Shown here: piece after piece, positions 1 through 64,000 of the stretch
Numbering within the stretch: the stretch's first letter is position 1
How the letters are laid out: each line of letters starts with the position of its first letter
From: Symbiodinium sp. CCMP2592
Lineage: Eukaryota > Sar > Dinophyceae > Suessiales > Symbiodiniaceae
Direction: 5' to 3'
NCBI GenBank assembly: GCA_905221615.1
Contig: CAJNDT010005833.1
Coordinates: 70,001-134,000 of the forward strand
DNA: 64,000 nucleotides
Notes under the pieces: model-generated
The model's database searches: none
What the model saw: only the letters and a program-made list of their open reading frames with translations
Told to the model about the DNA's origin: nothing
Made by a program: the position numbers and the translations under genes

Positions 1-527
1 CCTCTGGTTCCTTTGTTTGCTCCTCCTGCTCCTGTTGCTCTTCTCCTTCAACCTCAGCCTTGCCAGGCTCACTCCCGGCGTGAGGCTTGCTGCCTCCAGT
101 TGCAGGCAACTCTTCGGAGAGGCCAGCAAGGTAATCATCAGCCATCTCCATTGCCTAAGGTTTGCTTTCAGTGGTTAGAACTGCATAGTTTGATACTAAG
201 ATGATTCGATCTGGAGCGAGCATCATAAACAGCACATGTACTTATATAAGTATGAACATAACACATAGACATGCATATTGGGTACTGCCCACCACTTTGC
301 AACAGTTGGGTAGTATTTACAATGAATGTATATATGTATACATGTATACATATATATGTAGGTATATGCTGATGTATACCAATGGACTGTTGCAGGGTGG
401 GGGCAGTACCTAATATGCATGTGCAAACACATTTCTATTTATGTATATATATATATATATATGGAAGACTGCAACCTATAGTCCACATATACTACTCCAG
501 GTGTCTATGCTTAATATAGGCCGAAAG

Positions 528-570
<43 letters not shown>

Positions 571-2511
571 GGTAGGTAGATCGGTAGGTACGTAACTAGA
601 TAGGTAGGTATAGGAGTTAGATAGGTCGGTAGGTGCTTAGGTAAACTAGTGCTGTAGAATCCACACAAGAGACACTGGGACCCCATATACCTAGATTCCC
701 ATCGAAGCCTCTAGAAGGCATATGTAGGCCTAGACTACGTACCCGGGACATCGGAGGCTGTAGGACGGCCACCGGTTACATCGGAGCTGGTCGAACAATC
801 AAGCTCATCGTATGGGACCTATAGGCTTATATAGAGCCTAGACTAGGTTGTTGTTCCAAGGTTATAGGCGATCAGGGGCAGCGCCGAGGACATCGGAGGT
901 TGTAGGACACCGACAGTAATCGTATATATTAATTAGCTAGGGTTTGAGGAGGCTAGGGATAAGGACATTACAAGACGAGATACACGAAGCTCCTGTTCCA
1001 ACTCCTCGACCGATAGGTTAGCCAAGCACTTTGTGCTCAACAGCTCAGCACAACCAAGACTTTCAATCATCCCTCCAGCCATGGCTTTCACGGCTAGCTT
1101 GTCTAGACTCCTCCACGGCTGAGGCACCAGATTGCCAGCAGGTTTTACACTGTACGGATGCAAACAAGAGCACAAGGGCTGATATAAGTTATTCGTAGAA
1201 TTCTTCGTTTGATTGCTGGCTAGATCTAGAGGAGAGCTCATATGTGGGTACCTAGGGTTGTATAGGGCTAGCCAGGGTTTCTAGACTCTAGACTGCCTGC
1301 CGACACTGTGGCAAAGCCTCTGGTGCTTTGGAACTGCAGAGAAGCAGAGACACGATGCACTTCACATTTTGGCGAGAAGTGGCATTCGAAAGCTCTTGGC
1401 TGCAACTATGTGCGACGAGGACGGCCTGGACGTGGCCTTGTGGTCTTTCGTGGCCCGATTAAGTTGATTGATGTGAACCCACAACCACATTCAAGCATTG
1501 GTCGTTGGAAAACACCATCGGGACTGGAACACCGACCGTTGCCACCATCGGCAGGATGACATGTGGAAAGGTCGCTAGCTGCTCCATAAGCATAGGCAGG
1601 GCTTAATAGGAACCATCCTCAATTATCTAGCTCCTGCACTAGATGCATTTGCAAGGACTGCCTAGATTGGACAATCTTTCTGGGGCTTCGCCTTCTAGGG
1701 AATGGTAGAAACACAGAACCCAAAGTACAGTTGGGGTCTTTAATAATATATAGGATCCATAAGGAAGTTCGGGACACTTGGGGTTCTCGGTAGTGGGTTA
1801 AGGGCCTCTATGGTGACCTAGTTCGAGAATCATCTAGGATGTTTGGGTTCCGATGCTTTTGTTTGGGTGTCCTGGGCGAAATTATCTTAAGTACTAGGAT
1901 TTGGTCACGTCTACGGGTGTGGGACGACAGACGGGGGCCGTTCTGGATGGTTGCAACCGAAACGGAATGGAGACTTAAGGTTAAGCACTACCAAAACCCA
2001 GCTAATAGGTGCGGTCGGGTAAGAGCGCGCTTTGGGCGCCAAAGAGCGCGTTTTGGGCGGGCAAGAGCGCGCTCAGGAAATGCCGACATAGAGAAAAATC
2101 CCGTGGAGCCCCATATCAGCACGAAAAACAATTATCTCTCGCAACCCATATTGGCTACTGCATGTTAATTGTTGTCAGCAAGACGAGAAGCGGGAGCTCC
2201 AACCAGGAAACGACAGCCATCCTACCTACATAGGGATCCTACAGCACCGCATTCGGAAGTATCGGAAAACACTAAGCATCCATCCCAATTGTTGCTCTGG
2301 GCAGGAAAACCCCCTAGTACACACACAGGAATAACAAAATAACACCTTTTACATATACATATATGTACATGTATTAGAAGCTGCCCCCACCCTGTAATAG
2401 TGACTATAAGGATTATATATTAGGGCCCTATTATATTCCTATTATATCCCTATTATACCACTATTACAGGGTGGGGGCAGATTCTAATACATGTATAAAT
2501 AAAGAAATGTC

Positions 2512-2543
<32 letters not shown>

Positions 2544-4710
2544 CGTAAGTGTGGGTCGGACCACTAATTTGCTACTGCAAAACCCTAAAACACCAACTAT
2601 AAAGCCCGGTAACTATGCTCGAAGGTAGCACAAAAACACCATAAACCCAATTAGTCCCCGGGTACCAACTAAGATTCCCCCAGCAGCCCAATCACCATTC
2701 CGCAGGCAGCGGTGGCTCACCGGCAAACCAGATCCTCTCCTGGGCGAAGCAGGCAAATATCTCGTTATGTGTTCCTCGATGGTATCCTGGGTTGCTGTTG
2801 GGGGCACGAGTGATTCAACTATGGAGGCTGTCTTCACATCTATCGATTCCTAGCTACGGAACTATCTAATTGGTGGCTGCAAACAGAGAGGCCTCTAGAC
2901 AAACAACAAGCTTTGTACGGAATTGGCACTGCTTGTTTGGGGTCTCTGTGGGTGTTTAGGACCTTGCAGAATGTTATTTCACTGTGGGGCACTCGTTTTG
3001 TGTCACTGTCACGGCAGCGGACTAGATTGCAGAGTTCATAGTACTCCATAGTATATAGATTTCAGCCAGTCAATGGGCTGACGGGGTGCAGGGGTTTTAT
3101 TGTGGGCCTGTGGGAATTTGGGGCATCTATATGGGATCGGAGATAACAGGCCTTTCGCTAGGGTTTTTTTTAAGGGGTGTGTGCAGCTGGGCACTTTTTC
3201 GTCTCGATGTTTTCTGGGTTGAAGCCACTTCCAACATCTGAGCTATTTGTTTAGGAGATGCCTGGGCTTCCCGGTTGTCATAGGGCTTCCTAGGTTAGGT
3301 CTAGACCCGAAAATCAGGGGCCGGAGGGCCTAGGGGTTCTGAGCTTCCTAGGTCTAGGTTGAAAAGATATGCATAACAGCTGCTTCTCCCTGTGGCCAGG
3401 ATTCGCGAGCTGTTGGAAGGCAGAGGCTGTGGTTTTCAGGATGGGTTAAGGACTTTAGAGTTAACTTCATATATATACCCTATAAACCTTATAGAAACCC
3501 ACAAGCTACGAAACCCTCTAAATCCTCTATAACCCTATAAACCCTGAATCCTTTGAAGGATTTAAAGCTTATAGTTCTAGATCCTGTAAGACCTTATAAA
3601 CCCTGAACCCTTTGATAAAACTTATGAGGTTGTTGGGGGATATAGGTAGCCGGCTACATACTGTCGGAGGCCATGCAAACCTAGCAGCCTAGGTGTTTTG
3701 TTCCAGCTATTGCCAGGATGTGGCTTTTTAGCAGGACAGAATCTTATACATACTCATTTTGAAGACTCGTGCAGGACTGGAAACTAGGTTAGACAGGATT
3801 GTGTCACAGCCCCAGAGAGCTTAAGTTACATCCCCGAATGCAGTATCGATAACACTCCAGCAAGACGAAACCTAGGCTGGGATCACCTGGCAACCTTCCA
3901 ATTCTCGGAAAACCCCTGCACAGTCGACCCTGTATACACCCTACATAGCTAGTTTTAAGCTGAGCTCGTGCTGCGACTGCCACCGAATCTTCACCCGAAC
4001 AAGTGGCAGAACCAGAGACCAAGCGTCTCGATGTGATGAAGGAGCTCAAGGAGACCTGAGATGTACAGGGCTTTCAACACCGTTTATTGCGGGAAGTTCG
4101 GAAGTCACCGGAGCCCTTGCTCCCGGACACGACCCAGGTTCTGAGCAAACCAAGTGGGAGGACAACTTCTCTTGGTGGGCACCTATACTGCTCGGACATG
4201 CAAGAGTCTAGAGCCCCACCACACTCGTCAAACTGCTTTGTGGCGACAAACCAGCCACCCTCCACCACGGAGCAAGTTTCGACAAGACGAGTGGATCACC
4301 TACCGACACAGCATGTCAGAACTACGAGCACGACGTGAGCATCGCCATGATTAGGGCTTGCAGGGTTCTTAAATAGGGGGGCTCATTTACTTAGATAAGC
4401 ACCGCCGCCCTCATCTGATGCTGATTGAACCCAGGGCCGAAACCCTCGATCTAAGCCCCTAGCTAAAACCATATGTAATATCTGCAATGCACTTCCTTAC
4501 CCGGACCAAAGTAGCAGATATATTGCATTGCATCCATTCATGAACCATCGGGCGACTTACACGTGTGCAGATCATGCGGACCAGGATTCTCATGGTTTTG
4601 ACGTTTCCAGATAGCAGCTCCACATACAACCAATCAGCTTGAGCGGAATGGGATGGCACCCACCAGGCTGAGCTTGATCTCAAATTTCTGAGATCACAGC
4701 ATACATACAT
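1..4710 (-). CDS. Multi-exon gene of unknown function, 3' end outside window
   Basis: Nine exons were built from AG acceptors, GT donors and phase: 4710-4561, 4259-4183, 4140-4109, 4055-3995, 3289-3195, 2827-2721, 1436-1366, 1149-984 and 154-<1. Every junction keeps the frame, which is hard to get by chance. Introns range from 42 and 53 nt to more than 1 kb, and one exon is 32 nt. Exon 1 may start at ATG 4,710, just after a TTTATAAA-like string; an upstream exon joining at the AG before 4,672 is the alternative. Readable pieces are WLYVELLSGNVKTMRIL, DNREAQASPKQIAQMLEVAS, TQDTIEEHITRYLP, LSVEELEQELR and ADDYLAGLSEELPA. The part at the left edge is Glu/Gln-rich. About 304 residues are in view. 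No family is recognised. The plus-strand reading at 1,340-1,460 is also protein-like but does not fit the phase chain. Confidence 0.65.
271..420. mobile_element. Fold-back element, family 1, copy a
   Basis: The arms ATGCATATTGGGTACTGCCC (left) and GGGCAGTACCTAATATGCAT (right) are near-perfect inverted repeats, continuing into CACCACTTTGCAACAG / CTGTTGCAGGGTGGGG. The centre holds TA-rich sequence. No ORF is present. Confidence 0.75.
420..650. repeat. TA microsatellites and GGTA tetranucleotide repeat
   Basis: TA runs at 443-463 and 530-566, then TAGGTAGG-type units to about 640. Confidence 0.85.
1560..2366. other. No gene seen
   Basis: This is intron or spacer of the left-end minus gene. A triplet of similar GAGCGCG-containing strings at 2,024-2,075 (AAGAGCGCGCTTTGGGCG type) forms a short repeat. 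Open frames here are short. Confidence 0.4.
2367..2494. mobile_element. Fold-back element, family 1, copy b
   Basis: Arms of about 34 bp: ACATGTATTAGAAGCTGCCC... and ...GGGCAGATTCTAATACATGT. The centre has TGACTATAAGGATTATA and repeated CCTATTAT. A half copy with the same centre is at 32,665-32,725. Confidence 0.85.
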
Positions 4711-4799
4711 TTATAAGGCTAGCTAGGGCTCTCAGGGTTCATTTGGTTGCCATTGGTGAATATTAGGGGTTTAGGAATAGATGGGTTTAGGGGATGTAT

Positions 4800-4804
4800 G
4801 TACG

Positions 4805-4848
<44 letters not shown>

Positions 4849-4912
4849 CCTGATAGGGTTTGTATAATCCTATGTGTGTATATATATATATACATATATA
4901 CATATATATAGA
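4800..4912. repeat. TA microsatellites
   Basis: TA runs at 4,808-4,845 and 4,878-4,910, between the two divergent genes. Confidence 0.85.
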
Positions 4913-5279
4913 GGGGTTTATAGGGGTGTTTAGGGGTTCCGGGTTCAAAGGCCTTTGGGTTTAGAATATAGGTTATTGGGATCGAGGAAGGACGTGTCTC
5001 GGAGAGTGATTCTTGGCTGGTGTCCGTAACATTAAGGGTCCAGAATTATATAGTTTGGATCGATCACGGACCTGGTCGCTTAAGGGATCAACTTTAAAAT
5101 ATGGGTTTAAAATGATATATGTATATAAGGTTTGGGATCGATCAAGGAAGTGGTCTATTGGGTCTCGGAGGGTGAAGCTAGCTTCAGTGGGTTGGGCCGA
5201 GCAGAGTGATTCTGGGCCTGTCAGGGAGTCGGGGTGCTTGAGGGTTCTAGCTAACCATACGGGGTTAATTATGCTGGCC

Positions 5280-6677
5280 TCGCACTGGCTCCCTACAGAG
5301 CCCACCAAACATGCTTCCAAAGACCCGTGTAGTAGCTCCATAGGACCAGACATACATAACGAAATCACATTCAAATTTCCTATCTCAATTACCGAGACCC
5401 AGGACCCAGCAGAAGCAGACCGACTATATAAATGTATTTTGACCAAACCTGAGAACACCCAAGCTGCCCAAAACACGTAACTCCCAGCACCACTTAAGAA
5501 CCCTCGGAAGTTCCCAAGAAGTAATGTACTTTGAAAACCCGTGAGCAGTGCCATGAAGTGTTTGGGGTGTTTTCTCATAGTCGAATCTAGACGAACCCCA
5601 TGAAGCCCAACTAACCGTAAGCTTCCGATAACCCTTTCAAGCCCACCACGGGACATCTTATAAGAGTCACCCCAAAATTAACGGCTTCCTCAAAGCCCAG
5701 TCCAGAAACCCTAAACCACCCTAACCCACGAAAGATCCCTCTAGAAACTCATCTTTGCAGTACCTCTACGAATCGCCTCGTCGTGCAGGTGGCGGATGCT
5801 GTTTCGCCACGGCGTGGGCGACAATGCCTGGGCGAAGGAAGGAATTGAGTTCGTTGATATTGTTGGAGATCAGGTTGATGCGGGGCGATGTTCACTTTAA
5901 GAAGGCTTCGCACATGCGTGTACATGCATGCATATGTACACAGCAGAGTACACAAATACTAAAAAGAGCATCCCCTCGGATGTGTTGTATTCATCGTTCT
6001 GTGCACATGTTTGTAATACCTGTGTATAGGTATACACATCCAGGCACATGTAGATTTCTAGTTCTGTTGCCACACCTAACCGACGACACTCTAGCATGTC
6101 ACATGGGCACGAGTACCAATGTCGGTTAAGAGGCCAACTTCAGGCAGATCAGAAGGATCGGGATCGCGATGAGGATGGAATCTTGCGAGGGTTGCTTACT
6201 GTTCGATGCAGGCAATGTTGGGTTGCCTAATCCGGGTCCTTAAGCAGGCCGGTCGCCATCAAGACGAAAACAGAAACTAAAGCCGCCCACAGCCATTGCT
6301 AGGAAGGCTTCACAGGGTCCGATGCAAAAGTGAAGTATGTTTCTATGTAGGGCCTATTAGGGTCCTAGAAGAGTTCTACATTTGAGATACCTAGGATGTC
6401 TAAAGTCTAAAGGCCTTGCTCATTTCATGGCAATGCAATCACTTCAACCAGACTCGACCACTGTGCACTGAAGAAGCTGCATTCAATGTGGCGTCTGCAG
6501 AGAAGCAGCCGAATCAAAGCTTATAAGATGTTGTGCAGCATTCAAAAACAGGCCAGCACTCGCTCGGAAACCGCAGAAAAAATCCGCGAGCTGACAGGAA
6601 GCCCTGTGCTCTCATCCAGCCAGCGGAAGCACCTGCAGGCGGGGACAGCTTCCAACACCCATATTAGTGTCAATTGA
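5280..6677 (+). CDS. Small multi-exon gene of unknown function
   Basis: Three exons join in phase: 5761-5873 (acceptor after TCTTTGCAG, ends before GTTGAT), 6144-6190 (ends before GTTGCT) and 6452-6677, ending at TGA. They read FRHGVGDNAWAKEGIEFVDI, then DQKDRDRDEDGILRG, then LKKLHSMWRLQRSSRIKAYK and ETAEKIRELTGSPVLSSSQ. An upstream exon at about 5,280-5,477 reads KFPISITETQDPAEADRLYK and ends before GTAACT, but its phase does not join directly to 5,761; a small exon such as 5,599-5,634 may be missing. The C-terminal exon is basic. No domain is recognised. The gene diverges from the minus-strand gene at 1-4,710. Telomere-like CCCTAAA copies start 4 nt after the stop codon. Confidence 0.55.
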
Positions 6678-6680
6678 GGC

Positions 6681-6780
6681 CCACCAAACCCTAAACACCA
6701 AAACCCTAAACCCTAAAATCCTAAACCCGAAACCCTAAAACCCTAAACCCTAAAACCCTAAACCCGAAACCCTAAAATAT
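6681..6780. repeat. CCCTAAA telomere-like tract
   Basis: About 12 copies of CCCTAAA or CCTAAAA variants directly after the plus-strand gene's stop. It is interstitial, not an end. Confidence 0.8.
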
Positions 6781-6879
6781 GTAATCAGACAAGGTCCTGG
6801 GGTCTGCACATCTCACAACCCCTCTACGATACATCATACACAACAGCAGGCCCAAACTCAGCTGGATCTAAAGTCTGCA

Positions 6880-9800
6880 GCAGTCAACAGACACAATGAA
6901 GCACACATGTTGCAGCCTTGCCAACGTGTTTTTTCCGATCCCGTGCTGCTGCGATGCTGGAACGATAGTGCCCATGTGGCCAAACCACATAGGTTCCGAC
7001 GGCAAAGCAAAAGCTGAACTGCTGCTGCAAGGGCTGCTGCCAGCTTTGTATCATCACTTTTCGCATGCTAGTTAGGGTGATAGGAGGTTACATTGTGGTA
7101 CAAGACATATCAAATTATGTAGGGGGTGGCTGCAACTTCGGTACATTAAGATCCATGCAGCTACGATTGCTTAGTTCTGTGCTCTAGAGAACTATGTACA
7201 ATTCTATATGGAGCTAAGTAAAGCTAGCAGACTACACCCTCAGCAGCATGCCTAGGTACACACAGTTGCCTTGCATAACCCTAACTCGAGCTAGTGGCTG
7301 CTCGTGCAGTTGAGACCAGCAAATTGAAGCCACCATTGCATGTTGCCATGCTGGCAACCACAACTGCACCCAAAGATCATAACTCACACGATGGATATGC
7401 AGCACAAAGCCAAATCTCAGCCTACGGGTAGTTCTCATTCGTGCTGTCACCTGAGCAGGCTACAAGACACGGCTGGGCAATGACAACGAGGAGACAGGGA
7501 CACTGTTGAGTTACTAGCGACAAAGCGATGTTGTATGAACTTGTCGAGCATCGGTTCACAGACAGAAATTGAACGGCGTGCTTCATGGCAATCTTCTCGT
7601 AGTTCTTGGGGTTCACTCCGGATGCACTCAGAGCAGGGAAGACGAAGGCCCAGAAAGTGCCCTGTTTGCACAGCTTACCCGCACGGGTTTAGGGCTTCAG
7701 GGGTTTGTGGGGTTTAGGGTTAAAATTAATAGAGTATAATGTGGTTATAGTACAATGGGTATAAAATTAAGGCTTATAAACCCTGACCCAACCCAAACAA
7801 AACAACAATGAAACCGGTATATAATTGTATATTTCTAAAACCCATTCACCTCCCAGCTGCTCGGGTTGTCGAACTTGTCAGCAATATGCTGATTGAACGT
7901 GTTCTTCACGGCGTCAAAGCGAGCTCGAGCAGCGTCGCCTGTAGGTGGGTTGCGACTCGCAAAGGTCTTCCTCTTTCGTCCGGCATCCCGGTCGGTGTCC
8001 GCAGGCTCCTTGACCTCCTTCGCCGAAGCATCATCATGCTCCTTGGTGTCCTTGGGCTGGCGGGCTTTGCCTTTGGCAGTCGCCTTGGCCTTAGCCTTCT
8101 CACCTTTCGCCTGCTTCGGACCAGGCTTTCCACCACCAGGCTTCGGACCAGGCTTTCCAGATCGCTTGGGGCTAGGCTTTCCTGCAGCCTTCAATCCAGC
8201 AGGCTTTGGAGCTTGCTTCTCAATCGGGACAGGCGAGTAGCAAACGGTCTGCTTTCCATGCGGGCTGTCCTTCGCCTCGTCATCATCATCAGACTGTTCG
8301 GGCTCGCGAATCGGAGACTCGGTCTTCCGAGGCTTCTTGGATTGCGGCTCATCCTTGCATGCCTTGGTCGAGCCGCCACGACCTCGGCCTCCACGACCAC
8401 GTCCGCCTTTACTCTTAGTGCCCGAAGCCGGCGGTCGCCCGCGACCTCGGCCTCCACGACCACGGCCACGTTTGGAAGCCGGCTCGTCCTCATCACCTTC
8501 GTCGTCGCTGTTTTCCCCCTTCTTGCCACGTTTCCTCTTCTTGTCCTCGGCCGCCTCCTTGTCGAACTTGTTTCGCTGCTCTACCCGCTTCACCATGTGA
8601 TCCTCCACAGAGAATGCATAACAGCAATCTGCCCTATGTAGTACCTATAGATTACAAAAGCCGATCTATGAGTATAGCTAGCCGTGTTTCGCCAAGGCCA
8701 TATATATTATGAGGCAGACCTTGCCGAACAACCAGAATACTTATAATAAGAGATTAGACCCCAGATATTTATGATATTTTGCACCCTCTTATATAGCCCT
8801 ATTATAAATCGGGACACACTCTAACTTGGTCGCAATCCAAAGAACCGCCCTGCCTTGGGGTCGTAGGTCTCGAGGGTGGGAGTTGCCTTCGGGGGGGTCC
8901 TCTTCGGCGCATTCGGCTTTGCAGGCGGCTCGATCGTTGGCTCCGTAGGGGGATTCGGCGGCTCCCCGTCGTGCGTGCTCCCGTTCGTCTCGGCTGCAAG
9001 AAAGGCGGCCTCACCAGCTTCGCCGTCGTAGGCCTGGGTCTCCTCCTCGTCGGGCTTCAAGCCAGAACCTTTGGAGATCCAAACAACAAAACCTCCTCGA
9101 AAGGCTAACAAACAAATATCAAACTTGATGGCCGAGCTGCTCGAATCCAGCTCGCGAGGCACTGGAGCTGCTTTAGCAGCAGCCTTCCTCATCTCCAGTT
9201 GCTGCCTGCTTCAGGATTACATCACAGAAAAATAGCAAGAACCACTAGCCAATAAGTTATATATAACTTTCAAGAAAGCAACGACCACTGACCACAACAA
9301 TAGCACGATCACAATAGCAGCAACCACTAGCAGTCACTAGCGAAAGATGCTTAATAGGATTATGGAGCAAGAACCACTAGCCCAATCACCTCAAAACCCG
9401 TCAACTTGCCAAAAAAGCAGCACTCACTTGCTGAACACATGCAATCTATATATAGCGATTCACAAATGGCAGGCCTCACTTGCTCCATCCTGATATTCAG
9501 CTGATATCGAACTTGCTGGCGTCTAGGATCGGTATCCACTCTGTCCCCCGAGAAAACGTGAATCTTGCTTCGTGGCATTGGCTTCGGCTTGGAACCACCT
9601 CCTGTTCCCGAAGAGGATGCTGCGGCTAGATCTGGTTTTGCACTGGCATCTTCGACTGGGGATGGCTTGGGATCCACCTTTGCACTGGGAAGCTCCGCCC
9701 GGGATGGCTTGGGATCCACCTTTGCACTGGGAAGCTCCGCCGGGGATGACTTGGGATCCACCTTTGCACTGGGAAGCTCCGCCGGGGATGGGATCGGATC

Positions 9801-11700
9801 CACCATTTCACCGGGAAGCTTCACTGGGGCTGGCTTGGGATCCACCTTTGCACCGGGAAGCTTGACTGGGGCTGGCTTGGGATCAACCTTTGCACTGGGA
9901 AGCTCCATCGGGGATGACTTCGAATCCACCTTTGCAACGGGAAGCTCGGCTGGCATCGAAGGCTCGCCTGCGGATGGCTTCGCCACCTCTGCACTGGGAG
10001 TGCCCATGGTTTCTGAACTCGAAGGAACATCGACTGGTGATGGCTCAAACTCCGCAAGAAGCTCATCCAAGCCATCCGACCCATCCACCTGAGTTTCTTC
10101 CACCTCCATCCCATTGCCCCACCCACTGTCTGCTGACACAACGGTGTCCGTTTCCTCCACTGCATCGTACACGTCATCAGGCCTGATGTCCTCGATGGCC
10201 AGCGGAGCAGGCGGATCCGCCCCCGTGTCCGGCCCAACAGACTCGGTCCAATAGAAACGAAGGATGTTGTAAAAGTCGTCCAAAGCTGTATCCTTAGATA
10301 ACACTATAAACACATTATCAACCTACACTATACCTTTAAGATTTGCATACATACTATATAGTTTTGTATATGTACATATGAACTCTTGAGGAAAGCAGCT
10401 CGGGACTCGGACCCAGTCTTGAGTCTTCGTATCCCGTGGGAAAACAGCTTCTTCAGTCCTTCTGCATCCATGTTCATGACGACAGCATCCGCCGGCAAAT
10501 CCATATCCCGTCTGAAGCGAGTCACCTGCATTATACGAGGGTGCGAATCACTGAAGGCATTTTTAATCAAAATTCTTCAACTTGCCAGCCTCCCTCCTCA
10601 TTAACTCAATGGGGACAGTGCAGCAGTGCTGGGTGGTCGGACAAAACCACTCTGCGATGACCTCCAAAATCCTCGTGTTACACCCCATAGCTTTAACACT
10701 CGGCACACCGGTGGCTTGCAAGCTGGGCCATCAGGAAATGTAGCCCTTCTCACGGGCTCGGCGGCGAATCGTGATTTCCGCCTCCAGGAGCCCTGCAAGG
10801 GTGCCAACTGGAGGCCAGTTGCTTCTCGGGGCTCGCACAGATTCTGTGGAGCTCTCATTCGCCGAACCATCCTCCATCTCTACCAAGGACTCTGCAGACA
10901 TAGCCCAGGCTAGTCTATGTTCACCACGGAGCTTCAAAGCAGGCCGAAAACTGGAACCCAAATCGCGGCACATGAAGATAGAGCATGGATACACAAATCA
11001 CTCCCGAACTTAAGGCAGCTGTTATCGGAAACATGAAGCTCCCGATTCCCGAAAGCGCCTGCTCCTCCAATAAGAAGCACTGCCAAGCCCAGCCACCGGA
11101 ATGCAAATGTACCTGCGATCGCAGGACAAAACGGCGGCTGAGCTATGCGTGCGAAGCTTTCGATTGCTTGATTGACGGGCCGCCAGTCGGTCTTGAATTC
11201 CGAAATAGACCCTAAACACCTCGACCTTAAATAGAGGTAGACCCTAAACACCTCGACCTTAAATAGGGGCACTTCTGCGGTTTGCACAGTCGCAGCGGCA
11301 CATGGGTCAGACATACATGGCACATCTATACATGTCTAACATTCCAAGTGAATTGGGATTTGCAAGTTGGATGAAGTCTGACCTGAATTAGGGATACGGG
11401 CATCTTATATAGAACTATGTTACCTATATAATATATACATATATATATATATGTTATATAACATTATAAGGATGTATGGGATTCAGTATCATGTGGGGTG
11501 CATTGTCCTATATAGGTACATATGGTATATGTTAACACTATGATTTCTGGAGCAAGCAGCTTTCACCATGAGCTCAGAAGCGGTCCTTCGGAGAAAAGGA
11601 CATCAGAGCCAGCTCGCGATCGATCCGAGCAACCTCGGCCTTGTGTGTCCCATGTACCCATGCCGCAACTGGGCCTGATCCCGAAATCCTGCAAACTGTA
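6880..11700 (-). CDS. Multi-exon gene for a low-complexity, acidic and RGG/AT-hook-like protein
   Basis: Exons in order: possible 5' exons at 11,690-11,580 and 11,220-11,000; then 10891-10754, 10714-10582, 10550-10376, 10292-9480, about 9201-8821, 8602-7850 and 7661-7560; possible 3' exons at 7,400-7,240 and 7,060-6,890. Phases agree from 10,891 through 9,480 and at 7,850/7,661. Introns of 31 and 39 nt are implied. The 813-nt exon is acidic and carries a 14-residue repeat. The 753-nt exon holds RGRGRGGRGRGRPP blocks and long Lys/Ala/Pro tracts, typical of nuclear RNA- or DNA-binding tails. The exon at 7,661 reads GTFWAFVFPALSASGVNPKN. No catalytic domain is seen. Joins around 9,201-8,821 are unresolved. 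Between 10,770 and 11,215 the plus strand also reads well, so strand there is less sure. Confidence 0.62.
7850..8602 (-). CDS. Basic RGG/AT-hook-like exon
   Basis: This 753-nt exon starts after TGTGGAG|GA and ends before GTGAATGG. It reads DHMVKRVEQRNKFDKEAAED, then Lys/Arg clusters, two RGRGGRGRGG-type blocks that resemble AT-hook or RGG boxes, an acidic patch (SDDDDEA), then long Lys/Pro/Gly/Ala repeats and RARFDAVKNTFNQHIADKFD. The composition strongly favours the minus strand. A role in chromatin or RNA binding is inferred from composition only. Confidence 0.75.
8821..9201 (-). CDS. Acidic/proline-rich exon(s)
   Basis: The reading QLEMRKAAAKAAPVPRELDS follows an AG acceptor and would join in phase to the exon ending at 9,480. 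A T-rich stretch at 9,076-9,140 may be a short intron. Then comes GSGLKPDEEETQAYDGEAGE and a Pro/Thr/Glu-rich tail to about 8,830. The donor is unclear (GC-type at best). Confidence 0.55.
   Translation of the reverse strand, partial: QLEMRKAAAKAAPVPRELDSSSSAIKFDICLLAFRGGFVVWISKGSGLKPDEEETQAYDGEAGEAAFLAAETNGSTHDGEPPNPPTEPTIEPPAKPNAPKRTPPKATPTLETYDPKAGRFFGLRPS
9480..10292 (-). CDS. Large acidic exon with 14-residue tandem repeat
   Basis: This 813-nt exon of the 6.9-11.7 kb gene starts after CTAAG|GA and ends before GTGAGG, in phase 0 at both ends. It opens DTALDDFYNILRFYWTES, then an Asp/Glu-rich part (AIEDIRPDDVYDAVEE), then seven or so degenerate units of the type LPSAKVDPKPSPAE, then IHVFSGDRV. 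Unit drift is mostly at Pro/Ser/Lys positions, as expected for a disordered linker. Downstream, the frame runs on to a stop at 9,360 if not spliced. Confidence 0.7.
9640..9955 (-). repeat. 42-bp in-frame tandem repeat, about 7 units
   Basis: The DNA unit around GGATCCACCTTTGCACTGGG (plus strand) recurs every 42 bp and encodes 14 residues per unit. The period divisible by three keeps the exon open. Individual units differ by several substitutions. Confidence 0.85.
10376..10891 (-). CDS. Three exons with very short introns
   Basis: Exons 10891-10754, 10714-10582 and 10550-10376 join in phase across introns of 39 and 31 nt (GTGAGA...GCAAG and GTTGAAG...CTTCAG). They read AESLVEMEDGSANESSTESV, then NTRILEVIAEWFCPTTQHCC, then RRDMDLPADAVVMNMDAEGL. 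If the 39-nt piece were not removed, a TGA at 10,731 would stop the frame. The family is unknown. Confidence 0.55.
11215..11275. repeat. Short direct duplication, about 32 bp x2
   Basis: The string around CCCTAAACACCTCGACCTTA occurs twice in a row, followed by ATAG. It sits at the edge of a possible exon of the 6.9-11.7 kb gene. Confidence 0.8.
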
Positions 11701-11772
11701 AAAACAGTTCACGAACTGAAGTTTCAGTGCACGATATGAATAAACGCTTATTCACCGAACAACTAAAATTTA

Positions 11773-11858
11773 AGGCCGTGCGGAAGGTCCAGGAGAGCCA
11801 TGACCCTGAGGAAAAGAGGGGCAAATCCAAGACCCTAAAAACGACAACCTGGAGGGTG
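11773..11858. CDS. Exon-like segment, strand uncertain
   Basis: The plus strand reads AVRKVQESHDPEEKRGKSKT between AAATTTAAG and GGGTGTAAGT, both good splice signals. It could join in phase to a plus exon ending at 11,699 (DPEILQT before GTAAAA). The minus strand has a strong TTTTCCTCAG acceptor in the same place. I cannot decide between them. Confidence 0.35.
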
Positions 11859-11909
11859 TAAGTACTCAGACAATGGGGTTGTACTTCTCCAAACTATGGT
11901 GCTACACTT

Positions 11910-12180
11910 TCAACGGAGCACTTGGACTGTTGAGTTCTTACCACAAGACAGCTCGACCCCTCCCCCCCTCCCGCCAAGCCCTCCTGACATAGGGGCCGTA
12001 CTGAATAGAATAGGGTTCTGCGGTGCACCATAGAGCACTGAAGTATGGCCGATTAAGGGAAGACTGCTGCTACTTGTCGCAGGCTGCACTACAGAGAAGC
12101 CTTGTCTTTGGAGGCTGTTTTGACTCGGCAAGTCTAGCTGTACCTCGTATAAATAACTCCTGCATTCCTTTAACAACATA
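11910..12180 (-). CDS. Possible exon
   Basis: The minus strand reads LDLPSQNSLQRQGFSVVQPA and on without stops for 89 codons, Ser/Gly-rich. Splice ends are not fixed. It could be an upstream exon of the 6.9-11.7 kb gene or chance. Confidence 0.25.
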
Positions 12181-12199
12181 AGTCGCTAAGTCAAAAAGA

Positions 12200-13350
12200 A
12201 CCAAACAAGGCTTGCAGTTCAGCAGGGCTTGAGATGTACGGTGTACAGGTCTAGGATTGTCGGATGAACCTAAACCCTGAAACCTGAACACAAAATTTAA
12301 GGGCTCAACAACAAAACCCAAACCCGAGAAACGACACTCTACACCTAAACCCTAGAGACAAAAAACCGAAACCTGAACCACGAACCCGCAGCTTTAATCC
12401 GAAATTAGAGGTTCAAGCCGGGGTGAACTCTTCTCCAAGCCTGAGAAACGTACCCAAATCTCGCAAAGCTCATGAAGTTTAAACGATTAAACTACGTAGG
12501 GTTTTGTCGGGTCTTAACGCGCTTCTATGGGGCATAGTGGCCTGAAGCATTCAACCAGGGTTTGAGAGCATCTCAGGGAACCCTGTGGCGCTATGGATAA
12601 TACCTTTTGCCGACTATTCAGGTCATAGCGGCTGTATACCCTAAATTTGACAACCCCAGTGGCACGTAAAGCGAGGGATGATCCTGCAAGCCTGTGGCTG
12701 AACCCTTCTGTTGTTCCTCAAGTTGCATATCTTACTACTTATGGCCTTCGGCCCAAGCTAGCTTCCTGTGCTTTACCTGTTTTCTCTGTTTATGGATCCT
12801 ACTTATTCAGTTGGCCGACCCAAAACATGAATTGCCCCGAGTTCAATGTATCTACGCAATATACACGTTGACCTAATAATCATTACAGGGACCCACCTTA
12901 AAGCCGAAGTGCAAAAGACATACGCGCATTAATGTTGAGGGTTGCAGAACAGTATGGGCCCCCTGTGTGGGCACAGCCTATCGCACAACCGAAAGCTACT
13001 TTGTCTGATGTAGCCCTATAAAACCTCATGGATCGGAGAAGGCTCGAAATTCTTAAGTTACAAAACCTCACTTCTGATTCCGCAGAGGGGAGATACCATA
13101 GATACCACCCCCAAAACATTACCCTGAAGCCCTTGAGCCCTAAGCATCAACCCCAGAACCTGTCCGGAATATGAACATGTAGTGGAAAACAACATGCCTT
13201 TCTGACGATGACACCTCAAATTCAATTCCTGCTCTTCGGGTACATGCAAACCCTACGAAATTCCACATAAGCCCCTTCTAAGCCCGTATAGAATGTAAGT
13301 GTGTCGGCCTTTAGTGGGCTTAGGCTTATAGGCCCCAAACCCTAAACCGT
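12200..13350. other. Mostly non-coding; one weak plus-strand reading
   Basis: The stretch holds scattered CCCTAAA-like motifs. A plus-strand open reading at 12,647-12,871 (VARKARDDPASLWLNPSVVP) is protein-like but lacks clear splice ends. Nothing else is recognised. Confidence 0.3.
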
Positions 13351-13364
13351 TATTCCCGCAACGA

Positions 13365-13425
13365 GTCCTCATCTGTCGCGTCTTCGCCCTGCAGAGCACG
13401 ATACTTTCAGTGGTGCATTTCAGAG
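13365..13425 (-). CDS. Possible terminal exon
   Basis: After CTGAAAG the minus strand reads YRALQGEDATDEDSLRE and then a TAA stop. Acidic ends of this kind are typical of C-termini. It may close a small minus-strand gene spanning about 13.4-15.3 kb. Confidence 0.35.
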
Positions 13426-13601
13426 TTAGCAAGAGCTTGCGAAGACCTTGTAAGACCGGTCGACATGATTTTGGTGCAAGAGTTCTATATAGAAACTGCA
13501 GGGCCTAGGCAGTGTGTCATGTATGCTGCTGAGGGGTCGTGCTTCAAAGGTTTAGAGTTGCGGGTCGGGGGTTTTAAGTCTCCGTAAGTGATTTCTAGCA
13601 G

Positions 13602-13930
13602 TCGTCCTCATGAGTGTGATGCTGAGAATAAGAGAGGATCTTCGCATAGAGGGCAATGAGACTGACCCTTCGGCCCTTAGCCGAATACAGAGGCATAGGG
13701 TAGGGTTTTGGGGTACATTGAACGACAGGTACATAGGAGATTGTGAGGAGGTGCTCTTCCTCATTCGTCAAAGCCCAAATTGCTGTAGGCGTTGAAATTG
13801 AAACCTTTGTGCACCTCTCAAGCCCGGGAGGAGCATGTTGCAGATCCTCAGCAAGAAGTACGAGGTCTCACCCAGAGCGTACTACTCGCAGCTTGGCCAC
13901 ATATCGAGGGAATCGTGCGAGTCTGAAAAT
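13602..13930. CDS. Exon-like pair, strand uncertain
   Basis: The plus strand reads IREDLRIEGNETDPSALSRI after TTTCTAGCAG. A second plus reading, QAREEHVADPQQEVRGLTQS, follows CTGTAG|G at about 13,790. They join in phase if the first ends before GTAGGG. The minus strand also gives GRRVSLIALYAKILSYSQ after CTAAG|GG. Either could be right. Confidence 0.35.
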
Positions 13931-15059
13931 CGTGGATGTGCAGATGGAACATATAACGGGTCCAAACATGAAGCTCTGAACCCCAAAACACCAAACCCCT
14001 ACACCCTACGCCTTGCAACCTTGATTTCGAAGCCACGGGCACTTGCACACATGGAGCTTGATGGCAGAACCCTAAACCCTAAACCTTAACCGTACCCAGG
14101 GTCATGGAGCAAGGGAACCTCCAGCCCCTTAGCTGCGCCTCACAGCGCTCGCAGCTCCACTCGCCGATGACGATGGCAACTTGCCGTAAGGCATAACCTG
14201 AGGGCACGACGTGTGTCAGTGTTTGCTTGATTGGTTGGTGGGTGGGCGTGAGAACGAGAACAGGTTTACATAAAGACAAATGCATCATAATACATAATAT
14301 ATATATATATATACACATGTGTATATTCAATTAGGTACATGTATATGAAAACATACACATGCAAGGGTATGTGCCATTGCACTAAGTGAGTAGGAGCGTA
14401 ACACACAAAACTGAACAGATTGTTTGCATGTTCACGCATGTGCTCTGAATCCCAGGTGGGTTTCATATCAACATGTACTTTCTAGTGAAGTTACATATAA
14501 TCCGCTTCGTGCCGTCAGACTTTGATATAAGAAGCAACAGGTCGCGCTGAGTGTATAGGCTCAAAACTGTAGGCCGATGGAATGCTACAGTAAAGAGCCA
14601 GTCTGCTGACATGATGGACAAATTTTGTACGAAGCGCATGGGGCCAGTTCGATGTTGCACTAAGTCTGATTCGGCACAGGAAACAAAAGAGTCTGGGGTT
14701 TAGAGCAAAAGCCACTCATGGCTACTTTAAACCATGTGCGAAAGATGCATGTTGGTTAATATAATAGAATTGAAGGTCGTTTGGGAGACGCTCCAAGTAC
14801 AAATGTGGTTCCATTCCGCTATACACCCATTTCGTAGATGCACGCACGTGATCAACACTTGGGCGGTAATAGGGTTGGGTGGGGGTGCGGAAAGTAAGAG
14901 GAGGTCGGTGTTCGAAACTGCCGAGGTTTGGGATTGATTTTCCAGGCTTTGTAACGGCTTGATGCAAATCTATCAGGGTTTTGTGGATGTAGTGTTATGT
15001 GGTTCTTACTTTGGCCCTAAAGAAGCCTTTTTCAAACCTGTTGAAGCCAAGGCATACAC

Positions 15060-15235
15060 CGCATACACTACCCATATACATATTTGATACATGGACCGCG
15101 TGAGCAAAGAACGGTGTCGGAAACACAGCAAATTTGCGGCTGCGGGGGCCTCAAGTCTTAAACGAAACGACGATTCACTGTAGTCAGCTGACTTCAGATC
15201 GCCGACACTTTGGAATTGCAATCCAGAACAAGATA
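15060..15235 (-). CDS. Possible exon
   Basis: The minus strand reads LQFQSVGDLKSADYSESSFR and then RLEAPAAANLLCFRHRSLLT. It lies upstream of the possible terminal exon at 13.4 kb. Ends are not fixed. Confidence 0.35.
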
Positions 15236-15576
15236 CGACCTCGAGAACATCAAACCCAAACAAACCCTGCCTATACCCTCTGTCTATGTTCAGCCATGTT
15301 TTACCTGGTGCCAATGTTTAAGGCAGGGTCCTACTGATAAGAATGACAAATCAAGCACATTGCAGGGTAGGTTCACCAACCTCATTTCAAAAGTAGCGGT
15401 AAATGCAAAACCTAAAGGCTATCCCGTGATCACAAAGGAAGTGGCCTGCCACAGCAGCGCAAACAACCTGAGAAATCTCGCTGGACGGAGATTTGGTCAG
15501 GTTGCAACGTTACACCTTCAGCTGAACCCTCAGAAAGCTTTCAAACACCCTCAACCTGCGGTGGTTCAGGCATATA

Positions 15577-15932
15577 TCATATAGTGCTTATCATGCCTCG
15601 AACGATCAAGTCAGCAAGGAAATCCCGAGCAAGGCAGCTTTGGCGTTGGTGTAACAAATCGATGAGGTGGGCCTTTGCTCCTAGGCCCATGTGCATGTAC
15701 CTAGAGAAGTATGCTTGCACTTTGTCCCTCAAGCACTTCTATAGGCACCCGTTTAAGGCCAAATAAATCACGTAGGTACACCGGACCTTGGCCTTTTTGC
15801 TGCGTTTCAAAGCCACAGGATCCGAATACACTAGCGCATGTCTTCGCGTGCCGGCATCCGTGAGCATGGTCAGGAACAGCCGTTGAGCCAGGAATTCGAG
15901 AGCAGATTTGCCCAGGTGGATGCAGGTGCTTC
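15577..15932 (-). CDS. Terminal two exons of the 15.6-26.6 kb series
   Basis: Exon 15932-15787 reads TCIHLGKSALEFLAQRLFLT and MLTDAGTRRHALVYSDPV. A 48-nt GTCCGG...CTATAG intron, which carries an in-frame TAG, separates it from 15738-15577, reading CLRDKVQAYFSRYMHMGLGA and LIDLLHQRQSCLARDFLADL, then TGA. The amphipathic, Leu-rich pattern suggests a helical protein. No family is recognised. Confidence 0.6.
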
Positions 15933-18900
15933 CTAGTGACTAGTGACAACCAGGGTGGTGTCAGCACTGTGCTGCGCAAGAACTGAATCTTCAGCAGCAT
16001 CCACCAGCTTCAGCAGTTTCAATGCTTCATCCTTGCCAGAAACATAGATGCTGCTGGCCGATCTCTTGACCAAGCTCACAACATTTCCATCGGTGCTGCA
16101 CTCTGAAGCTTCTCATATTGGGCAAGCATGCTGCGCAAGCCAACATGTTCGTCAGAACTCACATGTACAGATACGGGATGTTCTGCTTCCAAAAGAAAAC
16201 ATGCGCAACTTCTTTCACAAATATCCCTCGGCCACATCCCGCGGCTAACTTAAAATCTTGATACCTAAGCCCGCTAACAAGCTTCTAAATCCCTGCACTC
16301 CTTAACTTAAACGCCAAACCCCCAGCCCTGATCCGAATCACGGCCCCGACATTCTGGCTCCTATCGTAGGCACTACTAGTATGCTTTGGGAAGTATCCCC
16401 CTAATATAGGAGTTTCTGAAAGCCGGGGACCCTAACATAGTATGCTAAATAGTAGGATCCTGATTATAAGGACCCCAAACAAGGTACCCCTAACTTTTTG
16501 GGAATGCCTTATAGGATTCTATATATGAACCCCAGAAAGGAACTACTTCGGGGCCTATGGGTAGGTACTTAGGACACTTTGGGGGTCTGAGCAGCCACTC
16601 CAGCAGGGCCCAGCGTGAGGCCGGCAAAGGCACCTAAGAGTTTCGCGGGTATACCGTTCATAATCTACCGTTTTAGGGGTTAGGATTTAGCGCTACTACC
16701 GTTTTAGGGGTTAGGATTTAAGGCTACTACCGTTTTAGGGGTTAGGATTTAGGGCTACTACCGTTTCAGGGGTTAGGATTTAGGGCTACTACCGTTCTAG
16801 GGGTTAGGATTTAGGGCTAGTACCGTTTTAGGGGTTAGGATCTAAGGTCAAATAACCTTTGGGGTTTATAGGGACAAATAGCCCACCTTTTGGGATTTAG
16901 GGCCAATGCTCCCAAAGTCGTTAGGGGAGCACTGCCGGCTCTGTCCCTATGTTCGTTTGGGTCCGGCAGGTCCCAGCTGCCTTTGAGCACTTCAAGGCAT
17001 CTTTACACAGGCTCTGAGACGGCGAGTCCGGACAGCAGGGGCGCGATGGTCGGCAGACTTTGAATGTCAACGTAAATTCCTGACCCCAACTAACTCCAAG
17101 ACGTAGGAAACACTCTGCGAAACTCCTGTAGTGCAACGAGCTTAGGATCAAACCTTAACTCATGGAAATGAAACGAAGCAGCTGCTCATGGACACACCGA
17201 AGACATGGACAAAAGCTTGCACGACTTCTCTACAGAATCCTAAACACAGTGACAAGGCGCCGAAGGCTGCGCCGAAAACGGCCCGACTCTCCCGAATAGT
17301 CACTGTGGCATCATTGCCTTCAGGGCTTTAGAGGTTCGGAGGTTTGTGGATTCGAGGTTCAGTCACTTGAAGCCTTAGGGTTGTCAAATCAGGGCTTCTT
17401 GTTGTAGCCACGAGTGGGCTCTGAGGCGGCGTCTAGACTCTCGACAGGGTTTACTTCTGGGCTTGAGTTTGGTATGCAAGGTTATGAGAGCCTTGATTGG
17501 GGCTGAGTGCTTCTATCCCTGGCGGCCTTGTTTCTCGGCCCAGTTGCTTAGTCCTATCGCCCTTTCATTTGAGTGGTCAGGATCTGCAAAACCCCAAAGC
17601 CTCTATACCCAATCTCCCGAAAGCCTCAAGCCCAAATTCCCTAAGCCCCGCACGAAAAAAGCCAAAGCCTCGCAATCCCACAAGCCGCTTCTTATATACA
17701 GAGCTCTCTATACAACCCTAAAGCCCTTAAACCCTCCAACCTAAATGGCCCGAAACCCTCATGTTAGAGTCACACGTCACTCACTATCATCCATTGCAGC
17801 CCAAAGGAGCACTATCTTTTCGGGCTTCATGGAACAGTAGTCAGCAGTCTCGGCATCCTGCTAGAAACCCTTCTTAAAAACAAAACCCTCGAGAGGATCC
17901 CAGCAAAGGTGTCCTTAAAGGAACCCGCAAGGGAACCCTTAAGGGAACGCTCAAAAAGGATACCTCCAAAGGAAGCCTTAAAGGAAGCCTCAAAGGAGTT
18001 GTTTAAGGAACCCTGAAAGGAATCCTTCAGAGGACTCCTTCATGAAAGCCGCAAAGGAATCCTTATAAAGGAACCCTCAAAGGAACCCTTAAAGGATCCC
18101 TTCAAAAGGATCCCTTCAAAGGAATCCTCAAAGGAACCCTCAAAGGATGCCTTCAAAGGAACCCTGAAAGGAAGCCGCAAAGGAATCCTAAAAGGAATCC
18201 TTAAAGGAACCCTCAAAGGAACCCTGAAAGGAAGCCGCGAAGGAATCCTTAGGGGAACCCGCTCGTCTCGAAGAGCCTTGGGCCAGGATCGATCCGTAGG
18301 CTTTCGCGCGAAAGCGCACCTCGCCCTGCCGGAACATCGGCTTAGGGTTTGAGGTTTTTAGCGTTTAGGGCTTTAGGGTTTAGGGCTTTAGGGTTTTAGG
18401 GTTTAGGGTTTTAGGGCTTAATAATTAGGGTTTTGGGAGTTTAGGGTTCAGGGCTTAGGGTTTAGGGTGTTAGGTTTTGTTTTTTAGGGTTTAGGGGCTT
18501 TGGAGTTTAGGGTTAGGGTTCAGGGCTTATGGTTTACTCCACGAGGAGCATTCGAGTTTAAGTTTAGAGCTTAGGGTCCTTCTGTTTCCGAGCGTTGAGG
18601 GCGTCTTGATGGCGTGTCATGAAGGATGGCGACAGGAACGGCCGTTTGCAAGGCTCCTTTCTGTCACATGAACTTTCCAGAAGTTTGAATTTGCAATATT
18701 TCGAATGGGTGGACTTAGGTTGTAGGTTTGCAAACTTCACATTCTCAGGCTTTTGGGTTCAGGGTCGCGGAATTCCCTGAAGAGTTAAGCGTGAGCAGTC
18801 GTCCGGCGGACGAGGTCTTGGGCCAACCCCAAACCCTGAACTCTACCCATAGCCCCCAAAGTAGTTCCTTTTCGGGGTTCATATATAGAATCCTACAAGG

Positions 18901-21369
18901 GAGTCCCAAAAAGGAACTACTTTGGGGCCTGTGGGTAAACCCTCAAGCCCAAATGACAAATTCGGAACTCTAAGTCTTTAACCCTAAACCTGGATGTCCA
19001 AGTAGGTTTTAACAGCCTCCGGAGCTTACAAGCAAGGCTTGCAGTCAAGAACAGTATAGTACGGAATACAGGACAGTAGTCCATAAACTAGCCCGAATAC
19101 AAGAACTTACAGTAAGCCTTCTGTTGCATTAAGGCTCAGACTGGCGTGGACTCTTGAAATTTGAACTCAACCCTAGACCCACAAGCCCCTGAACCCTACA
19201 CCCAAACCCTAAAGCCCTGAACTCCCAAGCCCTAAACCCCTAAACCCCTAAAACCCAAAACCCTAAAACAACCACCAAACCCCAAACCCCTAAAAGCATA
19301 AACCCCCAAACCCTAAACCCCCCAAACCTAAACCCTGAACTCCTAAGCCCCTAAACCCCCAAACCCTAAAGCAACCACCAAACCCCAAACCCCTATATAC
19401 TAAACCCTAAACCCCCAAACCCCCAAAAACTCTAAACTCCTAAACTGGGTTGTAGTTTTGGGGCTCTGAAAAGTATTTATGAATAGGTACCTCTATAGGA
19501 ACCATAAGGGAAATTCAAAAGTTTCCCAAATTGCCACCCAGTAAACTCCGAAGCTCCTAAACCCCCGAACCCCCCCCCGCAATGTGCCTTTGGCAGCCAG
19601 AGATCGCCTCGCCGGAAGCCGGAAGTCGTAAGGAAGAAGCGGACGAGCCGAGGATCCTCGCGCTGATGCGTGGGGGGGTTGAAGGGTTCAGGGGTTGAGG
19701 GGTTTAGGGGTTTGGGGTTTAGGAGTTTAGGGTTTAGGGTTTAGGGTTTAGGGTTTTAGGGTTAGGGGTTTAGGGGTTTGGGGGTTTAGGGTTCAGGGGT
19801 ATATAGTTTTTAAAGTTAAAACTTTGGTTTAGAGTAGGCCCTTTTAGGATTGTAAGGGGAAAACGGAAAGGTGCAGAGCGCAGGGCAACAACAAGGTCTA
19901 GGGAATAGGGCTTAGGGATTTGGCGGGGTGCCTAAGCGCAGATTCAGATGTGAATATACGTGCAGAACAATTTGGCTTTGAATTCAGAGGACTTTGTAAG
20001 CAAGGTCTTTAGGTGCTGCTGATTTACAGAGTTATATCACGTACACAAACACACACACACACACACACCTATCTATATATATTTTTTTTATTTATTTATT
20101 TGTTTATTTATTTATTTATTTATGGGTGGTAAAAATAATTTCCCTTTCGGGGTCCCGATTGTAATACGGCACCTAATATTTAGGGTAGCCAAAAAGGGGC
20201 CATAATTTTGACAACTACCCATATAAATATATTGATGAACCATGGTTAGGAAGTCCTGTGATCATGTCAGCACTGCTAATGGAGAAAGTCCTGAATTACC
20301 CAGAATGAGGATCTAGGAGACAGTTCGCATTGGGCAGTCAAGACGTCAGTAGCCGATGCGATGGTCCACCACGCAGTATGCAAACGCTACATAAGCCCAA
20401 AGCCCTATGACGACAAACTCCGAAACATAATGCGATACTAGGGGGGATGCCGAACTTGACCCGACAACCGCTGAAGCTTAGTCTTGCATGTATGATTGGC
20501 TTGTATGTTTTTGGACACACGGACAACATGCTCTTCGAACTCCGAGAACTCTTCGTCAGGCGGTGCTTTTAGCTATCCAGGACTGAAAACTGCAATCAGT
20601 CCCAAAACTGACGGCCAAGCGTTTACGAGGCTACACGTAGATCCCCAACAAATCTTGGCCGCCCGCGGGCCATCATGACGGAATTAGGGCATGACCGTCT
20701 GAGGTCAGGATCGGACGGCATATCCACATAGTATATACTTTGAACGTAGCCCCCTTTGATGCCAGAATATATGCCATGTAGGCAGCTGGGAGCTATGGTC
20801 CCATGTAGGGCAAAAGCTCGCTAAGACAGTTTAAGCCGTTCGGTGATGTTCGGGGTGGAATACAGAATAGTTTACGGCCATTCAACATGGGCACAGCGGA
20901 ACCCTGCGCTAGGGAAACAGTCAAGAAAGTCCTCGGCCGCGAACGCCCACTCCCCTGATCGAAAGCATACCGCTCCGATTTGGGAGGCATCATAGACAAC
21001 CCTAAACAAGGTAGGTCTTTTCGGCTACAGTTTGGGGTCGATGAGAATTTGGGGTGTCAAGGCTCAGCATTATGGGAAGAGTTTAGAGTTCAGTCCAAGT
21101 GATGTCCATTGTAAACAAGAAGCTTGGCACCATCGAAAGACCACCCTTGGCTTCATTCAGTTCTTGGATGTCCTCGAAGGTTTGCAGAGTGGAGCGTGCT
21201 ATCGGAACCAGCTTCCCTCTGCGCAACTCAAAGCTGAACGCGAAGCAAGCCTTAAGGACAAAATCCCCAGAGGGTTCTTATACACTACCATTACGGAATT
21301 AGACCCCAAAAAACCATCCTAACAATGGGTTTGGGGACCTAGTTCCATAGTAGTAGTGTACACACACAC

Positions 21370-21403
<34 letters not shown>

Positions 21404-24400
21404 GTGTGGAACCTCCTGGATCACGGAGGGGAGGGGGGTTAGTGATTCTTCGGGGTCTACATTGGCATTGCAGCACAAGGTCTCCTCTTGTATACGATTG
21501 TTAGCTGGCAGTCATGGTCCGGTCAACACACCAAACTGGCCATGTAGCTGTTCAGATCGTGCGACCAAGGCAGTGTATGCTTTACTGCCTACTATACTTG
21601 TTGCATTGATGTGGGAGAAGTTAGTCTTTGTACAATACTACAGGGCTCCAAAAAATCGATGGAACGTATGTGCTATTCATGTCGCACGGTGTCTCAAGTA
21701 AGGTCTCCATCCTAAGCCGGGTCCACCAAAAACCCCCAATCCTGCAGCCAAACCCTGCTTTGAGGGCTATGCGGAGATTTGATAGACTTACGAACCTCAG
21801 CCCTTAAACGACACACTCGGAACACGGCGGAGCTCGATAAATTACCAACCCTTTACAACCCTTGCAAATCCTGTAATGCCCTGTGAAATCGTCAGAAATC
21901 ATATAGAAGTCCTTGTAGTCCCTATGCAAGAAGTTGCTTAGCACTAGCCAGTTTCGAGGGTCCTGCCGAAATCAAAGGGCAGTTTCTGAGTTCTCAATCG
22001 AGCGCCAGGCACCTAAGGCCCTAGGGTTTAGGGGCTGTGGGTTTAAAGCGAGATCGTTATCCAGATCCTTCAAGCAAGAGCCCCTGCAAAGCAATTATAA
22101 ACCCCTAAGCACCAAACCCTAAACTCTAAACCCCTAAACCCCAGAAACCGTCAAGGACATCGACTGTCGCCTGCCGTAATGCTCGGCTTGAGCGGCTTCT
22201 CCGGCCTTGGGATTCTTACGGCTGTGAAGTTTCAAAAGCACTATGAGAACATTTAGGGTTGTGTTAAATGAAAGATGTCATGGGGCTTGAGATGGTTTTG
22301 CTACGTAGTGCTTTGTTTCAGGATTCAGGGCTTAAGGTTCAGGGTTTGCATAAGGCGGTCCAAAAACTCAAGGGCAGGCTGCTCACCCGAAGCCAAGAAA
22401 TCATCTCCATGGCAACATACCATGAGATCGTGCATTGGATGATAGAAGAGCCCCGGCACGGACTCTATCTCCAGAAATCCACATTTCTTCTAATTCTTGA
22501 GGATCTTTGCAGCCCATTAGCTTGGACGCTTCTCGCGTCCCGTTCATCGCCTTGTTTAGGAACCACAAGTGAGTCTGGTCCAAGTCCTTTGGTGGAACCA
22601 CGGCGATCTCCCCAGTTGCGTCTGTGTGGAAAAATGCCACTGACACGTCGTATCTAGCGACAAGCTTCTTGTTCTCACGCGCTCCTGGGGCTTTCGTAGC
22701 CGCGGGAGACAGGACCATCCGGTGGGCCTTCGAGGGTGGCGTCCCGGAGGCCACGTCGTCTCTGTGGCTCAGGTTGACTTCCTGAGCCACGCACCGGCTC
22801 TTGAAAGTCCAGTGTCTAGGGGTCGAGGGTTCGGGACATATCTTATAGTTGCCCAAGTGGCCAACCCGGCTAAGCCCTAAAGCGATTTTTTTCTGCCCAA
22901 GAGTCTTCTGCCAAATCCTCCTGAAACCCTGATAAGAGCCGATAAGTTCCCCGACTTCCCCCAAAGAACCAGCCCGTTTCACCAAAACAAACAAAACCCT
23001 TCAAAACCCAAAGCCTTATAAACCCAAACCCCTACCTCGGGGGTCCATGTACCCAACTAGTATATACTTTGGGGCCAAAGTTTGTACTATTTCGGCATGG
23101 ACCCCTTGAAGGAACCCTATAACTCCCTTTGGAGGAGCCAAATAACTCCCTTCCCCGGCAGGTTTGGCTGTGAGGATTACCGATACTTTCCTTTGGGTTC
23201 CTCATTATCATTTTTCTGTAATGTGCCTTCAAACCCGGCTCCTTATTATTGTTATTATTATGTAGTATGCCCCAGAACCCTTTTCTATTTATTAAGGCAA
23301 ATATCGTAGACTTCCCACAGCTTCGTGGTTCGAGAAACACCGCCGAGCCGCCCCTGCGGATACAGCGAAGCCAGCAGTGAGAAGGACTTGATGAAGCCCG
23401 GCACCTTGCCGGTCGGAGGGGACGCTTAGGGCTTATGGTTTAGGGTATTTTAGGGTTTAGGGCTTTAGGGTTTTAGGGTTTCGGGGAGTTCAGGGGTTTA
23501 GGAGTTTCGGGTTTAGGGCTTGGGGTTTAGGATTTTAGGGTTTAGGGCTTGGGGGCTTTAGGGTTCCTTTCATGATGTTACAGGGTTTGGCGAAGTTTTG
23601 GGTTTAGAAGATGGAAATGGGGGTCAGGGGTAGGGCTTTTGTAGTAGTAGGCTTCAGAGTTTAAAGTTTCGACTCATGTATAAGGAACAGCTCTGCAATA
23701 GGAGGACTGTGGAGCTTTTAGAATTGAAGAGGGGGGTTAATTTTCCATGACCAAACCCGAAATACAGGATAATGGGGATTTAAAGATTTCAAATTTTGTT
23801 CACAATCTTCGCGTTTACTTCGAGCCTCCTGTCCTGCCCCATTTCAACGGAGCACAAGGTGTTCGGTTCGAATCGAAACCGCGTGTTGTGCTCTCGACCG
23901 AGTACACAACGGTTTCGGCTTCTGGGATCTAGAGCTGTACCTGCAGTACGGCTACCGGGGCTCCGTAGCTTTCTTCAGTCTTTCCGGTTTAGGGTTGAGG
24001 GGAGGCGTCCTGCCTACATAGTAACCCAAGGCATAGCACTTTTTCCGTTCGGTGAAGGGCTTCCTGCCGACCCGCAGAAACCTCCCAAGCCCAACGACGG
24101 AAACAGCAGAGACCCTCAACACAATCTACGTTTGTAGGCAAGCTCTTTTCATCCTAGAAGCACGACAACACCACCAACACTCGCAACCCTTGCATCAACA
24201 ACCCTTAAGCAAAGCCTCATAAGAACCTTTATGGGCAGCGCATGTAGAACCCTTAGAGGAACCATTAAAAACCCTTGCCGTGAAGGGACCGTAACAGGAA
24301 TCCTAGAGGAACCCTTAAGGGAAACCTTGGACGAACCCTGAAAGGAGATGTCATAGGAGCATTTCAAGGAACCCTCATAGGACACTTTGATGTAGGAACC

Positions 24401-26650
24401 TGATTTACGAACCTGGGGCCTTTATCAGGGTTCCTTATATGGACCCTACTATTTTGGGGTTATTGGCCCAGGGTGACTCAATCAGGTTCCTACATTATCT
24501 TGGAGCCCTTGGAGCAACCCTTAAGGGAAGCTGAGCTTCAAGAGCTCGTAAAGGAACCCTATACGAGCTCCTCAGGCGCTGTCAAAATCTCGCCAAGGAG
24601 CACGAAACGGCGCCGTTAAAGGAACCCAAACTTGACAGTACCCCTTGTAGAACCCTTTACGGGAGCCCTTAAAGGAACCCAAAATTCATGGTACCCCTTG
24701 TAGAACCCTTTAAGGGAGATTACCGTCTGGGCCTCATCGGGCTCCAGCCAGTCCCCTAAGAAGTCGCCAACTCCAACGACTTCCAACTTTCCGCCCTTGG
24801 CAAACTCCACCTTTGCGCTTTGGTTTGTATAGGGTTTAGGGTTTATAGGCCCCTTCAAGGCGTCCAGAAAGTTTAAAGGTGGCGTTTGCGGGCTCCTTCG
24901 AGGGCTCCTTTACGAGATTGTTGCCGGGGTCTTGTCGGGTAGCGTCGAGTTCCCTTTTGGGACCTGTAAAGGTCTCTTGAGGCTCATCGTAGGTTGTGGA
25001 AGCATCGTGTCGAGCAGGTGGATGCCAATCTCTGACAATGTGGGAGTTTCCGAAAATTAAGGGTACCTTATTTGGGGGTCCTTACCATAAGGATCCTACT
25101 ATTTTGGGGTACTATATTAGGGCCCCCTATTTTCGGAAACTCCCATGTAGTCCCAACTACAGACCGAAGCCTCGACAGCGGCCCTTCGGTTTAGGGTTTA
25201 GAGTTTCTTAGTTGCTGAGTTCGTAAGCCCCCAATAGTGTACACTTTCAGTTTTATCGTGGGTAATAATATCCCAAAAAGTGCAAACTGTATCCACTCAG
25301 CTACTGAGGCTTACTTGTAGCATCTCAAGCTCAAATCTCGGTGAAGGAAGACTCATTTGACTGTAAGAGCTTCAGGCGTCTGCACCAAGTAAGATGCAGA
25401 AGCCAGAAAACCCATAAATTACATAACCTGGGCTTTACATGGCTCAGCTCAAAAAGCGAACCCCCTTACCAAGCCTCTGCTATCTATAGAAGACCCTACC
25501 CTGAACACCTCAAAAGTTCAAGACGAGAAAACGGGCGTATGCTGTGGTATTGCATCCTGTGTCTGTAAACAGCCTAGGGCAACACTCGCGGCTTCCTGTT
25601 GTGAAGAGAACAGATTTCCGACCCTTTCGTAAGAAGTCACCGCGCAACTTTACGCCCCTAGGCAACTGTCTCCCTCCTCATAACCACAAATCCCAGGCGG
25701 GACAAAAAGTGAAGGGCACAGTCAGTCCGAGGTTCCACTCCCTGTAGGTACCTGGATACCATTGCTCCCCACTCCTCCCCACTCCTCCCTCCCCCCGACC
25801 CTAGCTCCCAAAGACAAGAAAAGCTAAACCCGGAACCCTGAAACCGAGATCTTGAAGCTCTTCAACCTCACGGCGCCATACTTTACCGTGCCCCTACAAT
25901 TCATGATGCACTGAACCCTGTTTCCGAACTCCCAAGCATTGAACCCAAACCCCACAAACCCCACACCTCGAATTTACTAGTAGGGTTCTGGGCTTGGGTT
26001 TAGGTTGTTGGTTTTAAAGTTGCGAGCTTAGGGCTTAGGAGGTCGATATGGGGGCCGTAATAATCGTGAATAAGGGTTTGGGGCCCATTGCATTATAAAC
26101 ATACCGAGGAACCCTTCAAAAATACTACAGGCAACTTGTAAGGCCCCTATATTCGGTTTAAAGTCGAGAAGCAGCGACGGGCAGCTCAAGTCGACTGCCA
26201 CTGGCAGCCCAGCTGAAGGGCATCCTCGGAAGAAGCGAGCGGTGGTACCCGCTGAACAAGGCTTTGCATTTTACCGGGTGTGAATCATATAGATATAGGT
26301 TGTTCGACAAAGTTCATTTGGTTTTCAACGGCGTTTGCGTGAAGCTCTAGGGTTGGGGTTTGTTAAATCCCTGTATATCCCTGTCTTACGGTGCCAGTTG
26401 CTGCAGCGGACTAGCTTCGGCAGACAGGGTTACCAAGGGCAGGGTGCTCATCCGCTACCGAATTGCTAGCTCTTGAACATACGTGTCTTGCAACGTCTCA
26501 GCCCGAGGATGCAGACATGTCTCAGCGTGAAGGTTGTGCGGCCAATGTCCAGCAAAAGCTTCCATCCTCAATGAAATCTTCAGAGGGTTCTGGTTCCAAG
26601 GCTTAGCAAGATCCTTGATACAACGGCAGCGGGACCCGTATACGTTTTAA
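15577..26650 (-). CDS. Long multi-exon gene (or genes) of unknown function ending at a stop at 15,577
   Basis: Phase-consistent runs are 25741-25667, 25595-25525, 25031-24914, 24810-24724; then 21250-21117, 21001-20876, 20698-20635, 20572-20521, 20470-20391; and 15932-15787 with 15738-15577 (TGA). Other exons on the same strand: 26612-26475, 23928-23804, 23404-23341, 22214-22149, 19662-19588, 18325-18259, 17317-17246, 17079-17009 and 16102-15968. Sample readings: WNQNPLKISLRMEAFAGHWP, LEVVGVGDFLGDWLEPDEAQ, FELRRGKLVPIARSTLQTFE, SQIGAVCFRSGEWAFAAEDF and RRHALVYSDPVALKRSKKAK. No family is recognised. The piece could hold more than one gene; I group it because strand and exon style are uniform. 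A copia relic and fold-back elements lie in the introns. Confidence 0.55.
15968..16200 (-). CDS. Exons just upstream, boundaries unresolved
   Basis: The reading VKRSASSIYVSGKDEALKLL and LVDAAEDSVLAQHS at 16102-15968 is clearly coding and ends in the right phase for the next exon across a 35-nt intron. A second frame just upstream reads EHVGLRSMLAQYEKLQSAAP and overlaps it by about 30 nt. Either a tiny intron or a frameshift lies between them. Confidence 0.5.
16666..16850 (+). repeat. 31-bp tandem repeat, about 6 units
   Basis: TACCGTTTTAGGGGTTAGGA restarts every 31 bp (16,666; 16,697; 16,728...). Each unit contains TTTAGGG-like and TTAGG motifs, so it may have grown from a telomere-like tract. 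Confidence 0.88.
17009..17317 (-). CDS. Two short exons
   Basis: 17317-17246 reads NDATVTIRESRAVFGAAFGA after CTGAAG|GC. 17079-17009 reads IYVDIQSLPTIAPLLSGLAV between GGGGTCAG|GA and GTGTAAAG. Both are minus strand and Ala/Leu-rich. They belong to the 15.6-26.6 kb series by strand. Confidence 0.5.
17880..18255. repeat. Degenerate 12-bp repeat (AAAGGAACCCTC type)
   Basis: About 25 imperfect units of AAAGGAACCCTN or AAAGGAATCCTN. The same motif reappears at 24,225-24,390, 24,500-24,720 and 34,745-34,775, so it is a dispersed satellite. Confidence 0.75.
18259..18325 (-). CDS. Short exon
   Basis: GEVRFRAKAYGSILAQGSSR is read between CGGCAG|GG and GTTCCC on the minus strand. To the left is a degenerate AAAGGAACCC repeat and to the right a TTTAGGG tract. 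Confidence 0.5.
18340..18535. repeat. TTTAGGG telomere-like tract
   Basis: Many GTTTAGGG / TTTTAGGG units directly right of the exon at 18,259-18,325. Confidence 0.8.
18845..18936. mobile_element. Fold-back element, family 8
   Basis: Arms ACCCATAGCCCCCAAAGTAG and CTACTTTGGGGCCTGTGGGT. A half copy (GGAACTACTTCGGGGCCTAT) lies at 16,538-16,565. Confidence 0.8.
19175..19460. repeat. CCCTAAA telomere-like tract
   Basis: Dense CCCTAAACCC units left of the exon at 19,588-19,662. Confidence 0.8.
19588..19662 (-). CDS. Short exon with possible GC donor
   Basis: The minus strand reads REDPRLVRFFLTTSGFRRGD and LWLPK between GCATCAG and GCACAT, a GC-type donor. The plus strand reading (PEIASPEAGSRKEEADEPRI) is also good. 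CCCTAAA tracts lie on the left and TTTAGGG on the right. Confidence 0.42.
19675..19805. repeat. TTTAGGG telomere-like tract
   Basis: TTTAGGG units directly right of the exon at 19,588-19,662, opposite in orientation to the tract on its left. Confidence 0.8.
20042..20125. repeat. CA and TTTA microsatellites
   Basis: A CACACA run at about 20,046-20,068, then TTTATTTA units to about 20,122. Confidence 0.88.
20391..21250 (-). CDS. Five exons joining in phase
   Basis: 21250-21117 reads FELRRGKLVPIARSTLQTFE and DIQELNEAKGGLSMVPSF. 21001-20876 reads VVYDASQIGAVCFRSGEWAF and ends AHVEWP before GTAAAC. 20698-20635 reads NSVMMARGRPRFVGDLR. 20572-20521 reads KAPPDEEFSEFEEHVV. 20470-20391 reads GSSSASPLVSHYVSEFVVIG. 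All four joins keep the frame with GT-AG introns of 50-180 nt. This is the best-supported run of the series. No family is recognised; the last exon is hydrophobic and could begin a membrane segment. Confidence 0.62.
21470..21704 (+). CDS. Possible plus-strand exon
   Basis: RATKAVYALLPTILVALMWE reads on to a GTAAGG donor at 21,699. It is opposite to the surrounding minus-strand exons, so it may be an artefact. Confidence 0.2.
22149..22214 (-). CDS. Short exon
   Basis: NPKAGEAAQAEHYGRRQSMS is read between CCGTAAG and GTTTCT, 22 codons in phase 0. It is flanked on the left by CCCTAAA repeats and on the right by the copia relic. Confidence 0.5.
22310..22835 (-). pseudogene. Decayed Ty1/copia reverse transcriptase fragment
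   Basis: Minus-strand reading gives ENKKLVARYDVSVAFFHTDA, then IAVVPPKDLDQ and LNKAMNGTREASKL, which is the copia RT core up to the region equal to YGLKQAP. The matching continuation is in another frame: FLEIESVPGLFYHP, then CCHGDDFLASGE, holding the catalytic pair as HGDD. At least one frameshift near 22,500 and an in-frame stop separate the halves, and no integrase or RNase H was found, so this is a relic. It differs from the pol at the right end (HGDD versus HVDD), so two copia lineages are present. It lies between minus-strand exons at 22,149-22,214 and 23,341-23,404, probably within an intron. Confidence 0.8.
23341..23928 (-). CDS. Two short exons
   Basis: 23928-23804 reads REHNTRFRFEPNTLCSVEMG and QDRRLEVNAKI before GTGAAC. 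23404-23341 reads VPGFIKSFSLLASLYPQGRL after GCAAG. Between them a TTTAGGG tract runs from 23,430 to 23,560. A further reading at 24,100-23,990 (SAGRQEALHRTEK) may be another exon upstream. Confidence 0.5.
23430..23565. repeat. TTTAGGG telomere-like tract
   Basis: TTTAGGG units right of the exon at 23,341-23,404. Confidence 0.75.
24225..24720. repeat. Degenerate AAAGGAACCC repeat, second cluster
   Basis: Units such as TAGAGGAACCCTTAAGGGAA recur irregularly. They lie between the exons at 23.9 and 24.7 kb. Confidence 0.55.
24724..25741 (-). CDS. Four exons joining in phase
   Basis: 25741-25667 reads GVEPRTDCALHFLSRLGFVV. 25595-25525 reads EAASVALGCLQTQDAIPQHT after the pyrimidine-rich TCTTCACAACAG. 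25031-24914 reads DWHPPARHDASTTYDEPQET. 24810-24724 reads KLEVVGVGDFLGDWLEPDEA and ends before GTAATC. All phases agree. A 105-bp fold-back element ends 6 nt from the AG before the 25,031 exon. The protein family is unknown. Confidence 0.62.
25041..25145. mobile_element. Fold-back element, family 2, copy a
   Basis: The arms TGGGAGTTTCCGAAAATTA and TATTTTCGGAAACTCCCA are inverted repeats. The centre is TAAGGATCCTACTATTTTGG. It ends 6 nt from the predicted AG acceptor of the exon starting at 25,031. Confidence 0.88.
26475..26612 (-). CDS. Exon at 5' end of the series
   Basis: After GTATCAAG|GA the minus strand reads DLAKPWNQNPLKISLRMEAF, AGHWPHNLHAETCLHPRAET and LQDTY before GTTCAAG. It is a long open run with good composition. 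Whether the gene begins here or further right is unclear. Confidence 0.55.
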
Positions 26651-26760
26651 GAAGCCCCGTGTTGTTGGGTTTGGAGTCGTCGGGTTTGGAGCTTTGGATT
26701 TGATGTTGAGCGTTTTGGAGTCTCACGTCCTGAACCGATACCGAAGGACGCAAATAATAG

Positions 26761-26964
26761 ATCTCTCGTCCAATGTACCTCCTGTGTCGCACCCAGCCGA
26801 AGTTCGAAACTTAGAGTGTAGTTTCGACATCTCTCGTCCAATGTACCTCCTGTGTCGCACCCAGCCGAAGTTCGAAACTTAGAGTGTAGTTTCGACATCT
26901 CTCGTCCAATGTACCTCCTGTGTCGCACCCAGCCGAAGTTCGAAACTTAGAGTGTAGTTTCGAC
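26761..26964. repeat. 68-bp tandem repeat, 3 units
   Basis: ATCTCTCGTCCAATGTACCT starts at 26,761, 26,829 and 26,897; the three units are almost identical, implying recent expansion. Confidence 0.92.
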
Positions 26965-27129
26965 ACTCACGACGCACACACGGCAGGCGAGAGTGTAGCT
27001 TACAAGTATTGTGTGTGTGTGTATATGACTGTATATGTACACAATATGCGGAAGAGAAAGAATAGCAATGTGCAGGAAAGACAGCAAATACCGCTGGTAC
27101 TAGTCATGAGGCCGGCACAATCCTTTTAA

Positions 27130-27250
27130 CACTTGCAGACACACAGCTGATCTTTCGCGGATGGCCATGCACAGCAAACTTGTTCATCGGTACACTAGCC
27201 GCTGAACAAGGCCTTGCAGAGAGCCTGGCCAATGTCAAGCACGCTGTTAC
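27130..27250 (-). CDS. Possible exons
   Basis: The minus strand reads NSVLDIGQALCKALFSG and, further on, NKFAVHGHPRKISCVSA before GTGTTA. A close copy of the AAGCCTTGTTCAGCGG part occurs at about 26,247-26,266. Confidence 0.3.
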
Positions 27251-28057
27251 GAACCCGGGAAACCCTTGAGGCGTCTCTAAGTCCCTTCCATATTTACCCC
27301 TCCTGTGAAACCTAAACTCTAAGCCCTATACCGTATTATTGGCCCTCTACCTACAAGTGGGAGCCAAAGAGCGAGTTCCCTCGAGCTGGGGCGCCGGGAG
27401 CGCCCGGCGGGCGACACCACCTGCGGCGCTTGTCACAACTAAGATCTCTCTAAACTCTAAACCATAAACCAACCAAGGCTCCCTCAAAGGAAGAGTAGAC
27501 CTTAGATCCTGCATCCTGAAACTTAAACCCTGAGGTTGGAATCCTTGGTTCTGAACGCGAACCCTATTATAAACTCTTTTGGCTCAGAACTCATAAGCCC
27601 CAACCTCTTCTCCACCCTCTTCAAATCTGCAAGCCTAAGTCCTGAGTACCACCATTAAACTCTGGCTTACCCGTACATACACTTAACCCTTAACCAAACT
27701 ACCCTCGACCCTTGGCCAAACTACCCTCAACCCGAAACCAAACTACCCTTAGCCCTTAATGAAAATATCCTTACCCCTAAACCAAACCCCTGTTGGGAAC
27801 CTTCAGGCATCGCCCAATTCGGGACTTTCGAACTTCCCGAACTCCCAAAACCAACTCCCTAAACCCTCCCTTAACCCTGAATAACCTACCTTGTAGGGTT
27901 CCTTATGATTGTTCCCTTACAAAAAAACAGGTATGTTATTCCGGGTCAAGCTCAACTCTAAAGCCCAAAGGCCCAAAACCCTAAACCCCGAACCCTACCC
28001 TTCAACCCTATAAACCCTATAAACCCTGTGAGTCTAAAGCCCCAAACACTTAAAAGA

Positions 28058-28115
28058 CCTCATGGAGGCCTCCACGCCGAAGGCGCAGCTTCCCAGCGCC
28101 ATAAGGAACCTCTGC
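28058..28115 (-). CDS. Short exon
   Basis: After CCAGTGCAG the minus strand reads RFLMALGSCAFGVEASMR. Telomere-like CCCTAAA copies precede it on the left. Confidence 0.4.
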
Positions 28116-28189
28116 ACTGGCTGTAGGGTTTACCTGTGGCCCACAAGGCCTACGTTTTTAAGGAAGTAGAAATAAAGAATCCAAATGTG

Positions 28190-28238
28190 CATATATATAT
28201 TATATATATATACATTATATATATATATATATATACAT

Positions 28239-28275
<37 letters not shown>
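28190..28275. repeat. TA and TC microsatellites
   Basis: TA runs, then TCTCTC for about 25 bp at 28,238-28,262. Confidence 0.88.
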
Positions 28276-28495
28276 CACGAGGAAGCCTACAAAGGTAGGT
28301 TGTTTCGGCTTACAGTCTACCGTAATAACAAGACAAGGGGAGTATCAGGGGACAACAGTGGCAACAATTCCGACCCCTTTATTATCCCTTATAACCCGAA
28401 GAGGCCCGAGCTTTATGACGGGTTTAAGGTTTTGGGTTAATTAGGGTTTGGGGCTTTGGGGTTTATTATAGTGGTTAGGCATTAGGGGGATGTAC

Positions 28496-28660
28496 TGTTT
28501 CAGAGTTTGGAGGCATCTTCAAGTGCAGCCCGAAAGAAGGACTCAGGTGTTGAGGCCTCCGCGCCAGAACAAAGCTTGCAGCAGTGGGGCTGTGGGATAG
28601 CTTGAGCAGTAGGTGGACCTGCTGTCTGTTGCGTAAACACTTATTTGCCGTTGTCGAATC
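28496..28660 (-). CDS. Exon of unknown function
   Basis: A 55-codon reading, DSTTANKCLRNRQQVHLLLK and LSHSPTAASFVLARRPQHLS, lies between AAAGCCAG|GA and GTACAT, in phase 0. A second minus frame (QLKARIRQRQISVYATDS) is also open. Confidence 0.45.
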
Positions 28661-29039
28661 CTGGCTTTGAGTTGCACTTGCGGTTTAGGATTGTGAGCTA
28701 GGATCAAAAGACGAATGGTGGAAGCCACGCAAGCGGGGTCACTGCACCGACACATTGACTGGGTCGTCCCGGTATGTTGTGACTGTAGCCTCTCACCCCA
28801 TTATCGCGTAAAGCAGCCAACATGACAAAAACAGAAGGAAACAGGAAAACGACGCACAGAACACCCTGACAGGAATTCCTCTCCGAATTCTTGCTGGCTC
28901 CCCCTAGTCCCTCCAGTATCTAACTTGATCCCATGGGGTGAAGCTTTCGCGCTTGAGGACCCCAAAAGGCTGGCATTTAGAGTTTGGGTCAGTTTAGGCG
29001 TTCGGCTTAGTCATGGTTCAGGGTTTTGGACTTGAAGTT

Positions 29040-29111
29040 TCGGGTGCTTCACGCACCCCTTGGAAGAGTACCAAGATCGGGACCACATCGCGGCCCGCAG
29101 ACTTCCGAGGT
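29040..29111 (-). CDS. Possible exon
   Basis: After CGGAAG the minus strand reads SAGRDVVPILVLFQGVREAP. The donor could be GTGCGT. Confidence 0.3.
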
Positions 29112-29404
29112 TCCCCCAACCCTCAGCTAAACCCCCTGGATCCTAAACCGACCGTAAGTCATCGTAAACTCTATATAAGCCCTGAAACCCTGAATCCCAT
29201 AAGGCCTAAACCCGAACTTCAAAGTTTCTGGCCCTAGAAATTCTCAAAACGAAAAGTTTGTATCTTGGATGGGCACGGTATTTTCGCTTGAACCATGCTT
29301 ATCAAGATGCCAGCCGTGAAACCTTCACCCTGAAAGGATTGGTAGGTACTGTAGGCCGATGAGTAAGGTAACTGTAGCATTATCTACAGAAAGTGCCTGT
29401 ACAC

Positions 29405-30028
29405 CTGAGTTCCGGGCCTGCGGTGTGCCAGTCGCTTGGGAAATTAGTAGCGACGGCCACATGGCAGGAATGGCGCTTGCTTTTGCAGCGGCTGTCCAAC
29501 AGAAGGGTCTACGAGTCATGGAACGTAATTCAAAAGGGTGGAATGGAGGGTCGCAGTGCAAGAGGGGTTGAGGGTCAGGGACTGCGAATTCGACTGTGTA
29601 GGCCAAGTCTTCCATCCTTATCCTGGAAGCAATGATGCAACCTCGCAAGACGACGCATTGCGGTGTTAGCAACGGTTGCACTGAGAGTTCCAAGCAGGCT
29701 CCTGACATTCGGCGGCAGCAGTCAAGCCGAAGTGTGCATGTAGCTATACAGCAACGTGGGTTTATAGGGTTATGGTTTAGGGTGTAGGGTTCACAGTACA
29801 TAGGAACCCTTCAAGGCCCGCGTTCGTGCTAATATCCCACCAAATCAGTGCAGCCTGAAACCCGAATTTGGCCTTGAGAGAATACAATTGATGGGCCCTC
29901 GACCCTGAGGATGTCCAGCTTACCATCATTCTTTCACCATCCAGAAGGCTAAGTGCTAACAGGGTGATATCAAAAAGGATTGACTTTGGTACATTGGAGA
30001 GTAAGCTTGTTATGAAGAGTTCATAGCA
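29405..30028 (-). CDS. Two exons joining in phase
   Basis: 30028-29800 starts after the strong acceptor TTATGCTTGCAG and reads CYELFITSLLSNVPKSILFD and ITLLALSLLDGERMMVSW. It joins in phase to 29680-29405 (after GGAACTCTCAG), reading QPLLTPQCVVLRGCIIASRI and ISQATGTPQARNS before GTGTAC. A plus-strand frame at 29,380-29,560 is also protein-like. Much of the first exon is hydrophobic. The family is unknown. Confidence 0.5.
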
Positions 30029-30084
30029 CTGCAAGCATAAGAGGATAGAAGAAGCAAGCGCTCCTGCAGACCTAGACTCCTCAC

Positions 30085-30170
30085 ACAGCTACTGCTGCTA
30101 CTACTACTACTACTACTCCTACTACTACTACTCCTGCTACTTCTACTACTCCTACACCTCTACTCGGCGA
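30085..30170. repeat. CTA trinucleotide repeat
   Basis: CTACTACTACTCCTACTAC units. Confidence 0.85.
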
Positions 30171-30554
30171 CGACTACTACCATTGAAATAATGAGAATAC
30201 TAAGAACATACGAACAAGAAGAATACCAATACTGCAGCAAATGAGAGTTGAAGGCTTGGCTCGGAAAAAAACAATCGTGAACCCCAAACGCCTCCCGTTG
30301 CCCCAAACCGGCAACGACACCAAATCCTGAACTAAACCCTGCAACTAAACCTTAAATCTTGAACACCAGCCTCCAACCCTAAACTCGAATTAAACCCTGG
30401 AAGACCATAGCGTACAGAATCGTTATGCATCAGACCTCTGAAAATTCCCGAACCTAAACCCTTAAACCTGCAAGCCTCAATGAACCCTAACCCTACAGAA
30501 TCCGTCACCCTCGAAGTTCTGGGGCTGGGGGTGGGCATACCGTCGACGAGCTGC

Positions 30555-30600
30555 CCCGGTGTCGCGCTCCTCGTGGGCTCACGAAGTTGTAGGGAATTTG
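30555..30600 (-). CDS. Short exon-like piece
   Basis: NFVSPRGARHRGSSST is read before the donor GTATGC on the minus strand. Confidence 0.3.
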
Positions 30601-30874
30601 GGGTTTGAGGTTCCGGAGTTTGGTATGTTAGGGGTTGCTAAAAGGGTTCGCTGGGTTTTAAGGAGTTTGGGGTCTAAGGTTCAGAGGTTTCGTATGTTAG
30701 GGGTTGTTATGTCTTTTGTATAGGGTCTTCCAGCCACCACCACGACAAACAAACAGCAGCACCATCGCCACCACAACAAGAACCGCCTTTACTGGCACCA
30801 GCACCACCGCCGGCGCCACAAACACAACCATCACAACAACCAATCAAAGACTGCATGCACATCCTCCCGTGCAT

Positions 30875-31479
30875 CTATACTAGGAATATTCTGTGTGATC
30901 TGCGGCTGGCGCTACTTCTGCAGTAAACGACCACCGGCACGACCAATCCCAAAACAAACCAGTTGTTTCTTGCATCTCTTGTGACTTCGCGGAAGTGTTG
31001 CGGCATGTTGTGCTCTGCATTTTTTTTGTTGTATGTGCTTGTAGCACTGTTGCTCTTCATACTGCTGACTAGAAAGACACACCTGAAGGTGGTGGTGGCT
31101 TTGCTGATCAATAATACCACTAGGCTCCGAAAGTTCTGATCAGGACCGCTGTCATGAAGACGGTGAGGCAAACAGGTCGAAGCACATCTTCCGATAAGGG
31201 CATTGGTGATAATGATTGAAGCGAGGCAACAGGCAGGAAGTCATCCAATGTGGGACAGCCTTTCACGGCTAATGATGATAAACAAAGATGAAGAACAAGC
31301 AGCAGTAATCCAAGTATCAGTAGCAGCCGCAGTAGCAGTTGCAGTAGCAGTAGGCGAACAATTTCGACCCCTACACCCTGCACTGGGCACCGGCCGGAAA
31401 CTTCAGGGATAGTCTTAGCCCTGAGGTGGAGCGACTCACTGTTTTGAAACTTGCGGCGCTGTTTCGGGTCTTGCGGCAC
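30875..31479 (-). CDS. Possible exons with Leu-rich hydrophobic stretch
   Basis: A 119-codon minus reading begins MPQDPKQRRKFQNSESLHLR, then a run of leucines produced by CAG/GTAGCA repeats at 31,300-31,350. It continues into a second open frame ending SYNKKNAEHNMPQHF-type sequence at 30,950-31,060. The leucine run may be a simple-repeat artefact. Splice ends are not fixed. Confidence 0.3.
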
Positions 31480-31855
31480 ATGCGGGAAGGAATGTCACAT
31501 CATTCAGCTAGCATACCAGCAGGTCTGTTGTGCTGGTACAGAATGGGCCGATGCTCGGCTAGAACCATCGTTTTGGTTTGAGTGCTGCTTCCACATGCAC
31601 ACTGCATGCTCCCTTTTATCTCAGGAATGCACAACACTGTGTTTGTTGAACTGTATTATTGGCGAAAAGCTGCTAGTCCGAGTCTTACGGCACAGGGGGA
31701 AACGAATGGCAGATCATTCAGCGCAGCACCAGCAGATCTGTTGTGCTGGTGCATACCGTAGCCACAGCTGGGCCAGGACTCATCTCTTTCACTTTCGGTG
31801 CTCCTGGCACATCCATGCTCTATCGGCTTCACCACTGCACCTTACTAAACCCTAA
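31467..31855 (+). repeat. Imperfect tandem duplication, period about 214 bp
   Basis: GTCTTGCGGCACATG at 31,467 recurs as GTCTTACGGCACAGG at 31,681, with matching blocks through about 31,850 (for example AGATCTGTTGTGCTGGT against AGGTCTGTTGTGCTGGT). Both copies keep a plus frame with QQVCCAG / QQICCAG and CCFHMH / CSWHIH, so an encoded repeat is possible. Confidence 0.7.
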
Positions 31856-32410
31856 GGCTCAAATAGGCGAAAAGCCTTATACAGTATGGTCTTTGGGCCC
31901 AAAGCCCTAAAATATGAGTCCTCAGAGCCTAAGGGTAAAAAATGGCTTCAGGGTGTAGGGATGCACCAGTGCCCTCGAACGGAGTCTCTAAGGTCCTTCG
32001 TAGTGAATGCTCCCGCTGGAATAGAGGCTAGTTGGGGGGTCCAAATTTCATTTGTTAAGGTTTGAAGGTTTCCGAGCTTTCAGGACGAGAGTCTCGCGTG
32101 CTTGGATGTTGGCGAATTCCTAGAGACCCTGAACCCGCTGCGAGCTCTCAATCTTCACGACCCTGCGCATAAAACACAAAGCCGCAAGTCACCAAGCACG
32201 CAGCCCAAGAAAACCCCACTCGAACAACTCTTCCCGACCAGAACGTGCACAATAAACACCACCCCCCAAGTCCTAAAACGCAGCCTTAAGGGCAAAGGGG
32301 AACCTCCCGAAAACCTAAACCCTCAATATCAAACCCTAAACCTCCGCCCTGAGCCATAGACCCTATAACCGTGTCGAGCCTACCCTGTGCGTGAACCCCC
32401 CTAAGCTCAC

Positions 32411-32442
32411 CCTGAAATTTTGAGCCGGCGCTTGACCAGAGC
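32411..32442 (-). CDS. 32-nt micro-exon candidate
   Basis: GCTCTGGTCAAGCGCCGG (ALVKRR) lies between TTGTTTCAG and GTGAGC. It is the same size as the 32-nt exon at 4,109-4,140. It is flanked by CCCTAAA on the left and TTTAGGG on the right. Confidence 0.4.
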
Positions 32443-32659
32443 CTGAAACAACACGGTTTAGGGTTTAGGGTTTTGGGATTTAGGATTTAGAGTTTTGGGA
32501 TTCAGGGTTTAAGGTTTTGGGATTTAGGGTTTAGGATTTAGGGTTTATGGTTTTAGGGTTTAGGGTCAAAGGTTCGGCCTTGAAAGCAAGTCTCTGCTCT
32601 GCCAACTGCTTTCGAAGTCCTCGCTTGTCCTTGGGCCTGCAATTTGGACTGAAAGAACA

Positions 32660-32745
32660 TGGGTTAGAAGGGGCCCCCGCCCTGTAATAGTGACTATAAG
32701 GATTGTATTGGGGCCCCATTGTGTCCCTATAGGCTTAGGATTTAA
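32660..32745. mobile_element. Partial fold-back element, family 1
   Basis: GCCCTGTAATAGTGACTATA and AGGATTGTATTGGGGCCCC match the left arm and centre of the 2,367-2,494 copy. The right arm is not seen. Confidence 0.6.
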
Positions 32746-32854
32746 GATTTCAGGGCCTATATGGGTAGTTGTCAACATTAAGGTCCCTTTAGGGGGTACC
32801 CTAAATATTAGGTGCCGCATGATTAGGGACCCAAATGGGGACATAGGTTTTAGG

Positions 32855-33020
32855 AATCGAGGTGGGCGCGGTAGTGTTTCGGGCCTGAGGCGGCTGAAGG
32901 GATCAAAACCGAATCAATCTAAAGCTGTGAAGGCTCGTGCACGAAGGCAGTCGGGCTCAGACATCTACCGTGAGAGCCTCAGGATTGAAATTCGGGGCTC
33001 ATACGAAACCTCGAGTTCAT
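32855..33020 (+). CDS. Possible plus-strand basic exon
   Basis: KPNQSKAVKARARRQSGSDI and YRESLRIEIRGSYETSSS read without stops. The Lys/Arg content favours the plus strand here. Ends are not clear. Confidence 0.35.
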
Positions 33021-33689
33021 GGGTTCATGAACCCAGAGGGTCCAAGTAGTCCTTACTTATGGCTTTTGATACCTAGAAAAAGCCCCACAGTCTCATAATA
33101 AGGACCCTGGGTTCGTGAAGCTTCCCACTCAAAGTAAAGTCGGAGGTCTTATTGTTCAGAAAGGAGCATGGGGGATGCTCGAAAGGGCGATGGTCCCCTT
33201 CCAGATCCGTGCACTTCTACTTTAAGCCCGTGAGTTGTGTAGTACTTTAAAAAACATGACTTTAGTGCAGCCCCTATTGATTACACACACAAAGACAGGG
33301 TTGAATGAATTAACGACCTAGAATGTACAAAGATCAGGTTGGTCTGCTTAGCTTGCCCTTGGCGGGTGCTCAGGATTGGTCGCCAGGTTGACGGCCGACA
33401 GCCCAGAAACCCTGAATCCGAGGTTTAGGGTTTTTTGGTTTAGGGCGAACCGAAAGGCGGGTCTCACTTGCGGCTGGCTAAGCTTAAACAGAACTTGTCT
33501 TGCTCAGTAGGATTCAGTTTGACGCCCGTCTGGCAGCAGACATGAGTTCGTGATGGCTTGGGCCTTGGGGGATTCTAAACTAGACTCAGCAATAAGAGCC
33601 CGCAAAAATACTTCGGCGATGCTGAACCCACACAGCCCTGAAATTCTCAATCCACTCAGTCATGGTCGGTGCCCTGGCGCCTGACCCAT

Positions 33690-33779
33690 GTTGGGGAGTC
33701 GGCAGCGGTGTACACTGGCAAGGTATGCAGCGAGCCCCGCAAGAGATCCCGAAGCCCGCTTACTTAAGGACTGCCAGGG
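33690..33779 (+). CDS. Possible plus-strand exon
   Basis: MLGSRQRCTLARYAASPARD and PEARLLKDCQ read up to a GTAGGC donor. Confidence 0.3.
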
Positions 33780-34272
33780 TAGGCACTGCATAAGTCAGAG
33801 CGGCTTACACTTACGATTCTTCAGGGTTCAGGGTTCCAAATAACCTGAGCTCTAGACTCGAATCCTAAGCCGGTTGGGGATTCATGCTTTTGGGGTGCGG
33901 TGTAGAGCCTAGGCTTGGAGGCTTTGGGCTCAGCATTCAGGAAGGGATAGGGGCCTTGAAAACTCCAGCAAGGCCTGCAGATACAGTGAGGCACCTGAAA
34001 GAGATTTCTATACGACGCCCTAATCATACACATGCTGCTGACCCCTATCACCTATAGTACGCTTTTCGGAGCCGTTAAAGGAGGCCGAGGGAATACTATC
34101 ACTCCACCCTCCATATTAACCCCTTATCATACCTGTTATAGAGACCCCCGTAGAAGCCTTTAAAGGTACGCTACAGGATACCATTCTTTTGTTCTTAGTG
34201 ATCATTCAGCAGGCAGCGACACTGAGCCTTCCTGGGGGGTCAGGCCCAGTCCCTAACCAAAGAGTTTTGATT

Positions 34273-34378
34273 TGGGAGTTTCCGGAAATTCGGTGGTACC
34301 TTGCTTTGGGGTCCTTATAGTAAGGACCCTACTATTTAAGGTACTCGCTTAGGGTCCCCTAATTTTCGGAAACTCCCA
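34273..34378. mobile_element. Fold-back element, family 2, copy b
   Basis: Arms TGGGAGTTTCCGGAAATT and AATTTTCGGAAACTCCCA, 106 bp in all. The centre AAGGACCCTACTATTTAAGG matches the other copies. Confidence 0.88.
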
Positions 34379-34902
34379 TTTATGGTGTGGGGTTTGGAGT
34401 TCAGAGCTTCGTAGGCTATGGGGTTCAGGGTTTAGGGTTCAGGTGCCGGGGTTCAGGGCTTAGCCCTGAGGATTTCGGGCTTGCAAGGCTTTGAGTTCGG
34501 GTGTTGGTTCAGGGTCTGACTTTGAGGTCGAGGGTTTGAGGGTGTCAACATATTGTTTTGGGGTCAAATCTCCAACCACATGACGGAACCTTTCAGATAC
34601 GAATACCCGTTAATGTAGACTCATGGTCAATGAGCCCTCCTGCCGTCAAAAGGGTCATAACCAGATCCTAAAATACAGATGAATCAAGAGAGGGAACGTG
34701 TGTGCCCTTCACTAAAGCTTATATAGCCTAAACCCTAAACCCTTGTGGACCCCTTTAATGGAACCATTAAAGGAACCCTTGTAAACCGTAAACAATCTCT
34801 AAAGCATATAAAGGCCTAAATAATTACTTTTTATTGTTTCATGGGACCCCCAACCCTCTTGTAATCACGAAGGCCCCTGTATTATGCCCTTCACTAATTG
34901 GA

Positions 34903-35004
34903 GGCCTCAAAAGGTGGGTGGAAGGTAGGTAGGATGAAGGATCCCTTATATCAGTACTCTTATTTGGGATTACCCCACCTACCTTCATCCTACCTTTTGA
35001 GGCC
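34903..35004. mobile_element. Fold-back element, family 5
   Basis: Arms GGCCTCAAAAGGTGGGTGG and ACCTTTTGAGGCC with matching inner GGTAGGATGAAGG / CCTTCATCCTACC. A single copy was seen. Confidence 0.78.
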
Positions 35005-35419
35005 CCTGAACTAAAGCTTCTACCTCTGGTGTTGGGAACAAGCCCCGGGGAGGCTGAGCCTGCCCCAAGTCTTGGTGGTGGAACAATGCAGGGCTTTAGG
35101 GTTCAGTGTTTAGGGTATAAAAAAGTTTAGGATTTTAAGGGTTAAGCTATAAAACGGTTAGGAATTGAGGGTTTAGGGTCCATAAAGTGTAGAAATGTAG
35201 GGTTTAGGGCCAAGTTTAGGGCCTATAAGGTTTAGGAATTTAGGGTTTAAGGTTGATCCAAGTGTTATCAGTATTCTGCTACTATACCAAATTGGAGCAT
35301 TGATTGGCGATCACGGCAGCCGGAACATCCGAGTGCTTCCTTTCAAAGACTTGAGGATGCTATCCGGTTCGGCATCCGGTTCGGGAGTCGCTCACCATCT
35401 AGCGCCGGGCTTGGCGGCG

Positions 35420-35620
35420 ACGATGCGGCAGCGCTGCTTCCACAAAGCTGTGCCATGCCACGCTAGATCTCTGAAGCAGCTTGGTTTTGGCAGCGCCATG
35501 CGCTGAGAACCTCAGCATGCCGTAATTCTTTGCGGGTGCGTTGCGGCCAGCAGAGCAGTCCCGGTGCCATCTCTGCTGGGCCGTGCTCGAAAATGCGTGG
35601 CATGGGCGGTCCTCTTACCT
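35420..35620 (-). CDS. Exon-like segment
   Basis: HAFSSTAQQRWHRDCSAGRN, APAKNYGMLRFSAHGAAKTK and LLQRSSVAWHSFVEAALP form one 70-codon minus reading. A fold-back element begins at its upstream end (35,614). A plus-strand frame is also open. Confidence 0.42.
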
Positions 35621-35759
35621 TTGGTTCGTAGGGAATGGTAGAATGGTAGTAATAGTAGTTATATGGTAGCAATATGATAGTAATATTGTAGTAATAGAGT
35701 AGTATAATCGTACTTATAATTATACCCCATTCCTCCATTCCCTACTAACCTAAGGTAAG
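35614..35759. mobile_element. Fold-back element, family 6
   Basis: Arms CTTACCTTTGGTTCGTAGGG and CCCTACTAACCTAAGGTAAG; GGAATGG and CCATTCC repeat inside. It begins at the upstream edge of the exon-like segment at 35,420-35,620. Confidence 0.7.
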
Positions 35760-35789
35760 TCCTGTGCCTCTGCAAGGCGCTTCCCATGA

Positions 35790-36040
35790 TTTTAGGCCGT
35801 ACCAGACACTGAAGGAAAACGCAAAGCTGTGCGTATGTAGTGGCAACGGTGAAAACCTTCAAACAGTTATTGTGCACAGATATAGCAATTCCTCTATAGG
35901 AACTTCCAACTACTGCTCCTTGCCATCAAGAAAGCCAGGAAGGACAATACCACACATTTCGGCAGAACAAAAGAGACCATGGGCTGATGAATCTACAGAC
36001 CCTGTCCTTCAAACCAAACCTCCGGGCCCCCATAACTAGG
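35790..36040. CDS. Exon-like segment, strand uncertain
   Basis: The plus strand reads SLPSRKPGRTIPHISAEQKR and PWADESTDPVLQTKPPGP. The minus strand reads IHQPMVSFVLPKCVVLSFLA after CTGTAG. Neither is decisive. Confidence 0.3.
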
Positions 36041-36125
36041 GCCCCAAAAAAGCACATAAGCAAAAAGAAGGATAGGGATATCCCATATAAAATGCTTAAA
36101 CTTATGTGCTTTTTGGGTCCCTAAA
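36030..36125. mobile_element. Fold-back element, family 3, copy a
   Basis: Arms GGGCCCCAAAAAAGCACATAAG (left, first part) and CTTATGTGCTTTTTGGGTCC (right). The centre has GATAGGGATATCCC. Confidence 0.82.
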
Positions 36126-36311
36126 TGACCTAGACCGAAAACCCAACACCCCAAACCCCAAACCCTCAACTATAAAGCCCTAAACCCAAAAGCCCCAAAC
36201 CCTAAACCCCCAAAAAACAAACCTCAACCCAAGCTACAAAGCCATGCCAGCTTGGCGCTGCCAATGGTATGCCTCGTAGACGGGGTCTACGACCTGTGGA
36301 AACAGATCCCA

Positions 36312-36394
36312 AAGGCTCCACGTACCCTTATAGTAGATACCTATAAAGGAACTTCAAGGCCTAAGTATATACTATAAGGGTACATGGAGCCTTA
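36312..36394. mobile_element. Fold-back element, family 4
   Basis: Arms AAGGCTCCACGTACCCTTAT and ATAAGGGTACATGGAGCCTT. A single copy was seen. Confidence 0.75.
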
Positions 36395-36658
36395 GGAGAT
36401 GATTCGGGACCAAAACTTATAACCACGCAGAGCAGACACTATTGAAACTACCGCTTCTAGAAATGTTGGACAGTTTTATCCTGGGGGCTCCCAAATTAGG
36501 TATCAGTGCAAGTTGTGAAGCCGGACATGCTGCAAGCCCTGAACAAAAGAATCCCGAAGCGGCTTAGCTGTCTGTGAAGGCTTATTTGGGTCTAGTTTCT
36601 TGTCACGCTGGATTTAGGGTTTATAGGGTCTCCGCTTTCAAGGGAGCCAAGTTAGTAC

Positions 36659-36716
36659 TTGCAGCTCCCCTTTCCGAGAAGAAGCCGTACACCAGTGAGC
36701 ACAACTCGTCCCACGC
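36659..36716 (-). CDS. Short exon
   Basis: AWDELCSLVYGFFSERGAA is read between GGGTGTCAG|GC and GTACTA. Composition and splice signals are good. Confidence 0.5.
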
Positions 36717-37039
36717 CTGACACCCCAATGTCCAAAACCGATACACTGGGAACACCTACGGTAACAAAACACTCGAACCAGAAAATCAAGCCTTTATCCT
36801 ATCCTTGCCACGACCCGGCACCAAAAGTTTATTGATATTTCGGGTTAAAGTCTGTGGGAGATTGGGCTCTGGGCCTGCAGCCACTGCCGCGAAACCCGAT
36901 GTGCTCAAAGAGAAGCAGGATTAGGAAAAACAGGCAAAACCAGCCTCTTTCCTGTCTCTAATCGTAACTGTATAGGATGAAGCACCGAACCCCCTGAACC
37001 TCCGCTCTCCAAAAGCCTCCCCGGCCCCCAATGGCGCAC

Positions 37040-37106
37040 CTCCTCCAGTTCCTCTCGCGTGAACAAGGTCGGAGGTGCATCAATTTCGATTGGCATGGAG
37101 CTGGAC
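37040..37106 (-). CDS. Short exon
   Basis: SSSMPIEIDAPPTLFTREEL ends EE before GTGCGC, after GTGCCGAG|G. An internal Met (MPIEID) could also be a start. Confidence 0.5.
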
Positions 37107-37254
37107 CTCGGCACAGGAGTATGTGAGTGAGTCCGTGTCTCGATTTTTCGAGTACAGATGTGAACGTGTGTATACACATGCATAAACACAACCGTGTGTG
37201 TAAAACGATATATGCCCCCCCCCGGCCCGTTGACAGACCATGCCCTTGTGGGGC

Positions 37255-37258
37255 GACC

Positions 37259-37289
<31 letters not shown>

Positions 37290-37415
37290 GATGCATATAC
37301 ATACACACATACATATGTAAGTGTGCATGTGTGTGTGTGCTTCTATCTATGTACACAGGTACACACAGATATAATTCTATCTGCATAGACGTACTTAATC
37401 AAGTGAACCAACTGC

Positions 37416-37455
<40 letters not shown>

Positions 37456-38109
37456 CACTGTATATGCGTCTGCACCTTCATGCATAGATGTAAACGTGTG
37501 TGTGTGTGTGTGTCTATGCGTGCATGCATGCATACCTGAACACGTATGTGTGCATGCGCCCGTACACATACATATACGCATACGTACATACATACATACA
37601 TACATACAGCCATCCATGCTATGCCACTCTGCATGCATGCACACGTACATACATACATACGTATGTGCAGACATGTATACATATAGTGTACCAGGGTATA
37701 CGAATGGATATATGTAAGTATGGTTCTTTTTGTATATATGTATCCGTGTAGTTGTCTACATCCAGACCTCTGCATGTCACACCTGTCACATTGTAAACAT
37801 CTACAGGTATATGCATGTGCATGTGTACATATGCAAGGATATGGGTGCTTGTCCTGTAATTACACACGCTTGGGCGTGACAGATTCGTGCGTACATTCAT
37901 TGACTCCTTCATGATGCATGCATGCATGCAGGCTTGCATGCTTGCATGCTTGCTTGCATACGCAGATATAGTCACGTTTACATGTGCAATAAATACAACA
38001 ACATACTGACATGCATGCCTGGATGCATGCATGAATGCATCTATCCATCCACCATTCAGCTGCATGCATGAATGCAGACATGCATAAACTGAGAAGTCCA
38101 GACACACAG

Positions 38110-38145
<36 letters not shown>

Positions 38146-38155
38146 GTACAAACAT
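37255..38155. repeat. Microsatellite island (TA, TACA, CATG, GT, CA)
   Basis: About 900 bp of mixed short repeats: TATATA at 37,262-37,290 and 37,424-37,450, TACATACA near 37,585-37,610 and 37,645-37,665, CATGCATG near 37,915-37,950, and CA at 38,105-38,132. No gene is seen. Confidence 0.85.
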
Positions 38156-38486
38156 ACATGAATTCTGGCATACGAACAAACAACAAACCGTAATGTGAAC
38201 TGGATGTGTGCCTAACATAGAAGACTCTAGGAACCTTGCGGTGGTCTTGGGGTGGGTTAACTGCGATGCAGGGTAAAAGCCACAAGTGGCCTACCTGTGC
38301 TTCCTGCACGCACCAACCAACAGTCATGACCTAACCACCCAAGCTGAACCCCAAGCTCCTAAACCCTAAACCCTCCCCTAAACCCAGCCACATGACCTAC
38401 CCCCCTTGCAACCTTAAAAACAAACAAAATAAAAATAGTACAATACTGGCCCAACACCTACAGAAGGCGATGATGATTCTACATAC

Positions 38487-38569
38487 TTCGGGGGGCCAGG
38501 TAAAGCATCTCCAGGCTTGCTTGCTGCCGACAAGCGAAGCACTGGGGTGGCTCGCCTCCTCCTCAGGGC
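38487..38569 (-). CDS. Short exon
   Basis: PEEEASHPSASLVGSKQAWR and CFTWPPE read between GAATGCAG|GC and the strong donor GTATGT. Confidence 0.5.
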
Positions 38570-39353
38570 CTGCATTCGGTTTAGGGTTTAGGCATGGGTT
38601 TCCCAGAATCAAGGTTTTTCTGGGCATGTAGGTATTCCTGCAGGTAGGCATTCATGAACGAAGGAACGAATGGATGAATCTCTGTATGTAGGTATTTAGG
38701 TATATGTAATTACGTAGGTACGTATGTATGTTTGTGCGGATGTATTTGTGTATGTACATGCAAAAGTATAGGGCATTGCCAGTGCTTTTCTATGGTCTTC
38801 AGGCTTACTGCAACGGTACTGTGATTAGGCAGAAGGGTATTTCTGGGTGGGGTTTAAGCTTTAAGGCTGAGAAACTGGCTTTAGGTTCAGGGAGGGGACA
38901 CACGAACAAAGCAACACCTCAGAAAACGTCCGCCCCCTCCTCGCTACACTCCGCCCCCAGAAACTTCCCGTCCCCTGGCAGTGAACGTGGGGTTTAGGCT
39001 TCAGGGTATGGAACCCCGAGAAAAATGCAAAGAGCCGAAACTTGATAATCCCAGGCACGAGCTAAGCACTGAAGCCCCCACGAATCACCCCCAGGTAAAC
39101 CCTGAATCCTCAACCTCGTACACTACTCTCGCTGCTCGAAATCACCAAAGCCTTTAGAACCCTTCGTACAGCCCTTGTAAAACCCCGCAAGCCCCCTGAC
39201 TAAACATTTCTAGGCCCTCGTAAAGCTCTCTTGCAGTGCTTATCAGCCATGCCCTATTTAGAAGTCGCCTATTCCAATCCCCTTAATTTTATTCACCCTT
39301 ATAGAAATCTTTAAAACAACGCTTTTCTAATAAGTAAGGCCCTTTTCTACGAC

Positions 39354-39443
39354 CTTTGTTTCCTCGCCTTTCTGCTGCTCCAGCTCTGGATAGCGGACGA
39401 AGTGGTCCTGGAAGATCGTCGCGATTGAAAGGGATTGAAGAGT
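39354..39443 (-). CDS. Short exon
   Basis: TLQSLSIATIFQDHFVRYPE and LEQQKGEETK read between ACTAG and GTCGTA, 30 codons. IFQDHFVRY resembles FFNDHFFRNY in the 49.5 kb exon, so the two may encode related units. Confidence 0.5.
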
Positions 39444-39554
39444 CTAGTCTAGTCTAGGGTGTCTGGGGTTTAAGGTTTACTTTTATAGGACTATTCTCAA
39501 GGTGACTCAAGGGGTTCGAAAAGGGCTTATGTGGGCCTTTTTATGAGCTTTTGA

Positions 39555-40006
39555 TAGTTTTGGAGCTGGTACCAGCGACAATACTCGCTGCCACCGCCAG
39601 AGGTCATGGCGTGCACACAAGGTAGTGAAGCAATAGTTACAGTCATGGTGGTCATAATTAGCAGTGCACTCAACAGCAACCACAACAACAACATTCATCT
39701 ATAGTGGCCCATAGCGAAAGCACTGATAGAAGAACTGAACATCATCCACAGAGCACTGGCAATATGTTTGTTCCTAGCCTGCCCATGTAGAAATCAAACA
39801 ACAAAGCAATGCGAATATTCCAAGTTCAGAAGCCATGAAAAATACACCTCACACGCTACCATGGCTGACATTGCCAGCATATAGGAATCTAAAAAGTTGG
39901 AGCCGTGGCAGCTGACCAGAAGAAAGCCAGATCCTACTCCCTCCAAGACGAAAAAACCCCACCTGTAAGGTCCAACGGTTGATGATATAAATCCTGCATT
40001 ACCCAT
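39555..40006 (-). CDS. Two possible exons
   Basis: One minus reading contains SGFLLVSCHGSNFLDSYMLA and AMVACEVYFSWLLNLEYSH (39,800-39,960). A second contains TANYDHHDCNYCFTTLCARH (39,555-39,690). Both are open and mixed in composition, but ends are not set. Confidence 0.35.
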
Positions 40007-40074
40007 AATAAGGAATATACCATACTTATAGTTTAGGGTCCTTAAGGTAATGCAGGATTTGCATCATCAACCGT
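39975..40074. mobile_element. Fold-back element, family 7, copy a
   Basis: Arms ACGGTTGATGATATAAATCC and GGATTTGCATCATCAACCGT, joined by TGCATTACCC and GGTAATGCA. Confidence 0.88.
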
Positions 40075-40153
40075 AGGGTCAAGGGGTTTAGGGCCCTTGT
40101 TACTTAGAGCCAAAATCCCGGCAAAGCCGACATCCCTGCAGCCCGAAAGCTTA

Positions 40154-40390
40154 AGGGGACCTTATTATAGAACCCTAGCACCTCTTTAAAGGGGACCCTA
40201 TTGTAGTACCAAATACATCCCTACAGTCCTATAAAACCAAAACACAAACTAGAGCCTAAACCCTAAGCCGTCATCCCTACAGCCCTAAAGCCAACAACAA
40301 ACTAGACCCTAAACCCTCTAAGGGGACCCTATTATAGAACCCTAGCACCTCTTTAAATGGGACCCTATTATCCCACCAAATAAGACCCTA
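40154..40390. repeat. Direct repeats of about 35 and 40 bp
   Basis: GAACCCTAGCACCTCTTTAA occurs at about 40,172 and 40,336, and CATCCCTACAG with AAACTAGA... also twice between them. This suggests a local segmental duplication. Confidence 0.7.
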
Positions 40391-40489
40391 AACCCTTTTA
40401 GAACCCTAGCAAAAATTATAATTTTAGCTGTTTCTTAGGGATTATAGTAACCAAAAAATAAAAATATTTCTAAGTACCCCCAAGTAAAC

Positions 40490-40765
40490 CCTTTAAGAAC
40501 CCTAAACCCTAAACCCTAACCCGAAAAACCTAAGACCCTAAACCCTTTTTGAACCCTAGGGTAGGGGCTCCTCGAGGCGGACCACTCGCTGGTCAGATTC
40601 CTTCAAGCTGAGAACGAAGAACCTGGTTTATAGGGTTTTTAGGGGGTTTAGGGTTTTAGGGGTTTAGGGTTTTTCGGGTTTAGGGTAATTATAGGGTTTT
40701 TGGGTTTTAGGGGCTTAGGGGTTTAGAGGCTTGGGGTTTAGGGGTTTAGGGTGTAGGGGTTAGGG
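40490..40765. repeat. Paired telomere-like tracts around an exon-like piece
   Basis: CCCTAAA units at 40,490-40,555 and TTTAGGG units at 40,620-40,765 enclose the 40,560-40,607 reading. Confidence 0.75.
40560..40607. CDS. Exon-like piece between telomere-like tracts
   Basis: The minus strand reads LKESDQRVVRLEEPL after TTCTCAG. The plus strand reads GLLEADHSLVRFLQAENEEP before GTTTAT. It is flanked by CCCTAAA on the left and TTTAGGG on the right. Confidence 0.35.
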
Positions 40766-40877
40766 TGCAGGGCTGAGTTTGTTCGGTTGGGTGGGGGAGG
40801 GGTGGGGCTTGAGATTTATGATGTGGTTTGGAGGCCTTTATAGCAAGAATAGAGTCCTGCGATATTCTACTACATAC

Positions 40878-40965
40878 CTGTATATTCGGGAAGAGAAGCG
40901 GATGCCGCGGGCAATTATTTCGAATTGTATGTGTCAAGGCTGCGACTGCTTGAGCTTTAGTAAGA
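40878..40965 (-). CDS. Short exon
   Basis: LTKAQAVAALTHTIRNNCPR and HPLLFPNIQ read between CCGGAG and the strong donor GTATGT. Confidence 0.5.
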
Positions 40966-41566
40966 CTCCGGGGCCCCGGGGTTCGGGTCGTAGGAGGGTT
41001 GGAGGATGAGGGCTTAGGTTGAGGGTTGCCGCTTTGCGCTGTGGTACGAAGCGGCAGGCTTTCAAGCAAAGGTTTGGGAACTTAGAGTGTCAGGTATGAG
41101 GTTGCAAAGCCCGAACACCGAACCCGAAAAGAACCCGCCACTCAACACACCCCACTTCTTTGTAGGCTCTTGTTCTAAACCCTAACACAAAGTTTACGAG
41201 GACCCTACGACAAAGGTAGGTTTTGGTAGTTCAAGGTAAGCACCAACAATTTCAGGATCCGTGAGGGAATGGTTCAAGTGAGGTATGTTTCTGCGGATCG
41301 CTCGGGGATCTTAGTTTGGGCTCGAGGGTCTTGGGCTGTAGGTTGGTTTTAAGGAAGTTTTCCGCCTATCCTACAAGCCCAAAGCACTTGCTAATACGTT
41401 TGAGGGTTTAGGGTTGGCACTTGGGTTGCGAGTAGTAATACTTTGGTGGGAACCTTGGGAGGATTGAATATCTGGGCCTTTAAAAATAACGGTCAACTCC
41501 AATGTACATCCTAACGGAGGAACCCGTTTTAAGGCCAAAGCCTATGAGCCGCGCAGGTGCATGGAC

Positions 41567-41669
41567 CATTCGAAAACTTAAGAATCAACATCAGGGCTAA
41601 GCCAAGACACCCATCCAGGCCGACCATGTACAGAGTCTCGCCGATTCTGGCCGAGGGGATTGGTTCTAT
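41567..41669 (-). CDS. Short exon
   Basis: IEPIPSARIGETLYMVGLDG and CLGLALMLILKFSN read between GTTACAG and GTCCAT. The second half is hydrophobic. Confidence 0.45.
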
Positions 41670-41907
41670 CTGTAACTCGTTAAAAACATCGGTATTTACA
41701 TGCGTGCATGCATACGTACACACGTACGTAGTCACATAATTGCATACCTAGATACTTACATACATCTATATACTATAGTATGTTGATCGTTATGTGGATA
41801 CACACCACTTGTCACTTGTCATGTTTGGGTTTGGCATACTGTCTCTTGCTGTGTCGTGTAGCTGAAGGAAGCTAGTAACGATTTCCGCAAATGAAGGCAT
41901 ATAGGAT

Positions 41908-42330
41908 TTGGAGTTCGTCGAAGTCCCGGACTACATCTTTTCACCTGAAGCCTTGCTGAGGCGAGGATTGGGCCGCACAGCCCCAGACCCTAAGCACTCC
42001 GACACTAAGTCCCTAAATCACCAAACCCTAAGACCGAAGACCTTCAGTCCCGCGGAAATTTCCCGTCGACTGTCGAAAACCATCATTACGGGAAGAAGGG
42101 CTTTCAATCAGAGAGGTTCCGAAATTATGACGTTTCAGGTTCCGTGGTATTGGAGATTTGCACTTGGGGCGAATGAGTCCTGGAAAACCTCGCACCTCAA
42201 CCCGAAAGCTTCCGACAATCCCAAAGCCGGGGAGGCCACGAAGGAGCCCACCTCCGCAAAGTTCTTTAACCACACCCTACATGAACCTCCCCCACCCCTA
42301 CAGAAAAAACCTGCAGCCCCTAAGTCCTGA
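41908..42330 (+). CDS. Possible plus-strand ORF
   Basis: A 140-codon run without stops starts MEFVEVPDYIFSPEALLRRG and includes AEISRRLSKTIITGRRAFN. Antisense frames are also open, and CCCTAAA-like sequence feeds part of it. It may be chance. Confidence 0.3.
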   Translation: MEFVEVPDYIFSPEALLRRGLGRTAPDPKHSDTKSLNHQTLRPKTFSPAEISRRLSKTIITGRRAFNQRGSEIMTFQVPWYWRFALGANESWKTSHLNPKASDNPKAGEATKEPTSAKFFNHTLHEPPPPLQKKPAAPKS

Positions 42331-42343
42331 AGTCCTAATATAT

Positions 42344-42377
<34 letters not shown>

Positions 42378-42694
42378 CGACAACCTGATGTAGAGGTCTG
42401 TCTCAATCAGCGACCCTAACATCGCCATTCTCGTCCCTACGTGATTTCATACTACAATATACGCACAAACAAAGGAACCCAAGAAACCTCAAAACTTCAT
42501 CAACTTTCATTCTAAGTATGCGCCAAGCCCCTGTCAAAAATCCCTTGCAGGAACCCTTATCGAAGCCGGTAGAGGAACCCTAGTCTAACTATGAAAGCCC
42601 TTATAAACACTAAACCCTCAACCATGAACCCTACACCTTAAACACTAAACCCTAAACCCGAACGCCAAACCCTATAAACGCCACTTCTTGACAC

Positions 42695-42734
42695 CTCACG
42701 AAGTCGCCAATGGTCATCGACGCGTGATCGATGC
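42695..42734 (-). CDS. 40-nt exon candidate
   Basis: IDHASMTIGDFV is read between CGCTTGCAG|GC and AG|GTGTCA. It is flanked by CCCTAAA on the left and TTTAGGG on the right. Confidence 0.42.
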
Positions 42735-43544
42735 CTGCAAGCGAACGGTAATACGGTTTAGGGTTTAGGATTTAGATTTTGGGAGGGGGGGGCAATAATA
42801 CTGCTAGCAAGAATCTTAACCATCAAAAAAACCATGACTATCATGGACAACCAGTGATGGCAACAACATAGTATTCGCAGTTGAAACAACACAAAACCAA
42901 ACTTTATCCCAGACATACAGGTTTCTAAACGATGTGAAACACAGTGACAAGGAACTTCATTGGAAACTATACCGCCCAGGAGTGCCATTCCTAGTTGTTC
43001 AGGCCCACATTATATTAGGGCCGCAGAAATGTTCAACCATGGTAAGGGCATTACATGGATTCTATCGAAATGTATTGGTGTTTAAATGGTTCTACCGGAT
43101 CTCCAAGTCTGATACTGTAAGGTTGCTTGCACGGTCATTTGAGGGGTCATGGTGATGACGGCCTTTAAGGGCTCTGGTCGATCGGCTTCATGTGCCAAGT
43201 ATATAGGTTTCGGGTAAAGTACAGACTTAAGCTGTGGCGGTTCCTCGTGTACGGATGCTTTTACTCAAAGCCACAATGGACTATCCGTCCCTACATCTAC
43301 TGAACAAGATCGCTAGAGTATACCATAACGCCTTGGTAAACACCCAAGCCCATCTTTAGGCACTTGCCCTGTATATTGCGGGAATACTGACTGTATTAAC
43401 TATGCAGATCTGCGGACCTCTACAACACCTGTCTTCAAAGCACCCATGTATGTAAATACTGAGGAACCTCAGCCACCTAGGGATTGCAAGCAGGAGCAGC
43501 CGCACACTACACAAACCCGATCGATGCAACCCACTTTCGAAACC

Positions 43545-43870
43545 CCACCTGCATCCAGCATGTCTGCGGCTTCTCCATTTGGGGAGTAACGTGGTGCCTG
43601 AAGGGAAGCTGTGTCACCACTCGACCAAACCTTGAACTCAACACCCACAGACTCCGCAGATTTCAAGCGGAACAGTACAAGCTTATAGAGCCAATACTGA
43701 AGTTAGACCCTAGCACTGGGCCCTGAGAGTGTAGAACCGTTCCAGCCTATAGTAGCCTTCATAGCAACCGTGGCCCCGGCCCCAAAGAGACGAACTGCGT
43801 AGGAGGTCCAAGATTTGGAGCCTTGGGATCCTGAAACGTAGGGGCTGCGTACCCGAGCCCAAAAATAAAA
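43545..43870 (-). CDS. Two possible exons
   Basis: One reads FKVWSSGDTASLQAPRYSPN and GEAADMLDAG before GTGGGG. The other reads GSKSWTSYAVRLFGAGATVA, or DPKAPNLGPPTQFVSLGPGP after TACGTTTCAG. Plus-strand frames are also open here. Confidence 0.33.
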
Positions 43871-44102
43871 GGTCAACCTTTTCAAACATGGTAGGATTAC
43901 ATGAGCCAAAAAGGATGGGGTTACTTACTCATCGATTCAGGAAACAGATTTCAAGAGAGGTTTTCTTCGGGGCTTGAAGCAGTTTCTAGAAGGTCTCAAA
44001 GACTATGATCACTACTATCACGATACTTTCTGTTCTTGCGTTGACTACCATTAACTATCACTGTCCAAGTCAGGTGAGAAATGGCTGAAGGGTTTCGGAG
44101 AT

Positions 44103-44205
44103 ACGGTTGATGATATAAATCCTGCATTACCCATAATAAGGAATATACCATTATTCCTAAAGTTTAGGATCCTTAAGGTAATGCAGGATCTATACCATCA
44201 ACCGT
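44103..44205. mobile_element. Fold-back element, family 7, copy b
   Basis: Nearly identical to the copy at 39,975: shared ACGGTTGATGATATAAATCC and CCCATAATAAGGAATATACC. A short fragment, GATACGGTTGATGATG, is at 50,221. Confidence 0.9.
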
Positions 44206-44844
44206 ATTCAAGGTTCTAGGGCTGAGATCTGTCTGGTTACCCTAAGAGCTCTACAAGGGATGCTTAGAGTTTGGGCTGTTACTTCGAAGGAAGAGTTCGG
44301 ATTGTAGGGCTTGACTCGAGGGTTGAGGATTCGAGCTGAGGTTCAAACTTCAGGGTTGAGGCGCAGGCCTTAGGCCTAGCACACAGTCAAAGAGAGAGGA
44401 AGAACATATCATACTCAAGGCATCACAACCCAAAAACATAGCACAACGACGAGGGCACGCTACAGGAAATCCTAAGGCTGTCGAACCCATGCCCTTCTGC
44501 AAACTTGACCTGAACCTGTTGGAATCCAGTGGAGCTTTAAAACGGCCAACAGCGACCCTCCAAGAGACCTCGTCTCTTCACATACCCATAAAGCCCAAAC
44601 CCCAAGCCCGAAATCCGGACGGCCGAAAGCCACAACTGCACCCTACTTCCCCCAAGCCAGCTGTACAAAACATCAACGTTCTAACTGGCTAAAGGCATCC
44701 TAATAATCCCAGACCCTCAACCCTCACATCAAGCCTTTATAGTAACTTTATAGCACCCTCTTACCGTAACCGTATAGGTAGGGTTTGAGGATTTAGGGTT
44801 TCTCTAGGCCCCAAACCCTGCAACCCCGAAGCTTCACCGGTCAC

Positions 44845-44901
44845 CTGCAGGGCCGTGAAGACGTCGTGAAGCCACTCGTAGAGCTCTGGGCCATCCTTCA
44901 C
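44845..44901 (-). CDS. Short exon
   Basis: VKDGPELYEWLHDVFTALQ, exactly 19 codons, lies between TTTTCCAAG and GTGACC. A TTTAGGG tract follows on the right. Confidence 0.5.
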
Positions 44902-45699
44902 CTTGGAAAATTGGGCTTTATAAAGCCATTAGGGTTTAGGGTTTGGGGTTTAGGGTTTAGGGGTTTAGGGTATCATGGGGAACCAAAGGTTAACCTGTTT
45001 GGTCTGTTTGGTTATATAGGGATTATATAGGGACTATACTACCCAAAAAAGGTTAAAGGTTACCTACTCGACTACTAGGTTGGGCTATGTAAAGCAATGA
45101 CCGATTAGGGTCTGTGGCGCAGGGATAATATGAGGTTTAGGCTGGGGTCAAATATAGTGGTCCAGAAGGATTACTAGGGTTTAGGGGTTAGAGCTGACTG
45201 GGCTTTTGAAATGGATGATATACGTGTGTGTTTTATCAAGGTTCTATCAGGGTTCACCTCGCAACGAGTGCTTGAAGCCGGGATCCACGGGTTCAGTTCT
45301 TGTGGTCGTGGTGGTGTTGGGTTTAGGAAATATAGAGAAGGGTCGAAAAGCTGAGCCGAAGGAACTTCGAGCCCCAAGCCTACATCCCTGGATCATATTG
45401 CCTGTATCCCGAAACCGAAACCTGCAGCTACCAAACCTCTCTCCATGTCAGGTGGCAGATGTGCCAGGGTAATGTGGGTGTCGGTTTAGGAATATAGGCT
45501 CCTTTAATGCTTTTTTTTGGGTGCTAATTCCGAATCCGAGTAAAATTTTTGGGGTACTAATTAATGCGTTATTTTTTGGCTGGAGTGATTTTTTGGTGCC
45601 GGGGCTGTGCTATTTGCTGAAACCCCCACCCAAACCCCCACCCAACCCTAAAACCCTGGCCCTGAAGCCCGAAAATCTCTTGCAGAATTGTTTCGCTTA

Positions 45700-46620
45700 T
45701 TGGGGCGTCAGGAATGAGACTCTGTACTACTACTGTACTACTATTGTACTACTATTGTACTATTGTACTGCTACTGTATGCCTTGCTTATTGGGGGGGGC
45801 TGCTAGGGTGAACCGCCGAATTGGGAATTGGGCCCTTGCTCGACAAAGGCCTCTCCAGTACTAAAGTTTGTACAAAAAAATTCAATTTTGGGTCCAATCT
45901 GGACCGACCCCCCTTTTGGAAGGGTTTAGGGCTTAGGGTTTAGGGTTTGTTAGGGTTTAGGAGTTTAGGATTCGCTAGGGTTTAGGGTTTGTTAGGGTTT
46001 ATGGTTCAGGGTTTAGGGTTTAGGGTTTCAGGCGCTGGCTTTATGCTTTGCTTATTGGGGGAATGTGCTCACTGGCTTTATGCTTTGCTTATTGGTACTA
46101 TTTCTGTACTATTACTGTATTACTACTGTACTACTGTACTACTGTCGTACTACTACTGTACTACTAGTGTACTACTGTACTACTATTGTACTACTACTGT
46201 ACTAATACCGTACTACTATTGTACTACTGTACTATTATCATACTACTACTGTACTACTATTGTACTTCCACTGTACTACTGTTGTATTACTATTGTAGTA
46301 CTGCACTATTATTGTACTCCTACTGTACTACTACTGTACTACTATTGTACTACGGTACTATAATCGTACTACTACTGTACTACTACTGTACTACTATTGT
46401 GGTACTATTGTACTACTGTACTATTTTTGTACTACTACTGTACTAGTATGGTACTACCGCTGTACTACTGTTGTATTACTATTGTACTACTGCACTATTA
46501 TTGTACTACTACTGTACTACTGTTCTACTACGGTACCATTATCGTACTGCTACTGTACCACGACTGTACTACTATTGTGCTACTATTGTAATACTGTACT
46601 ATTATTGTACCGCACCAAGC
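45700..46620. repeat. TACTACTGTAC-type satellite
   Basis: From 45,715 to 45,780 and again from 46,090 to 46,610 the DNA is made of TACTACTGTAC / TACTATTGTAC units. The long Tyr/Leu/Val/Cys reading frames here come only from this repeat. Between the two parts lie TTTAGGG units and a duplicated GCTTTATGCTTTGCTTATTG. Confidence 0.85.
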
Positions 46621-47339
46621 TTCAGACGTGGTCGATTTGTGGGTGGGAGTGTGGGAGTGTAGGTTACGGAGGCTAAGAGTGTTCAAAACGAAGGGTTTTT
46701 AGTCTTGGTAGTAATCTTGGAGTGATCGGGGCTTGGTTTCCAGCATTTGGTGATCCCCAGACCCCCCCGACCGCGCATTCGCGCAGAACCGCAGACCCTG
46801 CACCCAAGCCAGCCCCCAAACCCCGGCACCTCCCAATTCCCTGCCACTCAGATCCCTGACCCCTGTCCGGCTCCACTTTAAATATAATTTTTTTTTTGGT
46901 CGGGGGGGGGTACCCCACTATTAAACCGACACCCACATTACTGGGTTTTGAGGGTTCCGGCCCACATGACACTAGAAGCCCGAACTTAAAACACGAAGCC
47001 CTAAACCATCAGAACCTACTGAAGTTTCCAGCAACTGCGAGCAAGGTGCGGGGCAGGAAATCTTGCGTGCAACTGCGTGCCTCGGAACAGGGGGTTTTGG
47101 GGTTCAAGGTTTAGGGTGTGGGGGTTTAGGGTTTAGGGCGGGGGTACAAAGCAGAAGAGCCCTTGAACACAGCGGCTTAGAGATAGGTCTGAATTGACCG
47201 CAATGTAGAACTCTCTACGACAACCAGGGTCCGTTCCACAAGCAACCCTAGATATGGTACTCACTTTTTGTCAGAAACGCCAGGTGCATTCACCACCGGT
47301 CACTACAAGCCGCGAAAATCACACCACAATTTGAAAGTC

Positions 47340-47525
47340 ATGATGTGCTTGAGGTTGAAACGCAAGTCTACAATAACGGAGCAAACCGGTGGATCCTGGT
47401 AAGTAGATGCGGCAGTTTGAGGGTATGTTATAGTCTATGGTCGAACGAAGGATGCTCATGTATTTAGATGCTATAGCAACGCCAAAGCAAGTTGATGGCA
47501 GCCCCTTGCACCTCATGCAAGCCAT
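47340..47525 (-). CDS. Exon-like segment
   Basis: GLPSTCFGVAIASKYMSILR and STIDYNIPSNCRIYLPGSTG read without stops. No family is recognised and ends are open. Confidence 0.38.
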
Positions 47526-47829
47526 GCCCGTCTATTTCCGACAAACCTCCGTCTGTTCTTTGCAAATTTTGTATTTTTGTATGTAGAAGGCAAAGTACAA
47601 CAGAAGCAGGACTCTATCAGAGTCCTCTGAACTTCGGGAGGTTACGGCTTCCGGATTTGTAAACGCAAGGTGCAGGAAATTATGAGCAATGTGGAGCGGC
47701 TATTGGGCATCTGCTGGAACACAACAGGCGCCCTGAGAATTAGAGCAGGCTGTTGGGTGCCATTATTAGACCCTTAGATACCCTAACTTTTTACTAGTTA
47801 TCCCCTAATTCCCAAGGGCCCCATCATCA

Positions 47830-48030
47830 CAGGGATGCAAGGTTGGCTTTGCTATGTAGATACAGAAACTCAGTGCTCAGGCGTCGTGACGAGAAGTATA
47901 GGACGTATAGGATCTGCGGTTCTGGCCAATACACCCCGACGTCTGCAGGCCAATGCAGCCCCGCTGCGTCGCTCGCACTCCCACTTTTGGCTGCATCACA
48001 TACGCAAGCCACCTGAGACTCTGGGGGCTC
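47830..48030. CDS. Exon-like segment, strand uncertain
   Basis: The plus strand reads TQCSGVVTRSIGRIGSAVLA and TPRRLQANAAPLRRSHSH. The minus strand reads KSGSASDAAGLHWPADVGVY. Both are open. Confidence 0.28.
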
Positions 48031-48570
48031 TGAGCTGAGGGATTTTCAAGTGTGTCTCAGGGTCGGGTTTACGGCTTCATAGTGCAGGTTCCTGCCATGT
48101 AGGACCACATTCTGAGATTTATGCCTCGGTTTTGGTGTACCTCACAGATTTCAGTGAACCCCTGTGCCCGGAAACGTGGGCTCTGCAAGCCTTGTGAGCT
48201 TGCTGGAGAAAACCTAAAACCCTAAGGACTGATCTTCTAAACCCGAATAACCATGCAGGGTTTACGGTTTGGGGTTACTTAAAGGTTTAGGCCTACAGAA
48301 TTAAACCCTACATCCTGAAACCTGACATCCTTCATCGTAACACCTTTCCCTGAAGGTCCTTGTGCCAAGAAAAAACATACAGAACACATGCAGACTTGAC
48401 TGGACAGCTAGATGGGCACACCGGGCCTCCCGGCTTACAGAGCCCAAACCCTAAACCTAGATCTGGGACGCCCCCCAACTACCTTTTGTTGCAGCCCCAA
48501 ATTACCTCTTCATTCATGACAAGTATCACAGCCCTTTAAAGGGTACTTGGGAGGGTGTCCTGGTATGCCC

Positions 48571-48690
48571 TGAACTGGGGCCCCCAAAAAGCACACCATG
48601 TAAACCCCCCCTTAGAATGAAGCCCAATAAGGTTGGGATATCCCTATAAAGGGCTTATGCTTATGTACTTTTTGGGGTCCCGAAAGAACC
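48571..48690. mobile_element. Fold-back element, family 3, copy b
   Basis: Left arm GGGGCCCCCAAAAAGCACA, right arm CTTATGTACTTTTTGGGGTC, centre GGTTGGGATATCCC. A further worn copy with two GGGATATCCC motifs lies at 48,806-48,890. Confidence 0.75.
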
Positions 48691-49089
48691 CAGATCCGGA
48701 CTTCTCTCATCCTGGCCAAGTGACTGGTGCATGGCACGGCCGTTGCTGATGAAGCTGGGCCTGGGTGCTCCAATAAGGACCCAGAAAAGGACCCAAACAA
48801 AAACCTTGAGGTTGGGATATCCCAGAATCCCCTCTTTAACTAAGCCAGTAAGATAGGGATATCCCACCTGAAAGTTTAGGTTCGGGTGCTCCCCAAGGGT
48901 GTCGAAATCTATGGCAGCAAGGGTTCCTTGAGCGGTTCTCTACGGGTTCCTTGACGGGTTCCATAAGATTTCCACAGTTACAGTTTGGGTTTAGGGTTTG
49001 GCGTTTAGGCTTCAGGTGCAAGAACTAAATAGGGTGTCGGTATGAAGTATTTTGGGAGGCAAGGGTTTTGCAATTCGGGGGGGCTCGGC

Positions 49090-49320
49090 GCAAAGCGCTG
49101 AAAGCTACAGAGGCTAGGCCAACGTCGAAAAGGTGTGGACCCCTGGCAGCGGCACTAAAGGCTATGTGCCCGAAGAGCACCCCCTTTCCCCCGCGTTCTT
49201 CGTGCTATGGCGACCGTGTCTTTGCACACTGTTTGCTTGGAATGCTTCGCGTCTGCATCCATGGATCAGGCATTTTGCGTTGTTGGAATCGCATGATTTC
49301 ACGGCATCGAACCGCTAGAC
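49090..49320. CDS. Exon-like segment, strand uncertain
   Basis: The minus strand reads RFDAVKSCDSNNAKCLIHGC and RREAFQANSVQRHGRHSTKN. RFDAVK also occurs in the basic exon at 7.85-8.6 kb. The plus strand is open for 95 codons as well. Confidence 0.33.
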
Positions 49321-49495
49321 CCGAAAGCCCTTATAGTAACCCTTATACATCGTAGTACTGTTGGAGGATTCCGTAAAGAACTCCTATGGTAACCGTAAAA
49401 TACGGTTACAGTACTATTGGAGGAATCGTTGAAGGAACCCTTAGAGTAAGCTTTCCAATGCTCTTACACGAACCCTTTTCGGAACCCTTGAGCAG

Positions 49496-49556
49496 GGTCG
49501 CAGGTAGTTGCGGAAGAAGTGGTCATTGAAGAATGCAACGTCAGCCTCGCGGCAGC
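49496..49556 (-). CDS. Short exon
   Basis: CREADVAFFNDHFFRNYLRP is read after CTTGGAG|GC, ending before GTTCCG. It is similar in pattern to the exon at 39,354-39,443. Confidence 0.45.
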
Positions 49557-50851
49557 CTCCAAGCGAGGGAACGCAAAGGTTTAACAAATAGGTTCCATAA
49601 GTTCCCTAAGAGATCTGCAAGGGTTGTCCTAGGCTTTACCGGGTTGTAGTTAAGGGATCAGGGCACAATGACCCCAAGCTCTTGCCTTTAGGAGAGTAGT
49701 GCTGTTATTGATCTGATATTGCTCTTCATGTCGACTTTGAGGCAAATTGCAAGGCGGTCTGTGGGTTGAAATTTCAGAGATCACGGTGTAGGGTAAGGGG
49801 AGGGTTGTAAGTGGGGTTACAAGTCCCCGAATATGGGTTAGAAGTATAGTTGCCCTACTAATAACCCTACTTACAACCCATGAACCTCCAAGTAGGGTTA
49901 AGGGTATAGTACAAGCCCTGTTGAGTTGAGGAAACCTGGCTTCGAGCAGCCTTCAAATGCCACGTTTCGCGAAAAGGAGAGTCCACAATACCGGGGCCTT
50001 TAACATGCAGAATAAGTAAGTTAAAACGGGCATCAATGGGAAGTCGGGTACGTTGTACTATGGAATCCTTGATTATCAGGAACGGAACTACTGCTTATGT
50101 AGGCTTCTCTGCTTGCCTTAGCCGAACATGTGGGTTTGGGATTAGGGTCGAGGACTTACGTCTCGGAAGGTGTGGTGCTCAAGAGCTTTCTAGAACCCCG
50201 ACAGAATCTTGAACATCGGCGATACGGTTGATGATGTTATGTTCTTTGTTCAAATGCAATGCCCTTTTTCCTTGCGTCCAAGGGTCTGCCCCGGTACGAG
50301 GCTTGCACACATGGAAAGTGGTCAGGATTCCAGGAAGATGTTGGGTTTAGGGTCTGCCAACCTCTACCAACAGTCTAAATCCGGATCCCAATTCCTGAAC
50401 CCCAATTGCGCTCCAACCCTGAATGCCAAACACTGAAACCAAACCAACCACAACCCTACAGTCCTAAATATACGATGTAGTACCTGGGCTGAGTAAAATA
50501 CAAGAGGAAGTGATGAAACGCTCAGCCCGAAACCCTGCAAAACGCAGTAAGCCCCACAAGCCCTAAACACTAATTCCTTGCGGCCTAAGCCCGAAACCCT
50601 GCACACCATAAAGATGAGCCCTGAGCCCTTACCTGGGTTCGTGCTAGGGAACGTGATTTAAGTTGCCGGGTATTAGCCAATAGCGTTTCCTGCAGATCCT
50701 TGCTATGACAACTTAAGCTAGATTGTTTTGCAAGAACCTCATAGTTAGGGCCCTAGACCCCTTAGGGACCCCATAATAAGGTCCCTGGAGGCATGGGGGA
50801 TTGTTTTGCAAGAACCGAGTATAAATCCTTTAACATGGTAAAAGGCACGAA

Positions 50852-50940
50852 CAAAAAGGGTTCAAGTATCATTCTGGTATATACTGAAAGGGCATTTGGG
50901 GGGTCTAATCATATACCATGATGATACTTGGACCCTTTGG
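50852..50940. mobile_element. Fold-back element, family 9
   Basis: Arms AAAAAGGGTTCAAGTATCAT and ATGATACTTGGACCCTTT. Confidence 0.72.
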
Positions 50941-51134
50941 GGAAACTGTATCAGCTCCGAAGCCTTCGGGTGCTTCCTCGATTTCCCGGATGTTGGCTGA
51001 ACCTTGCAGGGCTACTACCAGGGTCGAGGGCATTTAGGGTGCAGGGTTCGGGTTTGGGGGTTTCAGGATACTATCTAATCTTAAGGTTTATAAGGCTTGG
51101 GGTCTTGTGGTTCGGGGGTTCAGGTTTTGGGAAT

Positions 51135-51156
51135 TTCTATATATATATATATATAT

Positions 51157-51210
<54 letters not shown>
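51135..51210. repeat. TA microsatellite
   Basis: Nearly unbroken TA with a CACACATACA interruption. Similar runs are at 2,515-2,536, 14,297-14,315, 21,368-21,402 and 42,345-42,374. Confidence 0.85.
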
Positions 51211-51211
<1 letters not shown>

Positions 51212-52215
51212 GTTCCTGGTTTGGGCTTTAAGTGCTACCACACAGGTCAACATTGATGAGGGTGACGCAGAGATTTTATCAGACTTTAAGGCCTGAACGT
51301 ATTTCATCGAGCATCAGGCTTGACAAGCGCTCTTGAACCTTGTGTGGGTTTTAGCTGAGGATTTGCGGCCTTTGGGTTTTGGGCATGGGAAAGATGAGAC
51401 TTGTGACTCAGCAACGAGGGTGCGCAAGTCTGTACCAATCCTAACCCCTCAACCAAATACAGTAGAAGCCAGAAAGTTCGAATATCATTATCGTAACCCC
51501 TTTAAGGTAAACTATAGGGGATCCTACCATCAATCCATATTCCAACTTTCTGTGGTTCCCTTTAAACCGAAAACCCTAAGCCGAGCGAACCCGAAACACA
51601 TCAACCCTGATGCTGCAGACCCTGAACCCTTAAAGCGAATACTCAAAAGCACCGAACAACTCAAAGGCCCTAAACTACTTCGCGACCCTATAGGACCATG
51701 GACACCCAAAAATCCGAAGAAACTGATCCTCTAGGGTTTAGGGCTTTGCGGTGCAAGATCCTGAGCCCCCTTAAAGCCTAAAAACCCCTGAAGCTCTGAA
51801 GACTCCAGGCTACAACACTAGAACCATTCCAGGAACCCTGTAACTAGACCTAAGAGTAACCTAGGAATAAAAAGGGTGCCCTTTTTGGTTTAAAGGGGCT
51901 TATAAGGGAACCTAAACCCTCAAAAAGGGAATAAGGGCCTACTCTGGATCCTAGGTAAGGATTCTCTACCGAATCCCCAAACCCTGAGCCCTATAGAATC
52001 CCAAACAGGATTCTGCAAGGGTTAAGGCGGCTCAGGGTTGAGGCTTTAAGGCCAGGGTTTACAGGAAGCCCCTCAAAAGAAATCACGAACATCCACAACA
52101 CCCCAGGGCCCAGATGCACTCGCAACCCGAGCAGTCCTTAGAGGCCTAAAGTGCCTGGAAGCAGAGCCCAAGTGCCCTGAAGAAGCTCGACAGCAAAAGC
52201 AATGTAAAACCCATG

Positions 52216-52319
52216 TGGGAGTTTCCAAAAATTAGGGTTACCTTATTTTGGGGTCCTTCTAATAAGGATCCTACTATTCAGGGTACGGGATGAGGGTCCT
52301 CTATTTTCGGAAAGATTCA
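52216..52319. mobile_element. Fold-back element, family 2, copy c
   Basis: The left arm TGGGAGTTTCCAAAAATTAG and the centre AAGGATCCTACTATTCAGGG match; the right arm has decayed to TTTTCGGAAAGATTCA. A half copy lies at 52,584-52,633 (CCTAATTTTCGGAAACCCCC). Confidence 0.82.
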
Positions 52320-52324
52320 TGTCG

Positions 52325-52410
52325 AGGCCGAGGAGCGGAAATGATTGATCGGTGCTCGAAGCCCTCCCCTGCGGTAGGTCTTCAGGGGCATCATGTCGGT
52401 CTCCAAGTAC
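52325..52410 (-). CDS. Short exon
   Basis: YLETDMMPLKTYRRGGLRAP follows CGCCGAG|G. The donor is unclear. A fold-back element ends a few bases to its left. Confidence 0.42.
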
Positions 52411-52784
52411 CTCGGCGCTTCGGGAGGTTGAAAGACTGGGGGGCCTAACCCTTAACCCACTGACAGACAGTCGGAGTTTAGGGTTTAGGGTTTAGAGGTG
52501 TAGAGGTTCAGGATTCCTTAGGGGTCCAGGGGTCAGGGTTGTTTTTGTTGTTGTTGTTGAACACCCCAATCCCAAGCCCAAAACTTACTATAAGGACCAC
52601 CAAATAAGGTACCCCTAATTTTCGGAAACCCCCATACAAGCGAGTCTACTCATTTTACGGCCTCCCCAGCATCTCCCTGGTCTCAAGGGTTCTCTTGCGG
52701 CCTGGCATGCAGACTCGATACTAAGACCACCCAACAAACATAATTGTACAGCTGCGTGACCCCAAAATATCCACGTGCGCACGC

Positions 52785-52862
52785 AGTGTATATTTTGGCC
52801 CTAAAGTAGTCCGTATATATTCTAATCGGTACTTTAGGACCAAAGAGTGCGGTATTTTGGCC
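52785..52862. mobile_element. Fold-back element candidate
   Basis: TTTTGGCCCTAAAGTA and TACTTTAGGACCAAA face each other around a short centre. The arms are shorter and worn. Confidence 0.5.
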
Positions 52863-53243
52863 CATGAGCGCACCCTTACAGACCTTGGGCCACAGGGGCT
52901 TTAGAAAAACTGGAAATCGGCTCGTGAGGCCCGACTAAATGCAGTGCACCAACGAAAAATGATCAACCTTGTCGGGTTCTTTGGGATCCCTGTATTTTTT
53001 TTAAGTGCAACGGACTTTTGATGATCTCGCAAGCCCTCCGGATTGGGTGTGCACTCCTTTGCCTAAAATCCCTGTATGTTTAGGGTTTAGGGCTTAGGGT
53101 GTGTAGTGGTCGTCCAGAGGGTTCTTGTAGACTTCCTCTACGGTTCTTTTAGCATTCAGGGCTCAGGAATTGGAATTCTGCTTGGAGCCTCAACCCTATA
53201 TCAGCGCCCAATCCCGAGGTCCTACTACCCAGGCACCATTCAC

Positions 53244-53840
53244 CTGGATGTGACAAGGCACGCCTCCAAGATACCATCCATCTTCCTGGCAGATTACTGA
53301 TTTGAGTCGAGAGGGTTCCGTTCTGAAAGCACAGAATAAGCATGACCGGACACTTGTGAGCCTGCTTGACCTAGTAGCAACCAACTTCGTAGGGTCCGAA
53401 ACTATGCCAGAAGCAGAATGCAGAAACCAAACGGGTTCGCTGGGTTGTCGAACTTGTCGGAATTGCGACTCGTGGCGGTGCTAAGTTTGAGGAAATGCGA
53501 CGTCATGACGCGGTTGAAGGGGTGTAGGGTGTCGGTCGACACACATCGTGAACGTGAGCCCTGTACATGCGCTATGCCATCGGATACGAAGCTCTGGTCC
53601 CCAAGGCCCCAAACGCTTGCACAGTGTCCCACTCAACCCTACAGAACCCCCTTCAAATGATCCCTACACCACAATGCCCTAACGCGTACGGGCCTACAAT
53701 GTACAACCTGCTTCGGAGGCTGAAAAAACCTCTGTTGTACACCTAACCCAAGATGCCGAGAACATCCTGTAATCCTGGAAACAACTATATAAGAAGTTTC
53801 AGAAGTAACACTACGCGTGCTGAGGCTGCCCAGCAAAGGT
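53244..53840 (-). CDS. Exons of a minus-strand gene
   Basis: 53296-53244 reads ICQEDGWYLGGVPCHIQ between AAATCAG and GTGAAT with consistent phase. About 53,420-53,600 reads VQGSRSRCVSTDTLHPFNRV and ATSRNSDKFDNPANP; the DKFDN string also occurs in the exon at 7.85-8.6 kb. About 53,640-53,735 reads RFFQPPKQVVHCRPVRVRAL. Joins between them are not worked out. Confidence 0.42.
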
Positions 53841-54050
53841 TGTCAAGAATGAAATGTAGATTCGCAGATGAGAATATCCGTAACGCCCAGAACCCCATGC
53901 AGTTCCTGTCCCGCTTACGACCCTGTTCCCCTCTGGACCCAAGCAAACACATCGCAAGTCTGAGCAAGGCTCCAAGCAAGCTTTTGCTTAGATATAGTTG
54001 TCAGCAAAACGCTGCAATATATTTCAACCCATTGTACAACACATCCTCAT
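53760..54050. CDS. Open segment, strand uncertain
   Basis: The plus strand reads RAEAAQQRLSRMKCRFADEN and RNAQNPMQFLSRLRPCSPLD for nearly 100 codons. The minus strand is also open. Close minus neighbours argue against the plus reading, composition argues for it. Confidence 0.3.
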
Positions 54051-54332
54051 AAGTCCGAGCAAGGCTCATGAAAGTGACCGATGATGTCCACTGCAACAGC
54101 AGGCGCTCCTCCAGGCATCTTAAAACTTCGTTCGCTTACCCTAAGGGTGTCTGGGGAGCTGAATAATTACTTGACTTAGACTTGAGTAGTGGAGTAGATC
54201 TTGGAACACCGGTAGAAAGAAGATACGGGGATATGGTGTTTTGAGGGATCTGGAAAGTACATAATACATCTCCCCGGCAAAACCAGTTTGTCATACTGAA
54301 CTCAGACCCGTAGCACAAATTACAAGATTAGC

Positions 54333-54511
54333 GGTTTCTTGGTAAAAGGAACCAACAATTAAAACATAATTCTAAGTTTACCCCTAAGTTTGGTTTCTTA
54401 GGGATAAAAGGAGCCAACAATTAAAACATATTTCTAATTACCCCTAAGCTTGGTTTCTTAGGGATAAAAGGAACCAACAATTAACACATGTTTCTAAGTA
54501 CCCCTAAGTTT
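54333..54511. repeat. About 60-bp tandem repeat, 3 units
   Basis: GGTTTCTTAGGGATAAAAGG and CCAACAATTAAAACATA recur at 54,333, 54,392 and 54,452. A related single unit (TTTCTTAGGGATTATAG ... TTTCTAAGTACCCC) lies at 40,428-40,485. Confidence 0.85.
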
Positions 54512-54599
54512 GCAGGTGAAACCTGAGCCTTTTAATTGGAGGCTTGATGTAAGAGGAGGCCCTCGCAGAGTCCCTGTGTTCCTAGGGCCCACCTAAATC

Positions 54600-54746
54600 C
54601 GGCCAACCAAAATACAATTTTGAGGCGGGGGGGCGGGTGAAATTTGGGGTGGGTGTGGTCTTTGGGGCGGACACTCTCCACCACAAAGCCCGAAGCCCCC
54701 ACCTTTATATGTGCCAGCATCCGCGCACCCCCCCCCCCCTCCCCCC
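54600..54746 (-). other. Possible polypurine tract and start of 3' LTR of the retroelement
   Basis: On the minus strand a G-run of about 20 nt interrupted by an A is followed by TGCGCGG, and about 20 nt later by a TATAAAGG-like box. A purine tract followed by TG is how an LTR 3' end begins. The tract lies about 550 nt below the ORF3 stop, so the 3' UTR would be long. Without the 5' LTR this stays tentative; the run may be simple-sequence DNA. Confidence 0.25.
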
Positions 54747-55295
54747 TGTGCCGATACACCCACAAGGAATACTCCTTGTTAGGAGGTGTATGACCAGTTA
54801 TTCCCTAAGGATCAAAGGGCAGCGCCCTGCACACGGACAGTAGTTGTTTTGTCTTGCTACGCAAGGAGAGCTTGTCTTGTCTCAATATGGTAAAACCACT
54901 GTGAGCCAATGGGCAGCGGAATGTATATGTATGAGCATGCAGCCATTGCTGTAGGTACCTGTTAGAGCTACCCCTTTAGAGGTTTATGGTTTCAAACAGA
55001 CACTAATTTTCTTTTACCGGAAGCATGGCCGCACATTCACACATATACTATTATGCCCACTGTCACAGTTGCGGAGTCTGGACTCATGATGAAAACAGCA
55101 TATTATTTAAGCTAGGTATAGCACTGAAGTACACTGCTGAGGACACTCCTTTTGCACACACTCATGCATGTTGGTCAGAGAGATCGTCTGTACAAGATCA
55201 TGTCTGGTGATATTTTCTACATCGAATTATGCAGCCCTTCACTTTGCTCTTGTTAGAGCTTTGTGAGTCACTGTTGTGAAACTCTGAGAATTTTC
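54747..55295. other. Non-coding stretch between ORF3 stop and G-rich tract
   Basis: Nothing coding is seen on either strand that I would trust. If the G-rich tract is the element's polypurine tract, this is the element's 3' untranslated region. No terminator or polyadenylation signal is recognised. Confidence 0.3.
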
Positions 55296-58200
55296 TTATC
55301 TCAGATTCGGATCCAGGTTTGGATCATAGGCTCGAGCATAGACGTTCGGATGTGGCTCATCCGGGTCTGAGTGATCTTCTTCGGAACTTGAAAAGATTCC
55401 GAGTAGTCTGTTCTCAGCCCTGGTGAAGGCGGCGTCTGCAGTATCATATCCATGGTTGGATGTTGTCGCCTTTGGCTCGGCCTTTGGCGCAGCTTGTGAG
55501 CTGACTGGAGTTGCCTTGGCTTTAGCCGGTTGTGGCTGCTTAGCCTTTGCCCGTTCAGCCCTTCTTCTTTCAAGCTGTCCGTCTGAGGACGCCCATGATC
55601 TTTCACTTTCATCTCCTGAAGGAGATAAGGCGTGGGCATAAAGGCTATTCCAGTACTGTGCTGCAGAAGGAGTTAGGACTTCTTCATTGTCAGATTCTGA
55701 CTGGTCTTCCTCAGAGCTTTGGTCGTCAAAGAGTGTCTCGAGGACATTTTTGAGATTGTTATTTCTTCGCTCTATCTCTAGTGAGGAATGGACCAATTGG
55801 TTAAAGACTGTCCTTGAGTCCTTCAGTGCTGTTAGAAGGATTTCCACTCTGGATAGAGTATCTTGGATGGTGTCAAGATGTTCCTTCCTTTCCTCCTTGT
55901 CTCTCTGGATAGAGCTTCGCAATGATTGTGCGATTCTGAGGAGGTCTGTGTATTTCGTAAGAGGCATAGTTACCGTTTGATTGTCATGTATGACAGTTGT
56001 TTCGTCGCCGCTTAAGTTCCTGAATAGGACTTCCACGACTGGTAGAAACTCCGTGCTCCACGGTTCCTCTTCATCATATGTTTCTACGTGCTGTAGCACG
56101 CGTTGTGTAAACTGATCGGCTGCTTCTACCGTTGCATCGATAGAGCTGACGTGTCTTGCTGCCATGTTTCGGCACGTAATGTTAATTGCCTGGCCTTGAT
56201 TGGCTTCGTTAAGTGCAGCGTCTGCATAGGTGCAGAGTCCACTGTTGTGGGCTTCTCTGGCTGCCTTTCGTTGAATGCGCCGATTTTGACCTCCTCTTCT
56301 GGTAGGACCTTTTGGTCTCGGAGGATCTGAAGGTACTGTTCCTTTCGCCTTTGGCGGAGGACTCTTAGGTGGAGGTGACATGTTTGCCTTGTTAGGCACT
56401 GGTGGCATTGCCTTGGGCGCTGACGACGATGCGGCACTTGAGAGTGCAGATGTACCTTTGGCTTTTGCCGAGGATCCCTTGGGGATCGATGTATAGGTAA
56501 TCTGCATGGCTTCTTCGGCCATTTGTGCATGCAATGCATCTTTGAATAATTGCGTCATATGAGGAGTGGTACTTGCATCATCGTAGGTCTGGAAGCGCTC
56601 AATGTCTCTTTCGGTGCCACGTGGACGTGTATCACCTCTTTGAAAAGGATCGTTCCTGCGAATCTCCGCAACTTGTACTGCATGGAGGCAGTTTTTGCAC
56701 AGCACCTTCCTGCAAACATCTCTTGCTTGCTTGAGCTGGTAACAGCTGTCTGAGAGATGGTAGACTTCGCTTCGGGAAGTATGCCAGATAGGTCGCAGAT
56801 CAGTTGTTTCTCCGGAATTGACCCTGTTGGGTCCTAAAGGTTCACGCGTCTGCGGTTCATCCTCGGGTTCGAGGAATGGAACTCTTTGGTTCGCTGCTGC
56901 TTTTGATTTTGGTTGTTGGCGCTCCATACATCTGATAGGAGGCCTGGTAATCTGCTTCCACATCCAGTGTAAGCCCATTAGCAGCAGAAACACATTCCAC
57001 GCGATGCTGAAGACGGAGAAGTCCTGCTCACTGGTTAGTGAGTTTGGAAGTGAAGTTTCATCAGTCTTGATAGACTCTGCGTTCGCTCCACCTTGGTTGC
57101 GGTGTCCGAACCAGCCCGACAACCCCGCTGCTGTAGCAGCTGTTCTGAGTGCCTTGCCGCTCGGAGCAGACGGTGGACGCGATGCCTTCCTTCTTCTCCT
57201 CCGGCTGGAGGATTCGTCCTCTTGTTCCTCTTCATCTCTCTGAGCAGACATCAAGTTTGATGTTTCTCTTTCGTGTTCTTCGATGTCACTTTTTGTTGGT
57301 GACGGTTCTTCTTCTAGTCCATCCAGCTCTTCCAAAGACATGTTGAGCTTGTCAACAATATTGGTTCTTTGAGGCCTGGACCTTGATCTTGGTAGATCTT
57401 GTTGTGAAGAGGACGATGATTCCTGGTTCCTTCTTGGAGGAGGACCTTCAGGCTCGCTGGGACGTTCAGGCTGTGGCCATTCCCAGAATCTTCCGTATCT
57501 GTGATGGCTACCTGATGGTTGCGATCTGTCGTACCAGCTGTTGCCGGATGAGTAAACGAATGAATCTTTGTAACCCCAGTATTCAGCATTACGCTGCTTG
57601 AAAGCCTTTCGCTTGTCAGCGATCTTCTGAACCTGGGCATCTGACCGGTTGTGTTTCCCTTTTGTAAGGATTGGTTGTATCGTGAAGCCCAAAGGGCTGT
57701 GCCAATCTTTGTCAGAGGGACTCAACCATAGGTCAAGGTTAGAAAAAGTTGAATAGTACTGCTTGACTGAGACAAACAGACGGATATCAATATCCCTGTT
57801 ATTGTTCATGTCCTGCCACATATCTGAGATTCGCTCCCAGTATGTTCTTTCGGCGGCAGGTGTAACATCTCTTGGACTAGGTGACGCCGTGTGCGGCGTT
57901 TTACTCCAGTCAAGGATATAACTGTTGATACAGTCAAGGTCAGCAACTTTCTTCGCCGGGTCCGCCGGTAGACGATCTGCACGTGCCAGTCTGTGCTGGT
58001 CGGAGTTGTTCAAGCAAAGATGTCGCACTTGTGAGTGCCTTCCTGCTATTTTGTTGAATGCTGCAAGTTTCTTCTCCAGGTATAGAGAAAACAAACTGTT
58101 TCGCGGGTGAACGTCTCCACCTTTTAAGGTGAGCCTCGACGCAATATTATTGAGATCTCCCGCTATTACATCCGGTTTAAAAGGGAGAATCTCGTTGAGG

Positions 58201-59111
58201 AACGCGTTCACCAGTTCGCGTCTCTGTTCTTCCTTATGAGTCATGTATGAGTTGAAATGGACGATCGCGATGGTGATGACCTTGTAAGGCCCTTTTGTAC
58301 ACCACATCTCGTCAAGATCGTTCGATGCTTCTTGTGAGAAGATCTCTGCGTATGACTCAAAGTCTTCCTCTGGTGGCTCATCACCCTCGACATGGCCGTT
58401 CCATTCACAGAGAACCGGCGAGGGGTCGAGGTTCGACAGTGTCAGGCACGCCTCTGGTGAGAGGTAAGAGCCATCAGTGGGTCCATCCTTGTCAGGATTT
58501 TTGCCCTTGAGTGGGTCATATCCGATAATCTGCATGAACTCGTCTCTCGTCATCCTTTGGCCAGAATATGGGTGGACCCATTCTTTTGCCTCCTGGATGG
58601 TACTGTGGTACCCAAAGGTGAGGCGGCATACCGCACCGTGGCATGCCCACAGTCGCTTCTTGGGACCACCATTCTTAGGCTTCATTGTTCGATGACGGTA
58701 AAAGTGGTGGACGAGAGCGATGTCTGTTGTTGGGTCACCCTTGACTCCAATATACATCGAGGGTGCCTCAGGCTCCTTGGGAGGAGAATGGATTAGCATC
58801 CCCCTGTATTCATGTTGTCGCATGGTTGCGATCGAATACTCTGACGCAAGTGCTCCTGCCTCGAGTACGAGGGTAATATGAGCTGAATTGTTGAAGCACA
58901 TGTCAATAAGAGGGTGATAATCGAATCCCTTCTCAGGTTTGAGCTTCTTTTTGGGATTCCCTGCGGGCACCGGCGCTCGATCCATATTTCCCCAGTTGAA
59001 TACCACTAGGTTTAGCGATACGCTGTCTGGGTTTGAGCCTTCAATGTATTCTCTCTTCTCGTTAACACCGGCCATCCTATTGCGAACTATCTCGTAATGT
59101 GCGTCGAGCAC
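55296..59111 (-). CDS. Retroelement ORF3 with endonuclease/exonuclease/phosphatase (EEP) domain, membrane segment and coiled coil
   Basis: A 1,271-residue ORF that looks like an EEP-fold nuclease (APE/DNase I-like) with long tails. Motifs in order are VVFNWGN (36-42), LVLEAG (Glu84), AIVHFNSY (282-289), VIAGDLNN (315-322, matching the GD-N catalytic pair), DLDCINSY (391-398) and DKDWHSPLGF (467-476, like the SDHxPL end motif). Residues 560-660 are Ser/Arg/Glu-rich. A hydrophobic span at 699-716 could cross a membrane. Cys790, 800, 805 and 808 with nearby His may bind zinc. Residues about 1,040-1,120 look coiled-coil. The listed start is a GTG; the first ATG is 12 codons later. The frame is open upstream to about 59,362 and reads like protein, overlapping the end of ORF2, so expression by frameshift is likely. 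The stop is TGA at 55,296. Confidence 0.88.
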   Translation of the reverse strand: MLDAHYEIVRNRMAGVNEKREYIEGSNPDSVSLNLVVFNWGNMDRAPVPAGNPKKKLKPEKGFDYHPLIDMCFNNSAHITLVLEAGALASEYSIATMRQHEYRGMLIHSPPKEPEAPSMYIGVKGDPTTDIALVHHFYRHRTMKPKNGGPKKRLWACHGAVCRLTFGYHSTIQEAKEWVHPYSGQRMTRDEFMQIIGYDPLKGKNPDKDGPTDGSYLSPEACLTLSNLDPSPVLCEWNGHVEGDEPPEEDFESYAEIFSQEASNDLDEMWCTKGPYKVITIAIVHFNSYMTHKEEQRRELVNAFLNEILPFKPDVIAGDLNNIASRLTLKGGDVHPRNSLFSLYLEKKLAAFNKIAGRHSQVRHLCLNNSDQHRLARADRLPADPAKKVADLDCINSYILDWSKTPHTASPSPRDVTPAAERTYWERISDMWQDMNNNRDIDIRLFVSVKQYYSTFSNLDLWLSPSDKDWHSPLGFTIQPILTKGKHNRSDAQVQKIADKRKAFKQRNAEYWGYKDSFVYSSGNSWYDRSQPSGSHHRYGRFWEWPQPERPSEPEGPPPRRNQESSSSSQQDLPRSRSRPQRTNIVDKLNMSLEELDGLEEEPSPTKSDIEEHERETSNLMSAQRDEEEQEDESSSRRRRRKASRPPSAPSGKALRTAATAAGLSGWFGHRNQGGANAESIKTDETSLPNSLTSEQDFSVFSIAWNVFLLLMGLHWMWKQITRPPIRCMERQQPKSKAAANQRVPFLEPEDEPQTREPLGPNRVNSGETTDLRPIWHTSRSEVYHLSDSCYQLKQARDVCRKVLCKNCLHAVQVAEIRRNDPFQRGDTRPRGTERDIERFQTYDDASTTPHMTQLFKDALHAQMAEEAMQITYTSIPKGSSAKAKGTSALSSAASSSAPKAMPPVPNKANMSPPPKSPPPKAKGTVPSDPPRPKGPTRRGGQNRRIQRKAAREAHNSGLCTYADAALNEANQGQAINITCRNMAARHVSSIDATVEAADQFTQRVLQHVETYDEEEPWSTEFLPVVEVLFRNLSGDETTVIHDNQTVTMPLTKYTDLLRIAQSLRSSIQRDKEERKEHLDTIQDTLSRVEILLTALKDSRTVFNQLVHSSLEIERRNNNLKNVLETLFDDQSSEEDQSESDNEEVLTPSAAQYWNSLYAHALSPSGDESERSWASSDGQLERRRAERAKAKQPQPAKAKATPVSSQAAPKAEPKATTSNHGYDTADAAFTRAENRLLGIFSSSEEDHSDPDEPHPNVYARAYDPNLDPNLR

Positions 59112-59286
59112 CAGTTTGTCTTCGTAGCCAGTAAGAGAGAGAAAAGAAGCCGGGTGGCTTGTTCTAGAGTCCTTGATATTGATGTGACTCTTGTTAATGC
59201 TCTTGTATTCCTCCAGGGTTGGAGCCTCTGTGGAGCTGTCATACGTATTCGGAGGATTGTTCCTAATATCATCAAGGCTGCATGGA

Positions 59287-62211
59287 TCAACGCCTGGATG
59301 GTCCTTTCTCGAACAGATTTCTTGCGTGGTCGCAATACATGTTGATTTTCTGGACTGCCAAATCTACGTCCTCATGTGTGAGGATGGCCTCGTATAAAAA
59401 CTGACGCTCTTCTGAGGTCATTCCTGCTGACACTTTAGAGGTCTCGAGGCAATCGATTGGCAAGACGCACTCGCACATCCGTTGTTTACCCTGTGGGGTA
59501 AGTCGACAGTCTGCACATACAATCGTACCACAGGAATAGCAAAAATAGCCTGTAGGCTGTTTGCAGAGATCGCAGAGAGGATTGTCTGGTCGAGGCAACA
59601 TCCGTATCCTTTGGTTAAGGCTCATGGCTGTCCTGCGTACTCCTACAAATCTCTCCTTGGTAGGAGGTGCAGAGGAGGAAGATGCCGACTCTCTGGGTCT
59701 GTCCCACTCCTCTTCGTCAGGAGCCTCAGAATCTTTGATCATGAGTGGACTTCGGATTTTTCGATTCCATCGACTAACCCAGATTCTCTCTTGCATTTCC
59801 TGTTGCATAGCCGGGTTAGACGATGACTTCGAGATTCGGTGCTTGCGATTTTCTCGAATTCGAGCGCTGATGCGCTCATGTTCTCTTACGAGGTCTTCCT
59901 CATCAGCAGGCTCCTCGTATTCGAGGTTGAGCTTGCTTCTGTTGACTCGATAATAAGTTTCTGTTTCAGGATCGAAGAGAACTAGGAATTTTTCCTTCTC
60001 CTTTTTAGGAGATTTTGGTTTCCTTGGCTCTTCGTCTGAACTCTGAACATATTCTGTTTCAGGCTTTGGTTGGTCAAGTTTGACCTTCTCAAGTTTCTCT
60101 GTGATCTCTTCCGTGGGAGATTCTTTCTTCTCCTCTGACGCTGCAGGTGCAGAGTTCGTCTTGTGAGACGGATTAACATCAACTCGGAGTTCTGAGGATG
60201 ACGAAGATTTTGAGCTCTTTTCGCTCTTTTCGCTTGATGCCGACTCAACGTCTGATTCTTCGTCACAATCCTGGTTAGGATCTGGTTCCTCAGGTTCCGT
60301 CTCTGTTCCAGAAGATTCTTCCTTGGGAGGAACTACGTTGGCAGAAGTATCCTGAACAGGTTCTGGAGGTTTGTGACCTGTCGTTATCTTAAGAACTTCA
60401 GTGGCGCTTCTGGTGCCGTCGGAGTTCCAGAGCTGTCCCATAAGACTGTCCGGATCCTTGTCTGCCTCGGCCTGCCGGGCGAGCTTGGATCTCGGATGGA
60501 TGTCCTTTGTAGTAGTCTCCGTTTTCGGAGGTACCTCACCTGCAGAAGCGGTTTGCTCCAGGTTTGGAGCTGTGTCAGCCTCTGTATTTGGCAGAGAGAA
60601 AGACTTCTTGTGAGAAGATCTGGCCTTGGGAGGCTCTGGAGGCAGATTTCGCTTTGACACCTTCCGAAGTGTCGATTCGATCTCTTGGCCGTAATTTGCG
60701 CACCATTTCTTCGACTCGTAAGTCGCTGACGGCATCTGTTCGGAGCAGTGGTCTGCCCACCATGGTCCGATGCTCTTGAGCTCATCGTATTGCGATGATA
60801 CCCAGAGTGGTTCAGAGGGTGCGAATACGGCGCTAAGAGTACGGGCATGCACTACCTCTGGTGTAGCAAACATCCCTGCTTGCGACTGCCACATGTTTGT
60901 GACTTCGTTCACTACGTTATTTGCGTCGAATACTAGAAGCAGTGCCTTGTTGGCACGCAACATGGTCGGATTAGGATTCGCCAGGTCTAGCGTTGAAAAC
61001 TGAACAGTGTCCCTGTTGGAACGACTGTTTTCATTCACGAGAGCTTGAAGACCTGGTGATGTAACCACCTGCGATAGGAGGTTTGATGGTACCAGACCGT
61101 GCCTCAGGATTGAGGATAATGCCTGTAGGTCCGTGGCATGCATGATGTAACAAGGGTTGTTCTGTCGAACAAAATCCTCCATGCCTACGGGTCTCGGCGC
61201 GTTAGTGGAGAGACGCTGTGCACGGGACTGCACTGGATTGCTGCCCGTTGCCATGAAGTCTGAGATGGTCATGTGTGACCTTGGCCTCTCTTCTTCAGGA
61301 TCTGGTTCTTCAACTCTTGGTAGAGTTCGTCGTGAACCGTGTCCTCCCACTGCCGAGAGGAAAACTTTGGTCATGGTCAGCACATTTGCATCCGGTGGGA
61401 TGGTAACGGCGGCATCTGTGGTTTCGGCCTTGCCATCTTGGTTATAAACCATAGTGACCACGAACCTGGACTTAGTGTTGAGGAGGACACCAAGCGCGAT
61501 CTCTTGCGGTGTATACTGTGCGAGCTGTGAATCGGCCAACTTGAACATGTCCAGAAGATAATTGTGTTGGCCAGTAAAGAGATCAGGGCGATCGTTCTGA
61601 AGGTGTCTTGTTGAGTGTGCCAACCACCTTCCGACTCTGTTGGTCTTGGAAAGAATGTGGAAGCACATCTCTGGTGAGAGACCTGTTACCTCTGCCAGTC
61701 TTGGCACTGAGGAGGAATAGTCATATTCTCCGGATGCATCAAGACTCACACATTGTTTTACCTCCGGTGGGAGGCCTGTCTGAAGGTGATGTGCAAGCAT
61801 CGTACAAAACTGGCGTGGATCACGAGCGTGATTACCCACGTTGTTATCCCAGTATACAAGGGGACTGTTGTCCCATGGTCCTTGAAGGACTCCTTCGTAG
61901 AGCCTGACTCCATGTCTGGAGATTGGAGTGAGCCTTGCTCGACTCGCATGGCCACATCGTGAGATCAGTTCAGCAAGATCTCTTGGATGCGGATTGAACA
62001 CCTGTTGGTGACCCATGTAAATGTATGGAGGCTCGTGATTTTTCTCACGTTTGTGAAATCGGTGTCCACCGTGTTCGGTGTGTCGACGTGATGCTTCCCG
62101 ACGAGACTCGGGGTACGAGCTATCCATGTGTGGATGTCGCTCATGGTACGCCTGTACTGCCCTGGGTAGGGCGTGTCCATCACGGCTACGGAAGTTTGAT
62201 CGTGTGCTCAT
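59287..62211 (-). CDS. Retroelement ORF2 with ADP-ribosyltransferase-like (KptA/Tpt1-like) segment and Cys-rich finger
   Basis: A 974-residue uninterrupted ORF downstream of pol on the same strand. Residues 1-340 are unrecognised and His/Arg-rich at the start. Residues 353-466 follow the order of RNA 2'-phosphotransferase (KptA/Tpt1) and related ADP-ribosyltransferase folds: YIMHAT (His358), ILRHGL (368-373), TVQFS where KptA has HVHLS, LLLVFDA (Asp429) and MFATPEVV (447-454). The family link is inferred from motif order only. Several catalytic Arg/His positions of Tpt1 are not obvious, so activity is uncertain. Residues 560-800 are acidic and Ser/Lys-rich, probably disordered. Residues 880-921 form a cysteine cluster (CDLC, CYSC, CADC, CEC), a B-box or RING-like zinc-binding candidate. 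The ATG at 62,211 follows an in-frame TGA near 62,254, so translation probably starts there. No cell gene of this architecture is known to me. Confidence 0.85.
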   Translation of the reverse strand: MSTRSNFRSRDGHALPRAVQAYHERHPHMDSSYPESRREASRRHTEHGGHRFHKREKNHEPPYIYMGHQQVFNPHPRDLAELISRCGHASRARLTPISRHGVRLYEGVLQGPWDNSPLVYWDNNVGNHARDPRQFCTMLAHHLQTGLPPEVKQCVSLDASGEYDYSSSVPRLAEVTGLSPEMCFHILSKTNRVGRWLAHSTRHLQNDRPDLFTGQHNYLLDMFKLADSQLAQYTPQEIALGVLLNTKSRFVVTMVYNQDGKAETTDAAVTIPPDANVLTMTKVFLSAVGGHGSRRTLPRVEEPDPEEERPRSHMTISDFMATGSNPVQSRAQRLSTNAPRPVGMEDFVRQNNPCYIMHATDLQALSSILRHGLVPSNLLSQVVTSPGLQALVNENSRSNRDTVQFSTLDLANPNPTMLRANKALLLVFDANNVVNEVTNMWQSQAGMFATPEVVHARTLSAVFAPSEPLWVSSQYDELKSIGPWWADHCSEQMPSATYESKKWCANYGQEIESTLRKVSKRNLPPEPPKARSSHKKSFSLPNTEADTAPNLEQTASAGEVPPKTETTTKDIHPRSKLARQAEADKDPDSLMGQLWNSDGTRSATEVLKITTGHKPPEPVQDTSANVVPPKEESSGTETEPEEPDPNQDCDEESDVESASSEKSEKSSKSSSSSELRVDVNPSHKTNSAPAASEEKKESPTEEITEKLEKVKLDQPKPETEYVQSSDEEPRKPKSPKKEKEKFLVLFDPETETYYRVNRSKLNLEYEEPADEEDLVREHERISARIRENRKHRISKSSSNPAMQQEMQERIWVSRWNRKIRSPLMIKDSEAPDEEEWDRPRESASSSSAPPTKERFVGVRRTAMSLNQRIRMLPRPDNPLCDLCKQPTGYFCYSCGTIVCADCRLTPQGKQRMCECVLPIDCLETSKVSAGMTSEERQFLYEAILTHEDVDLAVQKINMYCDHARNLFEKGPSRR

Positions 62212-62435
62212 TACGGCACGATGACCAAACAGGATCAGGAATGCTTGGTTAGCTCAAAAGGCTGATTGCTGTGAGGCTCGAGGCTGAAAGCGGCTGCGGA
62301 TGATACAGAACATATAGTTCTCATGAACATGTCCGATCTTGATGAAAACGCAGCCTGCAGACACAAATTTTCTTTTAGACGGAAAACAGTCTAAATAGAA
62401 AATCCAGCACATGGTTGTGCTACCAGCAAACAAGA

Positions 62436-64000
62436 CTACCACCATGTTCCTTGGCAGTAAAATAATCGGTAAATCTCTGTTGAGACATCAATTCCAAGGA
62501 AGGCTACCGCTGTAGCGGCATTCTTAAGGTTGTCTATGATCCACCGAACAGTGAAAGCTTTATGTTGAAGAAGTTCACGGAAGGGTGGATGAATGTCTGT
62601 TTCTGGTAAATTTCCTGTTTCCAGAGCCTTGATAAGCTCATCAGGTTGCGCCGAATGCTTTGTTAATGCATCAGCTAGGCAGTACTTCGAGCTTACATGA
62701 GCTAGGTCATCTAAAGATCCAGAGTTGGATTCCTTACGAAGCATCTGTATAAGATGGTGAGTTTCCTTCTGCTCTGGAAGGTGTGTCGTGCCTGCTGTTG
62801 TCACAAGATTGTTCGCATCTGTTCTGATATGTATAGGTACGGTCTCTGATGAGAGATCTGCCCAAAGTCCCTTGAGGAACAGGCAGGTACCAAAGCAACG
62901 CATCAGTGCGTTAAGCTCTGCCACTGTTGTGGACATTGTGGTTGTCGTAATCTTGTGAGACTCATAATCCACCAGGCTACCTCTCGAGGATGTTTCCTTA
63001 ATAGAGGATTCAGAGAAATCGTTCTTCTTGGAAGAAGCAGCTGCTGCTGATTGTTTCATTCCCTTTAGCTTTGGATTTCGATCTTCAGCAAGGAAAATAA
63101 CATGTGCTCTCTGAGATGATTTGTCATCATTGTTCCTGTAGGAAGCATCAGGGTAACCGAGGATTCTGAGATTTCCTTTCAGCGGCCAAAAACGCAATTC
63201 TACTTCGGTAGACTTCAAAATCCTAACAAGCTTGTTCAATTCTCGAATATCACCGATAGTAGGCTTGGCAGCCTTGCTCGCACACCGACTGAAGCGATAA
63301 CAGATGTGAGCTTGAGTCCGGCTTTGTAGCCAGTTGATCTGTCCTAAAACACTTCTATAAGCAGTGTGCTGCTGTGGTGTGCATTGTTGCTCATTGTTGA
63401 GCTTCTTATCAAAAACAATTTCTTCTAGAGCTTCAACAGCTAGGTTCTGATTTACTGAGATATGTGCTGGCACTGATGCTGTAGCATCCTTCCAGACTAA
63501 TCTCTGTCCTACAAACATGATATCATTCGTGTCTTCAGAACCTACTGCAAACTCCTTTTTGATCGATTCAATCACGGCCTTACGAAAGGTGTCATCACCG
63601 GCCATGCACAGGTCATCTACATGCAAACAGACTACTCCATGTACCTGTCTACCCTTGGCATTGTTGCCTGCTATGGGATCTAGGAGATAGTCAATCGCTG
63701 ATTCCATGGTCTTTGGCTGAGACTTCTTGAGCTCAGCATCTGCTGTTGCAGACTTCTTACCATACAGAACATATGTACAGCGATCCGCACGGGTTGGCAC
63801 CAGGCCATAAGACAGGAGTGCCTTATCAACGATGTTCCACCATCTTCGAGGTGCATCGTTAAGTCCATAAGCGGGTTTCTTCATCCTCGCTGCAATGTAG
63901 GGAGGATAACCTGCTTCAGGAGGAATCTGACAGATTATGTCTCTCGACTCATCATAGGCTTCACCCTGCAGGAAAGCAGTCTTTAGGTCGATGTGTGTCA
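62436..64000 (-). CDS. Ty1/copia-type pol polyprotein, C-terminal part (reverse transcriptase and RNase H), partial
   Basis: This is the reverse transcriptase and RNase H end of a copia-type retrotransposon; these enzymes copy element RNA into DNA. The frame stays open to the right edge, so integrase and protease would lie outside. At the edge it reads IDLKTAFLQG, the usual copia RT start, then KPAYGLNDAPRRWW. Counting from the Met at 63,884, the catalytic motif is HVDD at residues 88-91, where many copia elements have YVDD. The connection motif YRSVLGQINWL follows near 176. RNase H has GYPDAS (Asp246), VAELNAL (Glu323), RTDANN (Asp356) and CLADALT (Asp405). The stop is at 62,436. No frameshift or in-frame stop is seen, so the copy may be young. 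The next ORF on the same strand starts 224 nt downstream. Confidence 0.93.
   Translation of the reverse strand, partial: THIDLKTAFLQGEAYDESRDIICQIPPEAGYPPYIAARMKKPAYGLNDAPRRWWNIVDKALLSYGLVPTRADRCTYVLYGKKSATADAELKKSQPKTMESAIDYLLDPIAGNNAKGRQVHGVVCLHVDDLCMAGDDTFRKAVIESIKKEFAVGSEDTNDIMFVGQRLVWKDATASVPAHISVNQNLAVEALEEIVFDKKLNNEQQCTPQQHTAYRSVLGQINWLQSRTQAHICYRFSRCASKAAKPTIGDIRELNKLVRILKSTEVELRFWPLKGNLRILGYPDASYRNNDDKSSQRAHVIFLAEDRNPKLKGMKQSAAAASSKKNDFSESSIKETSSRGSLVDYESHKITTTTMSTTVAELNALMRCFGTCLFLKGLWADLSSETVPIHIRTDANNLVTTAGTTHLPEQKETHHLIQMLRKESNSGSLDDLAHVSSKYCLADALTKHSAQPDELIKALETGNLPETDIHPPFRELLQHKAFTVRWIIDNLKNAATAVAFLGIDVSTEIYRLFYCQGTWW

Follow-up and report, generated by a model that had tools for sequence, protein, structure and literature searches.

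Layout of the locus

The DNA analysed here is a stretch of 64,000 nt from Symbiodinium sp. CCMP2592 (contig CAJNDT010005833.1, positions 70,001 to 134,000). We refer to this whole stretch as the window, and all coordinates are positions within it. On the minus strand, three long frames follow each other: the 3′ part of a copia pol, then ORF2 and then ORF3. The pol frame (62436..63998, stop to stop) is open at the window edge. It contains what we take to be a reverse transcriptase from motif A on (63998-63960, 63869-63837 and 63629-63609) followed by RNase H-like motifs at 63158-62658; the Pfam RNase H models have no match in the window.

Between the stop codon of pol and the first ATG of ORF2 lies a spacer of 224 nt (62212..62435, minus strand), in which a CTGCAG at 62360-62355 resembles a splice acceptor. 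ORF2 has 988 codons from stop to stop (59287-62253), and 974 codons plus the stop if counted from its first ATG (59287..62211). It comprises an N-terminal region without known fold, a stretch resembling KptA/Tpt1 proteins of the ART fold (60862..61182, a weak profile match below its cut-off), an acidic linker and a B-box-type zinc-finger-like site (59503..59586). ORF3 has 1355 codons from stop to stop (55296..59363) and overlaps the ORF2 frame at 59287-59363; summed, the two overlapping frames amount to about 2,300 codons. Within ORF3 we find a series of motifs in the order of EEP nucleases (57690..58997, no profile match), a lone hydrophobic stretch that may be a membrane helix (56958..57020; the Kyte-Doolittle maximum of ORF3 is 1.56 over 19 residues) and a Cys/His-rich stretch, VYHLSDSC...CRKVLCKNC, that could form a small zinc site (56688..56765). 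Further along the minus strand, a run of G-rich purines followed by TG (54728..54747) is a candidate polypurine tract with the putative start of the 3′ LTR. Past it lie three 60-nt tandem repeats (54316..54497), which may be part of a possible 3′ LTR or of the flank.

A copia family in many copies

The reverse transcriptase of the element is of the Ty1/copia, RVT_2 type. On the window's pol frame, whose copy of the domain is truncated at the edge of the stretch, RVT_2 scores 28.4 bits (E 1.6e-6) against a cut-off of 31.6. The cut-off is passed by two homologous proteins, P0004 (47.5 bits) and P0008 (47.6 bits), and a composite peptide, in which the upstream part of locus L001 is joined to the window's reverse transcriptase, reaches 60.6 bits. 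The start of a third homolog, P0006, looks integrase-like by eye; Pfam integrase models have no match in the relatives.

The earlier note on this DNA had raised the possibility of a combined copia/non-LTR element. In such a hybrid, an EEP nuclease would nick the target DNA and take part in integration or priming as it does in non-LTR elements. The EEP-like order of the ORF3 motifs speaks for the idea, three points speak against it. First, the reverse transcriptase is RVT_2, and RVT_1 (Pfam) matches neither the window frames nor the relatives nor the composite peptide. Second, the EEP-like stretch lies downstream of the reverse transcriptase, not upstream. Third, the EEP identity is itself unproven, no profile having matched. 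A hybrid mechanism finds no support, and we regard it as extremely unlikely.

The 1.1-Gb genome contains at least 83 copies of the reverse transcriptase, this one included, at about 100% amino-acid identity (the best 83 scored of 3062 candidates). The top score is shared by 38 of the 83, and internal stops are absent. Of these copies, 33 sit in open frames as long as a gag-pol (2652 or 2658 aa); the remaining 50 sit in other, mostly shorter frames.

For eight of the 83 copies, located on 7 contigs, we fetched the DNA from pol into ORF2, ending short of ORF3. ORF2 follows pol in all eight, at 99.4–100% nucleotide identity, and one locus on a different contig (L002) is identical to the window across 3,062 nt. 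When the window is aligned with seven of the loci, none of the 224 spacer columns varies; L003, whose spacer is one base shorter, was left out of this alignment for its indels. Over 1,273 nt of ORF2, compared between the window and 7 loci that together give 7 distinct sequences, 10 of the variable columns are synonymous and 10 are non-synonymous. Without selection, one expects non-synonymous and synonymous changes at roughly 3:1. ORF2 shows fewer residue changes than this ratio.

Since all eight fetched copies continue into ORF2, pol is mobilised together with ORF2, and it is well supported that they belong to one element. One could also argue that the locus is a composite of neighbors, in which an LTR belonging to pol follows RNase H, and ORF2 and ORF3 are part of another element or of a host gene. 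The 224-nt gap and the change of frame after pol would fit this argument. Yet nearly identical copies on 7 contigs all run from pol into ORF2, the joint copying of reverse transcriptase and ORF2 over 3,062 nt speaks against an LTR right after RNase H, and the order pol, ORF2, ORF3 recurs among homologous proteins (see below). We consider a composite of neighbors very unlikely.

A probable single polyprotein behind pol

All named protein matches to the window frames come from Symbiodinium. Pieces of pol, ORF2 and ORF3 occur in this order in four of the ten homologous proteins (P0004, P0006, P0007 and P0008), although the pol piece of P0006 and P0007 is limited to sequence that precedes the reverse transcriptase or forms its beginning. 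In the other six, for which we have protein sequences only, pol is absent within the protein. The earlier note had proposed a single element with extra coding sequence; this now stands well for pol and ORF2, and the conserved order in the four proteins makes it reasonably supported that ORF3 belongs to the same element.

ORF2 runs into ORF3 as a single predicted chain in P0001, P0002, P0003 and P0010, again four of the ten homologs, with identities of 49–90% for ORF2 and 57–96% for the main ORF3 piece. ORF2 and ORF3 therefore probably encode one extra polyprotein. The two large minus-strand frames that had been noticed behind the copia reverse transcriptase and RNase H are indeed there, with their 988 and 1355 codons, but probably not as two separate genes, and we dropped two separately captured ones as the leading idea. 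As the relatives were compared at the protein level, not the DNA level, and the gene models of some look clearly odd, the ORF2/ORF3 join may be a product of splicing. The longest homolog, P0001, has 1,900 residues, ends inside ORF3 and carries a hydrophobic N-terminal extension ahead of the ORF2 start. Viral contigs, scanned once with pol and once with ORF3, gave one pattern match each time and zero relatives.

Taken at the level of the whole element, we think it quite likely that the window holds a member of a Ty1/copia-type LTR family of Symbiodinium that is young, present in many copies and extended past RNase H by a second coding region, which encodes one large accessory polyprotein. That this copia element acquired the polyprotein is the best reading.

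Enzyme-like stretches in the polyprotein

A KptA/Tpt1-like order of motifs in ORF2, as claimed in the earlier note, is weakly borne out by profile searches, with all matches below the curated cut-offs. The Pfam model PTS_2-RNA (Tpt1/KptA, PF01885) matches the whole ORF2 frame at E 0.02 and a piece of 141 residues at E 0.0028, the best value, with 18.1 bits against a curated cut-off of 26. On the same piece, the runners-up DUF7002 and DUF4732 follow at E 0.038–0.039. The KptA model of NCBIfam gives E 0.17 on the piece and no match on the whole frame, and KptA is the best-scoring name for the stretch in both libraries. Among the three relatives that cover the stretch, PF01885 recurs below its cut-off in P0001 (E 0.025) and P0006 (E 0.15) and is absent from P0003. 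A PDB profile search with the ART alignment yielded three unrelated weak matches and no KptA, and a PDB search with ORF2 yielded only weak B-box chains. An AlphaFold model of the ORF2 N-terminus and the ART-like region (4 sequences) has a mean pLDDT of 34 and is unusable for the fold. We tentatively call the stretch KptA/ADP-ribosyltransferase-like, a label that is weakly supported. The B-box zinc finger PF00643 reaches 24.6 bits in the window's ORF2, just over its cut-off of 24.1, and 12.5 bits in P0003.

ORF3 had been assigned an EEP nuclease. The motif order is present, the nuclease identity is not confirmed by any profile. NWGNM, LVLEAG, VHFNS, GDLNN and DKDWHSPL follow each other like the catalytic series N, E, H/Y, GDxN and SDxH, with a different spacing before the last motif. 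Among the ten homologs, NWGNM is found in 6, LVLEA or LILEA in 7, HFNS in 7, GDLNN in 6 and DKDWH, whose position several homologs do not span, in 2. The motif chain occurs in ORF3 and in XthA, in 0 of 3000 shuffles of each and in none of 13 further proteins of E. coli, by a pattern drawn up with ORF3 and XthA already seen.

Pfam returned no match to EEP (PF03372) for ORF3 or the relatives, NCBIfam no EEP match for ORF3, and the best names for ORF3 in the profile searches, all weak, were RSS_P20, T2SSF and Stealth_CR4. A PDB search with ORF3 had 0 matches; the PDB profile search with the EEP alignment had three, unrelated and weak. Aligned to ExoIII with hhalign, the EEP-like region obtains 0.9%, at the wrong place, which beats 10 of 11 unrelated controls and is below astA at 5.1%. 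A protein search with the EEP alignment, aimed at free-standing EEP proteins and scoring the best 8000 word-sharing candidates, found four proteins, all of this family. The AlphaFold model of the region (7 sequences) has a mean pLDDT of 30. P0003 spans the position of DKDWH without having this last motif, and for this reason we put the odds that ORF3 is an EEP nuclease somewhat below even. Of the captured RNA-repair and nuclease domains that the locus had been said to carry, the KptA-like one is thus weakly indicated and the EEP one by its motifs only.

What the polyprotein may do

The element would move in the usual copia way, by its presumed LTRs and integrase. The accessory polyprotein could be made separately from gag-pol, given the stop codon and the 224-nt spacer, perhaps by trans-splicing, and might act on the ends of RNA or DNA. 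With NAD+, its KptA/ART-like part would attack 2′-phosphates or host targets, the EEP-like part would work as a phosphodiesterase, and the outcome would be that RNA or cDNA of the element is protected or host defence blunted. A bolder picture is speculative and rather improbable: one chain behind pol would join a KptA/ART-type enzyme that depends on NAD+ to a phosphodiesterase of the EEP class. Selection in Symbiodinium would keep this chain for RNA-end repair or counter-defence, where it would shield or mend RNA or cDNA of the element, or counter host defences that work by cutting or tagging RNA. If both readings were true, experiments could examine here how a retroelement uses RNA-repair or counter-defence enzymes of its own, and this in a coral symbiont with a genome that retroelements have shaped.

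Alternatively, the large and partly disordered polyprotein could be structural or envelope-like, serving particle assembly or membrane tethering, with the resemblance to KptA and EEP due to chance. Copia elements with envelope-like genes include the Sireviruses of plants, and such genes sit 3′ of pol. Some copia lineages have gained such genes, according to the excerpted text of PMC9289625. The single hydrophobic stretch of ORF3, together with the B-box and the acidic stretches, the hydrophobic extension of P0001 and the fact that no enzyme profile exceeds its cut-off are all compatible with a structural role. On the other hand, ORF2 as read from its ATG in the window has no hydrophobic stretch. 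KptA is the top name in two libraries and recurs in two of the three relatives covering the stretch, and the EEP motif chain did not arise in any of 3000 shuffles, albeit with a post hoc pattern. We hold a structural or envelope-like role to be unlikely.

Comparison with known elements

A large KptA- and EEP-like load behind pol is unusual for a copia-class element, tentative as these labels are. A young, high-copy copia family with so large an accessory polyprotein would mean that big cargo is possible in copia elements too. Among the matches listed from the open-licence literature, as far as their text extends, cargo of the KptA, ART or EEP kind is not described for any copia element. The envelope-bearing copia elements in the excerpt of PMC9289625 likewise have additional coding sequence beyond gag-pol; going by description, the product of the window is much larger and contains, besides a B-box, the stretches that resemble KptA and EEP. 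The same excerpt reports Ty3/gypsy elements of Phalaenopsis that carry an ORF for an AlkB-type RNA demethylase with demonstrated activity. Those LTR elements have captured an enzyme that modifies RNA and encode it in an additional ORF, as ours may do, but they are gypsy elements with shown activity, whereas the window holds a copia element with candidate enzymes. The plant genome survey described there counts 15 uncommon domains among LTR elements, every one of them in a gypsy type, and in that part of the text no domain gain is reported for plant copia elements.

Captured enzyme domains have also been described in Symbiodinium retroelements. In the available sections of PMC5890265, SymbioLINE-Dnmt and SymbioDIRS-Dnmt3, which belong to the LINE and DIRS classes, carry cytosine methyltransferases, with Exo_endo_phos among their domains according to a figure legend, and the copia elements of Symbiodinium are without any DNMT domain. 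The window element differs from both in being copia. Another known family is the copia family of S. microadriaticum that is activated by heat (Chen et al. 2018, as cited in PMC11453091), which shares the genus, the RVT_2 reverse transcriptase and the character of a young high-copy family. As compared through the citing paper, the window element may differ by its extra polyprotein 3′ of pol.

An accessory product behind a copia-type pol

An ORF scan of the window's right end found three long frames in tandem on the minus strand: the 3' part of a pol frame (62436-63998, open at the window edge), ORF2 (59287-62253) and ORF3 (55296-59363). The pol frame starts at what we take to be reverse-transcriptase (RT) motif A, with presumed RNase H-like motifs further on (motif scan), and a profile search of the window frames gave a Pfam RVT_2 match within it. 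In outline the earlier note was right that two further long ORFs follow a copia RT/RNase H on the same strand. It had also raised the possibility of a combined copia/non-LTR element; with an RT frame of the RVT_2 type, such a hybrid mechanism is unlikely. The evidence speaks strongly for a copia-type element, with presumed LTRs, that encodes a large accessory polyprotein. The enzyme labels for this polyprotein (KptA/ART, EEP) are what we infer, and so is whatever mechanism one derives from them.

Unity of the element

An RT query against the 1.098-Gb genome gave 3062 candidates, of which only the best were scored, so that the count of at least 83 RT copies, including the window's, is a lower bound with a bias toward young copies. 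All 83 are about 100% identical over residues 1-520, without stops, and 38 reach the top score. Thirty-three of them sit in reading frames open for 2652 or 2658 residues; the remaining 50 are in different, mostly shorter frames. In all eight loci that were fetched, pol continues into ORF2 at 99.4-100% nucleotide identity to the window, over a comparison covering pol, the spacer and part of ORF2 (the loci end at about window 60939, inside ORF2). One of them, L002, differs from the window at no position over 3,062 nt. This is the pattern expected of a recently copied single unit.

The fetched loci end upstream of ORF3, and its linkage to pol and ORF2 rests on ten homologous proteins. Four (P0004, P0006, P0007 and P0008) contain pieces of pol, ORF2 and ORF3 in this order, the pol piece of P0006 and P0007 lying ahead of the RT or at its beginning. 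The remaining six, as protein sequences alone, have ORF2 and/or ORF3 without pol inside the protein. The gene model P0007 runs ORF3, pol, ORF2, ORF3, an order that suggests two elements head to tail. Homologs with a named organism come from Symbiodinium sp. CCMP2592 (two), Symbiodinium sp. KB8 and S. microadriaticum (protein searches). P0006, which NCBI lists as BSL3, fuses host annotation and the element in one gene model: element pieces occupy residues 277-1543, and a calcineurin-like phosphoesterase follows at 1656-1865.

ORF2 residue ~967 (counted from the ATG) is joined directly to ORF3 residue ~20 in P0001, P0003, P0010 and the gene model P0002, and the extra product is therefore probably a single chain. 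These homologs are known as protein sequences, not as DNA, and the join may be a product of splicing. Positions 59287-59363 of the window belong to both frames, which sum to about 2,300 codons; the longest homolog, P0001, has 1,900 residues and ends within ORF3. The single chain would not simply be part of gag-pol, since pol ends in a stop codon and 224 nt of spacer lie ahead of ORF2. Of the one element with extra ORFs that had been proposed, the union of pol and ORF2 stands in every fetched locus, and ORF3 joins by its order in four of the ten homologs; ORF2 and ORF3 are probably not two separate genes. P0001 has a hydrophobic, signal-peptide-like stretch (residues 1-76) ahead of the ORF2 start, and in the window no ATG occurs among the in-frame codons from the preceding stop to the ORF2 ATG (62212-62253).

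Variation was counted over the window and seven loci (L002 equals the window; L003 was excluded for indels). Over 1,273 nt of ORF2 the variable columns divide into 10 synonymous and 10 non-synonymous, with one codon holding two. Pol has 10 and 0, a figure biased because the loci were picked by RT protein score. None of the 224 spacer columns varies, and the excluded L003 lacks one base there. The ORF2 ratio, together with the long alignable chains at 50-65% identity in P0001 and P0003, points to purifying selection.

In a study of plant genomes (PMC9289625), the 15 uncommon domains of LTR elements all lie in gypsy types; a gypsy family with an AlkB-type RNA demethylase is described, and plant copia elements are reported to have gained no domains. 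For Symbiodinium, PMC5890265 assigns methyltransferases to LINE and DIRS elements and describes copia elements as lacking them. PMC8045281 finds the LTRs recovered in hybrid Symbiodinium assemblies little diverged and possibly active, and PMC11453091 reports a heat-activated copia family in S. microadriaticum.

Candidate enzymes

The KptA/Tpt1 reading of ORF2 survives in weakened form. Window 60862-61182 matches the Pfam Tpt1/KptA family at E 0.02 within the whole frame and E 0.0028 as an isolated piece, ahead of DUF7002 (E 0.038) and DUF4732 (E 0.039); P0001 (E 0.025) and P0006 (E 0.15) match as well, and the NCBIfam KptA model matches the piece at E 0.17. All these matches score below the curated cut-offs. 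The NCBIfam model did not match the whole frame, P0003 spans the stretch yet has no Pfam Tpt1/KptA match, and a PDB search with an alignment of the stretch found no KptA. Because two libraries and three proteins agree, KptA/ART is our best guess, not proven. A B-box site in ORF2 narrowly passes its Pfam cut-off (24.6 against 24.1 bits); in P0003 it falls below.

For ORF3, which had been read as an EEP nuclease, five motifs keep the EEP order (motif scan). Among the ten homologs, several of which do not cover all five, NWGNM occurs in 6, LVLEA/LILEA in 7, HFNS in 7, GDLNN in 6 and DKDWH in 2; DKDWH is missing from P0003 although its place is covered. A pattern composed after inspecting ORF3 and E. 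coli XthA (ExoIII) hit both proteins, none of 3000 shuffles of either and none of 13 further E. coli proteins; reduced to its GDxN core, the pattern hit 25 and 14 shuffles in the two sets of 3000. Searches against Pfam and NCBIfam gave no EEP match; the best weak Pfam names were RSS_P20 and T2SSF over the entire ORF3 frame, and Stealth_CR4 on a piece of it. A PDB profile search with the EEP-like region had no EEP match, and its predicted structure was an unusable model. Its hhalign alignment to ExoIII reached 0.9% probability, in the wrong place, with a score above 10 of 11 unrelated controls (the astA control was higher, 5.1%). The E and H motifs lie about 200 residues apart and the last motif is oddly spaced, presumably unlike standard EEP enzymes. 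The motif order thus stands without a profile match, and on these sequences we would give an EEP nuclease somewhat less than an even chance.

Candidate 3' end and other repeats

Past the end of ORF3 on the minus strand, a purine run leads into TG (54747-54728), a candidate for the polypurine tract and the beginning of an LTR; a repeat scan found three 60-nt repeats further out. Elsewhere in the window, a long array at 45703-46588 consists of 11-nt and 8-nt spaced units of CTGTACTACTA type, its copies roughly 60-90% alike. An AT-dinucleotide run at 51132-51209 could self-pair. Interstitial repeats of the TTTAGGG type, which we take to be the telomere type of plants and dinoflagellates, lie at 45915-46035, 47086-47134, 52467-52500 and 53069-53102.
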